DNA of 64,000 nucleotides from positions 18,507,401 through 18,571,400 of the forward strand of contig NC_087082.1 in NCBI RefSeq assembly GCF_026151205.1, in the 5' to 3' direction. Origin of the DNA: Bolinopsis microptera (lineage: Eukaryota > Ctenophora > Tentaculata > Lobata > Bolinopsidae). Positions 1 to 64,000 of the stretch are shown here, one piece after another. Within the stretch, counting starts at the first letter, position 1, and every line of letters begins with the position of its first letter. The notes beneath the pieces were generated by a model that saw only the letters and a program-made list of their open reading frames with translations, ran no database searches and had not been told where the DNA came from. The translations under genes were made by a program, and so were the position numbers.

Positions 1-194
1 CCCTGACCCTGACCCTGACCCTGACCCTGACCCTGACCCTGACCCTGACCCTGACCCTGACCCTGACCCTGACCCTGACCCTGACCCTGACCCTGACCCT
101 GACCCTGACCCTGACCCTGACCCTGACCCTGACCCTGACCCTGACCCTGACCCTGACCCTGACCCTGACCCTGACCCTGACCCTGACCCTGACC
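1..194. repeat. (CCCTGA)n hexanucleotide array
   Basis: Perfect head-to-tail CCCTGA units run from the first base of the window to the border of the first transposon, so the left end of the array lies outside the window. On the minus strand the unit reads TCAGGG, one base away from the animal telomere unit TTAGGG. The C-rich strand runs 5'->3' away from the left edge, which is the orientation a left telomere would have. It may equally be an interstitial microsatellite; the sequence alone cannot decide. Confidence 0.95.
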
Positions 195-196
195 AG

Positions 197-757
197 TAGA
201 GTGGCGGGTTTTTTTTCGATTTTGTTGAGGAAAATACTGTTGTAATGCTTATTTAATAAAAATAAGGATGGTTGAAGTTTTACCGAAAATGGACTTGACC
301 CATCAACGAAAATCGCTAATAAAAAACTAACAAATTACAACAATCCAGTGTGTTAGGGAGCCGCTCAAACTGTTTACTAATTGATCTTCCAAGCCTAAGG
401 GGCGCCCTGTTGTTCCCGTGATCATGTATGCAAAAATGTACGACCGAGGTCACGTAATGAAGCCCCTAACTGAACTGCGGGCCTAATTGCCTGTTTTCGA
501 TTTAATGAGGTTTACACAACTTTCGAGCAGCTATGTTGAGATAAATGGTGATCGGTTTACTATATGTTATATCATACACTACACATTTAAAGTTAAACAT
601 CTGTCAGCCCTTATCCTGTTAGAATTATGTGGAGGATATATCAAATGCGAGAATGCCAAAAGTTTACGACGAGAAAGATTGTACAACTATATGATAAGAT
701 GTTGGTAATGAGTAATTTAATTATGTAATATATAAAGCCGATAATATTTATATCAAT
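197..757 (+). repeat. Left terminal inverted repeat
   Basis: Inverted partner of 8220-8837. The match is close to base-for-base from 199 to about 716, then resumes at 727-757 after a stretch of about 60 bases that is present only in the right copy. A 73-codon frame inside it (487-708) also appears in the right TIR; I read it as a consequence of sequence identity and not as a gene. Confidence 0.9.
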
Positions 758-780
758 AATCGATACAAGCCGATATAAGC

Positions 781-858
781 TTATTGGGCGGCGCTCAGCC
801 TGTTATTCTGCCTAATCTCTATTTATGAACATTATATTTATAGCCTGAGCCCCCGGTA
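781..858 (+). repeat. Dispersed repeat shared with 26305-26385
   Basis: The sequence starting TTATTGGGCGGCGCTCAGCC matches the reverse complement of 26305-26385, with the shared features GCGCTCAGCCTG, GCCTAATCTCTATT and ATAGCCTGAG. It is a short dispersed element or relic. Nothing else was recognised between 758 and 1100. Confidence 0.6.
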
Positions 859-1102
859 AACACAAGCCGATACAAGCAAATAATTTATAAATGATACAAG
901 CCGAGTAATTAATACAAGCCGAGTTCGATTATTGCAGTTATTTCACGACACGTGTCAGCACTCAGCTATCAGTTTGCTAGCTTACAGTGGCCATGATCTA
1001 TCCTATAGTGATAATGACCACAGTCCTCTGCGAAGGAGGAGAACCTGAAAATACGATCGTTGGGTTGAGTTGTCGTATTTCCGATTTCGGTGCAGTTGTG
1101 AT

Positions 1103-1661
1103 CAGGAGGTGACCGGGATTCCGGTTCCGGGAATCCCGGTACCGGGATTGGCAATTTTGAGCTATCCCGGTCCTGGTCCCGGTCAAATGCTGATTTATTT
1201 ATTTATGATCCCGGTCCCGGTTAATTCGGGATTCTTGGTCCCGGTCCCGGTCCCGGTCAATCACTCAAATTTGCAGGGATTTTGACCGGGATCTTTTACA
1301 TAATTTCATTCACTGTGATTTTAAGTTTTTCCTTTCATTCATTGTGAATTTCATCTTTAAACATCCTCTGAGCCAAACACAACAATGTTTAAAATTGCTA
1401 AACAAGTTTTAGTAATAAATTATGATCATGAATTAACCAGTAATCGACCGGAATTCCCGGTACCGAGAATCCCGGTACCGGGATTGGCAATTTTGAGCTA
1501 TCCCGGTCCCGGTCCCGGTCCAGGTCCCGGTCCCGGTCCCGGTCCCGGTCCCGGTATATTGATAATCTCAGCGGATCTCAGTCCTGGTCCCAGTCCCGGT
1601 CAAGTCACATTTTGTATCCCGGTCCCGGTCAGGCCTGAAATCATGTCCCGGTGACCTCCTG
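1103..1661. mobile_element. hAT-like MITE nested in the larger transposon
   Basis: TIR CAGGAGGTGACCGGGA (1103-1118) is matched by TCCCGGTGACCTCCTG (1646-1661). GTTGTGAT flanks both sides (1095-1102 and 1662-1669), a perfect 8-bp target duplication. The interior consists of GGTCCC-type hexamers and two copies of a segment around GGCAATTTTGAGCTATCCCG (near 1150 and 1485). No coding capacity is visible; the Gly/Pro-rich frames across it follow from the hexamers. The TIR start (CAG) and the 8-bp duplication are hAT features. Confidence 0.85.
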
Positions 1662-2210
1662 GTTGTGATTTGGCCTGGGTTCAGTTGTCGTTTTGGGATT
1701 TGAGATGATTGGTCACCCAATTAAGCTGTTAACTGCATAGGACTAGGAACTAGGTTCAATTGGGTTTAGTTGTCGGTCATCCATTTATTCACCCAAGAGG
1801 ATGGTGTATTTCCGTAACTTGTGGTCACTTGAACAAATATTTTCGAAACAAGTTGAACTGAAATTGCCCCGAAGCTTATTAGACATCATTATAGACATTA
1901 TGACTCATGAGGTATTGTATTGTATCAGATGCCATCGTTATTATAATTACCAAAACTCATGAGGCAACAGTGCTCAATTATAGACACTTTTAACAATAGA
2001 AACGTTTAACACATGGTACAAGGTAAATACTTAAATACTTAGTAACTGCCACCGAAGTTCCAATGTTCTGGAACAAAATTGGGTTTATGTGCACAAAATC
2101 CACACCTCCCCATGCACAGCCACAATTAACCTCAATATTCAATAATCATATAAAAACATCGTGGATAGTATTTTTACCAATTTTATGAATTTGCGAGCCA
2201 TTTGCTCACC

Positions 2211-5200
2211 ATGAAACTTGAAGATCTTGTAAAACCAGAACGTTTAACTTCCTCTTGTCGGCCAACTCTGCTGCGTCATGTGTTATCACATTTACTTTTT
2301 CTCGTTGAAGAAGCCAGCGTTGGTAAATGTAGAAAAAATTCGATTTTTGAGTTCTACCGTCCTGTTGCTGTCGACCTACTTGCCGTCTACGATGTCACAG
2401 AAAATTCCAAAGTTCATAGATTTGCACCTGATATTGCTAAGTAAGTTGCATATTTTTATAAAGAGTCTGGTGTCAATCTAAGCGAAGATTCGTCAAGCCA
2501 GCAAAGTTTTTCCGATCCTAGAGATGCCAAGGACGTTGATTTTAAACCAGCAAAAGTCACAGTGTCGACGTATCTAGATTGCAATCTTGATGGCATGGCT
2601 GGTGAAATAGCTAGGGCTGATACTGGTAAGGAAACTCAGGCCCGACTCCTCACCAGTTTCTGCGAGGAACTTTTCAAAAATGGAAAGCTAAAACAACGGT
2701 ATGTAGTACCGAGGTCCAAGCTAGAAAGCACAATCAAGCGGGATGGCGTGAAGAGAATCGATGAGCTATCTAATCGGAAACCCGTGGGTTAGTTTACTTG
2801 TTAATGTTATCTAAATATGATACTTCACTTTAAAGTAATATACGATTCTTAACGTATGATATATTTTACATTATTTCCTAAAAATAAATATTTACAAAAA
2901 CCATATTTAATCGTGGGTGGCGTCGTCTGCTGAAAATTTGAGGATAACACTAATAATTTCAGCAATATTCTTTGATGCTAAAGATGACAGGGACACAGTG
3001 ATCTGTGAGCGTTCAAAGGACGGTGTTTTACGACAAGTTAAGAAGACAGTTTCACATTACTCAGTGGTCGAACAGCCCGGTGACTCTCCTCTTGGATTCT
3101 TTGTACCAGAGGCGTCGACTGGTAAATGATTAAAAAATTTGAATACCGCGAATTATAACATTGGTAGTCGTGTATCGAAATAAAATAGTTCGTTCTAATT
3201 GTGCCATCGTATATTTTACTTTAAACAGGAGTATTTGCAATTTTTATGATATAAAAAGCTGATCGCAGCTGCATTTGATTAAACAAAAACGTCCAATTCA
3301 GGAGTCGGAATAGCAGTCGGATTACTTGAATATGCTAAACAGCGTGGTATTGATCTAACATACTGGTCTACTATTGGCGGTGACAACACCAATGTTAACT
3401 CTGGTTATAAAGTAAGTTCGTTGCGAAGATCTCTATATTAATAATATATGATTTGTAATCTATATTCCCTCATACTATTCGTCCCCACCAACGGTACTTT
3501 GACCCTCGAAAATAAAATGTGTAGGTCTAGTATATAAAAACCGAAGGTTTGTCATTTTCGGCAACAAATAATTATACACGTTTTCTATTATAATAAAATA
3601 GTTTGATGATTGATGATACAAATTTACAACGCAAGGAGGAGCGTTCCGAGAACTGGAAATGATGCTGAAACGAGAATTACAGAGATCACTTTGTCTATTG
3701 CACCAGGTTGAGCTACCATTACGGAAACTATTTGTATTCTATGGTGGGACTTTCACGGGTAATTGAACAAAAATGTTTTTATTTGTCTAAATCAGCGATA
3801 ACAAAATAATAATAATGCAATTCTCCGAGCCACTTAATAATTTTCAGTGTTCAGATGAACAAAGAAACTCAAGCAGCCTCTCACTTTTTAATTAATGTAA
3901 AACCTTGATTTACTGCGGAAATAACCGTAGTGAATCGGGATTTGTAACATTATTTATTCGCAGCTCCTGGTTCGTTTGGAGGACCGATCGGAGACCTTAT
4001 AATGTCTGACAATCTTCCTGAAGTAACTACGTACAAAAAGATAAGCTGCAATTTTCCACGCATCCCTGAAGAGGTACGGTTAGAAATTATCATATTGTAC
4101 GTTTTAACCGATAAACAGATGTAAGATTCTTATGCATGTTTGTTAATGTTAGGATAAAGATTACAGCTGTTCAAAACAAAGAACTATTAGGTGCTTAAAA
4201 CCGTTCGCACAATTAACTCCGAAGCATCTTACGAGGCATTGTAGGTAATCATTGTACTTTCCAAAACATAACATAGGTATAAGTAAGAAGATACTTTAAT
4301 GATGATGATAGACATATTAATTTCTTTCAGGTGCTCAATAAAATGTCCAACGATAGTGTACTCATGTACAAGTATTGTATAGCTATTGACACTGGCCGGC
4401 CTTTCCGATTTGTTAACGGGAAAATTGACAGATTTGTCAACAACAAAATCGGAAACTGCTCAACTGCGAGATGGATTACCCTGGGAACCAGGATACTCCG
4501 TCTCTACATGACCAGTTCCTCCTATAACTCCCATTGCGCAGAGATTTTGGAAAGGATGGCGAATTTCATCGTCCATGTATATTATAAGGTGAGACTAGGT
4601 ATAGGGTACACTAATTTTTTGCACTCTCTTGATGAATTTCTGAACATTTCTAATTACTATTAGCCTAATTATACCTAGTTAATATTGCACAATCCTGCAG
4701 TGTTTATAATTATAATATTAACAGTGCGAAAAATTATCATTAGATTATTAATATTATGCGTTCAGGTATTTGCCAATATAAAGCTAAAGCCCAAGTTGAC
4801 AGATGCAGCCGTGCATATATTTGACGAAATAAGGTTAGCAAGGGAGAACTGTCAACCGGAGGAGAAGAAAATCGTATATGAATCGATTCAGCAAAACGCT
4901 TTCATGGCCCATCCTGAGAGCGTCATCTTGGCGATGCTAGGTTAGTTTGATAGGCCAGTATATGAGTATAAATTAATCTGACCCTTCTGCTACATTGCGA
5001 TATTTTTGCTAGACGTGCTTATTTTGTGTTAATATGATATAAACTATCATCGTTTTAACTTTCGGTTTCTTCAGCGGATGAGAAAGGAGTGATACGTCAG
5101 AGGGGTATCTCTATCGTGAAGTATATCCGTGCTTCAGAAGCCTACGACCGCTACATCGAAACAGAATCTGGGTCTCGACTACCCAAAAAGATAAGACAGT

Positions 5201-5925
5201 ACATCTCACCTCAGATTAACTTTGATTGCAAAAGCTTTATCGATATGTTTGTGTCGGTTTACCAGGTAAATTTTGTCGGTTATATTGAGTTTAACAGTGA
5301 ATAAATACAATTTATGATTTCTACTGTCCAAAAATTTCAAACTCCAAGTTAGCAAGTTGAATCAGATTTATAAATAGACTTTCTAGCGGAGGGTCTAAAT
5401 TAATACACTGTTCTCTGAAAAGTCAAACTCATACCGATAAGGTTATGGAAACTGTCATGTGCTCATAATATGGCTCGTCCTACCGACAGCTAGAAAATAA
5501 CTTTACAAGCTTTTCAAATTTTTCCACTTCAGGTAGTCAAAAAACCAGAGATACCACTCGATTCTCAAGGACGGTTCCTACCTTTGCGTCATGCTGACCG
5601 AAGCGTATCAATGATGAAACCCCCGAAACGGCTTATGTTTAAGACCAAGCTGGGATCCTGGGAGCCGATCACTGCCCCTCCTTTAATCAGACAACTAAGC
5701 TCTGTGGAGTTGGATGATATAATAAATACTCCACTAAGTTGTAGTATTCCCTGTCACACCCAGTCAGTGGAACACACGGTCGCTCTGGTCACAGGATCAA
5801 CGAAGAGATATCGGTCGGAAGATACCCAACTTGCCAATATGCTGCAAACTGCAGCGGCCAGAAAGAATCTAAGTGGCCGAGTTACTCATAAAAGATTTTG
5901 TATGGACCCGGACCCTAGCAATTAA
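2211..5925 (+). CDS. Transposase-like protein of the long-TIR element (spliced, probably damaged)
   Basis: The exon model is 2211-2787 (with an in-frame TAA at 2442-2444), 2963-3121, 3302-3411, about 3635-3758, 3964-4073, 4331-4588, 4766-4940, 5075-5265 and 5533-5925. Apart from the 3.6-kb exon, all junctions have GT/AG sites with matching phases. Visible motifs are AIFFDAKDDRD, then IGGDNTNVNSGY, CLLHQVELPLRKL about 35 residues later, GSFGGPIGD, and near the C-terminus SIPCHTQSVEHTV. An acidic residue in a GGD-N context followed by a C-x2-H segment resembles the hAT-type RNase H-like core; this family recurs in invertebrate genomes as an uncharacterised transposon protein. The stop at 2442 and the unresolved acceptor near 3630 (the canonical AG gives the wrong frame) suggest decay. 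The position between long TIRs makes it the likely mobilising gene. The first exon could instead be a separate short ORF ending at 2444. Confidence 0.7.
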
Positions 5926-6284
5926 AGAATACAGATTTTATAACTTTAATTTTCCTATCTTCAAATTCAATTATTATTGTATCATCTCAAAATTTACGTT
6001 CACGCATTTTGGAGCAACTGAAATTGTTTTTTAATACTATCAATTGATTGCTAATATGAAATATTAATATCTTATATGTTATACTATTTAGCTGCAAACT
6101 TGTATATATCACCGGTAATTTCCGGTAATATCAATGCATCTAAAAGTACACTACCTTAGTATGATGTAGAAATGAAGAAGTTTGTCATTTTTAAATTTAT
6201 TTCAAATTATGTGATAATTGATATTTAACAGTCATAAAAGATTTTTAATTGTTTCCAAAAAAATTATTGGGTTCTTTTGCGATG

Positions 6285-8215
6285 CCGATAGTCAAAACGC
6301 GACAACTAGCGCTGGATGGCGACAACTAGCGCTAGCCAGCGCTAGTTGTCGCTATCCAGAGATCCAGCGCTGGATAACGCTATCCAGCGCAAAATATAAA
6401 TGTTCGATAATTGTCGCGTCGCTATCCAGCGCTAGTTGTCGCCATCCAGTGATCCAGCGCTAGTTGTCGCTATCCATCGCTAGTTGTCGCTGGCTATGCG
6501 ACACTGTCGCACCCGATAGTTTGTGATAGCCAGCGCAACTGGCCATCGCAGAAAACAGTTCGATACGGATAACTAGCGCTGGCCAGCGAAAGCTAGCCTG
6601 AGCCAGCGCTAGTCAGCGCTAGCCAGCGCAAAATATAAAAAACTCATATTTGCGATATTACTCGTCAGCCAACGCTAGCTGACGATTGTAGGTTTATAAT
6701 CTACCATGAGTACCAAGACGCACACAGAGCTGGAATTAAGGATTTGAACCGAATAATTTCAATTTTACGAGTATCACCCGTTAAGCTGACAAGTGATATC
6801 GCAAATATATTGCGCTGGTCAGCGTCAGCTGACGATTAATATTAATAATAATATCGTAAATATATATATTTGATTTTGGAATTGGGTAGATTTCGCCAGT
6901 CAGCACTAACCATACCAGCGCTAGCTATCGATTTATAATAGCTGTCCATTAATAGCATTGCAATTGACAGCTATTAGCTGACGAGTAATATCGCAACTAT
7001 ATTGCGCTGGCCAGCGCTTGCTGACGAATAATATCGCAAGTATATGATTTCGATACATTGCGCTGGCCAGCGCTAGCTGAAGCGTAATACTAATATCGCA
7101 GCCATTTTGCACTGGCCATCGATGGCTATCGCTTAGCGCTGGCCAGCGCTGGCCAGCGCTAGTTGTCGCTATTATATCCAGCGCTAGTTGTCGCGACAAT
7201 TATCGAAAATTTATCAAACATTTATATTTTGCGCTGGATATAATAGCGACGCACACAGAGCTGGAATTAAGGATTTGAAACGAATAATTTCAATTTTACG
7301 AGTATCACCCGTTAAGCTGACAAGTGATATCGCAAAGCCAAATATATTGCGCTGGTCAGCGTCAGCTGACGATTAATATTAATAATAATATCGTAAATAT
7401 ATATATATTTGATTTTGGAATTGGGTAGATTTCGCCAGTCAGCACTAACCATACCAGCGCTAGCTATCGATTTATAATAGCTGTCCATTAATAGCATTGC
7501 AATTGACAGCTATTAGCTGACGAGTGTCGAGTAATATCGCAACTATATTGCGCTGGCCAGCGCTTGCTGACGAATAATATCGCAAGTATATGATTTCGAT
7601 ACATTGCGCTGGCCAGCGCTAGCTGAAGCGTAATACTAATATCGCAGCCATTTTGCGCTGGCCATCGATGGCTATCGCTTAGCGCTGGCCAGCACTGGCC
7701 AGCGCTGGCCAGCGCTAGTTGTCGCTACTATATCCAGCGCTAGTTGTCGCGACAATTATCGAAAATTTATCAAACATTTATATTTTGCGCTGGATATAAT
7801 AGCGACAACTAGCGCTGGCCAGCGCTAATTGTCGCCATCCAGCGCTAGTTGTCGCTATCCAGCGCTAGTTGTCGCTATCCAGCGCTAGTGGTCGCTATCC
7901 AGCGATAGTTGTCGCCATACAGCGCTAGTTGTCGCTATCCAGCGCTAGTTGTCGCTATCCAGCGATAGTTGTCGCTATCCAGCGCTAGTTATCGAACTGT
8001 TTTCTGCGATGGCCAGTTGCGCTGGCCATCACAAACTATCGGGTGCGACAGTGTCGCATAGCCAGCGACAACTAGCGCTGGATAGCGACAACTAGCGCTG
8101 GATGGCGACAACTAGTATAGCGCTGGATAGCGACAACTAGCGCTGGATGGCGACAATTATCGAACATTTATATTTTGCGCCGGATAGCGTTATCGTTATA
8201 GTTGTCGCGTTTTGA
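6285..8215. repeat. Palindromic AGCGCTGGCCAGCGCT subterminal region with tandem duplication
   Basis: Dozens of copies of CAGCGCTAGTTGTCGC, its complement GCGACAACTAGCGCTGG, and the palindrome AGCGCTGGCCAGCGCT are interleaved. The outer edges are mutually inverted: GATAGTCAAAACGCGACAAC near 6287 and its reverse complement near 8195-8220. Inside, a block is tandemly duplicated with an offset of 531 bases (about 6717-7247 and 7248-7806). No credible coding sequence is present. The region could be subterminal transposase-binding DNA of the surrounding element. Confidence 0.85.
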
Positions 8216-8219
8216 CTAT

Positions 8220-8837
8220 ATATATATATTATCAGCTTTATATATTATTTATGAATATGGATACATGACATAAAAGATTCGTTTTCACTTGTTTGCATGA
8301 AAAGCATTAATATAATTACATTTCTCATTACCAACATCTTATCATAGTTGTACAATCTTTCTCGTCGTAAACTTTTGGCATTCTCGCATTTGATATATCC
8401 TCCACATAATTCTAACAGGATAAGGGCTGACAGATGTTTAACTTTAAATGTGTAGTGTATAATATAACATATAGTAAACCGATCACCATTTATCTCAACA
8501 TAGCTGCTCGAAAGTTGTGTAAACCTCATTAAATCGAAAACAGGCAATTAGGCCCGCAGTTCAGTTAGGGGCTTCATTACGTGACCTCGGTCGTACATTT
8601 TTGCATACATGATCACGGGAACAACAGGGCGCCCCTTAGGCTTGGAAGATCAATTAGTAAACAGTTTGAGCGGCTCCCTAACACACTGGATTGTTGTAAT
8701 TTGTTAGTTTTTTATTAGCGATTTTCGTTGATGGGTCAAGTCCATTTTCGGTAAAACTTCAACCATCCTTATTTTTATTAAATAAGCATTACAACAGTAT
8801 TTTCCTCAACAAAATCGAAAAAAAACCCGCCACTCAG
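8220..8837 (-). repeat. Right terminal inverted repeat
   Basis: Reverse complement of the left TIR, with an additional internal stretch of about 60 bases at roughly 8250-8315. It ends at the TGACCAG flanking repeat. The near identity of the two arms suggests either recent insertion or arm homogenisation. Confidence 0.9.
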
Positions 8838-8843
8838 TGACCA

Positions 8844-8905
8844 GGAATAGCACGTGATTTAAGGAATAGCACGTGATTTAAGGAATAGCACGTGATTTAA
8901 GGAAT
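8844..8905 (+). repeat. 19-bp tandem repeat beside the transposon
   Basis: Slightly more than three copies of GGAATAGCACGTGATTTAA. Each contains the palindrome CACGTG. The array starts right at the transposon's flanking duplication. Confidence 0.85.
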
Positions 8906-9221
8906 ATCAGAATTAGTTTGGACATGAGTCATGGGTATACATACTACATAGGTCCTTATTTTGAGTACAATCTACAATATACAATTTATAACACCTTCTC
9001 TCAACCTCTATGTCTATGCGCTCTTTACCTTCCTTTATCAGTTTATACCTGCTCTGTATAATAAAATGTTATAACAATGGACTTTCTCTTGCGAGCCATC
9101 AAGAGGAAAGGAGGAATCTTCTTTCGATTCATTAGCTCATTAGTCACACGGAAACGATGCACACTTAAAATGTTATCGGGTGGGGACTCAGGACAAGCAA
9201 AGCATGCTTTGTATGTTTGCA

Positions 9222-11255
9222 ATTGGCTGGCCGGCTAACACTTTGCTTTAACAGGCTTAGTTGAGTCACGTGATAACTTTGAGAACTAATACCAAAGACA
9301 CAGCGATCAGGATAATGCCATTAGGGTTACTGGTCGCTCTGTTTTGTGATCTGACGGCCCCAACGTTAATGTGGCTCTTGTTATGTGTTGGTTCAGCCGA
9401 ATTAATTATTATGCAATCAAGTTTATTTTTCTCGTTAGTTGTCATCCGGCCAAACATTAAGCAACTTATATTGCAGTTCCATTTATCAATTAGTATATCA
9501 AAATATGTCATTGTAATTTTGCATGGATGAAATGTAACGCTTGATTTATATAATTATATATAATGATTAATTGAATTTTCAAATAAAAATAATAGAAAAT
9601 TCTAGAAGCTTTACTACTCATTCGCATTGAGTATGGTTTTATGAGCTCTTAGTCTTCAACTCTTAATATAAATAGTCTTCAACTCAAAAATAATATAAGC
9701 AAGCCCAGTCAAAACATTTGTAATATAATGTGTTTTCTCTTTTTCCACCACATTAAGTATTATCCCATCCAGAGAAACGTTGCAAAGTCATGACGGTTTT
9801 ATCCGTCCTTAGTTAACATAATATACTAAATTACAGAAATATTTCGCATTTGAATCCTAAGGTGATATTATAATGAGCGCATAGGGATTAATCACTATCC
9901 CTATTTGGCTTAGTTTTAATCAAAACTCTCAAATACCTGTGATTATCTTTTGATTTATGATTGATCGTGTTTTACTGCTATGTTTGCAATAGTGGTACCA
10001 GTTATAAATATGATAGTGAAACATCGGTATGATGAAACCAAACTGTTTATTACTGTTTGTTATTACCATTTTACTGACACCACTATCTCGACTGAAATTT
10101 GTGATAGAACCGAACCATTTTTTAAATTTTAATGCAACTTTTTTTGTTGCCTGTAACTAACAACCCAGAGAATGGTTAGATTTAGTTTGCGCCATTAATT
10201 TGGATGGAGCTGTATCCTTGGAGAATCCTGGCACACTTTCGTGTACTAAAAGAAGATTTGTCACTTTCAACCGAGTTTCACTGAGCTTGCTACTGCTGCA
10301 TATTTGTGTGTTGAGGGAATACCCTTTGACTTTTTTGCATCTGCTCAGAGAGACCATTTAATCGAATTCCATACGCCAAGGTGTAGGATGAGCCAAGAGT
10401 TCAACAACGTAGTGGTAATGAATATGGAGCATACAACTGAAGCTCATAAAGTCCAATAACACGGACAAACCGTTTAACCTTCAGCTTGACTCCTTTGATC
10501 GCCGTTCTTTTGTATTTTGAGGGACAGGGCTACCAGAACAATGAGTTACACTGCTTGTCAGACCGCTTAGTCCATGAAGCACAAAGAGATAGAGAATGCA
10601 ATTGCATGTAATCCCAATGAATTATTCAGGTAAACTAGCTAGTTATATAGCAGGATCTTGTGGTTTGTATTATGCTGTCACGTGACAAGATTCATCACGT
10701 GGCCCAGAAATTAAGAGTCCTGGAAAACAATTGGCTGGCTGGCTAACACTTTGCTTTAACAGGCTTAGTTCAGTCACGTGATCACTTTGGGAACTAATAC
10801 CATAGACACAGCGAGCAGGATGATACCATTAGGCCCACTGGTCGCTCTGTTTTGTGATAGAAAATTCTAGAAGCTTTACTACTCATTCGCATTGAGTATG
10901 GTTTTTATGAGCTCTCAGTCTTCAACTCGTAAGCAAGCCCAGTCAAAACATTTGTAATATAATTTGTTTTATCTTTTTCCCCACCACATTAAGTATTATC
11001 CCGTCCAGAGAAACGTTGCAAAGTCATGACGGTTTTATCCGTCTTAGTTAACACAATATACTAAATTACAGAAATATGTCGCATTTGAATCCTAAGGTGA
11101 TATTATAATGAGCGCATATAGTGATTAATCACTATCCTTATTTGGCTTAGTTTTCATCAGAACACTCAAATACCTGTGATTATCTTTTGATTTATGATTG
11201 ATCGTGTTTTACTGCTATGTTTGCAATGCCAATAGTGGTACCAGTTATAAATACT
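9222..11255. repeat. Direct repeat pair of unknown nature
   Basis: The segment from TGGCTGGCCGGCTAACACTT (about 9225-10012) recurs at about 10733-11252 with most of the same sequence. The second copy lacks about 230 bases that correspond to 9358-9590, and several CACGTG-containing stretches are conserved in both. The intervening 10.0-10.7 kb has no recognised gene. Frames here lack splice context or family motifs, so I do not call coding sequence. It may be two copies of a non-autonomous element or a local duplication. Confidence 0.75.
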
Positions 11256-11516
11256 AGCAGGAACCCTAAAGTGGAGTCAAGACTCGAGAGACTAAAATAA
11301 TTATTACCTCGCAAAATGGTGATTCATTTATTTCTTTATTGATGTATAGTAAGAACGTGACTGTTATATATAATCTGATCCCAAGATAGATCATTACAAT
11401 GCGATTAATGCACAGTTGGCTACGATTAAATTCGAAAATCGCTTTATCCAATATTTAACCTAAAATATATCACCAAGTGAAGAAAGATTTATCATTTGAA
11501 GAAATCAAACATTCCA

Positions 11517-12780
11517 ATGGGAATAATGACTCTCCAGAGAGGATTATTCTTTGTTGTTCTGCTTGGAACTACTCTCTGTGTTGGTAAGCTTGAAATCACT
11601 GACCATTAAAAACCAATAGATAAATAACACATATATTATAGCACTTATAGTTATATTCAATTAAATATTGCATTTTATGATAATTACTATAAATCTTTAT
11701 TTTGTCCCCAGAGTGGAAAAGTGTGGTGCGACAACAGTTTATCGACTACGATCTAGAAAAACACCCTATACAGATCAAAACTGATTCTATTGTAGGGAGT
11801 GGCGACTATCTGTCTCTACTCTTGTACCCGATAGATCTTCTCGATATTGAACAATATGAAATATATTTCGACATCGAATTTTCAGATACCATCCGTTACT
11901 GGGTAGGCAAATGCACACGCGGTCAAACTCAGCCTTTCGAAGCAACACCATTAGAACAGGAGAAGATCTGGACCATAACTAAAACATCCACCAACTTGAT
12001 AGTCCACTGCAACGGTGTTGAAGTCCTTGATCTCGAGTTTTCGCTATCTTCTAGAAGCGAGTGTGCATCAGCATGGTCAGCAGATGTCAGCAAGGTGGCA
12101 TTTTTTGATGACGGTATTGATAAATACATCGACACCGCCTCTGATGAATACAGGATTAAACCCACAACTTGTGACTCCCTCCCTGATGTAGATCATCTAG
12201 AGGTAAAGTCTGGTACTCTCCCTGCCCACTTTGGAGACTCTGTCACAGTACAGTGCAGTTCAGGATTCACATTAAGGGGAGACACCGCCATCATTTGTTA
12301 TCCGGAACGAGGTTTCGACGGGACTGTATCTTGTGAAGAAAGTGAGGATTTACATTTCCCTACTACTCATGATTCAGATACTTGAACAATAAAAATCAGA
12401 TGATGCAATAATTAACGTTGATTTCTTCGTTTTTTCCAGTCGATCACAATCTGAATTCAAAAAGTACGATTAACTCTAATAAGTTGAAAACCCCACAATT
12501 TCAGTGATAACACTGACCTGTGTACCTGTGTACCTGAAAGTAGGTAAATCTGTCACACTAACCGCCACCCTGGACAAGGAAACCACTTGGAACCAAGTAA
12601 CCTGGACTAAAGGAGCTCAAACTCTCGCGACGTGCAGTACCAACTGTAACAGGGAGGGTCTGAAGCTCCTTTACCAGACAGAGAAGTTGACGGTAACAGG
12701 ACTCTTCATCTACTCTGTAGAGATAGAGAAACAGGGCCGGTCTACTGCAGTGAGCTGCTCTAACACAGTCGCTGTATTTG
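11517..12780 (+). CDS. Secreted sushi (CCP) and Ig-like domain protein, 5' exons
   Basis: Exons are 11517-11583, 11712-12341 and 12505-12780. Exon 1 encodes a signal peptide (MGIMTLQRGLFFVVLLG...LCVG); an in-frame ATG at 11526 is an alternative start. All three junctions are phase 1 and join cleanly (G|AG = Glu; A|TG = Met). Exon 2 begins with about 155 residues containing WTITKTSTNLIVHCNGVEVL, a type of domain common in cnidarian and other invertebrate extracellular proteins. It then has a sushi-like module with Cys residues in VTVQCSSGFTL and ending GTVSCEE. Exon 3 encodes one Ig-like domain (LTCVPVYLKVGKSVTLTA ... VSCSNTVAVFG). Symmetric phase-1 modules are typical of shuffled extracellular domains. 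The donor at 12781 (GTAAGT) shows the gene continues, but the next exon is not established; transmembrane or C-terminal parts are missing. Confidence 0.75.
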
Positions 12781-12895
12781 GTAAGTGAAATTAGAAGTTA
12801 AAACCTTAACTATTTGAGTCAACGCTTTAAAATCTTCCGATGAAAGATCTCAAAATAAGTTTTAGGGACTTATTTTGGGGTCGGCAGTCAGCTGA

Positions 12896-13123
12896 TTTAA
12901 TATAATCATCAACTCGGGCACCGAGCAAGGAGAAATACAGGGATCTCCGGTCTTTAACTGTTGTCTTAATTACTCTGCACACTTTATGGAACCAGGCTAT
13001 TCCGCTATTATTAAGGCGGGTTTACAGCTTGCATCTCCTTGGGCAGAAGAGAAACATCTCTTCGACACTCATGACTACGATGCTGACATGGCCATGTTAA
13101 ACAAATCAAAAGAGGAGCTGTAG
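12896..13123 (+). other. Open frame of about 75 codons, possible 3' exon
   Basis: The frame reads ...GSPVFNCCLNYSAHFMEPGY through LFDTHDYDADMAMLNKSKEEL, with a stop at 13121-13123. It is not recognised. It could be the last exon of the sushi/Ig gene. An AG at 12928-12929 would keep phase 1, but it lacks a pyrimidine tract, so the connection is weak. The next 500 bases, up to the alcohol dehydrogenase 3' end at 13631, hold nothing recognised. Confidence 0.3.
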
Positions 13124-13630
13124 AAAACCACTGACCTTCTCTGAAAATACAGTGCCTAAAGTGCAGGTCTAAAGATTAATGCAGTGTTTTATAAATTTTT
13201 GACCAAAGACAAATCAGTGAGATCAGTGCTTTATGAAAGCAAAAATATTTGTGTATTTTATGCATAAAATAGTTAATGTTAATCAATGAAACGATAGGTT
13301 TTTCAATGAAACGATAAGTTTTATAATCATAAATAAAATAAGAGCTTAAACCACGAATTAGTTAACTAGAAGTAAACTTGAGGAAATATTCTTAGCTTGT
13401 AGGCTTAAAATTCTAGCAACATTTAAACTTAATCGTTCGATAGCTTAAAATAGTCTGCAACCTTCGAACGATAAGCAATAAGCAACAAGCTTAAAGTTCT
13501 GATAGTCTTTAATCTCTCTTCTACTAACATCATAGTCTCTGCTTCGATATCGATTCTAATAACATCATAGTCTGTGAAATCAAAAGTCGGAATTTAGTTT
13601 GAAACTTGGTTACTCCTTCTTCACATTGAG

Positions 13631-16600
13631 TCAGTTCAAGTCGTTCTCCAGCAGGACTTTCAGTGTTTTGTGACGAGCAGCATTTGAGAAGAGATCGTAA
13701 GCTTGGGAAATCTGGGACATGGGAACCTTGTGACTGATCAATTTGTGTGCTGGTATCTCTTCGTTCAGCACCTGAAAATTGTCGTAAATGACAGTTGTAC
13801 GCAATACGCGGTATAAACGGACTTTCAGCAGTTTAGTTATAAAAACATTAATAACTCAAAAACTTAGCTAGATAGTTAGATAATATGTGAGTGGTGACGG
13901 TTTGTTAAATTTATAATAAAATGTGTAATAGATGAATAGATAAACCACAACTGAGTCAATCAGTAAATATAAGATTATAGTACTGACCTTATGAACGAGG
14001 GAGGGTATTGTATACCCGTATTGTATACCCGTAGTACTGACCTTATGAACGAGGGAGGGTATTGTATACCCGTGTACTGACCTTATGAACGAGGGAGGGT
14101 ATTGTATACCCGTGTACAGACCTTATGAACGAGGGAGGGTATTGTATACCCGTAGTACTAACCTTATGAACGAGGGAGGGTATTGTATACCCGTGGTACT
14201 GACCTTATGAACGAGGGAGGGTATTGTATACCCGTGTACTGACCTTATGAACGAGGGAGGGTATTGTATACCCGTGTACTGACCTTATGAACGAGGGAGG
14301 GTATTGTATACCTGTGTACAGACCTTATGAACGAGGGAGGGTATTGTATACCCGTAGTACTAACCTTATGAACGAGGGAGGGTATTGTATACCCGTGGTA
14401 CTGACCTTATGAACGAGGGAGGGTATTGTATACCCGTGTACTGACCTTATGAACGAGGGAGGGTATTGTATACCCGTGTACTGACCTTATGAACGAGGGA
14501 GGGTATTGTATACCCGTAGTACTGACCTTATGAACGAGGGAGGGTATTGTATACCCGTAGTACTGACCTTATGAACGAGGGAGGGTATTGTATACCCGTG
14601 TACTGACCTTATGAACGAGGGAGGGTATTGTATACCCGTGTACTGACCTTATGAACGAGGGAGGGTATTGTATACCCGTGTACTGACCTTATGAACGAGG
14701 GAGGGTATTGTATACCCGTAGTACTGACCTTATGAACGAGGGAGGGTATTGTATACCCGTGTACTGACCTTATGAACGAGGGAGGGTATTGTATACCCGT
14801 AGTACTGACCTTATGAACGAGGGATGGTATTGTATACCCGTAGTACTGACCTTATGAACGAGGGAGGGTATTGTATACCCGTAGTACTGACCTTATGAAC
14901 GAGGGAGGGTATTGTATACCCGTAGTACTGACCTTATGAACGAGGGAGGGTATTGTATACCCGTGTACTGACCTTATGAACGAGGGAGGGTATTGTATAC
15001 CCGTAGTACTGACCTTATGAACGAGGGAGGGTATTGTATACCCGTAGTACTGACCTTATGAACGAGGGAGGGTATTGTATACCCATGTACTGACCTTATG
15101 AACGAGGGAGGGTATTGTATACCCGTAGTACTGACCTTATGAACGAGGGAGGGTATTGTATACCCGTGTAGTACTGACCTTGTGAACGAGGGAGGGTATT
15201 GTATACCCGTAGTACTGACCTTATGAACGAGGGAGGGTATTGTATACCCATGTACTGACCTTATGAACGAGGGAGTGTATTGTATACCCGTGTACTGACC
15301 TTATGAACGAGGGAGGGTATTGTATACCCGTAGTACTGACCTTATGAACGAGGGAGGGTATTGTATACCCGTAGTACTGACCTTATGAACGAGGGAGGGT
15401 ATTGTATACCCGTAGTACTGACCTTATGAACGAGGGAGGGTATTGTATACCCATGTACTGACCTTATGAACGAGGGAGGGTATTGTATACCCGTAGTACT
15501 GACCTTATGAACGAGGGAGGGTATTGTATACCCGTGTAGTACTGACCTTGTGAACGAGGGAGGGTATTGTATACCCGTAGTACTGACCTTATGAACGAGG
15601 GAGGGTATTGTATACCCATGTACTGACCTTATGAACGAGGGAGTGTATTGTATACCCGTGTACTGACCTTATGAACGAGGGAGGGTATTGTATAACCGTG
15701 TACTGACCTTATGAACGAGGGAGGGTATTGTATACCCGTAGTACTGACCTTATGAACGAGGGAGGGTATTGTATACCCGTAGTACTGACCTTATGAACGA
15801 GGGAGGGTATTGAATACCCGTGTACTGACCTTATGAACGAGGGAGGGTATTGTATACCCGTGTACTGACCTTATGAACGAGGGAGGGATATTGTATACCC
15901 GTGTACTGACCTTATGAACGAGGGAGGGTATTGTATACCCGTGTACTGACCTTATGAACGAGGGAGGGTATTGTATACCCTATATAGTACTGACCTTATG
16001 AACGAGGGAGGGGATTGTATACCCGTGCACTGACCTTATGAACGAGGGAGGGTATTGTATACCCGTGTATAGTACTGACCTTATGAACGAGGGAGGGTAT
16101 TGTATACCCGTGTATAGTACTGACCTTATGAACGAAGGAGGGTATTGTATACCCGTGTATAGTACTGACCTTATGAACGAGGGAGGGTATTGTATACCCG
16201 TAGTACAGACCTTATGAACGAGGGAGGGTATTGTATACCCGTAGTACTGACCTTATGAACGAGGGAGGGGATTGTATACCCGTAGTACTGACCTTATGAA
16301 CGAGGGAGGGTATTGTATACCCGTAGTACTGACCTTATGAACGAGGGAGGGTATTGTATACCCGTGTACTGACCTTATGAACGAGGGAGGGTATTGTATA
16401 CCCGTGTACTGACCTTATGAACGAGGGAGGGTATTGTATACCCGTAGTACTGACCTTATGAACGAGGGAGGGTATTGTATACCCGTGTACTGACCTTATG
16501 AACGAGGGAGGGTATTGTATACCCGTAGTACTGACCTTATGAACGAGGGATGGTATTGTATACCCGTAGTACTGACCTTATGAACGAGGGAGGGTATTGT

Positions 16601-19600
16601 ATACCCGTAGTACTGACCTTATGAACGAGGGAGGGTATTGTATACCCGTAGTACTGACCTTATGAACGAGGGAGGGTATTGTATACCCGTGTACTGACCT
16701 TATGAACGAGGGAGGGTATTGTATACCCGTAGTACTGACCTTATGAACGAGGGAGGGTATTGTATACCCGTAGTACTGACCTTATAAACGAGGGAGGGTA
16801 TTGTATACCCATGTACTGACCTTATGAACGAGGGAGGGTATTGTATACCCGTAGTACTGACCTTATGAACGAGGGAGGGTATTGTATACCCGTGTAGTAC
16901 TGACCTTGTGAACGAGGGAGGGTATTGTATACCCGTAGTACTGACCTTATGAACGAGGGAGGGTATTGTATACCCGTGTACGGACCTTATGAACGAGGGA
17001 GGGTATTGTATACCCGTGTACTGACCTTATGAACGAGGGAGGGTATTGTATACCCGTAGTACTGACCTTATGAACGAGGGATGGTATTGTATACCCGTAG
17101 TACTGACCTTATGAACGAGGGAGGGTATTGTATACCCGTAGTACTGACCTTATGAACGAGGGAGGGTATTGTATTATAGTACTGACCTTATGAACGAGGG
17201 AGGGTATTGTATACCCGTGTACTGACCTTATGAACGAGGGAGGGTATTGTATACCCGTAGTACTGACCTTATGAACGAGGGAGGGTATTGTATACCCGTG
17301 TACTGACCTTATGAACGAGGGAGGGTATTGTATACCCGTAGTACTGACCTTATGAACGAGGGAGGGTATTGTATACCCGTAGTACTGACCTTATGAACGA
17401 GGGAGGGTATTGTATACCCGTATATAGTACTGACCTTATGAACGAGGGAGGGTATTGTATACCCGTGTAGTACTGACCTTATGAACGAGGGAGGGTATTG
17501 TATACCCTATATAGTACTGACCTTATGAACGAGGGAGGGTATTGTATACCCGTGGACGAGTCCAGCGCTGAACCTGAAGTTACGGTGCCACATTCTCTCT
17601 AGGTTGATGGTGGCTGACTTGCCGTGAACTCCCAGCATCGCGATATGACCGCCTGCAATGATAGCTTGTCAAGTTTCCCTGGCTTGTTGCCGGCTGCAGA
17701 ATGAGGTGCAGCAGAATGAGGTGCAGCAGACTGAGGTGCAGCAGACTGAGGTGCAGCAGAATGAGGTGCAACAGAATGAGGTACAACAGAATGAGGTGCA
17801 GCAGAATGAGGTGCAGCAGAAGAGGTACAACAGACTGAGGTGCAGCAGAATGAGGTGCAGCAGAATGAGGTGCAGCAGAATGAGGTGCAGCAGAATGAGG
17901 TGTAGTAGAATGAGGTGCAGCAGAATGAGGTGCAGCAGAATGAGGTGTAGTAGAATGAGGTGCAGCAGAATGAGGTGCAGCAGAATGAGGTACAGCAAAA
18001 TGAGGTGCAGCAGAATGAGGTACAGCAGAATGAGGTGCAGCAGAATGAGGTGCAGCAGAAGAGGTAAAACAGACTGAGGTGCAGCAGAATGAGGTGCAGC
18101 AGAATGAGGTGCAGCAGAATGAGGTGCAGCAGAATGAGGTGTAGTAGAATGAGGTGCAGCAGAATGAGGTGCAGCAGAATGAGGTGCAGCAGAATGAGGT
18201 GCAGCAGAATGAGGTGCAGCAGAAGAGGTAAAACAGACTGAGGTGCAGCAAAATGAGGTGCAGCAGAATGAGGTGTAGTAGAATGAGGTGCAGCAGAATG
18301 AGGTGCAGCAGAATGAGGTGCAGCAGTATGAGGTGCAGCAGAATAAGGTGCAGCAGACTGAGGTGCAGCAGACTGAGGTGCAGCAGAATGAGGTGCAGCA
18401 AAATGAGGTGCAGCAGAATGAGGTGCAGCAGAATGAGGTGCAGCAGAAGAGGTACAACAGACTAAGGTGCAGCAGAATGAGGTGCAGCAGAATGAGGTGC
18501 AGCAGAATGAAGTGCAGCAGAATGAGGTGTAGTAGAATGAGGTGCAGCAGAATGAGGTGCAGCAGATTGAGGTACAGCAGAATGAGGTGCAGCAGAATGA
18601 GGTGCAGCAGAATGAGGTACAGCAGAATGAGGTGCAGCAGAATGAGGTGCAGCAGAATGAGGTACAACAGACTGTGGTGCAGCAGAATGAGGTGCAGCAG
18701 AATGAGGTGCAGCAGAATGAGGTGCAGCAGAATGAGGTGTAGTAGAATGAGGTGCAGCAGAATGAGGTGCAGCAGAATGAGGTGTAGTAGAATGAGGTGC
18801 AGCAGAATGAGGTGTAGTAGAATGAGGTGCAGCAGAATGAGGTGCAGCAGAATGAGGTACAGCAGAATGAGGTGCAGCATAATGAGGTACATTAGAATGA
18901 GGTGCAGCAGAATGAGGTGCAGCAGAATGAGGTGCAGCAGAATGAGGTGCAGCAGAATGAGGTGCAGCAGAATGAGATGCAGCAGAATGAGGTGCAGCAG
19001 AATGAGGTGCAGCAGAAGAGGTACAACAGACTGAGGTGCAGCAGAATGAGGTGTAGCAGAATGAGGTGCAGCAGAATGAGGTGCAGCAGAATGAGGTACA
19101 GCAGAATGAGGTGCAGCAGAATGAGGTGCAGCAGAATGAGGTACAGCAGAATGAGGTGCAGCAGAATGAGGTGCAGCAGAATGAGGTGCAGCAGAATGAG
19201 ATGCAGCAGAATGAGGTGCAGCAGAATGAGGTGCAGCAGAAGAGGTACAACAGACTGAGGTGCAGCAGAATGAGGTGCAGCAGAATGAGGTGCAGCAGAA
19301 TGAGGTGCAGCAGAATGAGATGCAGCAGAATGAGGTGCAGCAGAATGAGGTGCAGCAGAAGAGGTACAACAGACTGAGGTGCAGCAGAATGAGGTGTAGC
19401 AGAATGAGGTGCAGCAGAATGAGGTGCAGCAGAATGTGGTACAGCAGAATGAGGTGCAGCAGAATGAGGTGCAGCAGAATGAGGTACAGCAGAATGAGGT
19501 GCAGCAGAATGAGGTGCAGCAGAATGAGGTGCAGCAGAATGAGATGCAGCAGAATGAGGTGTAGCAGAATGAGGTGCAGCAGAAGAGGTACAACAGACTG

Positions 19601-22600
19601 AGGTGCAGCAGAATGAGGTGTAGCAGAATGAGGTGCAGCAGAATGAGGTGCAGCAGAATGAGGTACAGCAGAATGAGGTGCAGCAGAATGAGGTGCAGCA
19701 GAATGAGATGCAGCAGAATGAGGTGCAGCAGAATGAGATGCAGCAGAATGAGGTGCAGCAGAATGAGGTGCAGCAGAATGAGGTACAGCAAAATGAGGTG
19801 CAGCAGAATGAGGTGCAGCAGAATGAGGTACAGCAGAATGAGGTGCAGCAGAATGAGGTGCAGCAGAAGAGGTACAACAGACTGAGGTGCAGCAGAATGA
19901 GGTGCAGCAGAATGAGGTGCAGCAGAATGAGGTGCAGCAGAATGAGGTGTAGTAGAATGAGGTGCAGCAGAATGAGGTGCAGCAGAATGAGGTGCAGCAG
20001 ACTGAGGTGCAGCAGACTGAGGTGCAGCAGACTGAGGTGCAGCAGAATGAGGTGCAGCAGAATGAGGTGCAGCAGAATGAGGTGCAGCAGAATGAGGTGC
20101 AGCAGAAGAGGTACAACAGACTGAGGTGCAGCAGAATGAGGTGCAGCAGAATGAGGTGCAGCAGAATGAGGTGCAGCAGAATGAGGTGTAGTAGAATGAG
20201 GTGCAGCAGAATGAGGTGCAGCAGAATGAGGTGCAGCAGAATGAGGTGCAGCAGAATGAGGTGCAGCAGAATGAGGTGCAGCGAAATACCTGCTTTAACG
20301 ATGTCCTGGCAGATGTACCAGCCGACAGGTACTCCTATTGCTTCCACCACCAGGTCGACCCCGTGTCCGTGTGTCAGAGTCATCACTTCTTCCACCGCTG
20401 TTCCTGCACTGTTGTCTATCGTGTGTAGGGGAACAGTGGTTAGTCCATCTGTTGTGTTCTTCAGCTCCACACTTCAGGGTTGAGAGGATTAAAATAGAGA
20501 CAGATCTGGAAGAACACACCCTTGGGCGTAGCTCGGGTAGTGTTTCATGTCTAATTTCTAGATATAAGCAAAAAGGGTACTCATTATCACATCAACTACC
20601 GTGCACGCTTACTTATATTATTAATACTTTGATATCGTGAAGGACCAAAGCTCACCATGTGTCCAGTCTATGATTGTTGGTATCAATAACGAAGAGCTCC
20701 CCAGGTTGATAGGACCCTGCGGTGATAAGAGACGCCAGACCAACCGGACCTACTCCCACTATAGCTATACTCATTCCAGGCTTGATAGCTCCGTCCAGCA
20801 GACCTACTTCTAATCCCGTTGGGAGGATATCCGAGCACATGACTATAGCATCTTCTATGTCAGTATCCCACACAGCCTCCGGGATGATCTGTGGAGAGAA
20901 GGGGTTATAAACGGATTACAGGGAAAACTGGGTTAACAAGAAGTACAAAAATATACAAAAATATACAAGAAATACAAGAAATACAGGAAAGAATAAACAC
21001 GTGGAATACAACTACAAGGAAAACAAGGGAGACTCCCCACGTCAGAGCTAATCGACAGTAAAAAACTTAGAGCTGAAAAAGTAAAATGTCCATTAAACCT
21101 GTGTACTGAAATCTGCATGAGGTACCCGAGCATGAGTTCCTTGCATCCCGTCAATAGTATTACCTAAGAAACACGGTGGTAATCTAATTTACTTTTTGGC
21201 TAGAATTTAGATGACAAACGAAAGGTTGATGGAAGGTAACCGATTGTATTTCTTTTTTGAAAAATATATTGTTTTCATCACCATCACTCCAGAGCTCTGA
21301 AATTATTGGAAACCTGTTATTATAAAGAAGTACTTAATTTACGGGTCGCCCCTGTAAAATGAGCTCATTAGATAATGATTAGTGATTACTCCTTCAGAAA
21401 GTACTCCGTCTAGTAGAATGAAGTTTACAGATACTTTAGAACTTCCCAACACGATGTTACCATGACAACACACACAAAACCGTTAATTATTTTCCACTTT
21501 CTTGTGACCTGCAATGTGAGTTTACGGTTTAATATGTGAGGAATTTAGAACAATTTGATAAGAAAGAGATATCATAAATATTACTGACAATGAGTTGGAT
21601 ACCTTACGAGACATATTTTTTTTTAATCCCCAAATACTAGATTCAATTTGGGGTACGAAATGCTATGGTTTTCGGCAGGCAAAAAATCCCTATTTTCGTT
21701 TTCAAATCATTTAGGTCACCGGAATTATGTCAAATACAAATATGTCTCGTACGGTACTTCGTAAATTTTTTTGGAAAAAATGTTTATCAGAAACACTACG
21801 AACCAGTATCTGCAAATAAGTGAAATGTGAGGGATTTTTAGGATAAAATACCAAATTTGGCAATCGTTACTTACAACAGTACTTACAACCCTTTTATAAT
21901 TTTGAAAGTGTTGAAAAGTCGGCTCCTGAGATGATGCAGAAAGAAGAGCAAAACTTTAAACAAAATTACTAAGAGTGACGAAGAGGTTGTAATTTTCAAC
22001 ATAATCCCAGGAGCCGTCTTGAACTGACAGTGACAACACTACAATTACCCAGCTGCCAGCCCCCATCCACACAGTGACCATGGAACTGAATTCTACAGTT
22101 GTCACATACGCCACATTGGGTAGTCGTGTTCACCAGGACTCTTTCGCCAACTCTTCGCTTTTGAACTTTTGAACCTTGAATAAAAAGTAGTAGAAGAATA
22201 AAATGATGATTTAAAAAATTGTTTATCAACGTTGAGAAGTGTTTATCACTGAATTAACAAGGAAATATTGGTACTCTGTCCGTTACCCTGACAACTCACC
22301 AACTTGTACGATCTCTCCTATACCCTCGTGTCCAAGTCTCGTTCCTGGTTCACAAGATGACACGTTCCCCTTCAGAATATGGAGATCTGTTCCGCAAATT
22401 GTTGTTTTCAGTACCTGAATAACAAAAAGGAAATAATTAATTATTAGCAGTCAAATAAACATTTCACTATCTGATAGTGATACCAAATCCCCTTTTAGAA
22501 AATATTTCAAATCCCCGACACGACAGTTTATCCCCTACTCTGAAATGTCACCCAGTTCAAATATCTTCACATAGTTTCATCGCCCTATATATAAACAACA

Positions 22601-23147
22601 TTACCTTAATGATGACATCAGTGGGATGCAGTATCTCCGGCATGGGAAGACCAGTCTCAAAACAGAGAGGATGTCCTGGACCCTTGTAAACGACGTGAGA
22701 GCAGGAGTTGTCATGGTGATGAGTAGGAGTTGTGAGAGCAGGAGTTGTGAGAGAGTTGTCCCAAACAGGTTGGATAACTTCTGGTTGAAGTTCTGGCATC
22801 ATGGGGCTCCTGACGTCGGGTGTCATGGTGATTCGTCTGAAGCTGCGGGAGAAGGTTTTGAAGAGAAATATTGATTATATTAATTGTAAATTTGATCCTA
22901 ATTACTTATTGTAGAATTTATCGTAATGATATCTCTTACATTTTAAAATTAATTTTGAATAATTCATGGCCTGATCTGAATGAATATCTAACCTTCCACG
23001 TGTTACGCTTGGATCCACTTCAATCTGAGCAGAAGAAGATCGAACTGCGCTTGAGAACAGTCTCACTTGAGCGGCGGGAGTTTTCGTCAAGGCCTTTACA
23101 AATTGACGGATTGCTCCCAACTTAATCGTGTTCTTGCTGATTATCAT
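13631..23147 (-). CDS. Zinc-dependent alcohol dehydrogenase, mitochondrial (MDR family), 9 exons
   Basis: Exons in transcript order are 23147-22993, 22842-22605, 22414-22300, 22174-22049, 21163-21099, 20888-20656, 20471-20290, 17652-17522 and 13771-13631. All introns are GT-AG and all phases agree, giving 461 residues. The N-terminus (MIISKNTIKLGAIRQFVKAL, basic with Ser and no acids) looks like a mitochondrial presequence. Catalytic zinc residues are in ICGTDLH and GHEGIG. The structural zinc lobe is CGVCDNC...GHC. The nucleotide-binding loop is VGVGPVGL, followed by FVIDTN. The protein should oxidise an alcohol or reduce an aldehyde with NAD(P); the substrate cannot be told. The NTIDG... 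segment and overall order match bacterial-type zinc ADHs. Residues about 55-105 (exon 2) contain a His-rich loop. Introns 7 and 8 are occupied by minisatellites, which may affect splicing. Confidence 0.9.
13983..17550. repeat. 40/41-bp minisatellite derived from the exon 8 / intron 8 junction
   Basis: About 88 units alternate between 40 bp (...CCCGTGTAC) and 41 bp (...CCCGTAGTAC). On the minus strand each unit reads GGGTATACAATACCCTCC, CTCGTTCATAAG, then GTCAGTAC. The first part encodes GYTIPSLVHK, the last ten residues of exon 8, and GTCAGT is its 5' splice site. The unit facing exon 8 (17522-17550) is the functional exon end. The unit farthest from it (about 13983) borders unique intron sequence. 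Variants include GAGGGATGG, GTGAACGAG and insertions of TATA between units. Confidence 0.97.
17698..20281. repeat. 15-bp minisatellite filling intron 7
   Basis: About 170 units of GTGCAGCAGAATGAG (minus strand CTCATTCTGCTGCAC). A variant block GCAGAAGAGGTACAACAGACT recurs about ten times at irregular intervals of 125-570 bases, showing higher-order duplication. The array starts within 10 bases of the exon 7 donor and ends about 45 bases before the exon 8 acceptor. Because 15 is a multiple of 3 and the unit lacks stops in most frames, long repetitive frames exist on both strands; they are not genes. Confidence 0.97.
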
Positions 23148-23149
23148 CT

Positions 23150-24650
23150 CTATTTGTTTCCTAAGAATGGATTGGTTAGAACGTTATGAAAGACGATACC
23201 CGCCTATAAATGTCAGGATTAACCGAAACAGTCGAGTAAAGTAAGGGGTGTATGGGGTACAAAAATGAGGTTAATAACAAAAGGTCAACAACCACAAAGG
23301 ATTAGGAAGAAGAACTAGTAGTCTAAAATGACGTGTACAATCCTGAAAGGAGAGTACAACACGAGAGAGACTATATATACTTTATTATGATACTACTAGT
23401 TCTACGCGGTACTTAAAGTTATTATATAAATGCTGTGCAAACAGAGTAGAAACTTTATTACTACTACTATTACATTAGTACTACTACTACTAGTAGTACT
23501 ACGCGGTACTTAATATATAAATGCTGTGCAAGCAAAGTAGAAAAAAGATGATAATTTTAGCCGTGATTTAACTCACGTTTCCTCAAATATTATTTCTAAT
23601 TTCAAGTTGAGTAGAAACGAAAGATTTATCTTTTACTCAACTGTCGTCAACATCAAATTACAGTTAAACTGGCTCACTAAACTGAATCAGAATGTGCAGC
23701 TCTTATCGAAAATATCGATAAATACATTTTTCCGAATTCCGTGAAAAATAAAATGATTTTTATATGCATTGGCATTTGGTTAGTTAACCTAAATATTTGT
23801 CACACCGTTAAATATCTAAGCTGATTGTGGGATAATTTAAGATTTAAACCGTATTACTAGAGAAAAATAACTTTAAGCTCTCGAACTGTTTTTCGAAAAC
23901 TTAAAATGGAACTAACCTCTTACCATGCCATCGGTGTTTTAAGCAGGAGCTCTAAGTTTAACTTGTTTATTTTTCAAGTTATTTTTCTAATTCTAGTATT
24001 TGGAAACTTGATTCAAGAACAAGTACGTGTTTTAAATAAGATTAGGACCATTAATTTCTAATCTAATTCGATAAAGTTTTTATCAGTAATTCGATGGTAA
24101 TTCTATATTCTGGCTCTACTCTACATCCGGATATTGTAGTTCACAAATGTTTAATTCCTGTTTAATTCCACGTACAATAAGACGTCTTGTGATGAAGACC
24201 TGATTTTAGGCCAACCGCCCACTTTAGTTCCGTCGCTTTGCCTAATTGGACTGAGTGATGTCAGATGTGACCCGTACTTTTAACATGAGCTGATAAGGAT
24301 AACAAGTTTTAGTAAGCACAATTCTCCCGAATTGGACCACGAGTTTCATAGACTCTGTAGGAACACAGTACCGAAGAAGTGCACCACGAGTTTTATAAGT
24401 TGCTAAGAAACAGAATCCACCATATACATACATCAAATACTTTCAGCCTGGCCAACTTTGGTTAAACCAGTATAAAAGGTTCAGACAGGTTGTTCGCCAG
24501 AATAAGACCTGACTCACCATCTTCAGCATCCGGATTGTGTTTTAAATTGTGGATACATCACTCAAAAACAGAAACATTAAAGTTGTTTAGTTAAACAGGA
24601 CCCAACACAATCTAAGTACAGTGCTGACTTCCTCCTTCAATTCTGTTCAC
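23150..24650. other. Upstream region of the alcohol dehydrogenase, no gene seen
   Basis: AT-rich sequence that presumably includes the promoter and 5' UTR. A short imperfect duplication (CTACGCGGTACTTAA and following bases at about 23400 and 23500) includes TAC/TAG triplet runs. I see no coding exon with splice support. Confidence 0.5.
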
Positions 24651-24664
24651 GGAGTGACGAAACT

Positions 24665-26243
24665 GACGATATAACAGCCCCTCTACAGCCACAATACAGC
24701 CAAAATACAGCCACAATACAGCCCCTATACGGCCACAATACAGCCACAATACAGCCCAAATAACGCCACAATACAGCCACAATACAGCCCCTATACGGCC
24801 ACAATACAGCCCCAATAACGCCACAATACAGCCACAATACATCCCCTATACGGCCACAATAACGCCACAATACAGCCACAATAAAACCATATACGGCCAC
24901 AATACAGCCCCTATACGGCCACAATACAGCCACAATAACGCCACAATACAACCACAATACAGCCCTTATACGGCCACAATACAGCCACAATACAGCCACA
25001 ATAAAACCATATACGGCCACAATACAGCCCCTATACGGCCACAATACAGCCACAATACAACCACAATACGGCCACAATACGGCCACAATACAGCCACAAT
25101 AACGCCACAAGACAACCACAATACAGCCCCTGTACAGCCCCTATACGGCCACAATACATCCACAATACAGCCACAATACAGTCACAATACAGCCACAATA
25201 TAGTCACAATACAGCCACAATACAGCCACAATACAGCCACAATACAGCCCCTATACAGCCACAATACAGCCTCTATACAGCCCCTATACAGCCACAATAC
25301 AGCCACAATACAGCCACGATACAGCCACAATACAGCCACAATACAGCCCCTATACAGTATACAGCCCCAATAACGCCACAATACAGCCACAATACAGCCA
25401 CAATACAGCCCCTATACAGCCACAATACAGCCACAATACAGCCACAATACAGCCACAATACAGCCACAATAAGGCCACATTACAGCCATAATACAGCCAC
25501 AATACAGCTGCATAATACAGCCACGATACAGCCACTATACAACTACAATACAGCCCCTATACAGCCACATTACAGCCCCTATACAGCCCCTATACAGCCA
25601 CAATACAGCCACAATACAACCACAATACGGCCACAATACGGCCACAATACAGCCACAATAACGCCACAATACAACCACAATACAGCCCCTGTACAGCCCC
25701 TATACGGCCACAATACATCCACAATACAGCCACAATACAGTCACAATACAGCCACAATATAGTCACAATACAGCCACAATACAGCCACAATACAGCCACA
25801 ATACAGCCCCTATACAGCCACAATACAGCCTCTATACAGCCCCTATACAGCCACAATACAGCCACAATACAGCCACGATACAGCCACAATACAGCCACAA
25901 TACAGCCCCTATACAGTATACAGCCCCAATAACGCCACAATACAGCCACAATACAGCCACAATACAGCCCCTATACAGCCACAATACAGCCACAATACAG
26001 CCACAATACAGCCACAATACAGCCACAATAAGGCCAAATTACAGCCATAATACAGCCACAATACAGCTGCATAATACAGCCACGATACAGCCACTATACA
26101 ACTACAATACAGCCCCTATACAGCCACATTACAGCCCCTATACAGCCCCTATACAGCCACAATACAGCCACAATACAGCCACAATACAGCCACAATACAG
26201 CCACGATACAGCCACAATGTAACTACAATACAGCCACGATACA
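24665..26243. repeat. 12-bp minisatellite with a 559-bp higher-order duplication
   Basis: Units of CCACAATACAGC and the variants CCCCTATACAGC, CCCCTATACGGC and CCACAATAACGC. A segment at about 25030-25588 is repeated at about 25589-26147 with nearly all the same variants in the same order (offset 559), so a block duplication followed the unit expansion. Minus-strand frames rich in Ala-Val-Leu-Trp-Leu-Tyr-Cys-Gly follow from the 12-bp period and are not called as genes. Confidence 0.95.
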
Positions 26244-26304
26244 GTACGTGCATGCGTGACCCGCTCGCCCAAATTTAAAAAAAATTCATGTTGAAAGGCC
26301 TTAC

Positions 26305-26385
26305 CTGGGGACCTCAGGCTATTATGTTCATAAACATATCGAATAGAGATTAGGCGGAATGACAGGCTGAGCGCGGCCCAGTAAG
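26305..26385 (-). repeat. Dispersed repeat shared with 781-858
   Basis: Reverse complement of the sequence in the left part of the first transposon (the GCGCGGCCCAG / GCGGCGCTCAG end and the AATAGAGATTAGGC core). It lies just after the 12-bp array. Confidence 0.6.
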
Positions 26386-26589
26386 AAAGGCCCTGAAGGT
26401 TTAAAAGTAAAACTGTTCGGTGTATTTTTGCTCATGATTCCCAATCGTAAATCAGCCTGGCCACAGAAGTGATAAGTTAAAAGTCATGACGTAAGTTGAA
26501 AATGCTTCCCTCTGGAAAGTAATTATGGGCAAAAAACTGTTTCGGTCACGTGACAGGCTAATAAAACATCAATTTTATTTAATAATAAT

Positions 26590-26900
26590 TGTTAACAATA
26601 ACGGCTCGGGTAAGGGTTACAGTTGTGGTCGACCGTTGACCATTGTTAATGATCTGGCCCGGCGCGCGCTACTTCGTAGCACTTGCCATTGTAGCGCGAT
26701 GCACTACTGGGTCGCGCCGCGCATCAAATAATTCTTCTCGCAACCACACCTTCGGTAGATCGGCGAGATGCACCACTGTGCCTCACCGAGCTGCGAAGGA
26801 TTGACATCGTGAATCAACACTTGCCATTTCGAGAAGAAAGCGGCGCGTGCTTCTTCGAAGAAATTTAGACGAGTAACATCCGTCAAGGTCGACCGTCGAC
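26590..26900. repeat. GC-rich dispersed repeat block
   Basis: Bounded by GGTCGACCGTTGAC (26628) and GGTCGACCGTCGAC (26887). It contains GGCGCGCGCTACTTCGTAGC, shared with 37669-37705. GCGAGAAG/TAGATCGGCG is shared in reverse complement with 38105-38165. CTTCGAAGAAATTTAGACG is shared with 41072-41095. It therefore combines pieces that are separated by the reverse transcriptase at 38-41 kb and may be a non-autonomous or rearranged relative. Degenerate TTAGGG-like words follow at 26905-26965. Confidence 0.65.
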
Positions 26901-27023
26901 TGGTAGGTTAGGGTTTTGGATTATGGATAGTTTTGGGGTTACGGTTAGGGATATTAAGGTTGAGATTACACAGGGGGGTCTGAAACCAGGTTTTCGATCA
27001 AATGCTGCCATTTGAAGTCAGAC

Positions 27024-27898
27024 GGCTAATATTAAATGGTAGTGGAGTCTGTGCAGCTCTCCCAGCCCACCTAATTTTACTGATTTGAAGGTCCCATTTT
27101 ATTGACCCAGTACAGGCTAATATTAAATGGTAGTGGAGTCTGTGCAGCTCTCCCAGCCCACCTAATTTTACTGATTTGAAGGTCACATTTTATTGACCCA
27201 GTACAGGCTAATATTAAATGGTAGTGGAGTCTGTGCAGCTCTCCCAGCCCACCTAATTTTACTGATTTGAAGGTCCCATTTTATTGACCCAGTACAGGCT
27301 AATATTAAATGGTAGTGGAGTCTGTGCAGCTCTCCCAGCCCACCTAATTTTACTGATTTGAAGGTCACATTTTATTGACCCAGTACAGGCTAATATTAAA
27401 TGGTAGTGGAGTCTGTGCAGCTCTCCCAGCCCACCTAATTTTACTGATTTGAAGGTCACATTTTATTGACCCAGTACAGGCTAATATTAAATGGTAGTGG
27501 AGTCTGTGCAGCTCTCCCAGCCCACCTTATTTTACTGATTTGAAGGTCCCATTTTATTGACCCAGTACAGGCTAATATTAAATGGTAGTGGAGTCTGTGC
27601 AGCTCTCCCAGCCCACCTAATTTTACTGATTTGAAGGTCCCATTTTATTGACCCAGTACAGGCTAATATTAAATGGTAGTGGAGTCTGTGCAGCTCTCCC
27701 AGCCCACCTAATTTTACTGATTTGAAGGTCCCATTTTATTGACCCAGTACAGGCTAATATTAAATGGTAGTGGAGTCTGTGCAGCTCTCCCAGCCCACCT
27801 AATTTTACTGATTTGAAGGTCACATTTTATTGACCCAGTACAGGCTAATATTAAATGGTAGTGGAGTCTGTGCAGCTCTCCCAGCCCACCTTATTTTA
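27024..27898. repeat. 91-bp tandem repeat
   Basis: Nearly ten copies of a 91-base unit beginning GGCTAATATTAAATGGTAGT and ending in TTGACCCAGTACA. Units alternate between AAGGTCCCA and AAGGTCACA. The sequence before it (26960-27000) is shared in reverse complement with 37314-37370. The minus-strand 60-66 codon frames are products of the period. Confidence 0.95.
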
Positions 27899-27899
27899 G

Positions 27900-28408
27900 A
27901 ATGGACTCTGTGCAACCCAGTGTTAGAGAGTGTCTTTTTTAAAAAAAGGTCTCACCCTCTAAAAAAACTCCCGTTGGAGATTTGTATATTTATTTTACAT
28001 TGGAAAACATTTCATTGTGTTTGACCTTAATTAAGGTCTATTTGTTTATTTCATTGTGTTTAAGCAACTTTAATTCTCTTTTTGAGAACTGATTCTTGTT
28101 ATAGAAGTACACTCTATACAGTAATCTGATTTATGAAAATACGGTGGAATGAGCAAATCTGTTAATGCCATATTATAGCCATATAAAATTTAGATTAAGA
28201 GGAGAGGAAGTAAAATATTTATAATGATAATGATGACTGAAAGTAGATTAAACGGCTATTATTTAAAAAATAGATGACTCCAAAGTCTATACCACCTATT
28301 AAGATTTTAATTTAACTTATTGTATTGTTTTTACTGTTTTACAGAGCCTAATAATTGAATTTTGTAGCAATTATTATTATTTATTAATAACATTTACAGT
28401 TATAGGTT
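27900..28408. other. Intergenic, no gene seen
   Basis: AT-rich sequence between the 91-bp array and the first exon of the ZSWIM-like gene. It probably includes that gene's promoter, but no specific element is recognisable. Confidence 0.5.
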
Positions 28409-31400
28409 ATGAGTTCTCAATTTGATGATGATTTTGTATCATCTGAAATTTACCCGCCCACTGTAAGTCATATAGTATTTATATCGATGTTCGGTGTAAA
28501 GCACGAGTAAAAGGTATGGTGCATGTTTTTCTATCTCCATAATGCATGTATATGGAATTCCATGTTCATGTCTTCCTTCCCAGTTCCACTTCCATGACAC
28601 ATTCCAGCACCATCATCTTATACTGCATGTAACCAAGAATAAGGTATTTGTTGTTCATATCTTGTTGTTCATATCTTCAGTTCCAGATTCACCTCACAAA
28701 ACACCGCCTCTCGGATTAAAAGTTAGGATCAAAGCATTTTAATTGCGAAAGAAAAAGTTGTACCTTTGTACGGAAGGAGTCCTTTTACATCTTGACTCTC
28801 TTCGTATGACTATCAAGCTACAGCTTTAAAAGCAGAGAAGTTAGTTTAATGACAATTATAGACAAAGCCAGGACCATTGAGTGTAAAACTAAAATCTTGT
28901 ACGTTTGAACATTTATCTCTGCAGGCGTCACAAAGAAAAGAAAAGGAAGCTGTCAGCAACAATTTATTTGGTTCTACAAAACCTTTCTCGGTATGAGTGG
29001 TTTGAGCGTATTTATATTGTGATATTATTTGCACTACTATTAGTTTGATGACAAATTGGAAGTAAAACGTACAGGTTTGAATTCGTTTGTCATTATCTCC
29101 AAATGCAATTGCTGTTATTTAACATTATTTAATTTCGAAAAACGGAGCAACCTTTTTTATTACAGGTCTACAAGAAGTCACTCGAAGAAGCTGTTAAAGA
29201 AATAAGAAATGATTTGGTAAAAGAAGAAGGGCTAAAATGGCCAATTTCCGATTCCCGAAAGACGAAACAAACCGGTAAATATCTGCGATTTCAAAAATTT
29301 GTATTTAATACTCATCAAACCTTTACAGAATCCAGCAATTATAACGTATAAGATAAGAATAAAATTAAATTCAAACTATGTATTCCCCGTCTGTAAAATC
29401 ACGGGCTTTGAGTGGTGGTTTCCCACGACACTTAGATGGTAGAGAAATGTCCATGTATGCTACTCGATCACTAACTTGGTGGTATGAGACAACATTTGAT
29501 ACAAATCTTCTGTTGATGATAAAACCGAGTCCGCCATGCCAAGACAACTTCTGGTCGAACAAAAGAAGCCTGTGGTTGCCGGGTATAATAGTGTCTGAGT
29601 GTTTAGACACCTTAGTTTCTTGGAGGGCTATAACATCCAAGTTGTATCTGTTGCAATCATCTGCAGCAAGATGCTGCGAGTATTCCTGACTAATGCCTCT
29701 AACATTCCATGTAAAGTGGAGAAAAGCCAACGTGGAAGGAACTGAACAAAAACCGAACAAAACAAAGCTGAAGAGAAGTACTGTAAGCTTCTTGGAAGCG
29801 TCAGACGATCTGGTCGTAGTAGCTACTCCCATGTGTGCTCGTCACAGCAACACGCCATCCTAAAACATCTTAAACTTATAATTATAATTATTGCAAAACA
29901 ATATACTGTTACTAGAAACCTGCTAGTCGAAAGCTTTGTTCGAGGAACTTAACAATCTGAGCCAGTTATAAAATCATGACGTAGCATACAGCATGGTAAC
30001 GCCCGTTGTTAATCTGTGGTTGCTTGCGCACGTGTATTTTTAACGTTGCTAGGCGACGAAGCAGTAAAACTTTGCTAAAATATCGACATTATTCTAACCT
30101 CACTAGTCACTTCCGACATAAATTTAAAAAAATCTAAACGACATTATTCTAACGGTTATTGACCTCACTTTCGACGTTAATTATAAATAATCTAAAGCCT
30201 TAATCAAAATTCTAAGAATGCTATCTTTTATTCCTGTCCTTTTTCTACAACTCTGCTAAAATCGGCGAGGTTTCAACTCCATTTGCGAGCTGGAATTGGT
30301 CAGGCCAAAGGGTCATTTTTAGGTCGATTTTCAGTGTTTTTTCTTGTCCCCGTTGCCGTACCGGGGGTATTTCGTCAAGTTTAAAATATAGTATACTAGA
30401 TAAGTACATTTTATAAATTAAAGAAATCATAAGTTGAACTGAAACCAAACATTTTTTTGTTGTACTAAATTGATTTAATCAGGTGCTAAACTCAACGTGT
30501 CGTTTTGCTACGGTCCAGTAGAGTTTGAGGACGCTCCCTTCATTAAAAGCAGACAGTGCTTTCTGAGGTGTCCCCATCGTGCCCCAAAGAACAGGAAACC
30601 TGCTACAAATGTTGGTTTTTAAGTTAATTTTACAAATCTTTCTTTTGTTAAGCTTAGAAGTTACGGCGCTGTTCTGAAATTAGAATAGTCCGATCTCATA
30701 ACATTTTATTTCAGGATAAAGGAAAACAACGCATTAGAAAGCTGAAAATTAAAAGTACAAACTGTGAAGCAGAGATACGTCTTTATGAATACAAAGTGTT
30801 TACAGTTAACCGGGTAATAATTTCTTTACTGATTCTGTTTTAAAACAAACAAGTGACACTTGTTTTACGGATTTAAAATTAAATTAGCTGTAACTTTAAA
30901 CTTTTAAAGGGAAGGATTAAATTATTTCGTTCATCATTTAAAAAAATAATCCTTGCCCTATGAGAGAGCGGCTATAATCGTAATCAAAGTTAAGTGTTGA
31001 GTTTTATTTCAAAATACTGTGGATTCCTCCATTTTTACAGTATTTAAAAACTATTTGCATCTATAACTGTTACCATCGGCTACCTGTCACCGTGTACATT
31101 GAACCATGGGAAGTAATCAGAAGCAAAATGGCAGTGAAAACTTTAATATCATCACCGGGAAACTCCTCGATAAGGCTGCAATACCTATCAGACCGGTTAT
31201 CTCCGCTTTTGGCAGTGTTCAAGGTCGTTCGTCCATTATCAAACAACTCGATCAGTTAATGGTTCCGTCACTTGAAAGTTGTGCATAGTTTCTCGGTATT
31301 GCTCTTGCTGATCAGAAGGGTTTCAAGATCTCTGCTGAGCCAGCTATTATGGATCGTGTTTATTTCGGGTTCAGAGCTTTCTTGCCCGCCAAATGTAAGG

Positions 31401-34400
31401 AATGTAGCGAGGACTATGTTACTGACCACGAACCTAAGGTACCACCTTTTACGACTGCTTTAGATGTTTCAAAGGCACTTATAATTGCGAGAGGAACAGA
31501 GTACTGTACGAGACACTATCCAAAATGAATGCCCATTGCCCCTGCAGGATTTGTTTGGTTGTGTGATATTAGTATTATAATATTGTTGATCCGATAGAAC
31601 CCAGAGAACATAAGTCACGTCATAATTCTGGAATATTCCCTACTGGGATTCAGTCTTCTGACAGCTCTAATGACTTAATCTTATCAAGCATTGCTCTCCA
31701 GTCTCCAGAACGCTTTATCGTCAACCCAATGTCCTTTACAATAATTGTTACTTTACCAGGTTCCTGAAGGAGCTAGCAGGACAGAGAGAGCGGATGCAAT
31801 AGCAGCAGTGAGAGAAAGTGCTGAAGACACGTCCGCATTTGAGCTTCACACTCTGGCTTACCAAATCTGCAGAAACCACAACCACAAAATTGTTCCTCAA
31901 CGAAACGCTGTATCATCTGGTTTGTTCTGTTATAAACAGTATTACTATACGTCTTTCTACCTCCTTACGTCTATTACTCCAAAACTTAAACTTTTTGTAT
32001 ATCCTTAAGCTTACTTACTAAGCATCGTTAGTCAGCCACCACTGCCAATAAAACAACGCTTTGACTTCAATTGTCGGTAAAAACCTTTTCATTTATCCTC
32101 AATAAATGTATTTAATTGTAGTTGTGAAAATAGTTTAATTGCAGTTGTGAAAATAGTATATATATTTATACATGTTATATATGTATGTATCACGACAATC
32201 TATCGTAAAACAGGTGTTCCAGAAAACCAAATTCCCGATGCTCCTGAAACCTGAAACTTTTTTTGCATTCGATTTGATCAACATCTAGACGCCCTGCAAA
32301 ATTTCAGATCTCTAGTTACTCAATTTTAACATGGTTTTTAAGGCACCTGAATATGGTTATTTTGTGTTTTTTACAGAATTTCGTATAACAGTGCTGGCGA
32401 GTATTTTACGCAAATTTCTTAAAATCTTTACATAACTATTTCTTATTCCCGTCATCTTTGACATTAAATGAGAATATTTTGAACTAAAATTAAATCTGCT
32501 GAACGACTTCTTAATCCCCGAAAAATAGTAAAGGGGGAAAAATAGTAAAGGGGGTAAAATAGTAAAGGGGGTAAATAGTAAATGAGGGTAAATAGTAAAT
32601 TGCGGTCTATAGTAAATAGGGGTAAATAGTAAATGGGGGTAAATAGTAACATTTTAAAATTTCAGAAGACATGGAGTTCCTCACTAAGATGAACTCCATA
32701 GGAGTTGTAGGAGACTCCACCCTGACTGCTCAGATGAATTACCAAGCGCAGCTAGGAGGAACACACTCCTGCATCTCCTCGTTTGATGTTCAAACGGTTG
32801 CCAACAAACGACGGAAGCTCCAAGACAGGAAATGTAAGTTCTGTTTACTTATATCTCCGTGCCGTGCAGTCCTGTTGAGTACGGCGGTTTCACGCCGTAG
32901 AGTCTCGGATCCGGTAGAATTATATTAAACATTTAAAGAATAGTTGAAGGTAGATTTGTCTCGATACATACTTTAAAGTTTAGTGGAAAAAAGTATGTAT
33001 GAACTGCTTGTCTTGGTACTCTAAGTGCTATTGAAAAGTAATCTTGCAAAAATCTGTCAGCTGGATTGGATGGAGATATGAAACGGTTAGAAGAACTTGT
33101 CGCTGAAGAAAGAGACAAAAGCAAAGAAAGCTTAATCTTCGTTCGGTATCCGACCGAGGAGAATAGTGAATTTGGCTTTTTGTATCAAAGTGGTGCGTCC
33201 TTTGTGCTAAACATCGTTACTGACCATTCAACAACTATTTTTTATGTTTTTATTCTTCTGATTCTTGCATATATGCAATTGTTTTCGGAAAACTTAATGC
33301 CTATTTCAGCATTTATGAAGCACTTACTGTCCGTGTATGGAAATATGACAGTTTATTTGGACGCAACACATAATGTGTGTGACTTTGCAGATATATCGCT
33401 GTTTATTTTGGCTGTCAGAACCAACTGCGGGTTTCAGGTATTACTATGAATTAGCTACTTACAGCTTTATAAAACCAACTAAAGGTGATATCAACCTCAT
33501 TTATAGCTCCGTTAGTCTTAGTCTATGAAATCAAAATAACAATATAATCGTGAACATTTCAGCCAGTGGCTGTGTGGCTCTCCAGTAGAGAGGAAGGTAT
33601 TAGCATAACAGAGTACTTGCAAATGCTGAAAGATGCCAACCCAAATTGGTCACCACGATTCGCCATGTGCGACAATTGTGGAGCGGAATTCAATGGTTTT
33701 TTGAGTGTGTTTCCAGCAAACTCGAGTGAGTTGTAATACCAAATTGATAAATTAGTTTAAATCTGATGGTATTCGATTCAGGGGTGACCAATTAAATTTA
33801 CTGTGAGGTACTCCTCAGCTCAGACGCAACTAATTACCTTATTTGATATAGCCATATTACATGTCTGGTTAAATTAGCATTATCACGACTGGGTTTGTTC
33901 ATATCGATGTGTCGTTGCAGGTAAAAACTATGGAGGAGTGAAGTGTCTCATTTGTACCTTCCATTTACTCCAGGTAAAATTCACTACATTATTATTTAGT
34001 TATTTTATTTACCAGCCCCTGCTTGCTTATTATAATATAGAATATAATACACTATTATCTTTCACCTAGCCCCCCGGCCCCAGTCCTCATATCTAAGATA
34101 TGATATCACGTCGATAATTTTAGGCTTGGAGAAAGTGGATTTATAAGAGTGACAACAACGTTCACCCTAATCAGCGAGAAGCAGATCTCGACCTACTTCG
34201 AGATATCCTGTATGCCAAAGATTGGTTAGAAATACAAAGAAAGGTCGATGAGCTGAAGAATAAAGCATCACCACAAGTAAAGCGGTACTACATGTCAAAC
34301 TACGATCCTATAATAGAAGTAAGTAACAATCCTGATTTTTTTGTCCAAATAAACCCGAGATTGTGACTGTATTCCTTAAATACTATAGCTTAGGTATGAA

Positions 34401-36225
34401 ATAATAACTTATGAATCTGCCGTAAATTTTATGCATTTACTAATCAATTTCAAAGAGATGGGCATTGTGCTATCGGACGAAGAGGATCGACAAAAGCAAT
34501 ACTAACAACGGTGTTGAAATAATGAATAAGGTCTTCAAGTACAGCAGCGAAAAAAAGAGAGGAAAAGTGATCCCAGTGCCAGAAATGATAACGGTGGGTT
34601 ATGGTGCTCCTATCTTTTCAGCTGAACATAATATTATATTGAATAGAAATTGAATATAATATGGGCGCAATATCCCCCATCCCTATTATCTCGTTATTGT
34701 AAGATCAAAGTTGTATGACTATAGATATCAATGGCTTAATACAAATAAGCTTGTTTGACATATTTTTGTCTATCAGACATTGCCACGATTTGAATGAAAA
34801 AAGGGGAAGGATGTTAGGAAGAGAGCTAAAGTTACATAGCGGCCGCACATTTTCTCAGTTTCAACAGGGTCCTATTCCACGAATTTCTTGGTGATCTTGT
34901 AGCTCTTCTGGGTAACTTCAGTTCTTTCTTTAATACTTTATTTCCCCAGCTTCTTCTGCGAGACTTTCTGAGGAAGAAAGAAGCCTCGTATAGAGAGGAG
35001 AACTTCTCCAATGACGAGAAGATGAAGGAGCCAATGAGTAACATACCCTGTTACATGGTGGAGGCACCAAAACTTCTATGGAATTGGTGGAAGAAGGAGA
35101 GAAAACTTCGTCTGAAATATGATGAGGGTGAGTTAAAAGTTTCAAACCTGTTTAAAACGACGACACTAACTTGGTTAGTGTCGTTATATGTGTAAGAAGG
35201 CAAATTTATGGAGATTCGAGTATTTTTCGTAGTAATTTGTGAGTTTGTGGTCTCTCTTTAATGTTTTAATAACAGCTAGTAATTTTAGAAGGTAAACGGT
35301 CGAGCAAAGTATGCAAGGTTGTTGACGGAGTTTTCCTTGTGAGCTCCTCTCACCGGTCTGAACCCCACAAACTAAACATCAGAGGACCAACTTGTACCTG
35401 CAGAAATTTCTGCAGGACTCACTTCCCCTGCAGACATATGTTTCAAGCTATAGATGATGGTTTGATGGTATGGGAGGACCTGCCTGAGGATTACAGAAAC
35501 ATACCGTTCTTCATAAAAGATAAAGGTCTGTTTAATTGATCTTTAATCTGTTTGCATGTTAACATTCCAATTTTAATATTGAGGTTTATGACTTTTTCAT
35601 GTGTTATGGCCGACGGTCGTGCGTCCCCGTCAATGTAGGAGGTGTGGAGCATTCCGAATGACAGTAGAGAAAATTTTGAACGTTTCAACAGTAAATATCA
35701 TGTTACTAAAGCATCACTTCGACTCCGAGGCGAGGCATCCGTGTGAACCCTGGTTTTTATCAGGGTTGTACAGACAAAGATGATTTTGTCTGTTAAAGTG
35801 GGTAATCACCCTCTGACATCTGAGTCATAAATCACACCTCCGCAAGTTTTTCCAGGTTTTCCCTATTATATTCTTTGCTTCCAATTCTTATAAAGTTATA
35901 ATAGTCAAAATCCAATATTATTTTTGCAGGAAGTGATATTGGGATATGGCCAGCTGATGTAAACAAATGTTGTGATTATCCAGCATCAGAAGATGAAGAT
36001 GAAGAAGAAGAAGAAGATGAAGAGGTTGGAGAAAATAGGAATGCGAGAAAGAAGAAACGGGATATAGACTATAAAGGAGATTGGCGGGAAGTTACAAACA
36101 GATTTATTTCATTCGTTAATGATCCCGGGTTTGACGTGATGGACGATGATGTCCGTACATTATTTTTAAAGAAACTTACAGATACCGCCAATGATATGGC
36201 ACCCTATGTTTACAAAAGAAACTAA
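28409..36225 (+). CDS. MULE-transposase / ZSWIM-like protein, 18 exons, probably domesticated
   Basis: Exons are 28409-28462, 28584-28643, 28925-28990, 29166-29274, 30483-30610, 30715-30813, 31041-31223, 31289-31438, 31760-31919, 32666-32833, 33061-33437, 33563-33725, 33921-33973, 34124-34318, 34456-34593, 34950-35127, 35289-35525 and 35930-36225. Every junction is GT-AG and all phases agree, giving 937 residues without a stop. Motifs in order: a Cys/His-containing N-terminal domain (SFCYGP..., CFLRCPHR) resembling the FLYWCH/ZSWIM DNA-binding region; MTVYLDATHNV as the first DDE aspartate; FAMCDNCGAEFNGF as the second; KCLICTFHLLQ as the C/H segment; NTNNGVEIMNKVFKY; and the SWIM zinc finger in CTCRNFC...CRHMF. 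The C-terminus has an acidic run (EDEDEEEEEDEE) then KKK. I see no TIRs around it, and the frame is intact with many introns, which favours a host gene. Exons 7 and 8 (31041-31438) are the least certain, since another frame there is also open. Confidence 0.75.
29371..29832 (-). pseudogene. AP-endonuclease fragment of a non-LTR retrotransposon
   Basis: It lies antisense in intron 4 of the ZSWIM-like gene. FTWNVRGI, VIALQETKV and GGLGFIINR are the first conserved motifs of the APE-type endonuclease of LINE ORF2. The fragment starts with a hydrophobic leader (LTVLLFSFVLFGF) unusual for such a protein and stops after about 150 residues, before the catalytic SDH-type C-terminal motifs. No reverse transcriptase follows on this strand, so it is a truncated relic. 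Confidence 0.75.
32520..32650. repeat. Short AT-rich minisatellite (GGGGGTAAATAGTAAAT)
   Basis: Seven to eight imperfect units of about 15-18 bases (AAATAGTAAAGGGGGT and variants), directly upstream of exon 10 of the ZSWIM-like gene. Confidence 0.85.
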
Positions 36226-36369
36226 TACAGATATTATAAATAACATACGTCTGATAATATATAATCAGCAATCATTTATAGATATTAGATATTAAGCCAA
36301 CCGTGTAATGATATTCTACCGCACTAAAGGTAAGCTTTATATCTCAGTATTTTAAATCTCCTTCTCGGT

Positions 36370-36905
36370 ATTTAATCTTCGTCTCCATTTCTGATTAGTG
36401 TTCATTCTCTGTCTCAGTGTTCATTCTTTGGCTCTCTAATTAATCTCTTTCTCACTGTTCATTCTTTGTCTCATTGTTCACTGTTTCACTGTTCATCCTC
36501 CGTCTTAGCGTTAATTCTCTGTCTCACTGTCCATTCACTGTTTCACTGTTCATCCTCAGCGTTAATTCTCTGTCTCACTGTCCATTCACTGTTTCACTGT
36601 TCTTTCTCAGAATTAATTCTCTGTCTCACTGTATATTCTCTGTTTTACTGTTCTTCCTCAGCGTTAATTCTCTGTCTCACTGTATATTCTCTGTTTTACT
36701 GTTCTTCCTCAGCGTTAATTCTCTGTCTCACTGTATATTCTCTGTTTCACTGTTCATCCTCAGCGTTAATTCTCTGTCTCACTGTACATTCTCTGTTTCA
36801 CTGTTCATCCTCCGTCTTAGTATTAATTCTCTGTCTCAGTGTTCATTCTCTGTCCTGCTGTTTAATCTTCGTCTTACTTTTCAATTTCTTTCTAAGTGTT
36901 ACTGT
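36370..36905. repeat. Pyrimidine-rich minisatellite downstream of the ZSWIM-like gene
   Basis: Tandem units built from TTCTCTGTCTCACTGT and GTTCATCCTCAGCGTTAA with a composite period of about 55-57 bases. Two overlapping plus-strand frames of 166 and 176 codons across it are repeat-driven (Ser/Leu/Cys-rich, no motif) and are not called. Confidence 0.85.
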
Positions 36906-37142
36906 GAGAAGAAAAGAAAGCCGTATGATATTGTTGTTAAAAGCTTGTCCCCTTCAATTAAAATGATATTTCGACATATAGAAAACGATGTAATGGAACA
37001 TTAGATTTTGTTACAAAATATGGACAGTTTTGTTATTGTTTTTGTTATTGTACAAAACGTGAGGCGCGGCGACATAATAAATTTTAGAAATGCTCGCGCA
37101 TTTTGATGATCTGGCGCGCGTCCACTACCATTTAACGTTACC

Positions 37143-37302
37143 CAAGTCAGACGTCGCCAACAGTTTCTCTCGTCCAATGAAATCGCTGCATTTTGCAAGT
37201 TAGTATGCATAATTGAATTACATATATTCATATGCGGAGCTTAGCTTACATAATGCAGCGATTTCATTGGACGAGAGCAACTTTTGGCGACGTTTGACTA
37301 CA
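37143..37302. mobile_element. Hairpin (foldback/MITE-like) element
   Basis: A 26-base arm (CTCTCGTCCAATGAAATCGC..., 37167-37192) is perfectly inverted at 37252-37277. Similarity continues outward (ACGTCGCCAAC / GTTTGGCGACGT-like) to about 50 bases per arm. The following 37290-37370 is shared in reverse complement with 26960-27020. No coding capacity. Target duplication not determined. Confidence 0.65.
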
Positions 37303-37479
37303 CATGGCAGCGTTTGATCGAAAACCTGGTTTCAGCTCCCCCTGTGATTAAGGTATTAAGGTTTATGTAAAACCGTTTTGTTCGGCAGCAAAAACATAAA
37401 AACCAAAGCACAAAGTCACGTAAAAATAGTTTGGCTAGCAAATTGTATTTGTAAAAACCTGCGTGTCGCTTAACAGGTG

Positions 37480-38230
37480 ATACTCATAAAATATTTGTTC
37501 CGTTTATATAATATATAATATCCTGTTCCAGGACCGTCGACGAGTACAGTCCAACTCGGCGAGCGTCCTGGTAGTGGTAGGTTTTAAACAAACAATGTGT
37601 CGCGTGACCAGTCATCAGAGACAGCATTAACGAAATCGTTTATAACCAATTGGGCTTTTAAATTGTCCATTGTTAATGGACTAGCCCGTCGCGCGCGCTA
37701 CTTTGTAGCAATTATCGTATATTTACAACGTCGTACTGTTCAGTACTTCATGCTTGATATGAGCGGTACTTATGTTCACAGAGGCGCGCGCTCAATCACA
37801 TATAATGAACGTTCGAGCGCGCGGTTTTTGGAAGCTTTCCATTTAATTAATTATTTAATGTTTAATCATTAATTGGCATCGCAGTGTTGACGGCTTGTAC
37901 TGCGCAAACGACTGAAATTTCCCTGAAAATTATTTTAACGGGTGATACTCGTAAAATATTTGTTCCAACTCGGCGCGCGTCCTGGTAGGTTGTAAACCTA
38001 CAAAAATATTCTGCTCATGAAATTTTGGCTTTAGTAATTAATAAATGTGACATGTAATTTTAAGTTAACAATTAAATTAATTGACGATGTCAATTCATTT
38101 CAGCTCGGCGCGGCACATGCAGTAGCGCATTTCGCCGATCTAGAAAGATCTGCGAGAAGCCTCATTGAGTGCGCGGCGCGGCACAGTAACGCATCGCGAT
38201 ACAACAATTAAATAAATTTTGCGCGCGGTG
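37480..38230. repeat. GC-rich repeat block upstream of the reverse transcriptase
   Basis: Contains two copies of a segment with AAAATATTTGTTCC and CGTCCTGGTAG (about 37485-37590 and 37945-38000), several GCGCGC-rich stretches, and the pieces shared with 26590-26900. The base composition is clearly unlike the AT-rich surroundings. It may be the 5' region of the element carrying the RT. Confidence 0.65.
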
Positions 38231-38301
38231 TGGCGCTTACAGCCGCACCTAAAGATTCCTCAACAATGTGTTACTGTGTTCGCAGCGGGTTGTATATATG
38301 A

Positions 38302-40677
38302 AATCGCAACCCACACAGCAATTTCCTTCGCAATCAGCACTTTCTCAAAAAAAAGGAGTACCGGGCTATTAAGAGCACGAAAAAGGGGAAATATCTGTTC
38401 GAGATGAATCAAAAGATAAACGAAAGTGGTAATGTTAACTGGGCGGCGCTCAAGCAACTGTCCGAACAACACAAAGATGAAGAGCCATTTGACATTTATG
38501 ATCTACTCCTCTTTCATAAATTTTTTAACGACCTTTACAACCGTAAGTGTAGTAAGAATCACCACGCAGATGATGACGTCGTCTCTACTCCCACAACCGA
38601 CGGGCTGCAAAACACTAAAAACTTAGTCGACAGTTTGAATCGAGACTTCATCTTACAGGAGACAAAAGATGCGATCAAGAAACTGAAGAACAACAAGAGT
38701 GTGTCCGATGACCTGATATCAAACGAGATGCTGAAAAACTCCAACGAGCAACTCCAACTTGTTCTAGTTAAGCTTTTTAATGCCTGTCTTCAGTGCGGAA
38801 CCTACCCTTGGAACAACTCTATCACCACTCCACTCCATAAAAAGGGTGACCGTCAGAACCCCGATAACTATCGGGCCATTACCATTGGCAGCTGTCTTGG
38901 CAAGCTATTTTCAAACTTGCTCCTTAAACGGCTGATAGAATTTAGGGAAATAGCTTGTCCCGACCGACCGTATCAACTGGGATTCAGGAGTGGAGCACAA
39001 TGTAATGACCACTTGCTCACCCTGAACACTATCATAGAGAAATATGTCAAAAAAGAGAAGAAGCGACTATTTGCCTGCTTCGTCGATTATCGGAAGGCGT
39101 TTGACAGTGTATGCAGGGATGCACTTCTATTCAAACTGGGCAACATGGGTCTCTCAGGCAATTTCTTCACTTGCATCAGCCACATGTATAACAACTCGTC
39201 AACCCGAGTTAAGCTGATCCAAAAACTCTCCGCTGCTATCGACGTTACCATCGGCACAGAACAAGGGCACCCGATGTCCCCTGAGCTCTTCAAAGTTTAT
39301 ATCCACGAGCTTTCCATCAGACTGGAACAAATCGAAGAGTTGAATGTCCCAATTTTAAACGGCATCAAAGTAAGCCACCTCCTATGGGCTGACGACTTAG
39401 TCCTCCTAGCACTTGACGCGTTCAGCCTACAATCGTTGCTGAATTGCTTGCACGACTATGCAGAAAAATGGGAGTTATCAGTGAACCTTGACAAAACCAG
39501 TGTGATGGTCTTCAATACAAGCTCACGCACACTTAAATGTTCTTATGGCTTTAAACTAGGAAGCCTGGACATTATACCAGTAAAAAGATACTGCTATCTC
39601 GGAATCCAATTCTCTCTGAATGGATCGTTTAAGCAAGCTATCGACGAACTTAGGAAGAAAGCTCTACGCTCATTCTTCTCAATGAGGCGAATTATCAACA
39701 CGAAAGCGCTCACTACCAGCACGATGCTTAAACTCATCGATAGTCTAGTAAAGCCTGTAGCGACCTATGCATGTCCCGTCTGGCTCTCATCAACAAACAT
39801 CGTAAAGGCTATCCTGTCGAAAAAAGAAGAAGTGAGCCTGCCTAAATCTGCAGCTAAAGATCCGCTCGAAACAACTCATCTGAAGATTCTCAAATGGATA
39901 CTAGGCGTTCACAAGAAAGCTAATAACAACTTCTGCTATGGTGACACTGGTAGAACCCCCTGGACAGTTACCGTCATTCCCCAATGTTTAGCTTACTTCC
40001 ATCGGGCATCCCTGGCGGTAGAAGGTAACGTGAACACTCTTTTGCACCACACCTTTCAAGAGCAAAAGCTACTGAATCTAACCTGGTATGATGCGTGGTC
40101 AACTATTGCCAAGATGAGTACAGTCTCCAAGCCGCAGTTATCACCCACCCTAGACGCTTGTGAGTACATACATGAGACATTTGTTGACCATTGGAAGAGA
40201 GATCTCCTCAACCAGCCCAAAATGTCTTTCTACACAGCGGTTAAATTCGAGTTTGGCGAAGAACCCTATTTACAGCTCCCCTGCCGGCTTAAAAGGGTCA
40301 ATATTGCTAAACTCCGATCTAGCAGTCACGATCTTAGGATAGAAAAAGGTCGCTACACCAAAGATCAACTCAACACAGCTCTTAAAACGTGTCGCTTCTG
40401 CTGCTCCTCAGAAACGGATGTCATACGTTTTTTAGAGGAGCTCCCCTTCTTTGAAACTCCTATTCTAGAAACCGAAGACCACGTCCTAACTGAGTGCCCC
40501 TACTACCATCAACTCAGGTCCAACCTCTCTGACAACCTCAAAAGCCTGTTGATGCTAAAAGAATATGGAGCAATAATGAACTCACCCCATATAAAAGAGT
40601 TCGGGAAGTACCTTACAGACTCCTCAAATCTACGTAATCCTCCTAAAACGTCCCTTAACCCTCGCAAACAGATGTAG
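38302..40677 (+). CDS. Non-LTR retrotransposon reverse transcriptase (no endonuclease seen)
   Basis: One uninterrupted frame opens after a stop at 38299; the first ATG is at 38404 (757 residues), but RT-like sequence (KEYRAIKSTKKGKYLFEM) already precedes it. RT motifs are LHKKGDRQNPDNYRAI, YQLGFRSGAQ, FVDYRKAFDSV (motif A), EQGHPMSPELF (motif B), LLWADDLVLLA (motif C, ADD) and VKRYCYLGIQF. The C-terminal part has CRFCC ... EDHVLTECPYY, a Cys/His motif typical of LINE ORF2 tails. The enzyme copies element RNA at a nicked target. Neither an APE nor a restriction-like endonuclease motif is recognised, and no ORF1 lies upstream. An intact frame suggests recent activity or maintenance. An AATAAA-type signal lies near 40970. 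The 5' part may be truncated. Confidence 0.85.
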   Translation, partial: NRNPHSNFLRNQHFLKKKEYRAIKSTKKGKYLFEMNQKINESGNVNWAALKQLSEQHKDEEPFDIYDLLLFHKFFNDLYNRKCSKNHHADDDVVSTPTTDGLQNTKNLVDSLNRDFILQETKDAIKKLKNNKSVSDDLISNEMLKNSNEQLQLVLVKLFNACLQCGTYPWNNSITTPLHKKGDRQNPDNYRAITIGSCLGKLFSNLLLKRLIEFREIACPDRPYQLGFRSGAQCNDHLLTLNTIIEKYVKKEKKRLFACFVDYRKAFDSVCRDALLFKLGNMGLSGNFFTCISHMYNNSSTRVKLIQKLSAAIDVTIGTEQGHPMSPELFKVYIHELSIRLEQIEELNVPILNGIKVSHLLWADDLVLLALDAFSLQSLLNCLHDYAEKWELSVNLDKTSVMVFNTSSRTLKCSYGFKLGSLDIIPVKRYCYLGIQFSLNGSFKQAIDELRKKALRSFFSMRRIINTKALTTSTMLKLIDSLVKPVATYACPVWLSSTNIVKAILSKKEEVSLPKSAAKDPLETTHLKILKWILGVHKKANNNFCYGDTGRTPWTVTVIPQCLAYFHRASLAVEGNVNTLLHHTFQEQKLLNLTWYDAWSTIAKMSTVSKPQLSPTLDACEYIHETFVDHWKRDLLNQPKMSFYTAVKFEFGEEPYLQLPCRLKRVNIAKLRSSSHDLRIEKGRYTKDQLNTALKTCRFCCSSETDVIRFLEELPFFETPILETEDHVLTECPYYHQLRSNLSDNLKSLLMLKEYGAIMNSPHIKEFGKYLTDSSNLRNPPKTSLNPRKQM

Positions 40678-41027
40678 TACTCGAACTTTATTTACTGTAT
40701 TACCTTAAATTATTATAGACGATCTTCTTTTATTTTCGTGAAATTGTAAACGGTTAAATTTTACTATTTTTAAATGATTCAGTTTTGATAATTTTATTTA
40801 TTCATTTATTCATTTATTCATTCTTGTATAGCCAAGACGAGTCCGTTAGTGTTCTCTCTGGTAATTTCATGTTTAATCCTGTTTAATCCTATGGTTGAAC
40901 TTCAAATTTGATTTTTTAAAAATATAACATTATGCATTATATATAATTATATATTAATTGTTTTGTGATAAATAAAAATTTTGACTTTTTAAAATTTTTT
41001 TTGTCTTTCTCACTTGTCTTGGGCCAT

Positions 41028-41200
41028 TTCAAGAAAAAATTTCGAGAAGAAAGCGCCGCACACTACTTCGAAGAAATTTAGACGAGTAACATCTGTGATG
41101 CCTTTATAAAATACGAGCACGCTTAATTAACAATGTTAATTCTTTGCTACTCGGCGTAGCGCATTTCGCCGACCATCGGTCAGAAAACCAGGGCTCATGC
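41028..41200. repeat. GC-rich repeat block downstream of the reverse transcriptase
   Basis: ATTTCGAGAAGAAAGCG and CTTCGAAGAAATTTAGACG match 26824-26885. GTAGCGCATTTCGCCGA matches 38125-38145. It sits just after the RT 3' UTR. From here to 42090 nothing else is recognised. Confidence 0.6.
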
Positions 41201-42092
41201 TGCCGCTGAGCCTTTCTGGGATCTAGCACATCCTGAAGCAGACCAACTTACTTACTTGTACTTGTACTTGAAAAGGTCTCCTCCTAGTCGTTGGAGTGGC
41301 CTGCACCACATAGTAACTCCTTTCTCCGGTATTAGACCTCTCCAGTGAACCCTGTCTGTAGCTTGTTGTTCTGCATCAGTTAAACAAAAATTTCAGTTAA
41401 ACAAAAATTTCAATTTTATGCCATTTATTACAGATTAAACAAGTTTACAATAAATCAATTTCATATTTAACGGAATCCTAATTCAATGTGCAGTATGGTT
41501 GTCACTCTTTAAATAGATTAGATATAGGTTGACGGGGCAAAGGAGTGTGCGTGCTGTTCGCTATTGCTCACACCAAACGGCAACCTAGTAAATGTTTTGT
41601 ATGAACACCGGTCTCCATCACGACACAAAGGATTGTAGAATTTATTGTATAACTATTAGTGCAGTGGAGGTAGCGGTGTGGTGCATTAATAGAGTGACAG
41701 CCTACTGATTTAGAGTTGTTTTTAAGTGAGCATAATGGGTGTATTTTTGGATCTAATGGCAACTTTAAAATTTGTTCTTTTAATCATTTATTAAATATCA
41801 GTTTAAAAATATATAAATCTGGAATCTGTTCACTCTGTGAACCAGTCCTAAAAAAAATTCCAAAAACCCTCCTAAATTAAATATTAAAAACGTCTCAGTA
41901 ATGGAAATAGTCATACAATTAAGAAATTATCCAAATTCTTAATATCTACCTAAGAGAAAAATACCTACCTAAGTCAATTTCTACCTGTAATACACTAAAT
42001 ATTAGGTTAAATACATAGGTGGTGGAGTCAGCACACATTTACCAAAATCAAAATTGTTTAATAGGAGGAGCCTGTGGGCCGAGATCACTGGA

Positions 42093-42695
42093 TTAAATTT
42101 GATGAAGGGGATTGTTTTCAAATGACAGCTGCATTATGTCATAATCGCTTGTGGTCCATGCCGAATCATTATAGGCATGTTGCAGCTTTAGAAGTGCCTT
42201 TTTCAGGCGACTTTTAGCAAGGCTAATCTTGTAGGTGTAGTCAAAGAGCTTAAGTTTAGGTGCAATTGTGTTCCAAAATTTGGTGGATCTTGATATAAAG
42301 TCATTAGATGGGAGTTGTGAAATGATAGTGGTTTCCTTTCTAGAAGATGACTGATAATGCTGTTGCAGTGATGCTGGGCACCTTAGTTTTAGTATTTTAA
42401 AAACTTCCATAAATGTGTGATATGTATATAAATTTTTGAAAGCCAGGATGTTTTGTTGCTTGAAAAGTGGTTTACAGTGCTCTAGTTGGAAGAATGTATG
42501 GTCAAGTGCCTGGCTGTCAAACTCTCTTGTTCTTGCACATGTAAGGAACTTGTTTAGGTATGCCTCTTTATCTATCGAGATGTTATCGGCACCTGTGAAG
42601 ATTGCTGAATCCTCCCGAACACATGACAACCAGTTTTTCCGAGGTCTACCTCTTGACCTTTGTATGTTGTTGCCCACGTTAAGGGGCCTGTTCAT
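42093..42695 (-). pseudogene. LINE ORF2 C-terminal fragment
   Basis: Two hundred codons include FKILKLRCPASLQQHY and STKFWNTIAPKLK, the conserved tail that follows the reverse transcriptase in CR1/Jockey-like LINEs (long helix, then P-SL..Y, then R....FWN.L). The reverse transcriptase itself is missing upstream, so this is the 3' part of a 5'-truncated insertion. It differs in sequence from the tail of the RT at 38-41 kb, so it belongs to another family. Confidence 0.7.
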
Positions 42696-42699
42696 AATT

Positions 42700-43850
42700 A
42701 ATTAAATTTTTAGCTACTTTACATTTATTAATAATAGTTATGCCATAATGGGTAAAGATACAATGTGGAAATGACATTTATCAGGAAAGGAATAAGATTT
42801 GACTTGTTGATCGAGAACAACAATTATTGCTATTAGAGGAGAAAGAGGGATGAAAAGCGGCAGTGCAGTTATAAAAGCAGATTTAGGTATAAATTTACAG
42901 CTAGTGCATTGACTGTCCTTTGGCTACTTTTATTGCAAAGGTTTTTAATAAATGTTCCTAAATTATTAAGGGGTCTTTACATTTTTCATCACTATTGTAT
43001 ACAAAGTACATTGCACTACATGGAAAAATATACAGTAATCATTTCTCCATCAAATTTAAGAGTTATAATTTATCAAATATTAATCATGAATAACAACAAA
43101 ATTAAAAAATTTAATTTATTCGTACTTCTCAGTGAAGTAAAGATTTATAAAATGCAGTTTTGCTAGTACTTAGTTAAGTTTTTCAAAATTGTCCTACCTT
43201 CAAACATCGATTTGGTGCCCCTACCCCCTAAGATGGTATTCGATTTCATATTTATACTCTGCAAGTCTGTTAATGAAATACAAATTATCAAGATTCTACA
43301 ACATCAGAAAACTCAATTGTATTGTTTTACCTCATGATAGGACACATGATTTGTTGGAAGGGAGATCAGAAGAACGAGTTGCTGCTCATTGTTTGAGTAT
43401 GGAGAAGTTTACCAGTGCAGTGTAACCCTGTATACAGAATCGAGGTACTTAACAATTTCCCAAATCCACATAAAAAACTAGCTCAGGAATATTGCTGATT
43501 TTAGCGGTGTTTTACCAAACTATACATTTTTAAAGCTCTGAATGTTATTGTGAAGTGTACTAATCAATTATTTCTTAAATGTACATTGTGCATCCTATTT
43601 GAATTTTGATTCCATTTATTAAAATATTAATATTCAAAAACCCATTCAGATTATCTACACTGATAAGTGATAGGTGTTGACAAACAGAGCTGAGGGAGTC
43701 CAAGTAAGATGCAATAATGATATCATATCGTTAAAATGAATTCTATTGGCGGGTAAGAAATGACTAAGAAGACTGTAAATTAATAGTCTTAAAAGGTAAA
43801 ATAATGATACATTTAATTATTGTCATGTTGTTGTTTTTATGATGTTATGA
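42700..43850. other. AT-rich stretch, no gene seen
   Basis: Only short frames without motifs or splice context are visible; no tandem repeat was found. Confidence 0.5.
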
Positions 43851-43852
43851 AA

Positions 43853-44215
43853 TTATTCAAACATGTGATTGTAATTGTTTGGGCCATTCATCATTTCAAT
43901 AAAGCCAACAGTGATGACTTTATCGGTCATTCCATCCACTTTACGCTCAACACGCTTCATCTTAGAGAAAGCACTACGGAGTTGCACGGGGGCACAGCAC
44001 CTTAATGTAGGTTGGAGAGTCACTAAGTGCTTTGAACAGGTTAAGACTATACTAATAGGTTTATCTGTGCAGTTAGTGTGAAAATACCACTTACATCCAC
44101 TGCATCCAATGCCGAGACCTGATTTAACAAAAATTCCTTTAACTTTTCCATCTACTGATTCAAAATCGACAAATGTACCTTTATTATTATCCTTTAAATA
44201 TCAAATTGATTTATT
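43853..44215 (-). pseudogene. Zinc-finger (PHD-like) coding fragment
   Basis: An open frame of about 120 codons, without an early Met, ends at 43853. It contains KGTFVDFESVDGKVKGIFV, then GCSGCKWYFHTNC (C-x2-C-x3-F-H-x2-C, PHD/RING-like), and a helical tail. The first part is repeated at 44410-44490 and, broken, at 51225-51270, so the exon belongs to a local family. It probably derives from a transposon-encoded protein. Whether it is transcribed cannot be judged. Confidence 0.45.
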
Positions 44216-44219
44216 GTAA

Positions 44220-44400
44220 ACTTGAATACGTAGTTTGTGTCATGTCTGTTAGTATAAAAACACGCTCAACGCCCTTTTTGTCTAGTTTTTTAAACTCCTC
44301 ATCTTGTAAAAGCCTATTTAACATTTGAGAAGAGTTCGCTCCAGGATAGAAGAATACTTTAGCTTTCTGTTTCCTCGAACTTAATAGGGTTCCGGATACA
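44220..44400 (-). pseudogene. SGNH-like (esterase-type) coding fragment
   Basis: The frame contains KAKVFFYPGANSSQMLNRLL, a strongly charged helix (DEEFKKLDKKGVE) and VFILTDMT, ending in a stop before 44220. The order 'K-V-F-PGA..., helix, V-x-I-L' resembles the N-terminal half of SGNH/GDSL-like domains found in invertebrate repeat-encoded proteins, including CR1 ORF1. The catalytic part is not seen. Family assignment is tentative. Confidence 0.35.
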
Positions 44401-44969
44401 TGTATTCTGATTTAACAAAAATTCCTTTAACTTTTCCATCTACTGATTCAAAATCGACAAATGTACCTTTGTTATTGAATACTCCACACGGTTTCTCTGT
44501 TTAAACCAAAAAGGTGGGGGGTTATAAGTAGATTCGCCCACTTGTTTTTCATCCTTATCAAGGTTTTTGGGATTGATTGTGATTATGAATAAATTGATAA
44601 CAATTCGAGATCGATGGTAAATATTTTTTTCAATCTTTAAAAAAAAATATATTTAAGTGCTACTCAGTTCTTCAGATTGAACGTCTGTATATTGACTATG
44701 TAATAACTGTTATGAAAATACTTGAATAGAGCTTCAATTAGATTTTATATCCCATCATCTCTCTAAGGTATGGTATACCTTGACTTCAACACCATCTCTT
44801 ATCTTTGTACAACAGTGTAAGTCGGCCAGGGTCTGATTGATGTTCACCATTACTACAAAGTATTATTATGCTATTATTAAATTGCTTTTCACTCGGCAGG
44901 TTAGTCAGGGTTAAGAGTAATTCTGCTGATCTTGTCCAATAGTGTGCCAGTTTAATCGATATAGACTTG

Positions 44970-45240
44970 TTAACGATAGAGTCCAAAGGCAGTCCTACTG
45001 TGATCTAAAAACATTGTCCAGGATTTTGCGACATCTTCTGCGGCTAACTGCTCTGTCACAAAAATTTTCAGCTTTATGTCTTTCTCTTTCAACACGTACG
45101 CGTATGGATTATTCCGAACTTCAATAAATGATTTCATCTTTACGACACTGTCGTTCACCTGTTTTAACTTTGATCTTTGAAGCTGGTGGTGACTGGTGAA
45201 CGGTTGTTTCATTATTTCCTTCTCTGTCAGCTCAGATTAT
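44970..45240 (-). pseudogene. Transposon-like gene exon C, copy 1
   Basis: The phase-1 acceptor near 45235 opens EKEIMKQPF, then VNDSVVKMKSFIE, VTEQLAAEDVAKSWTMFLD and SRTAFGLYR, then a TAA. Copy 2 has AAA at that position and continues KQVYVDKTVT, so copy 1 carries a nonsense change; a second TAA follows five codons later. The function is unknown. In phase it can follow exon B (46154-46241). Confidence 0.55.
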
Positions 45241-46153
45241 ACTACGGAACGTGTTGGATATTGCTAAGATTTCATGGCTGGTTAAGGTTATTTGTTATAT
45301 CTGGTACAATAGTGATCAAAGAAGTTCTGAAGGCTTGTTTTGTTAGTGGCGTAAAAAACAAACCAGGAGCTCTTACATTATATTCTCTAGGAAACATATT
45401 TTATTGGATTATCCACCGTTTGGTGGCCACCCAAACAAGGCTACTTTTCATATAAGATTTGAGTTATCATGTGGATTGGTGAATAGCAGTAGAACTCATT
45501 GAAACAATATGTTTTTAAGGCTGGGTATGACTGCGAGGCCAAAAAAGAACACTTTCTAGATGTAAAGTGTAAACTTACTACAATTTCAAATACAATTTTG
45601 TCTCCTCACTTTTTCCTTTTTCTCCTTTCTTTATATTTTAGATCTTCTTTACCATTTTAATATATATAATAATTTTCCGCACACGAAGGAAAGTAAAAAT
45701 TGAAACACAAAATTAAAGTTTGAAAAATACAAATTTATGAATGTAAATTAAATCACTCAGAGTCTCTTGATGGTACTTAGAGTTTCTGGGCATTATGAAC
45801 CATCTGTCCGACAGCTGCTTTAGCGCTCAACTGCACAAAGAACACAAAGTATTATTTCAGTTATAAACAACATAAAGTGTCAATTTTTGTTGTCAACGGG
45901 CACAAAGAAGTATTGTTAGCAATTGAGTCCTTTACCCTCATACACAATTTTTCCATTTCCGTGATTAATTCTTGCAATATGTATTTTTTAAATCCCAATA
46001 TACCATGATTTAATTTGGGGTACAAAATCAAAAATGTCTCATAAACAAATCCCATATTTTCTTTCTCACCGTAATTATGTCGAACATAAATATGTCTCTT
46101 AAGGTATTTCTAATGAGTAATGACAGGTAATTTTTTACATAAATTATACTCAC

Positions 46154-46647
46154 CAGCTGCAAAAGCAATTACTCTTGCTGGTAAAATTTTCGTATTGTAC
46201 TGTACTTGTACCATCTGTCCGACAGCTGCTCTACTGTGTAACTGCATAAAGAACATAAAGTATTATTTCAGTTATAAACAACATAAAGTGAATGGGCATG
46301 AAGATAACCATTAAATTATTAGAAACTTTACATAGATACCAACCTTGACATTTCGTCAGGTTGGTATTAACAGGGTAAAAATTTAGGAGAAGTATAAAAG
46401 TAGGACGATTTCAGAGTAAAATGACAACAGGGAAATGATATATAATATTCCAAGCCCAAGTTATTGCCAGTTAAAGGTTGGCACTAATGTATAAATTGTT
46501 ATTAAACCTCTAAAGCATGGAGGACAATTGAAAGCTGTGTAAGTAATTGAAATATTATTTAATACTCACATCTTCTTTGTTCACTATTGAAAGTCCTGTT
46601 GACTTCTTACCCTCCTGACCCCAGTTCACAACAACGAAATTACTCAT
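46154..46647 (-). CDS. Exons A and B of a small-domain (Tudor/chromo-like?) gene
   Basis: Exon A is 46647-46570 (MSNFVVVNWGQEGKKSTGL...NKED, 26 codons) and exon B is 46241-46154 (LHSRAAVGQMVQVQYNTKIL, PARVIAFAAG), joined in phase 0 with GT-AG signals. 'VVV-W...K' followed by 'G-x-V-V-Y-x-x-x-LPA-V' is the pattern of a small beta-barrel at the N-terminus of invertebrate transposon-associated proteins. Further copies are exon B at 46804-46891 and 52600-52690 (donor lost in the latter), and exon A at 47150-47215 (start codon replaced by CCA). The next exon could be exon C at 45.2 kb. Confidence 0.5.
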
Positions 46648-47202
46648 TTCGAAAAGTTAAGTTGGTTAAATATAACTTCAAAAATGTCTCATAAACAAAT
46701 CCCATATTTTCGTTCTCACCGCAATTATGTCGAACATAAATATGTCTCTTAAGGTAGTTCTAATGAGTAATGACAGGTAATTTTTTACATAAATTATACT
46801 CACCAGCTGCAAAAGCAATTACTCTTGCTGGTAAAATTTTCGTATTGTACTGTACTTGTACCATCTGTCCGACAGCTGCTCTACTGTGTAACTGCATAAA
46901 GAACATAAAGTATTATTTCAGTTATAAACAACATAAAGTGAATGCGAGATCTACCATTTACAGGACATTCCTATCAGTCAAAAACGGTTAATAGAGGACT
47001 AGGAATTAAAAATACAATATATAAATAATAAATTGATGAGTATAAAGTATGGTATATTGGTAAAGTGGGTTAAACCATTGAACTGTGGGCATGAAGAGCT
47101 GTGTAAGTAATTTAAATACCATTTAATACTCACATCTTTCTTGTTAACAATTGAAACTCCTATTGACTTCTTCCCTTTGACCCAGTCTACTACAACAAAA
47201 TT

Positions 47203-47237
47203 ACTTGGAAGCTAGACCCTAGAAGTCTAGCTCCCAA
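47203..47237. repeat. Short palindrome at a duplication break
   Basis: CTTGGAAGCTAGAC (47203) pairs with GTCTAGCTCCCAAG with one mismatch around a seven-base loop. It sits exactly where the copy of exon A at 47.15-47.2 kb loses its start codon. It is followed by repeated GACGTCTAGCTGAAG words. Confidence 0.6.
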
Positions 47238-47639
47238 GTTCAGCTGACGTCTAGCTGAAGTCTAGCTGACGAAACAGTCTGTTATCTTAGATCAGTTCTC
47301 TTGCCCCTTTTCTAGAATGTCATTCTTCAAAAACATCTGTTTCTCTTCATCTGTATTTTCTCAGGGGGTTCAGGTATATTCCCTCTAGCTCTTTTTGACA
47401 CTATTATTATTTTGTTAAATGCTGTGTAAATTTAATTCTCATTCTAATAATTCTAATTCTAAATGGACGCGAGATATAAAAATATAAAATGTTTTTTCAG
47501 TTTTAATTCGTCTTCACTACTGCATCGTCACTGATACCTCAATACTACTCTAATACCTACCTTAATACTATACTATACAACGTCTAATTCCTTAGACGCT
47601 TTACTCTGTGACATACCACTGCATTTATTAAATCAAGGA

Positions 47640-47965
47640 AGTCAGATGGCTTCATTTCTATGCATATGCCAGCACGCCTGACACATGAAATGTAATCACT
47701 AAAAGTAAAATCATATATGTTTTTCATCTTCCGGAATTATTTTTCCACCCTAGCGTGGAAGCTGTCAGCAGCCATGAAGGTGTGACCAGCCTCGAAGAAT
47801 TTTAGTGTAACTGTTTTGTTGCCCTCAAGCCCTGATTCTCTCTCTCCCATGAGACACGCCAGGGTCGTCAGCAGTGTCCAGTTCTTATTTTGCCCAGAGC
47901 AGTTGTCCAACCAGATCACAACATTGGGGTACCTCTGAATGTCTGGCATTCTCAAAATTCTGAAA
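47640..47965 (-). pseudogene. DDE-like transposase exon, frameshifted
   Basis: After a good acceptor (about 47956), the frame reads MPDIQRYPNVVIWLDNCSGQ, NKNWTLLTT..., LKFFEAGHTFMAADSFHARV. 'W-DNCSGQNKN' plus 'GHT...D..HA..E' is a signature of a transposase-like family seen in insects and cnidarians. The frame then breaks twice: in an A-run after VEK, and near CATATATGA. Coding similarity continues in other frames (PEDEKH; DFTFSDYISCVRRAG...). I therefore call it a decayed copy. Confidence 0.6.
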
Positions 47966-48149
47966 TAACAACTGTTGAATATTCAATTGGTTTAAATGCA
48001 TGATCTCATTCCAAGCAAATAAATTTATATTGAAGTGGTATTAAAATTAAATTTAAAAATACAAATTTATGAATGTATTAAATCTCTAAGTTGTTCTCAT
48101 CAGAGTCTCTTGATGGTAAGAGTTGAATTGAAATATCATTTATTACTCG

Positions 48150-48770
48150 CATCTTTCTTGTTAACAATCGAGACTCCTATGGGCTTTTTCCCTTTGACCT
48201 CACCTCTGTCTACATGATGTTCTCGGTGTCTCTCCCTCAGCTTCAAGCCGGGGTCACCTTTGATATTGCTGTGTTTTAGTTGTAGTCTGATGGTGTTGTC
48301 TGTACTTGTTTCACTTATATACGACTTTCGCCGTGTAGTAGTGGTTTCTGATGGGGGTGATTTCAGTAGTTCTTCAGTATTGTCAGAGGGACATACTGAG
48401 TTGCTGTCGTCGTACAATACCTCAAGTCGAAGAAGTACTTTCGTGCTTGAGTTTGTTTCGATACTCTCTGTGGGGGTAATTGGGTAGTTTTCTTTGTTTG
48501 TGGTAATATGACTGAGTAGTTGTCGAATTTTAGTATCTCTAGCTGAAGTAGTTCCTTCAAGCTTGGGTTCGTTCCGGTGCTCTTTGTTGGGTTAGTTGGG
48601 TAACCTACTTATTTACTGAAACAAATACAAAACCAAGATTTATAATAAAGTTTTTAAAATTCTTTAATTCTATATGATTTATTTAAATTTTTGAATGCCT
48701 ACCTTAAACATCTCCTGTTCATCTGTTGGGAAATGTGATAGGATTTGGATGTCAGTTAAATCGTGGTATA
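48150..48770 (-). pseudogene. Degenerate fused exons, copy 1 (SHFPTDEQEMFK and ITPTESIETNSS types)
   Basis: At 48715-48760, DIQILSHFPTDEQEMFK followed by a GT donor is the end of a MEPG-type exon 1 (see 53682-54799). 48240-48590 encodes two tandem copies of a PITPTESIETNSS-LLRLE unit in different frames. The downstream end runs into EVKGKKPIGVSIVNKKD, a copy of exon A of the other family. The block looks like a rearranged, fused remnant. Confidence 0.45.
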
Positions 48771-48867
48771 AAATGTGTGGTATAAAATGTTTATTGCTGG
48801 TCTAATACATTTTTTTTAAATTTTTTAAAATAATAGCGTCGTCACTATCGTTAATGAAATCAGATCA

Positions 48868-48868
<1 letters not shown>

Positions 48869-48897
<29 letters not shown>
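48869..48897 (+). repeat. Poly-G tract
   Basis: About 29 G in a row just downstream of the last exon of the copy 1 small gene. The matching place in copy 2 (near 53680) has no G-run, so it arose after the duplication or is an assembly artefact. Confidence 0.8.
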
Positions 48898-48898
<1 letters not shown>

Positions 48899-48900
48899 CG

Positions 48901-50001
48901 TTAATCAAACTCCAAATCCAGTAGAGACGCCAGATCCTGAAAAATATATCAAGTTAAATTGATTGTGAGAAAAACATCTTGTTGATTATAATGTTTTGGG
49001 ATACTGAAGCTAAAACAAATATTTATTCATTTTTTTCTTACTTAATTTCTTGAATTTCTTTATACTTAGGATAGGATAATTCTGAACTATGATACATTGT
49101 AGTTCAAGTGAGATTCAAAGTTGTGCTTGGTTAAAAGAATAAGAAAAATTAAGCTACTCACCGTGGGTAATTTCCTATTTGACTTCTTTGTTGAACTTCA
49201 AGTTGACGGCTCGCTCGGCGCCTGATTATGAAAATATATCAACATTAAAACACTTTAAATTGTTTGTGTATTATACTCAGTGGTCGACTGGAGGCCCCAA
49301 CCTCAATCAGGTTTCGACCCTAGCCAAAATCACAACCCCCGACCCTTTCTAATCCCAGCTAATAAACTCCAGGTTCTAGTCTCGGTCAATTCTCAGTAAC
49401 CACCCCTGACTTCGGCTCCAATTAGAAATAAGAAAAAAAAAGCCACTCACTGGTAAGGTCTTCCCTCTGCTTACACTTGTAGCCGGCCGAGAGGCGGCTC
49501 TCTTCCTTTTTGGTTGAGGAATATTATCTGTAGCAGTAACTTCCCACACTCGTAGAGTTAGATAGCTTCCCTTTTTGGTAGCCACCCCTTCTATTTCGTC
49601 GCCATTCTGAAAACGATATCATTCAATCTAAAACACTCGTCAATCCCTTCTAGAGTTGATGTGAATTTAAAATCTTTCAGATAATAATTAATATCAATTG
49701 AATAATAATAGAGTTTACCCTCCTGAAACCTACTTATTTACTGAAACAAATACAAAACCAAGATTTATAATCAAGTTTTCAAAATTCTTTAATTCTATAT
49801 GAATTATTTAAATTTTTGAATATTTACCTTGAGCATTTCTGTTTCGTCAGCGGGAAAATGGGAGAGTATTTGAACTTCGTTAGACCCCGTCAAGGCGAAA
49901 TTCTGGACAATCTTTGCCCCACTAGTCATTTTCGTCTTTAAGTACTTGATGCGCCCCGCTACTTCAACATTTGTCTCAGTGTTCAGTTGTCCCGGTTCCA
50001 T
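48901..50001 (-). pseudogene. Small four-exon gene (possible OB-fold), copy 1, broken
   Basis: Exon 1 is 50001-49828 (MEPGQLNTETNVEVAGRIKY, LKTKMTSG...), exon 2 is 49606-49451 (NGDEIEGVATKKGSYLTLRV), exon 3 is about 49219-49160 and exon 4 is 48936-48901 (DLASLLDLEFD, stop). Exons 1 and 2 are intact and in phase. Exon 3 has lost the copy 2 acceptor context and contains TGA where copy 2 has TCA. A poly-G run sits directly beyond the stop codon. See copy 2 for the intact form. Confidence 0.65.
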
Positions 50002-51697
50002 AGTGCTTACTAAACATAAAATTTAAAAAATTAGATAAGAAATATGAATTTTAGAGTTCAAAATTTAGACTCTCAAGTTGGGTTAAAAACGTTTAAATAT
50101 TATTGTATAATACGAGCCCCTGCTATTTATGATAAGTTAGCAGGCAACTTGAATTAGAATCAAATTAGCAAACTGAAGAGCGAACTATGTATCACAAGAC
50201 TAAAGAACGAACTGTGTTTGATACGAAATGAAACTAGGCAAATGTGATACGCTCGGCCTTACGGGAGATCTGTTGAGTAGATTTATTGTTTTGAGTAGAT
50301 TTATTGTTATTGACTTGGAGAAATACGTACTACTATAACAACACCTCCAAACAAGTGGTGAGTTATAATGAGCAAATATACTAAAATATATATAATGTCA
50401 AATAGCAATACATATCAAATAGGAAATTAAGTGAATAAATCAATTAAAATGTAACTTGTTTCGGCGGACCATAGCAAAAGCCGATCTCCTAATCTTAGGG
50501 CGTTTTGGTTTCTCGAAAGGTGTTGTGGTTGGGCTTTTAGCCAGAACAAGTAGACAAGTAATACTCTGCTTTAACATACAACTCTAAGGGACCTCAATAG
50601 GGAATAGGCAATAGTCAGTACAATGTAATTAATATAAATAATAACATCACAACAACTCCGTTTCCATTCTCTCCACCGTCGGCTCTTCCATTGGAATCAG
50701 TCTATCTTAAATCTATTTTGTGTGACTCTTTGAAATGAGTGAATAATATTGGTGTCTAAATTAAAACTTAAAATGTTTCGGCTGGGTACGGTGAGTATGT
50801 TGTAATTAATGAAACACGTTTTTGGTTCAGCAAACTGTGACGTCTCTTATATTATGACGAAACAATCTGTTATCTTAGATCAGTTTTCAGATTGTCCCTT
50901 TTCTAGAATACATCTGTTTCTCTTCCACTGCATCCAATAATATTAATGGTAATAAGAAATTCATCCCCGTGGGGCACATGCATAAATATAAAATGTAAAG
51001 GAAATCTCTAACTATTTAATTAAGACTTAACCGGTAAAGTATGCAATGAAGGTTTATAACTTATTAAAGTTTTATATTTCAATGGTGAATAGGTATAGAT
51101 AAAAAAGTAAAACAAGACTGAGCACTTCATAATTTTAAGAATTGAGATAATTTTAAGAATTGACTTGGTTTTTCAATTATTGTTAAAATGGACAGCGTGT
51201 TTGTAACTTGATTTGAAATACGCTGATCTACTGATTCAAAATCGACAAATGTACATTAGTTATTGAATACTGCCGTAATGTTATCATTATCTTGGTAACC
51301 AATTTCTCGTGTGATGAGATTGAGAAGCTCCGAGAGACATATCCAAAATTGAATCTGCGACTCCACACGGTTTTTCTCTGTTTAAACCGAGAGGGTGGAG
51401 GGTTATATAAGTAGGTTTTTGGGATTGATTGTGATTATGAATAAATTGATAACAATTCAAGATCACTGGTAAATATTTTTTCAATCTTATAAATTTTTTA
51501 GTGCTACTCAGTTCTTCAGATTGAACGTCTGTATATGCGACTTTTGTAATAACTGTTGTGGAACTACTTAAATATAGCTTCAATTAGATTTTATATCCCA
51601 TCATCTCTCTAAGGTATGGTATACCTTGACTTCAACACCATCTCTTATCTTTGTACAACAGTGTAAGTCAGTCAGAGTCTGATTTATGTTCACCATA

Positions 51698-52045
51698 CTA
51701 CAAAGTATTATTATCGCTTTTCAGTCGGCAGGTAGTCAATTGGGTGAAGAGTAGTTCTGTCAATAGTGTGACAGTTTTATCGACATAGACTTGTTTACGA
51801 TAGAGTCCAAAGGCAGTCCTGCTGTGATCTAAAAACATTGTCCAGGATTTTGCGACATCTTCTGCGGCCAACTGCTCTGTCACAAAATTTTTAAGCTTTA
51901 TGTCTTTCTCGTTATCTTTCAACATGTATAGATTACTCCGATCTTCAATAAATGATTTCATCTTTACGACACTGTCGTTCACCTGTTTTATTTTTGATCT
52001 TTGAAGCTGGTGGTGAACGGTTGTTTCATTATTTCCTTCTCTGTC
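51698..52045 (-). pseudogene. Transposon-like gene exon C, copy 2
   Basis: Homologue of 44970-45240. Here the 3' part is open (GLYRKQVYVDKTVTLLTELL), but the 5' part lost seven bases relative to copy 1 near 52010, shifting the frame just before VNDSVVKMKSFIE. Both copies are therefore damaged, at different places. Confidence 0.55.
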
Positions 52046-52813
52046 AACTCTGATTATACTACGGAACGTGCTGGATATTGCTAAGATTTCTGGTTAAGGT
52101 TATTTGTTATATCTGGTACGATAGTGATCAAAGAAGTTCTGAAGGCTTGTTTTGTTAGTGGCGTAAAAAACAAACCAGGAGCTCTTACATTATATTCTCT
52201 AGGAGACATATTTTATTGGATTATCTAACGAGGCTACTTTTGATATAAAATTTGAGTTATCATGTAGATTGGTGAATAGCAGTAGAATTCATTGAAACAA
52301 TATGTTTTTAAGGCTGGGTATGACTGCGAGGCCAAAAAAGAACACATTCTAGATGTAAAGTCTAAACTTACTACAATTTCAAATACAATTTTCTCTCCTC
52401 ACTTTTTCCTTTTTGAACTCCTTTCTTTATATTTTAGATCTTCTTTACCATTTTAGTATATATAATAATTTTCCGCACACGAAGGAAAGTAAAAATTGAA
52501 ACACAAAATTAAAGTTTGAAAAATACAAATTTATGAATGTAAATTAAATCACTCAGTCTTTTGATGGTAAGAGTTTCTGGGCATTATGAACCATTTCTCC
52601 GACAGCTGCAAAAGCAACTACTCTTGCTGGTAAAATTTTCGTATTGTACTGTACTTGTACCATCTGTCCGACATCTGCTCTACTGTGTAACCGCACAAAG
52701 AACACAAAGTATTATTTCAGTTATAAAGGGTATAAACAACATAAAGTGAATGGGAGATCTACCATTTACAGGACATTCCTATCATTCAAAAACTGTTAAT
52801 AGAGGACTAAGAA

Positions 52814-53455
52814 TCAGCTCCTCGACCGGGTATATTTGATATTACTGTGTTTTAGTTGTAGTCTGATGGTGTTGTCTGTACTTGTGGAATTTTCACTTAT
52901 GATATACGACTTTCGCCGTATATTAGTGGTGTCTGTTTGGGGTGATTTCAATAATTCTTCAGTATTGTCAGAGGGACAGACTGAGTTGCTGTCGTCGTTC
53001 AATACCTCAAGTCGAAGAAGTTCGTTCGTCATCGTGCTTGAGTTCGTTTCGAAACTCTCTGTGGGGGTAATTGGGTAGTTTTCTTTGTTTGTGGTAATAT
53101 GACTGAGTAGTTGTCGTATTTTAGTATCTCTAGCCGAAGTAGTTCCTTCAAGCTTGAGTTCGTTTCGATACTCTCTGTGGGGGTAATTGGGTAACCTACT
53201 TATTTACTGAAACAAATACAAAACCAAGATTTATAATCAAGTTTTTAAAATTCTTTAATTCTATATGATTTATTTAAATTTTTGAATGCCTACCTTAAAC
53301 ATCTCCTGTTCATCTGTTGGGAAATGTGATAGGATTTGTATGTGCAAAATTTTGCACTAGTTTTGAGCCACTTGTCATTTTGGTTTTCAGATATTTTATC
53401 CTTCCTCCAACCTCTACTGTGGTATCACTGTTCATGTTGCTCAGTCCGGGTTCCA
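52814..53455 (-). pseudogene. Related two-exon gene remnant, copy 2
   Basis: Exon 1 (53455 down to about 53295) starts MEPGLSNMNSDTTVEVGGRI and matches the small gene's exon 1, but a deletion after LVQNFAH removes the middle and shifts the frame. Exon 2 (about 53200-52814) carries the tandem YPITPTES(I/F)ETNSS unit and SNSVCPSDNTEELLKSP. It corresponds to 48150-48770 in copy 1. Confidence 0.45.
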
Positions 53456-53681
53456 TTTTAGTTCTTACTAAACATAAAATACAAAAATTAGATAAGAAAT
53501 ATGAATTTTAGAGTTCAAAATTTAGACAAAATTGTGCTTGGTTAAAAGAATAAGAAAAATGAAGCTACTCACCGTGGGTAACTTTCTGTTTGTCTTCTTT
53601 GTTGAAGTTGATGGCTCGCTCGGTGTCAGATTCTGAAAATATATCAACATTAAAACACTTTTTAAATTGTTTGTGTACTCG

Positions 53682-54799
53682 TTAATCAAACTCCAAATCC
53701 AGTAGAGACGCGAGATCCTGAAAAATGTATCAAGTTAAATTGATTGTGAGAAAAACATCTTGTTGATTATAATGTTTTGGGTTACTGAAGTTAAAACAAA
53801 TATTTATTCATTTTTTTCTTACTTAATTTCTAGAATTTCTTTATTATATATACTTAGGATAGGATAATTCTGAACTATGATACATTGTAGTTCTAGTGAG
53901 ATTCAAAGTTGTGCTTGGTTAAAAGAATAAGAAAAATGAAGCTACTCACCGTGGGTAATTTCCTATTTGACTTCTTTGTTGAACTTGAGGTTGACGGCTC
54001 GCTCGGCGCCTGTTTCTGAAAATATATCAACATTAAAACACTTTAAATTGTTTGTGCACTATACTCAGTGGTCGACTGGAGGCCCCAACCTCAATCAGGT
54101 TTCGACCCTAGCCAAAATCACAACCCCCGACCCTTTCTAATCCCAGCTAATAAACTCCAGGTTCTAGTCTCGGTTAATTCTCAGTAACCACTCCTGACTT
54201 CGGCTCCAATTAGAAATAAGGAAAAAAAAGCCACTCACTGGTAAGGTCTTGCCTCTGCTTACACTTGTAGCCGGCCGAGAGGCGGCTCTCTTCCTTTTTG
54301 GTGGAGGAATATTATCTGTAGCAGTAACTTCCCACACTCGTAGAGTTAGATAGCTTCCTTTTTTGGTAGCCACCCCTTCTATTTTGTCCCCATTCTGAAA
54401 AAAAAGTGTCATTTATTCTAAAACACTCGTCAATCCCTTCTAGAGTTGATGTGATTTTAAAATCTTTCAGATAATAATTAACATCAATTGAATAATAATA
54501 GAGTTTACCCTCCTGAAACCTACTTATTTACTGAAACAAATACAAAACCAAGATTTATAATCAAGTTTTTAAAATTCTTTAATTCTATTAAATATGAATT
54601 ATTTAAATTTTTGAATATTTACCTTGAGCATTTCCAGTTCGTCAGCAGGAAAATGCGAAAGTATTTGAACGTCGTTGCAGCCTGTCAAGGCGAAATTCTG
54701 GACAAGCTTTGCCCCACTTGTCATTTTCGTTTTCAAGTATTTGATTCGTCCACCAACTTCCACTGTGGTCTCACTGTTCATGACTAGTCCCGGTTCCAT
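53682..54799 (-). CDS. Small four-exon gene (possible OB-fold protein), copy 2, intact
   Basis: Exons are 54799-54623, 54394-54239, 54015-53950 and 53717-53682. All are phase 0 with GT-AG borders, giving 144 residues. Exon 1 has MEPGLVMNSETTVEVGGRIK, LKTKMTSGAKLVQNFAL and VQILSHFPADELEMLK. Exon 2 has NGDKIEGVATKKGSYLTLRV, then PKRKRAASRP (basic). Exon 3 is Ser/Thr/Lys-rich (KQAPSEPSTSSSTKKSNRK). Exon 4 is acidic (DLASRLDLEFD). Alternating strands with 'S/G-x-L-V-Q-N-F-x-L ... I-L-S-H-F ... L-K-N-G-D-x-I' suggest a single OB-fold, as in RPA-like ssDNA-binding proteins; this is inference from pattern only. Transposon-derived exons nearby suggest it may be part of an element. Confidence 0.6.
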
Positions 54800-54853
54800 T
54801 TTAGTGCTTACTAAACATAAAATAAAAAAATTAGATAAGAAATATTATAAATT

Positions 54854-55051
54854 TTAGAGTTCAAAATTTAGACTCCCAAGTTGTGTCGAAAATATGTCAA
54901 CGGGGAAATGGGAGAGTATCTGAACTCCGTTAGACCCCGTCAAGGCGAAATTTTGGACACTCTTTGCCCCACTAGTCATCTTTGTCTTGAGATACTTGAT
55001 TCGCCCCTCTACTTCAACATTTGTCTCGGTGTTCAGTTGTCCCGGTTCCAT
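54854..55051 (-). pseudogene. Solitary extra exon 1 of the small gene family
   Basis: MEPGQLNTETNVEVEGRIKY and following residues copy exon 1, but the sequence diverges after SHFPVD and runs into intergenic DNA without the ADE-EMLK donor. It lies just upstream of the intact copy and is closer to the copy 1 version, probably a trace of the duplication. Confidence 0.55.
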
Positions 55052-55989
55052 AGTGCTTACTAAACATAAAATTTAAAAAATTAGATAAGAAATATGAATT
55101 TTAGAATTCAAAATTTAGACTCTCAAGTTGGGTTAAAAACGTTTAAATATTATTGTATTAAACGAGCCCCTGCTATTTATGATAAGTTAGCATGCAACTT
55201 GAATTAGAATCAAATTAGCAAACTGAAGAGCGAACTATGTATCAGAAGACTAAAGAACGAACTGTGTTTGATGTCAAAATCTAGAGTCAAGAAGATGTTT
55301 AAGAACTCTATCTTTTTAAGATAAAATAGTTGGTGGGTAGGACCTGCAGAGGAACGAGTTATGTTTTGAGTAGATTTTTTGTTTTGAGTAGATTTATTGT
55401 TATTGACTTGGAGAAATACGTACTACTATAACAACACCTCCAAACAAGTGGTGAGTTATAATGAGCAAATATACTAAAATATATATAATAATGTCAAATA
55501 GAAATACATATCAAATAGCAAATTAAGTGAATAAATCAATTAAAATGTAACTTGTTTCGGCGGACCATAGCCTCAGCCGATCTCCTAATCTTAGGGCGTT
55601 TTGGTTTCTCGACAGGTTCCTTCAATTTAATTCCTCCGTTTCCATTCTCTCCACCGTCGGCTCTTCCATTGGAATCAGTCTATTTTAAATCTATCTTGTG
55701 TGACTCTTTGAAATGAGTGAATAATATTGGTGTCTAAATTAAAACTTAAAATGTTTCGGCTGGGTACGGTGAGTACGTTGTAATTAATGAAACACGTTTT
55801 TGGTTCAGCGAACTGTGACGTCTCTTATATTATGACGAAACAATCTGTTATCTTAGTAGTAGATCAGTTTTCAGATTGTCCCTTTTCTAGAATGTCATTC
55901 TTCAAACACATCTGTTTCTCTTCATCTGTATTTTCCCAGGGGGTTCAGGTATATTCCCTCTAATTTGACACTATTCTTATTTTGTTAAA

Positions 55990-56990
55990 TGCTATGTAAA
56001 TTTAATTCCAATTCTAATAATTCTAATTCTAATTGGACGCGAGATATAAAATGTTTCTTCATCTTCACTACTGCATTATCACTAATACCTTAATACTACA
56101 TACTATACAACAATGCATTATATTCTTTCTGTGTAGAGAGGTGTACTAATGACACGTCATAATTAGTTGCCTTGCTGCCTCGTGGAAACGTGATAACGGT
56201 ATGATCGATTGATGGTTTAGTCCCATATCCAAAAAATTTTAAATTTCCTACATTCTCAATTTTTTCGTTTTCTGTGGCCCGCATGAAAAGTCTTTGTATT
56301 CGCGCGGTTCAAAGATTTTTCATGGCGGATTCCAGATTCTCAATTTTACTTTTTTAGGGCCTGGAATGCTTTTTAATAGATAATCCTATGTTACGTTTGG
56401 GGGCGAAGCCCCCGAAAATTTTGGAAATTTAAACTAGATTTGGCCTCCTGGAACGAATCTGACAATGGAGAACGATTTTAGCAAACTATTTTCTGATTTC
56501 AATTTTTATTGGGATAAATTGTCTGGATTCTAGAAAGTAGAATCCCTAAACACTTGGCTTAACTAAAGCACGAAATAGGAGTCAGCATAAAGTATCAAGA
56601 GTTTATAATTTTGGCAAAAATGTTTTCTCATCTACTACCATCACTTTCTGCTTTCAAGCTATAAACTAATACAGGGTTAAGGGAATTTGGAGAAGGAAGC
56701 AAGTATGAGACCAAATATTCAAGAAACAAGGAATTTAAATTTTCCAAAAATATAATAATGACTATTAGTATTTACTATTTAAATAAGATAGGAAACGCAA
56801 CAAAGAATGCTTATGCATTATGCATGTTTAGACGTATTACATCAACTCATAATACTATATAATGTTCTTTGAACTCCTGACATAAAGTTATTACAATTGC
56901 ATTGATGACCGTTCACAACATTACATGATTGATAATGCTAAATTTATCAAAACTTGAATGGTAGTCTATATTGGGATTTGCAGAAGTTTT
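55990..56990. other. AT-rich stretch, no gene seen
   Basis: A phrase with TTTCCTACATTCT and GGATATGG near 56220-56275 is similar to 58530-58590. A short minus-strand frame (56096-56284) has no recognisable family. Nothing else is supported. Confidence 0.45.
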
Positions 56991-57967
56991 CTATAGCCGC
57001 CCCCATCCCCCATGGGTGGTTTTTAGAAAAGAGTGGTTTCTTGCCATTCTCGTAGCAACCTGTTGAACAAGCTTTTCACCCTCAGCAGAACATGGTGATG
57101 GGGCCATCAGCCTAATCTGGAGCTCTTTTTGCACTCTTCTGTCATCACTAACTGTATTCTTATAACGTAAGTGTAATGCATCTATCAAAGATCCCTGACT
57201 CTCTGCAATGGCCTCACTTGTGGCGATAGTCAGGATCTTTAACTCTTTAAGAATCCATGAAACTGTTCTCTGTGGAAAATCATTATAATGTTTGATCAAT
57301 AGCACCCGGAGGATATGTTGAAAGTTGGAGGACTTGATTTGTGTCACAATCTTGTTTGTAACTTCGCACAGTTTTTCAACAATATACACCACAGATTTGA
57401 CTGGGCATTCGAACATGGCACCCAAGTGTTCAGGATTGTACGTACAGCTATGTGTATGGGGGAAACCTGTGAAAGCAGCGTGTTCATGAGCCCAGCATAT
57501 GACTGCAAGTGGTCGTTTTTTGTCATATAATCTACTCGCTTGCAAAAACCCGTCAATATTGCCGAGACAAAAAGTTTGAATCTTTTAAAAATATTTTCCT
57601 GGACAAGCGGCTTTTAGTGAGCCCACAGAGTGTTTCGGCCAACTGATGGTACACCCATGAACTCTCCTGATTCTAGGTCTTTTTTAGCATCTCTAAATAG
57701 TTTAAATGCTTTTGAATCTGGTACCGTCTCCTTTTCAAGACAGTTTAGAAGATTTTGTAACTCATCTCTGAACATTGAGATCTTGTTAAACATGTCATTT
57801 ATGATACTATCGTTCTCTTGGAATTTCGACGAAATGGCAGAAAGACGCCGACACGTGCAAGCCAAAAATTTATCGGCTCGAGTACAAACTTCTTTGCATA
57901 TACCGCATTGGACCTCGGATTTTGACTTGAACTTTGGACGATTCATGATTGATAGGAAGTTCAACAA
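56991..57967 (-). pseudogene. Unrecognised coding region in two frames
   Basis: The upstream frame (57967-57614) begins MLNFLSIMNRPKFKSKSEVQ and has CGICKEVC...ACTC, then a helical region, ending GRNTLWAH. The downstream frame (57545-56991, 184 codons) contains HEHAAFTGFPHTHSC, KLCEVTNKIVTQIKSS and HYNDFPQRTVSWILKELKIL. About 70 bases and a stop separate them. They may be two halves of one decayed gene or two exons; no clear splice pair was found. The Cys pattern could be a zinc finger. I do not recognise the family. Confidence 0.4.
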
Positions 57968-58664
57968 CCCAATGTAAGCAACAAAAGCAAGCGGGCAGAG
58001 CGACTAATTAAAAAACTAGAAAAAGTCCAATTCTCACGCCTATTCTAGCATCATCGTACAGATTAGTTAAAACGCCCTGTTTTTCTGATATTTTCTCATG
58101 CCACACGAATTTGGGCTGTGTGTGTGCAGTGTGATACACACATTGAAGACGTGATGTGTATATGCTACTGCTTGCCAATACAGATATCGGGTGACACTGT
58201 AGACATATCCGGTTTCATAGACTAGATAAGTAGATAGTAAAATGTTAATAAAGTAATAATGACAACTATTTATGTCGTGTACGCGAAAATGCCCCAATAA
58301 TTAGCATCTGGTTAGTGGTTACTTGATGCACAGATTTTGTAGCTAATAGCAACAAACTTTGGTCTGTGAAACGAAATTGATAGACTGGATCAGTGGATCC
58401 CTGACTGAGGACATTTAAATAACGGTCCAGCAACTTTTAGTCTGCTCTTTCACTTAAATTCCTACTGAAATATTATCGAAAATTCTCAGAGTTGGCTCTC
58501 GAATTTCCTACTTTTTGTCAAAAATTTCCTACTTTTAAAAATTTCCTACATTCTTAGAATGCGAGAATGCGGGTTTTTGGATATGGGGGTTTAGTTCCGA
58601 CATTGGTGGGTTCGTCATATTGCTGTTGGGAAAGGATAAGGTTAGTAGCGTTAAAACACCAGCT

Positions 58665-58708
<44 letters not shown>

Positions 58709-58718
58709 GGGGGGGGGG
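58665..58718 (+). repeat. Long poly-G tract
   Basis: More than 40 G interrupted by one T, followed by CCGGGGC. Frames of poly-Gly or poly-Pro across it are meaningless. It may be an assembly or sequencing artefact, or a true G-quadruplex-forming tract. Confidence 0.8.
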
Positions 58719-58779
58719 CCGGGGCTTGTCACGTCATTCTTAAGGAATCAGTTTGAAACAAAAGAGAAAAGTTTACCGA

Positions 58780-61700
58780 CCGGAAGAGTTCTCACTGGGT
58801 TGGATACCCTTGTGTATTTGTACTTGAATAGTACAGGTAGAGCTACAAAGGTAAAGCACAAACACTGTGCTGTAGCAGTGGCAGTTAAACATTGCTACTA
58901 ATGACAGGGCCTTCACGTCATTCACATCGACTAGGGCTTTATAGGCTGTTCGGAGTCCTTCTTCTTCCACCTCGAGACTATCTATTTCAGGAACACTTCT
59001 ATAGCTCGATGTAGGGCCCTATTTCCTGGAGGAAATGTGTTTTTATTGAAACTTTTTAATTATAAATTCCGTAAATCATATAAATCTGCTCTGGGAGTAA
59101 TCTCCTCTTGGAGTAAAACTAAAACTCACAGAGTTTTGTAATAGTCAATGGTTACATTTTAATATTAAACCATTTAATTAATAAAACGTTAGAATTTTAA
59201 CACTTGCATCCGTTAACTGTCTTCTGAAGTAATCCAATTTACTTATTATAAAAGTAATGAGACTTTTTTAAAGATGCTCAGTGTTAGATCTCACATTTTC
59301 CCATTTGATGCTTCTAACCTCACCGTCAGCTTGTTCCTAGCGTCGGGGTTAATGATTCCGAGGGAGTTGATTTGTGAGCGATCTGAGGTGTGGTCCCATT
59401 TTTCGTGGTGCTGCCTGTAGTTGCCCGATTCACCACTGCGAAAAATAAAATATTTTGTGCTCAGATTAAGTCAAAGATGTACAATTCCAAAAACAGCTGT
59501 TTGATCTAAACAGGGCTAAAAACCCTCTCTATTAATAATAATTAATAATTATTCCAGATCGTAAATTAGGCTAGGTAAGGTCATTAAAACATGGTTCAGT
59601 AGTTTTTTGAGTGCTCCTATCGTGTACCTGTGTCAAGGGGGTCTGCCAGGTAGCCCTTAGAGTCTGCGGTAGCGGTGGGCGTGCCGCTACCTGGCAGCCC
59701 GGGAGTCTGTTGAGAAGAAGTACCTGCATCATGGGACATTGGAGTGTTTGTAGTTTGAGGCTTCTCTCTTCGCCGTAACGGGAATCTGATCTATTTGAGG
59801 TATCAGCTAACCTCACGTGTCCAACTCCATACACGTAACCAACAAATAAATTACAAATACCCCGTGATAACATCACGTAATATCAAATAAATCCACGTGT
59901 TACACCACACGTCACACAAACTAAACTTATTAAATAATTTTAAAACTTCAGTTCGTACTGCTATGTATTTAAGTCTGTCGCATTCTAAATTTTAGAATGC
60001 GAAATGTACTAACCATTGAAAGCGATAAAGTGTAAAAGACTGACCCCTCTGTGGTTACAGTAATTAGCTGCCTCTTTTAAGATGTTGATTGTGCCAGATG
60101 TAGATATCTGGTTCTCATCCACTACACCCAAAGTAGCGATCACAGAGGCTAAATCCATACTTCCCCTTAGGTTGTGATCTATGTGGGGATTAAGCCCACT
60201 CTTTTACAAAGTCAAACGTAGGGTCATTGTCGACTATAATAATCATAGACCATTCCACAAATTGCACTTGCACCTTTTTACACTCCGCTGCAGAAGGTCT
60301 CAGGTGTGCTTCTGAAGTAAATAAAATGTGTGTTTATTCAATTTAATTCATGACAAGAATAAAATGTTGTTCTTACTAAACGTAACACAATGTGATTAGA
60401 CGAAATTACGCACCAAATACTGTCGTAAAACTAGAAGGACGGTAACCTCTTACTATTGACAATTGAAATGCCATGTCGTTTATTGGGAACATCTTAATAT
60501 TGCTACGGAAAATGACAAATAGATAATTGTGACTAGTACAGACTTAATAGTATCAGCTACCTGTGAGGTGTTCAAGGGGAACCGAAGGTTTGATCAAAGA
60601 TAAGTTCAGTGGAGCATGTATCCCCTGGATTACCGCCATCAAATGGAATATATCCAGCCTCTTTGCTTTACCCCAACCCTGGGTCTTGATCTCCCTGTTG
60701 AAGTTATCTCCACCCATTATCAACTGTGGTGTTCTGTAATTCAAAGGACTTGGATAGTCCACATGTGCGTACCCAATTGATATTCCTCCGGATTCTGGAA
60801 TTATTGGGGTTGGAAATAGGCTACGATATACTTTGTTAATGCCTGCCCTTGGATATTATTTTTGATACTATTTTTGAGGCAATTAGTTTATCATTTTCTA
60901 AATATACCGTTGACGATGAGCTTGTGAGGGACACAGTTTTGTCCGATGTACAGATATGGATCCTTTGAGAGCTTCTCGATCAGTGACATCAGATGTTCAA
61001 CTTTGTGGTTTAAATTTCCTTGGTTGGTTTTTTGGGATAATATGATCCTTTTTGCCAGTGTATCACACGTGTTACACTACACGTCACACAGAAAAACTTT
61101 CAAATATAAAAACCCACTTGCTACCCTCCAGTCTGTCCTAAATTGTTTCTCCTAACTGTCCCTCCTGTTTCTGATGTTATAATCTGACTGATGAAGATGA
61201 CGTGTCGTCTCCTGCCCTCCTCACTTTCTGTTGTTCCATCTCCCGCACGTTCCACCAGGTGTTCGATCTCCGTCAATCTACTTGGTACTCCCAGGTATTA
61301 GCCCACTACTCCATCTAATGTTCAGTACGCTTAGGTACGAACACACTCTACTAAAATGCTCAGTACGCTTAGGTACGAACCTTCTACTAACTAACATGTT
61401 CTGTACGCTCAGGTACAAACTAACTAACTAAAATGCTCAGTACGCTTTGGTACGAACTTATTACTAACTAAGATATTCTAACTAAAATATGACTACGTTA
61501 AAACTGCTACAACCAGCTTACCAAATTATCATCCACTCCTCTCTGTAAGATTAGTAATGTCTTACACATAATACACCATTGATAGTTATTGAGTTATTAT
61601 CTACTTTTAGGAGTAACCCCATAAATGTTTTAAATTAAATAGTTTTACAATAACAACTAGTGTTTATAAAATATACTAATGGTTGTCCTCATTTCTTAGC

Positions 61701-62935
61701 TTAATAAGGATTCTAGGTCCAATATTATGTTCAATAAACATCTCTACTCCTCACTATCCAAAAAACGAGCGTGTAGAGAGCACAGTCTCGTTACCCCAGC
61801 ATCCCTGATACTATATCTCCGGTGGTATTCTCCGCCGTCTCCATCAGCTTGTTAATCTCTACCATATATACCACCCCAGGAACTTAATATTTCCTCTCAA
61901 CTCTGATTTGTAGTTCCTCATTTGTAGATTTATATTGTAGACTTTCTGACATTGAAAATGGGCTCAGAAACTTGTTCAAAACTTTAGTTAGGCAAGGATG
62001 TTTTGAATGTAATGAAGAGATCAACCCAGATCTTAATAACCCAACACAGACTCGTCCGGTGTGAATCAATGGTAACCCATTGGCCACGCCCCTACTAATA
62101 TACCCAGAACGTAACAACTGGTCCCCGATTTCTCCCATGATGTTTCCGCCCTCCAAGACATCCAGATAAGAAAGGCCGCTTAACCAAACTTACACGTTGT
62201 ACGGTCGAAACTCAATGATGTATAGAGGTGTAGCCATCAGACCTGAGACCGATATCCTAAGATCCTAGCATCCCTGATACTATATCTCCGGTGTTATTCT
62301 CTCCGCCTCCTCTGCCGTCTCCATCAGCTCATTAATCTCTACCATATAAGCATGTACCACCCCAGGAACTTAATATTTCCTCTCAACTCTGATTTGTAGT
62401 TCCCATATCCCTTTCCTGGCTTAATTTATGCATTTAGTTTTATAACATGAGTCTATTATCTAACCTTGATGATTTGTGCGGTGATGTATTTGTCCTGGTT
62501 GATAGAGAAAATAGGTCATAAAAGGACCCGACCTAAATAAGAATGCACGTATAAACCCTCACGTGACTAACACTAACCCTAAAATCCCACGTGCTAACCT
62601 CACGCGCCCAACTCCACACAACATTAAAAAATTACACGTAATACACTTCACTAGTGAAACTTACAACTAAAAATAAACATTTACGCGCATATAAAAAATG
62701 CTCCCATGAGGGAGGCTTGTACTGTTTTTTTCGGGACATTCACAGTAAGTACAACCATAATAGGTTTGTTAGGAGCTGTTTTTACCGGCCTGTAGCTCTT
62801 CTTTACAATCTTATCCAGTGCTAATCCAGCCTTCATTGAGGCAATCAGCAGCCTGGATGGCGGCCGTAGCTTCTCCTTCGACTGTTTGAATGCGTCGTTC
62901 AGGGGCGATTCGTTGCAGTTCTTATATGGCATACC
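58780..62935 (-). pseudogene. Unrecognised multi-exon locus, probably decayed
   Basis: Several spliceable minus-strand coding blocks lie in order. 62935-62690 reads NLGMPYKNCNESPLNDAF. 62505-62465 reads SINQDKYITAQIIK plus a donor. 62160-61884 starts GGNIMGEIGDQLLRSGY. 61020-60912 reads HKVEHLMSLIEKLSKDPYLY. 60806-60562 reads SGGISIGYAHVDYPSPLNYR. 60315-60005 reads AHLRPSAAECKKVQV, then DHNLRGSMDLASVIATLGVV. 59805-59630 includes TPGLPGSGTPTATAD. 59440-59310 reads NYRQHHEKWDHTSDRSQIN. 59020-58780 reads SLEVEEEGLRTAYKALVDVN. Phases match between the 60.9-kb and 60.6-kb exons and between the 60.6-kb and 60.3-kb exons. Frames slip near 60215 and 59745, and a stop follows VKEWA, so the gene seems broken. 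I do not recognise the family; a captured or repeat-borne gene is possible. Confidence 0.4.
61780..62405. repeat. Direct repeat of about 140 bases
   Basis: CATCCCTGATACTATATCTC through CAACTCTGATTTGTAGTTCC occurs at about 61800-61918 and 62268-62404 with small indels. Likewise TATGCATTTAGTTTTATAAC to ATTTGTGCGGT occurs near 62427-62487 and 63660-63728. These indicate local duplication inside or beside the unrecognised locus. Confidence 0.75.
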
Positions 62936-63052
62936 GAGATTAAGCAGAACCTGTCTATAGTTCCTCCAGGTGATTGGAGGAAGCTGTCACCTTATTAACC
63001 AACATCACCTCTTCTTTAAACTGCCTCACCACTTCCACGCCACCAAACCCCT

Positions 63053-63072
63053 GGGGGGGGGGGGGGGGGGGG
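63053..63072 (+). repeat. Poly-G tract next to the MITE
   Basis: About 20 G following CACCAAACCCCT, ten bases before the MITE's target duplication. It is the third G-run of the plus strand within 15 kb. Confidence 0.8.
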
Positions 63073-63087
63073 TGATGCTCCTGGATA

Positions 63088-63555
63088 GGGGGGGGTCCAA
63101 GGGGAACTTTGGGGAACTTTGGGAAAGTCCCCCAAGATTTCTGAAGTTCCCCAAAAAAAAGTTCCCCAAAACTCCCCAAAGTTCCCCAAAATTCCCCAAA
63201 ATTATTCAAAAGTATTCAAAATTATTCAAAATTATTCAAAATTATTCAAAATTTCTCTAATATACATTAATACCCATTAATGTTAACATGTATGTTATTA
63301 TAAAGTATAATCTTAACTTACTTGTTGATACTTGCAGCATGATAATTTTTTTGGCATGATAATTTTTTTGGGGAACTTTGGGGAATTTTGGGGAACGTTC
63401 TGAAGTTCTCCAAAAAAAAGTTCCCCAAAATTCCCCAAAATTATTTGTTTCATTGATAATTTTTTGGGGAACTTTGGGAAAGTCCCCCAGGTTTCCTGAA
63501 GTTCCCCAAAAAAAAGTTCCCCAAAACTCCCCAAAGTTCCCCTTGGACCCCCCCC
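63088..63555. mobile_element. MITE with GGGGGGGGTCC termini and 6-bp target duplication
   Basis: Perfect 28-base TIRs start GGGGGGGGTCCAAGGGGAAC (63088) and end in the exact complement at 63555. TGGATA flanks both sides (63082-63087 and 63556-63561). Inside, GGGGAACTTTGGGG-type words occur in both orientations. A block of about 75 bases (GGGAACTTTGGGAAAGTCCC onward) is directly repeated at about 63109-63183 and 63468-63544. No coding capacity. The superfamily is not recognised. Confidence 0.85.
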
Positions 63556-63561
63556 TGGATA

Positions 63562-64000
63562 TTTAAAAATCAATATAACACAAACTTAAATCATATTTTA
63601 TAGTATTCACACATTAACTTATTTCCAGGAATGCCGGAATGGTTAAATTAATGATAATCTATGCATTTAGTTTTATAACATGAAGACAATATGAGTGTAT
63701 TATCTAACCTTGATTATTTGTGCGGTAATGTATTATTAATCAGGTATAAATTATATCAATATTCAGTAATTAAACTCTTATACCAGAAGTAGCTATCAAC
63801 TCATAGTAGCCTAAATTATGCTTAAAATCTCGTGAGATTAAATAACTATTTAGCTATGCGTTCCACTGCTACTAACTTAATTGGTTCCCTAAATTTGACG
63901 AGGACGATCCTATCTAATTAGCTAATTTCCAGCAATCCCACTCGAGATAATGACAAGATTGTGTTATCATCGAGTGTTCTTCTCCTCTGACGGTCACTTA
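63562..64000. other. AT-rich tail of the window, no gene seen
   Basis: Apart from the short copy of TATGCATTTAGTTTTATAAC near 63660, no repeat, exon or RNA gene is recognised. Confidence 0.5.

Follow-up and report, generated by a model that had tools for sequence, protein, structure and literature searches.

An array of 87 exon-end and donor sites in intron 8 of a ctenophore alcohol dehydrogenase-like gene resembles the mirage minisatellites of lancelets

Mirage minisatellites, which extend over exon-intron boundaries, are known from the lancelet (Branchiostoma) Adh3 gene, the globin genes BflGb6 and BflGb9, and troponin C, and imperfect mirages from PGBD5. Splicing at these mirages is reported as regular, and the Adh and troponin C mirages as free of aberrant mRNAs. 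Branchiostoma Adh3 is a class III alcohol dehydrogenase (ADH). The human IFI6 multi-donor minisatellite, published in 1995, is said to have a 12-nt unit in about 26 copies. According to a paper that cites it, two downstream repeat units act as donors for isoforms (PMC4526556). Because such mirage and multi-donor minisatellites are already in print, the initial annotation of the array described here went too far in presenting it as unheard of.

Three further systems bear on repeated splice sites. The intron-gain model of tandem genomic duplication has been discussed for Rogers' proposal, ATP2A1 and fission-yeast 24-bp AGGT arrays (PMC4974935). In flies, the ratchet points of recursive splicing sit predominantly in long introns, and each is followed by a cryptic exon that brings a donor of its own (PMC8605326). 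VNTR6-1, with a 38-bp unit in intron 6 of TERT some 3.5 kb ahead of exon 7, is reported to affect splicing via a G-quadruplex (PMC11830802).

Gene model and the array in intron 8

The window, that is, the whole 64,000-nt stretch of Bolinopsis microptera DNA analysed, contains a zinc alcohol dehydrogenase-like gene on the minus strand (23147-13631). Its predicted exon joins were set by hand from GT/AG signals and the reading frame, which gave the following features.

23147-22993, minus strand: coding exon 1 (A), hand-joined by GT/AG and frame, the least certain exon
22842-22605, minus strand: coding exon 2 (B), hand-joined by GT/AG and frame
22414-22300, minus strand: coding exon 3 (C), hand-joined by GT/AG and frame
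22174-22049, minus strand: coding exon 4 (D), hand-joined by GT/AG and frame
21163-21099, minus strand: coding exon 5 (E), hand-joined by GT/AG and frame
20888-20656, minus strand: coding exon 6 (F), hand-joined by GT/AG and frame
20471-20290, minus strand: coding exon 7 (G), hand-joined by GT/AG and frame
17696-20282, minus strand: second minisatellite, 15-nt unit in 173 copies, nearly filling intron 7 and starting after the intron's first 7 nt
17522-17652, minus strand: exon 8 (H), 131 nt; its final 30 nt (17522-17551) recur in the repeat unit as the exonic portion
13631-13771, minus strand: exon 9 (I), the last coding exon, stop codon included

Exons 1 to 7 (A-G) carry the Pfam domains ADH_N and ADH_zinc_N. 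A genome-wide Pfam family search listed 14 places and none at this gene, whose domain is split over exons, and a protein search returned 16 places among 20 scored candidates, eight in this gene, seven in a second copy and one distant. The distant match lies on contig C9 with 24% identity. The joined protein aligns without a break over the exon 8 junction with the zinc-containing ADH 5yln_A (E 2.4e-93), and class III ADH chains are a much weaker match (E 5.5e-14). As the initial annotation had it, exon 8 ends with GYTIPSLVHK (...CATAAG/GTCAGT) and intron 8 starts at 17521; this is very probably a genuine exon end, given the unbroken 5yln_A alignment and the same end and donor in the second copy. 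Skipping exon 8 (131 nt) would shift the frame. Five of the eight introns measure 125-210 nt, and intron 8 measures 3.75 kb. In the 15-nt unit of the intron 7 minisatellite we recognised no exon sequence, and Rfam gave no structured RNA family at gathering score in 13000-27000.

Most of intron 8 is taken up by the array, the parts of which are as follows.

17516-17521, minus strand: first 5' splice site, GTCAGT, productive in silico
13982-17521, minus strand: array of 86 further exon-end and donor units within intron 8, stretching between donor 1 and the last donor
13982-13987, minus strand: last donor, GTCAGT, at a distance of 216 nt from the 3' splice site and continuing into non-repeated intron
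13772-13987, minus strand: 216 nt of non-repeated sequence completing intron 8 (GTCAGTAC...TTTTCAG), regarded as the pre-amplification intron

The repeat unit comprises the last 30 nt of exon 8 and usually 10-15 nt of intron, arranged head-to-tail. Its edges fall exactly at the exon end and donor, which bears out the proposed derivation from the exon/intron boundary, and all donors stand in transcript orientation, as claimed. Tandem Repeats Finder delimited the repeat at 14018-17553 (period 41, 86.4 copies, 95% matches), and direct counting gave 87 GT donors, the first at 17521 and the last at 13987, with 86 full units of 25 sequence types. The near-identity claimed for about 88 donors thus holds, with positions -6 to +8 identical in 76 of 87, but the count is 87. 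AAG/GT is kept at every one of them. Units of 40-45 nt account for 84 of the 86, the others having 38 and 54 nt; one 41-nt type occurs 29 times and one 40-nt type 19 times. Unit-type strings 11 and 8 units long recur (the longest in 500 shuffles was 7, mean 4.1). The sequence shows both unit identity and block-wise expansion.

Since the last unit continues into an ordinary 216-nt intron, intron 8 is older than the array. Searching the searchable genome with the unit pattern at up to 3 mismatches found 99 places, 86 in the window array and 13 in the array of the second copy, and the reversed-pattern control found 0; the array itself and this search exclude a chance origin. A genome-wide satellite or transposon was rejected as well, the pattern being confined to the two gene copies in the searchable genome. 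Selection on the array donors was also rejected, the donor hexamer having 0.0116 changes per site and the exon-derived part about as many, 0.0109.

The second gene copy and tandem repeats elsewhere

A second copy of the gene lies about 308 kb away on contig C11, with the same exon 8 end and donor and a shorter array, in which loose matching recognised 17 junction-like sites, one of them without GT. Its units 1-9 have edit distances of 0-1, and units 10-16 have 2, 3, 51, 4, 3, 3 and 4; past these indel-rich last units homology ends, as it would at a contig end or a closed gap. Exon 9 and its flank have no second full-length place among the 40 scored of 346 candidates, nor in the protein search with its 20 scored candidates. 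Blocks of at least 150 bp carry the homology from inside the array over some 46 kb; most of them keep their order and a few do not, and there are large indels. Second copies of a probe taken 116 kb from the array lie on C11 where they would be expected, a probe inside the second stretch finds the first in return, and one second copy, at 96%, exists for a probe upstream of the gene; for the sequence 0.7-2.3 kb to the left of the second copy, no second place turned up on C11. The second copy could be a haplotig that is truncated, or else a paralogue from a segmental duplication. Between the copies, exons A-H show 25 synonymous and 10 nonsynonymous changes (uncorrected pN/pS 0.127, and 0.072 from codon 71 on). 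With their intact frame and fewer amino-acid-changing than silent differences, these coding exons look selected.

Tandem repeats of period at least 7 made up 14.5% of a 104-kb sample, for which 13 large contigs each contributed a random stretch of 8 kb, and formed nine separate arrays of at least 300 bp. AGGTNAG occurred in the unit of none of these nine and of none of four other arrays in the window, too few for an estimate; the 0 of 9 lends no support to the idea that such arrays are frequent in this genome. One sample array looked splice-site-like by eye, with no convincing coding exon adjoining it in the list of open reading frames.

Donor choice and competing explanations

In silico, the full reading frame results from one of the 87 donor choices, donor 1, just as the initial annotation had proposed, and the other 86 all give the same truncated end, VHK-VSTI-stop. 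In a product made with donor 2 the stop would lie 29 nt ahead of the last junction, and with donor 3 it would lie 72 nt ahead, so that nonsense-mediated decay should discriminate between the two if a 50-nt rule as in vertebrates applies. Its further statement that read-through meets TCA TAA within about a dozen codons needs correction: unit 1 being a 44-nt variant, the first stop past donor 1 is a TAG that follows four codons (GTC AGT ACT ATA TAG). A dozen applies to pure 40-nt units (12 codons, then stop), and pure 41-nt units give 26 codons.

RNA folding was also predicted. Whether 2, 3 or 6 consensus units are folded, each unit forms a 6-bp hairpin (GGGTAT/ATACCC), and AGTACT of one unit pairs with AGTACT of another. 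That RNA structure singles out the first donor was rejected, its predicted accessibility ranking 25 or 12 of 87 under two settings.

We consider it likely that the array is a mirage-type minisatellite, intronic and tolerated, in which the first donor is used and the others are decoys. A tandem duplication would first have copied a short segment bridging the 3' end of exon 8 and the beginning of intron 8, and slippage or unequal exchange would then have raised the number to 86 units in a minisatellite-rich genome. Donor 1 would make the protein, the most likely reason being that it and the upstream acceptor together define the normal 131-nt exon, and the other donors would be decoys that, joined to exon 9, yield one identical truncated frame. 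Which donor is used in RNA, by what mutational mechanism the array grew, and that it is tolerated and not functional, we infer. A tolerated minisatellite agrees with the lancelet mirages, reported without splicing disturbance, and with the long arrays common in the sampled genome. Use of the first donor is opposed by the size of five of the eight introns (125-210 nt), since intron definition, and with it the last donor at 216 nt from the acceptor, might then be favoured; by the reported use of downstream repeat donors in human IFI6 (PMC4526556); and by the folding predictions, which do not set donor 1 apart. The 0 of 9 sampled arrays with AGGTNAG and the failure to find exon 9 in the second copy also count against this explanation.

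The unit ends themselves suggest another reading, because they look like 3' splice sites and the array sites may therefore not be donors only, a point that the initial annotation had missed, as it had the second copy of the gene. Each is an acceptor-like tract joined to a donor (CCCTCCCTCGTTCATAAG/GTCAGT), with AG/GT adjoining at all 87 sites and 14 of 17 pyrimidines at -20 to -4. Under a model trained on the gene's eight acceptors the unit end scores 2.96, a value reached by 7 of 155 background AGs and within the range of the real acceptors (0.47-5.96 in-sample, -1.15 to 4.35 leave-one-out), two of which likewise end in AAG. Unit donor scores fall within the range of the gene's other seven donors, a very small training set. 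The unit ends might thus be composite 3'/5' sites, like the ratchet points of recursive splicing, with the next unit offering a donor 38-54 nt downstream, comparable to the donor-bearing cryptic exon in flies. Splicing from a donor to a unit end would drop whole units and restore the same exon end and donor, and even a wrong splice from donor k to exon 9 would leave a unit end that donor 1 could join, giving a correct mRNA. Such stepwise or corrective splicing is nevertheless doubtful: the acceptor model comes from eight sites only, the array sites carry no extra constraint, and the intron measures 3.75 kb, whereas fly ratchet points lie mostly in long introns (PMC8605326). Moreover, the composite sites need no function, since they follow automatically from duplicating an exon end of such sequence. 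Since in every unit an acceptor-like tract directly adjoins a donor (AAG/GTCAGT), unit-to-unit splicing would be scarless, and the array could be a self-correcting track on which splicing starts at any of the 87 donors and converges on the correct mRNA. We hold this to be slightly more doubtful still; if true, decoy donors in a huge array of variable length would cost the gene little.

Intron definition would have donor 13987 often chosen, so that much of the transcript would be array-bearing nonsense and a longer array would lower output, in line with the initial annotation's conjecture that array length may set mRNA levels. The 216-nt residual intron is indeed near the size of five of the gene's eight introns, and the donor sequence is almost uniform along the array. 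However, the mostly silent differences in exons A-H are hard to reconcile with mostly nonsense output, the predicted accessibility of the last donor coincides, at printed precision, with the minimum among the 87 under both settings, and the mirages in lancelet Adh and troponin C reportedly yield no aberrant mRNAs, which makes this explanation improbable. An assembly artefact, in which the assembling of long noisy reads produced the array length or the second copy, might be suspected from the indel-rich last units of the second copy, after which homology stops, and from the use of wtdbg, gap closing and haplotig purging for the published assembly of the likely species (PMC10232365). Against it, 79 of the 86 units in the window array are within one edit of five common forms, non-repeated sequence borders the array on both sides, and the second copy carries the same unit array, so we regard it as very improbable. 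The locus is a clean natural experiment on near-equal donors: donor 1 is expected under exon definition and donor 87, at the opposite end of the array, under intron definition, and recursive splicing predicts unit-to-unit junctions within it.

Comparison with known systems

Among neighbouring phenomena, IFI6 shares repeat units that provide donors at an exon end, but there downstream donors are reported to make isoforms, whereas here all 86 truncate in silico (VSTI-stop). The tandem-duplication model of intron gain likewise involves duplication of a short AGGT segment, bringing together a donor, an AG and a pyrimidine tract; unlike in that model, no new intron position arises here, because the duplicated segment spans the donor of an existing intron. 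Ratchet points resemble the unit ends in that an acceptor-like AG with pyrimidine tract abuts a donor GT and a further donor follows shortly downstream, and differ in that those of flies lie mostly in long introns and the present sites are duplication-born and number 87 within 3.5 kb. VNTR6-1 is also an intronic minisatellite with a unit of comparable length, but its report (PMC11830802) describes no splice-site origin.

The closest likeness is to the lancelet mirages. As in these, the exon-intron boundary lies inside the unit, repeated here in 86 units past the real boundary; the cluster has a turnover of blocks, seen here as recurring blocks of 11 and 8 units; and the copies keep their AG/GT splice signals, AAG/GT in 87 of 87. 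One lancelet mirage also sits in an alcohol dehydrogenase gene. Another mirage trait is length instability between haplotypes, on which the 17 junction-like sites of the second copy would bear if that copy is a haplotig and not a paralogue. Undisturbed splicing, a further mirage trait, has indirect support here from the uncorrected pN/pS of 0.127 over exons A-H. The present case differs in its ctenophore host and in a protein far nearer to 5yln_A than to class III ADH. Its 87 sites contrast with 6 and 3 units at BflGb6, so that the copy number is far above the two mirage counts compared. The array is not categorically new but belongs with the mirage minisatellites known from lancelets, and it appears to extend this phenomenon to a comb jelly, an animal very distantly related to them.

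An array of exon 8 ends within intron 8

Nine coding exons on the minus strand, joined by hand from 23147 to 13631, gave a 461-residue protein without internal stops, in which both ADH_N and ADH_zinc_N exceeded their Pfam cut-offs. The nearest solved chain was 5yln_A, a zinc-containing alcohol dehydrogenase (E 2.4e-93), whose alignment crossed the exon 8-exon 9 junction without a break. The features around this junction, together with an array upstream of the gene, are as follows.

17652-17522, minus strand: exon 8, with last codons GYTIPSLVHK, then GTCAGT at 17521
3,750 nt, minus strand: intron 8 (exon 8 to exon 9), consisting of the array and a 216-nt remainder
17521-13988, minus strand: array part of intron 8
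13987-13772 (216 nt), minus strand: remainder of intron 8, ordinary intron sequence starting with the final donor copy
24684-26244: 11-nt minisatellite of 142 copies, upstream of the gene

The initial annotation had described a tandem array of the exon 8 end and its donor, in about 88 copies, and this observation was cleanly borne out: the array holds 87 donors and 86 full units of 25 types. Unit length was 40 to 45 nt in 84 of the 86 (the others being 38 and 54 nt), and the differences sit largely in a short intronic spacer, which reads GTCAGTAC-ACGGG, GTCAGTACTA-CGGG or longer TATA-containing forms. AAG/GT was kept in 87/87 donors, with positions -6 to +8 identical in 76 of them, and the exon 8 end itself is identical to the common array unit. 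The donor hexamer was not better conserved than the exon-derived part (0.0116 versus 0.0109 changes per site). Same-order runs of 11 and 8 units recurred in the array, beyond the longest recurrence of 7 in 500 shuffles (mean 4.1), showing that the array grew via block copying. For the last donor a local hairpin is possible at 13960-13986 (TCAGTA with TACTGA, pairing judged by eye), and its predicted accessibility equalled the lowest value among the 87 donors at the printed precision.

Intron 7 is nearly all a 15-nt minisatellite of 173 copies (17696-20282), which starts 7 nt into the intron, so that exon 8 is flanked by two large arrays. On the transcript strand this minisatellite is 73% pyrimidine and carries 141 copies of CTCAT, which we take to be a branch-point-like motif. 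A perfect (CCCTGA)x32 array occupies 1-194, at the left edge of the window and within a 20.8-Mb contig, and left of the gene (13007-13184) lies an interspersed repeat fragment; all but one of the 40 listed matches were copies of it, at 81-84% identity.

Predicted messages and donor choice

Of the 87 messages assembled in silico, one per donor, that from donor 1 encoded the 461 residues, while all 86 from donors 2 to 87 terminated after VHK-VSTI, because unit 1 contains TATATAG. TCA TAA, earlier proposed as the first read-through stop, is thus preceded in this array by TATATAG; it would follow 12 codons in pure 40-nt units and 26 in pure 41-nt units. The predicted distance from stop to last junction was 29 nt for donor 2, 72 nt for donor 3 and 3,519 nt for donor 87.

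In the simplest reading, the minisatellite would have arisen from a duplication spanning the exon-intron boundary, and the array would be carried within the intron, tolerated because donor 1 is presumably the one used. Five of the gene's eight introns measure 125-210 nt, and the 216 nt left after donor 87 come close to this range, so that intron definition would favour donor 87, whereas exon definition would favour donor 1.

Judged by sequence, the exon 8 end also resembles an acceptor. On a model built from the gene's 8 acceptors, the end of the unit, CCCTCCCTCGTTCATAAG, scored 2.96; these acceptors are a very small scoring set, with a leave-one-out range of -1.15 to 4.35 for the real acceptors and 7/155 background AGs scoring at least 2.96; AAG terminates 2 of the 8. 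Every unit is therefore an AG/GT composite, and any splice from a donor to a unit end would excise whole units without a scar. Such a composite has the look of a recursive-splicing ratchet point, as outlined in PMC8605326. It also follows automatically from duplicating an acceptor-like exon end, and the recursive-splicing twist that it may give the array is testable.

A second copy of the gene

Searching the 264.65-Mb genome for the unit with at most 3 mismatches gave 99 places, 86 in the window array and 13 near C11:18832282-18832937, while the reversed pattern gave 0 matches in the same search. The gene has a second copy there, in the same orientation, with about 308 kb between the two exons 8. 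Exons A-H (coding exons 1 to 8) of the two copies align at equal lengths with 35 mismatches in 1,245 nt, comprising 25 synonymous and 10 nonsynonymous differences (pN/pS 0.127, uncorrected). GT donors and AG acceptors stand at the exon borders matching those of the window, and the segment preceding exon A is not a splice acceptor.

Loose matching recognised 17 junction-like sites in the exon-end array of the second copy, of which one lacks GT. The exon of this copy reads ACGATACCC and the units mostly ACAATACCC, so that exon end and units differ here. Intron 7 holds 15 minisatellite copies versus 173 in the window, and the upstream 11-nt array 45 units versus 142; all three arrays common to the copies are longer in the window. 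Homology between the copies ends within the second exon-end array, the final units of which are rich in indels, and exon 9 had no match beside this array or elsewhere among the 40 candidates scored out of 346. The second copy may represent either an alternative haplotype retained in the assembly and containing a gap filled with noisy reads, or a true segmental duplication. If the copies are allelic, they would point to array-length variation, though the second array may be cut short.

Stretches L001 (C11:18831500-18841400) to L006 repeat the region a second time and largely keep the order of window 16816-63968, with large indels and a few blocks out of order. Identity within single aligned blocks of at least 150 bp was 87-99%. 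Long G runs occur at 48868-48897 (30 nt) and 58665-58718 (54 nt, 96% matches), and in L002 on the transcript strand; these are possibly sequencing or assembly artefacts.

Genomic background and known relatives

The 13 large contigs, which hold 97.5% of the genome, were each sampled at random for the background in a single 8-kb stretch (104 kb in all). Tandem repeats of period at least 7 covered 14.5% of the sampled bases, and 9 separate arrays reached at least 300 bp, 0/9 having AGGTNAG in the consensus unit. In so repeat-rich a genome, chance should put some array seeds on exon borders.

In the openly licensed literature on repeats and splicing, searched without naming ctenophores, we found no ctenophore case among the matches listed, and the word "minisatellite" is absent from the main text of the Mnemiopsis genome paper. 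The name "mirages" was given to the boundary-spanning tandem repeats of lancelet Adh3 by Canestro et al. (2002), as cited in PMC3087553, which describes units of 10-72 bp at Adh3, AG/GT signals in many units, unstable length, somatic instability included, and regular splicing. PMC3902484 refers to lancelet mirages in globin, Adh and troponin C genes and adds imperfect repeats in PGBD5. Further comparisons are the human 6-16/IFI6 minisatellite with its multiple donors, tandem duplication and intron gain (PMC4974935), human internal repeats located at exon-intron boundaries (PMC2812944), and TERT VNTR6-1. The kind of array is thus already known; this one comes with a high copy number, a second gene copy for comparison and a possible recursive-splicing twist.
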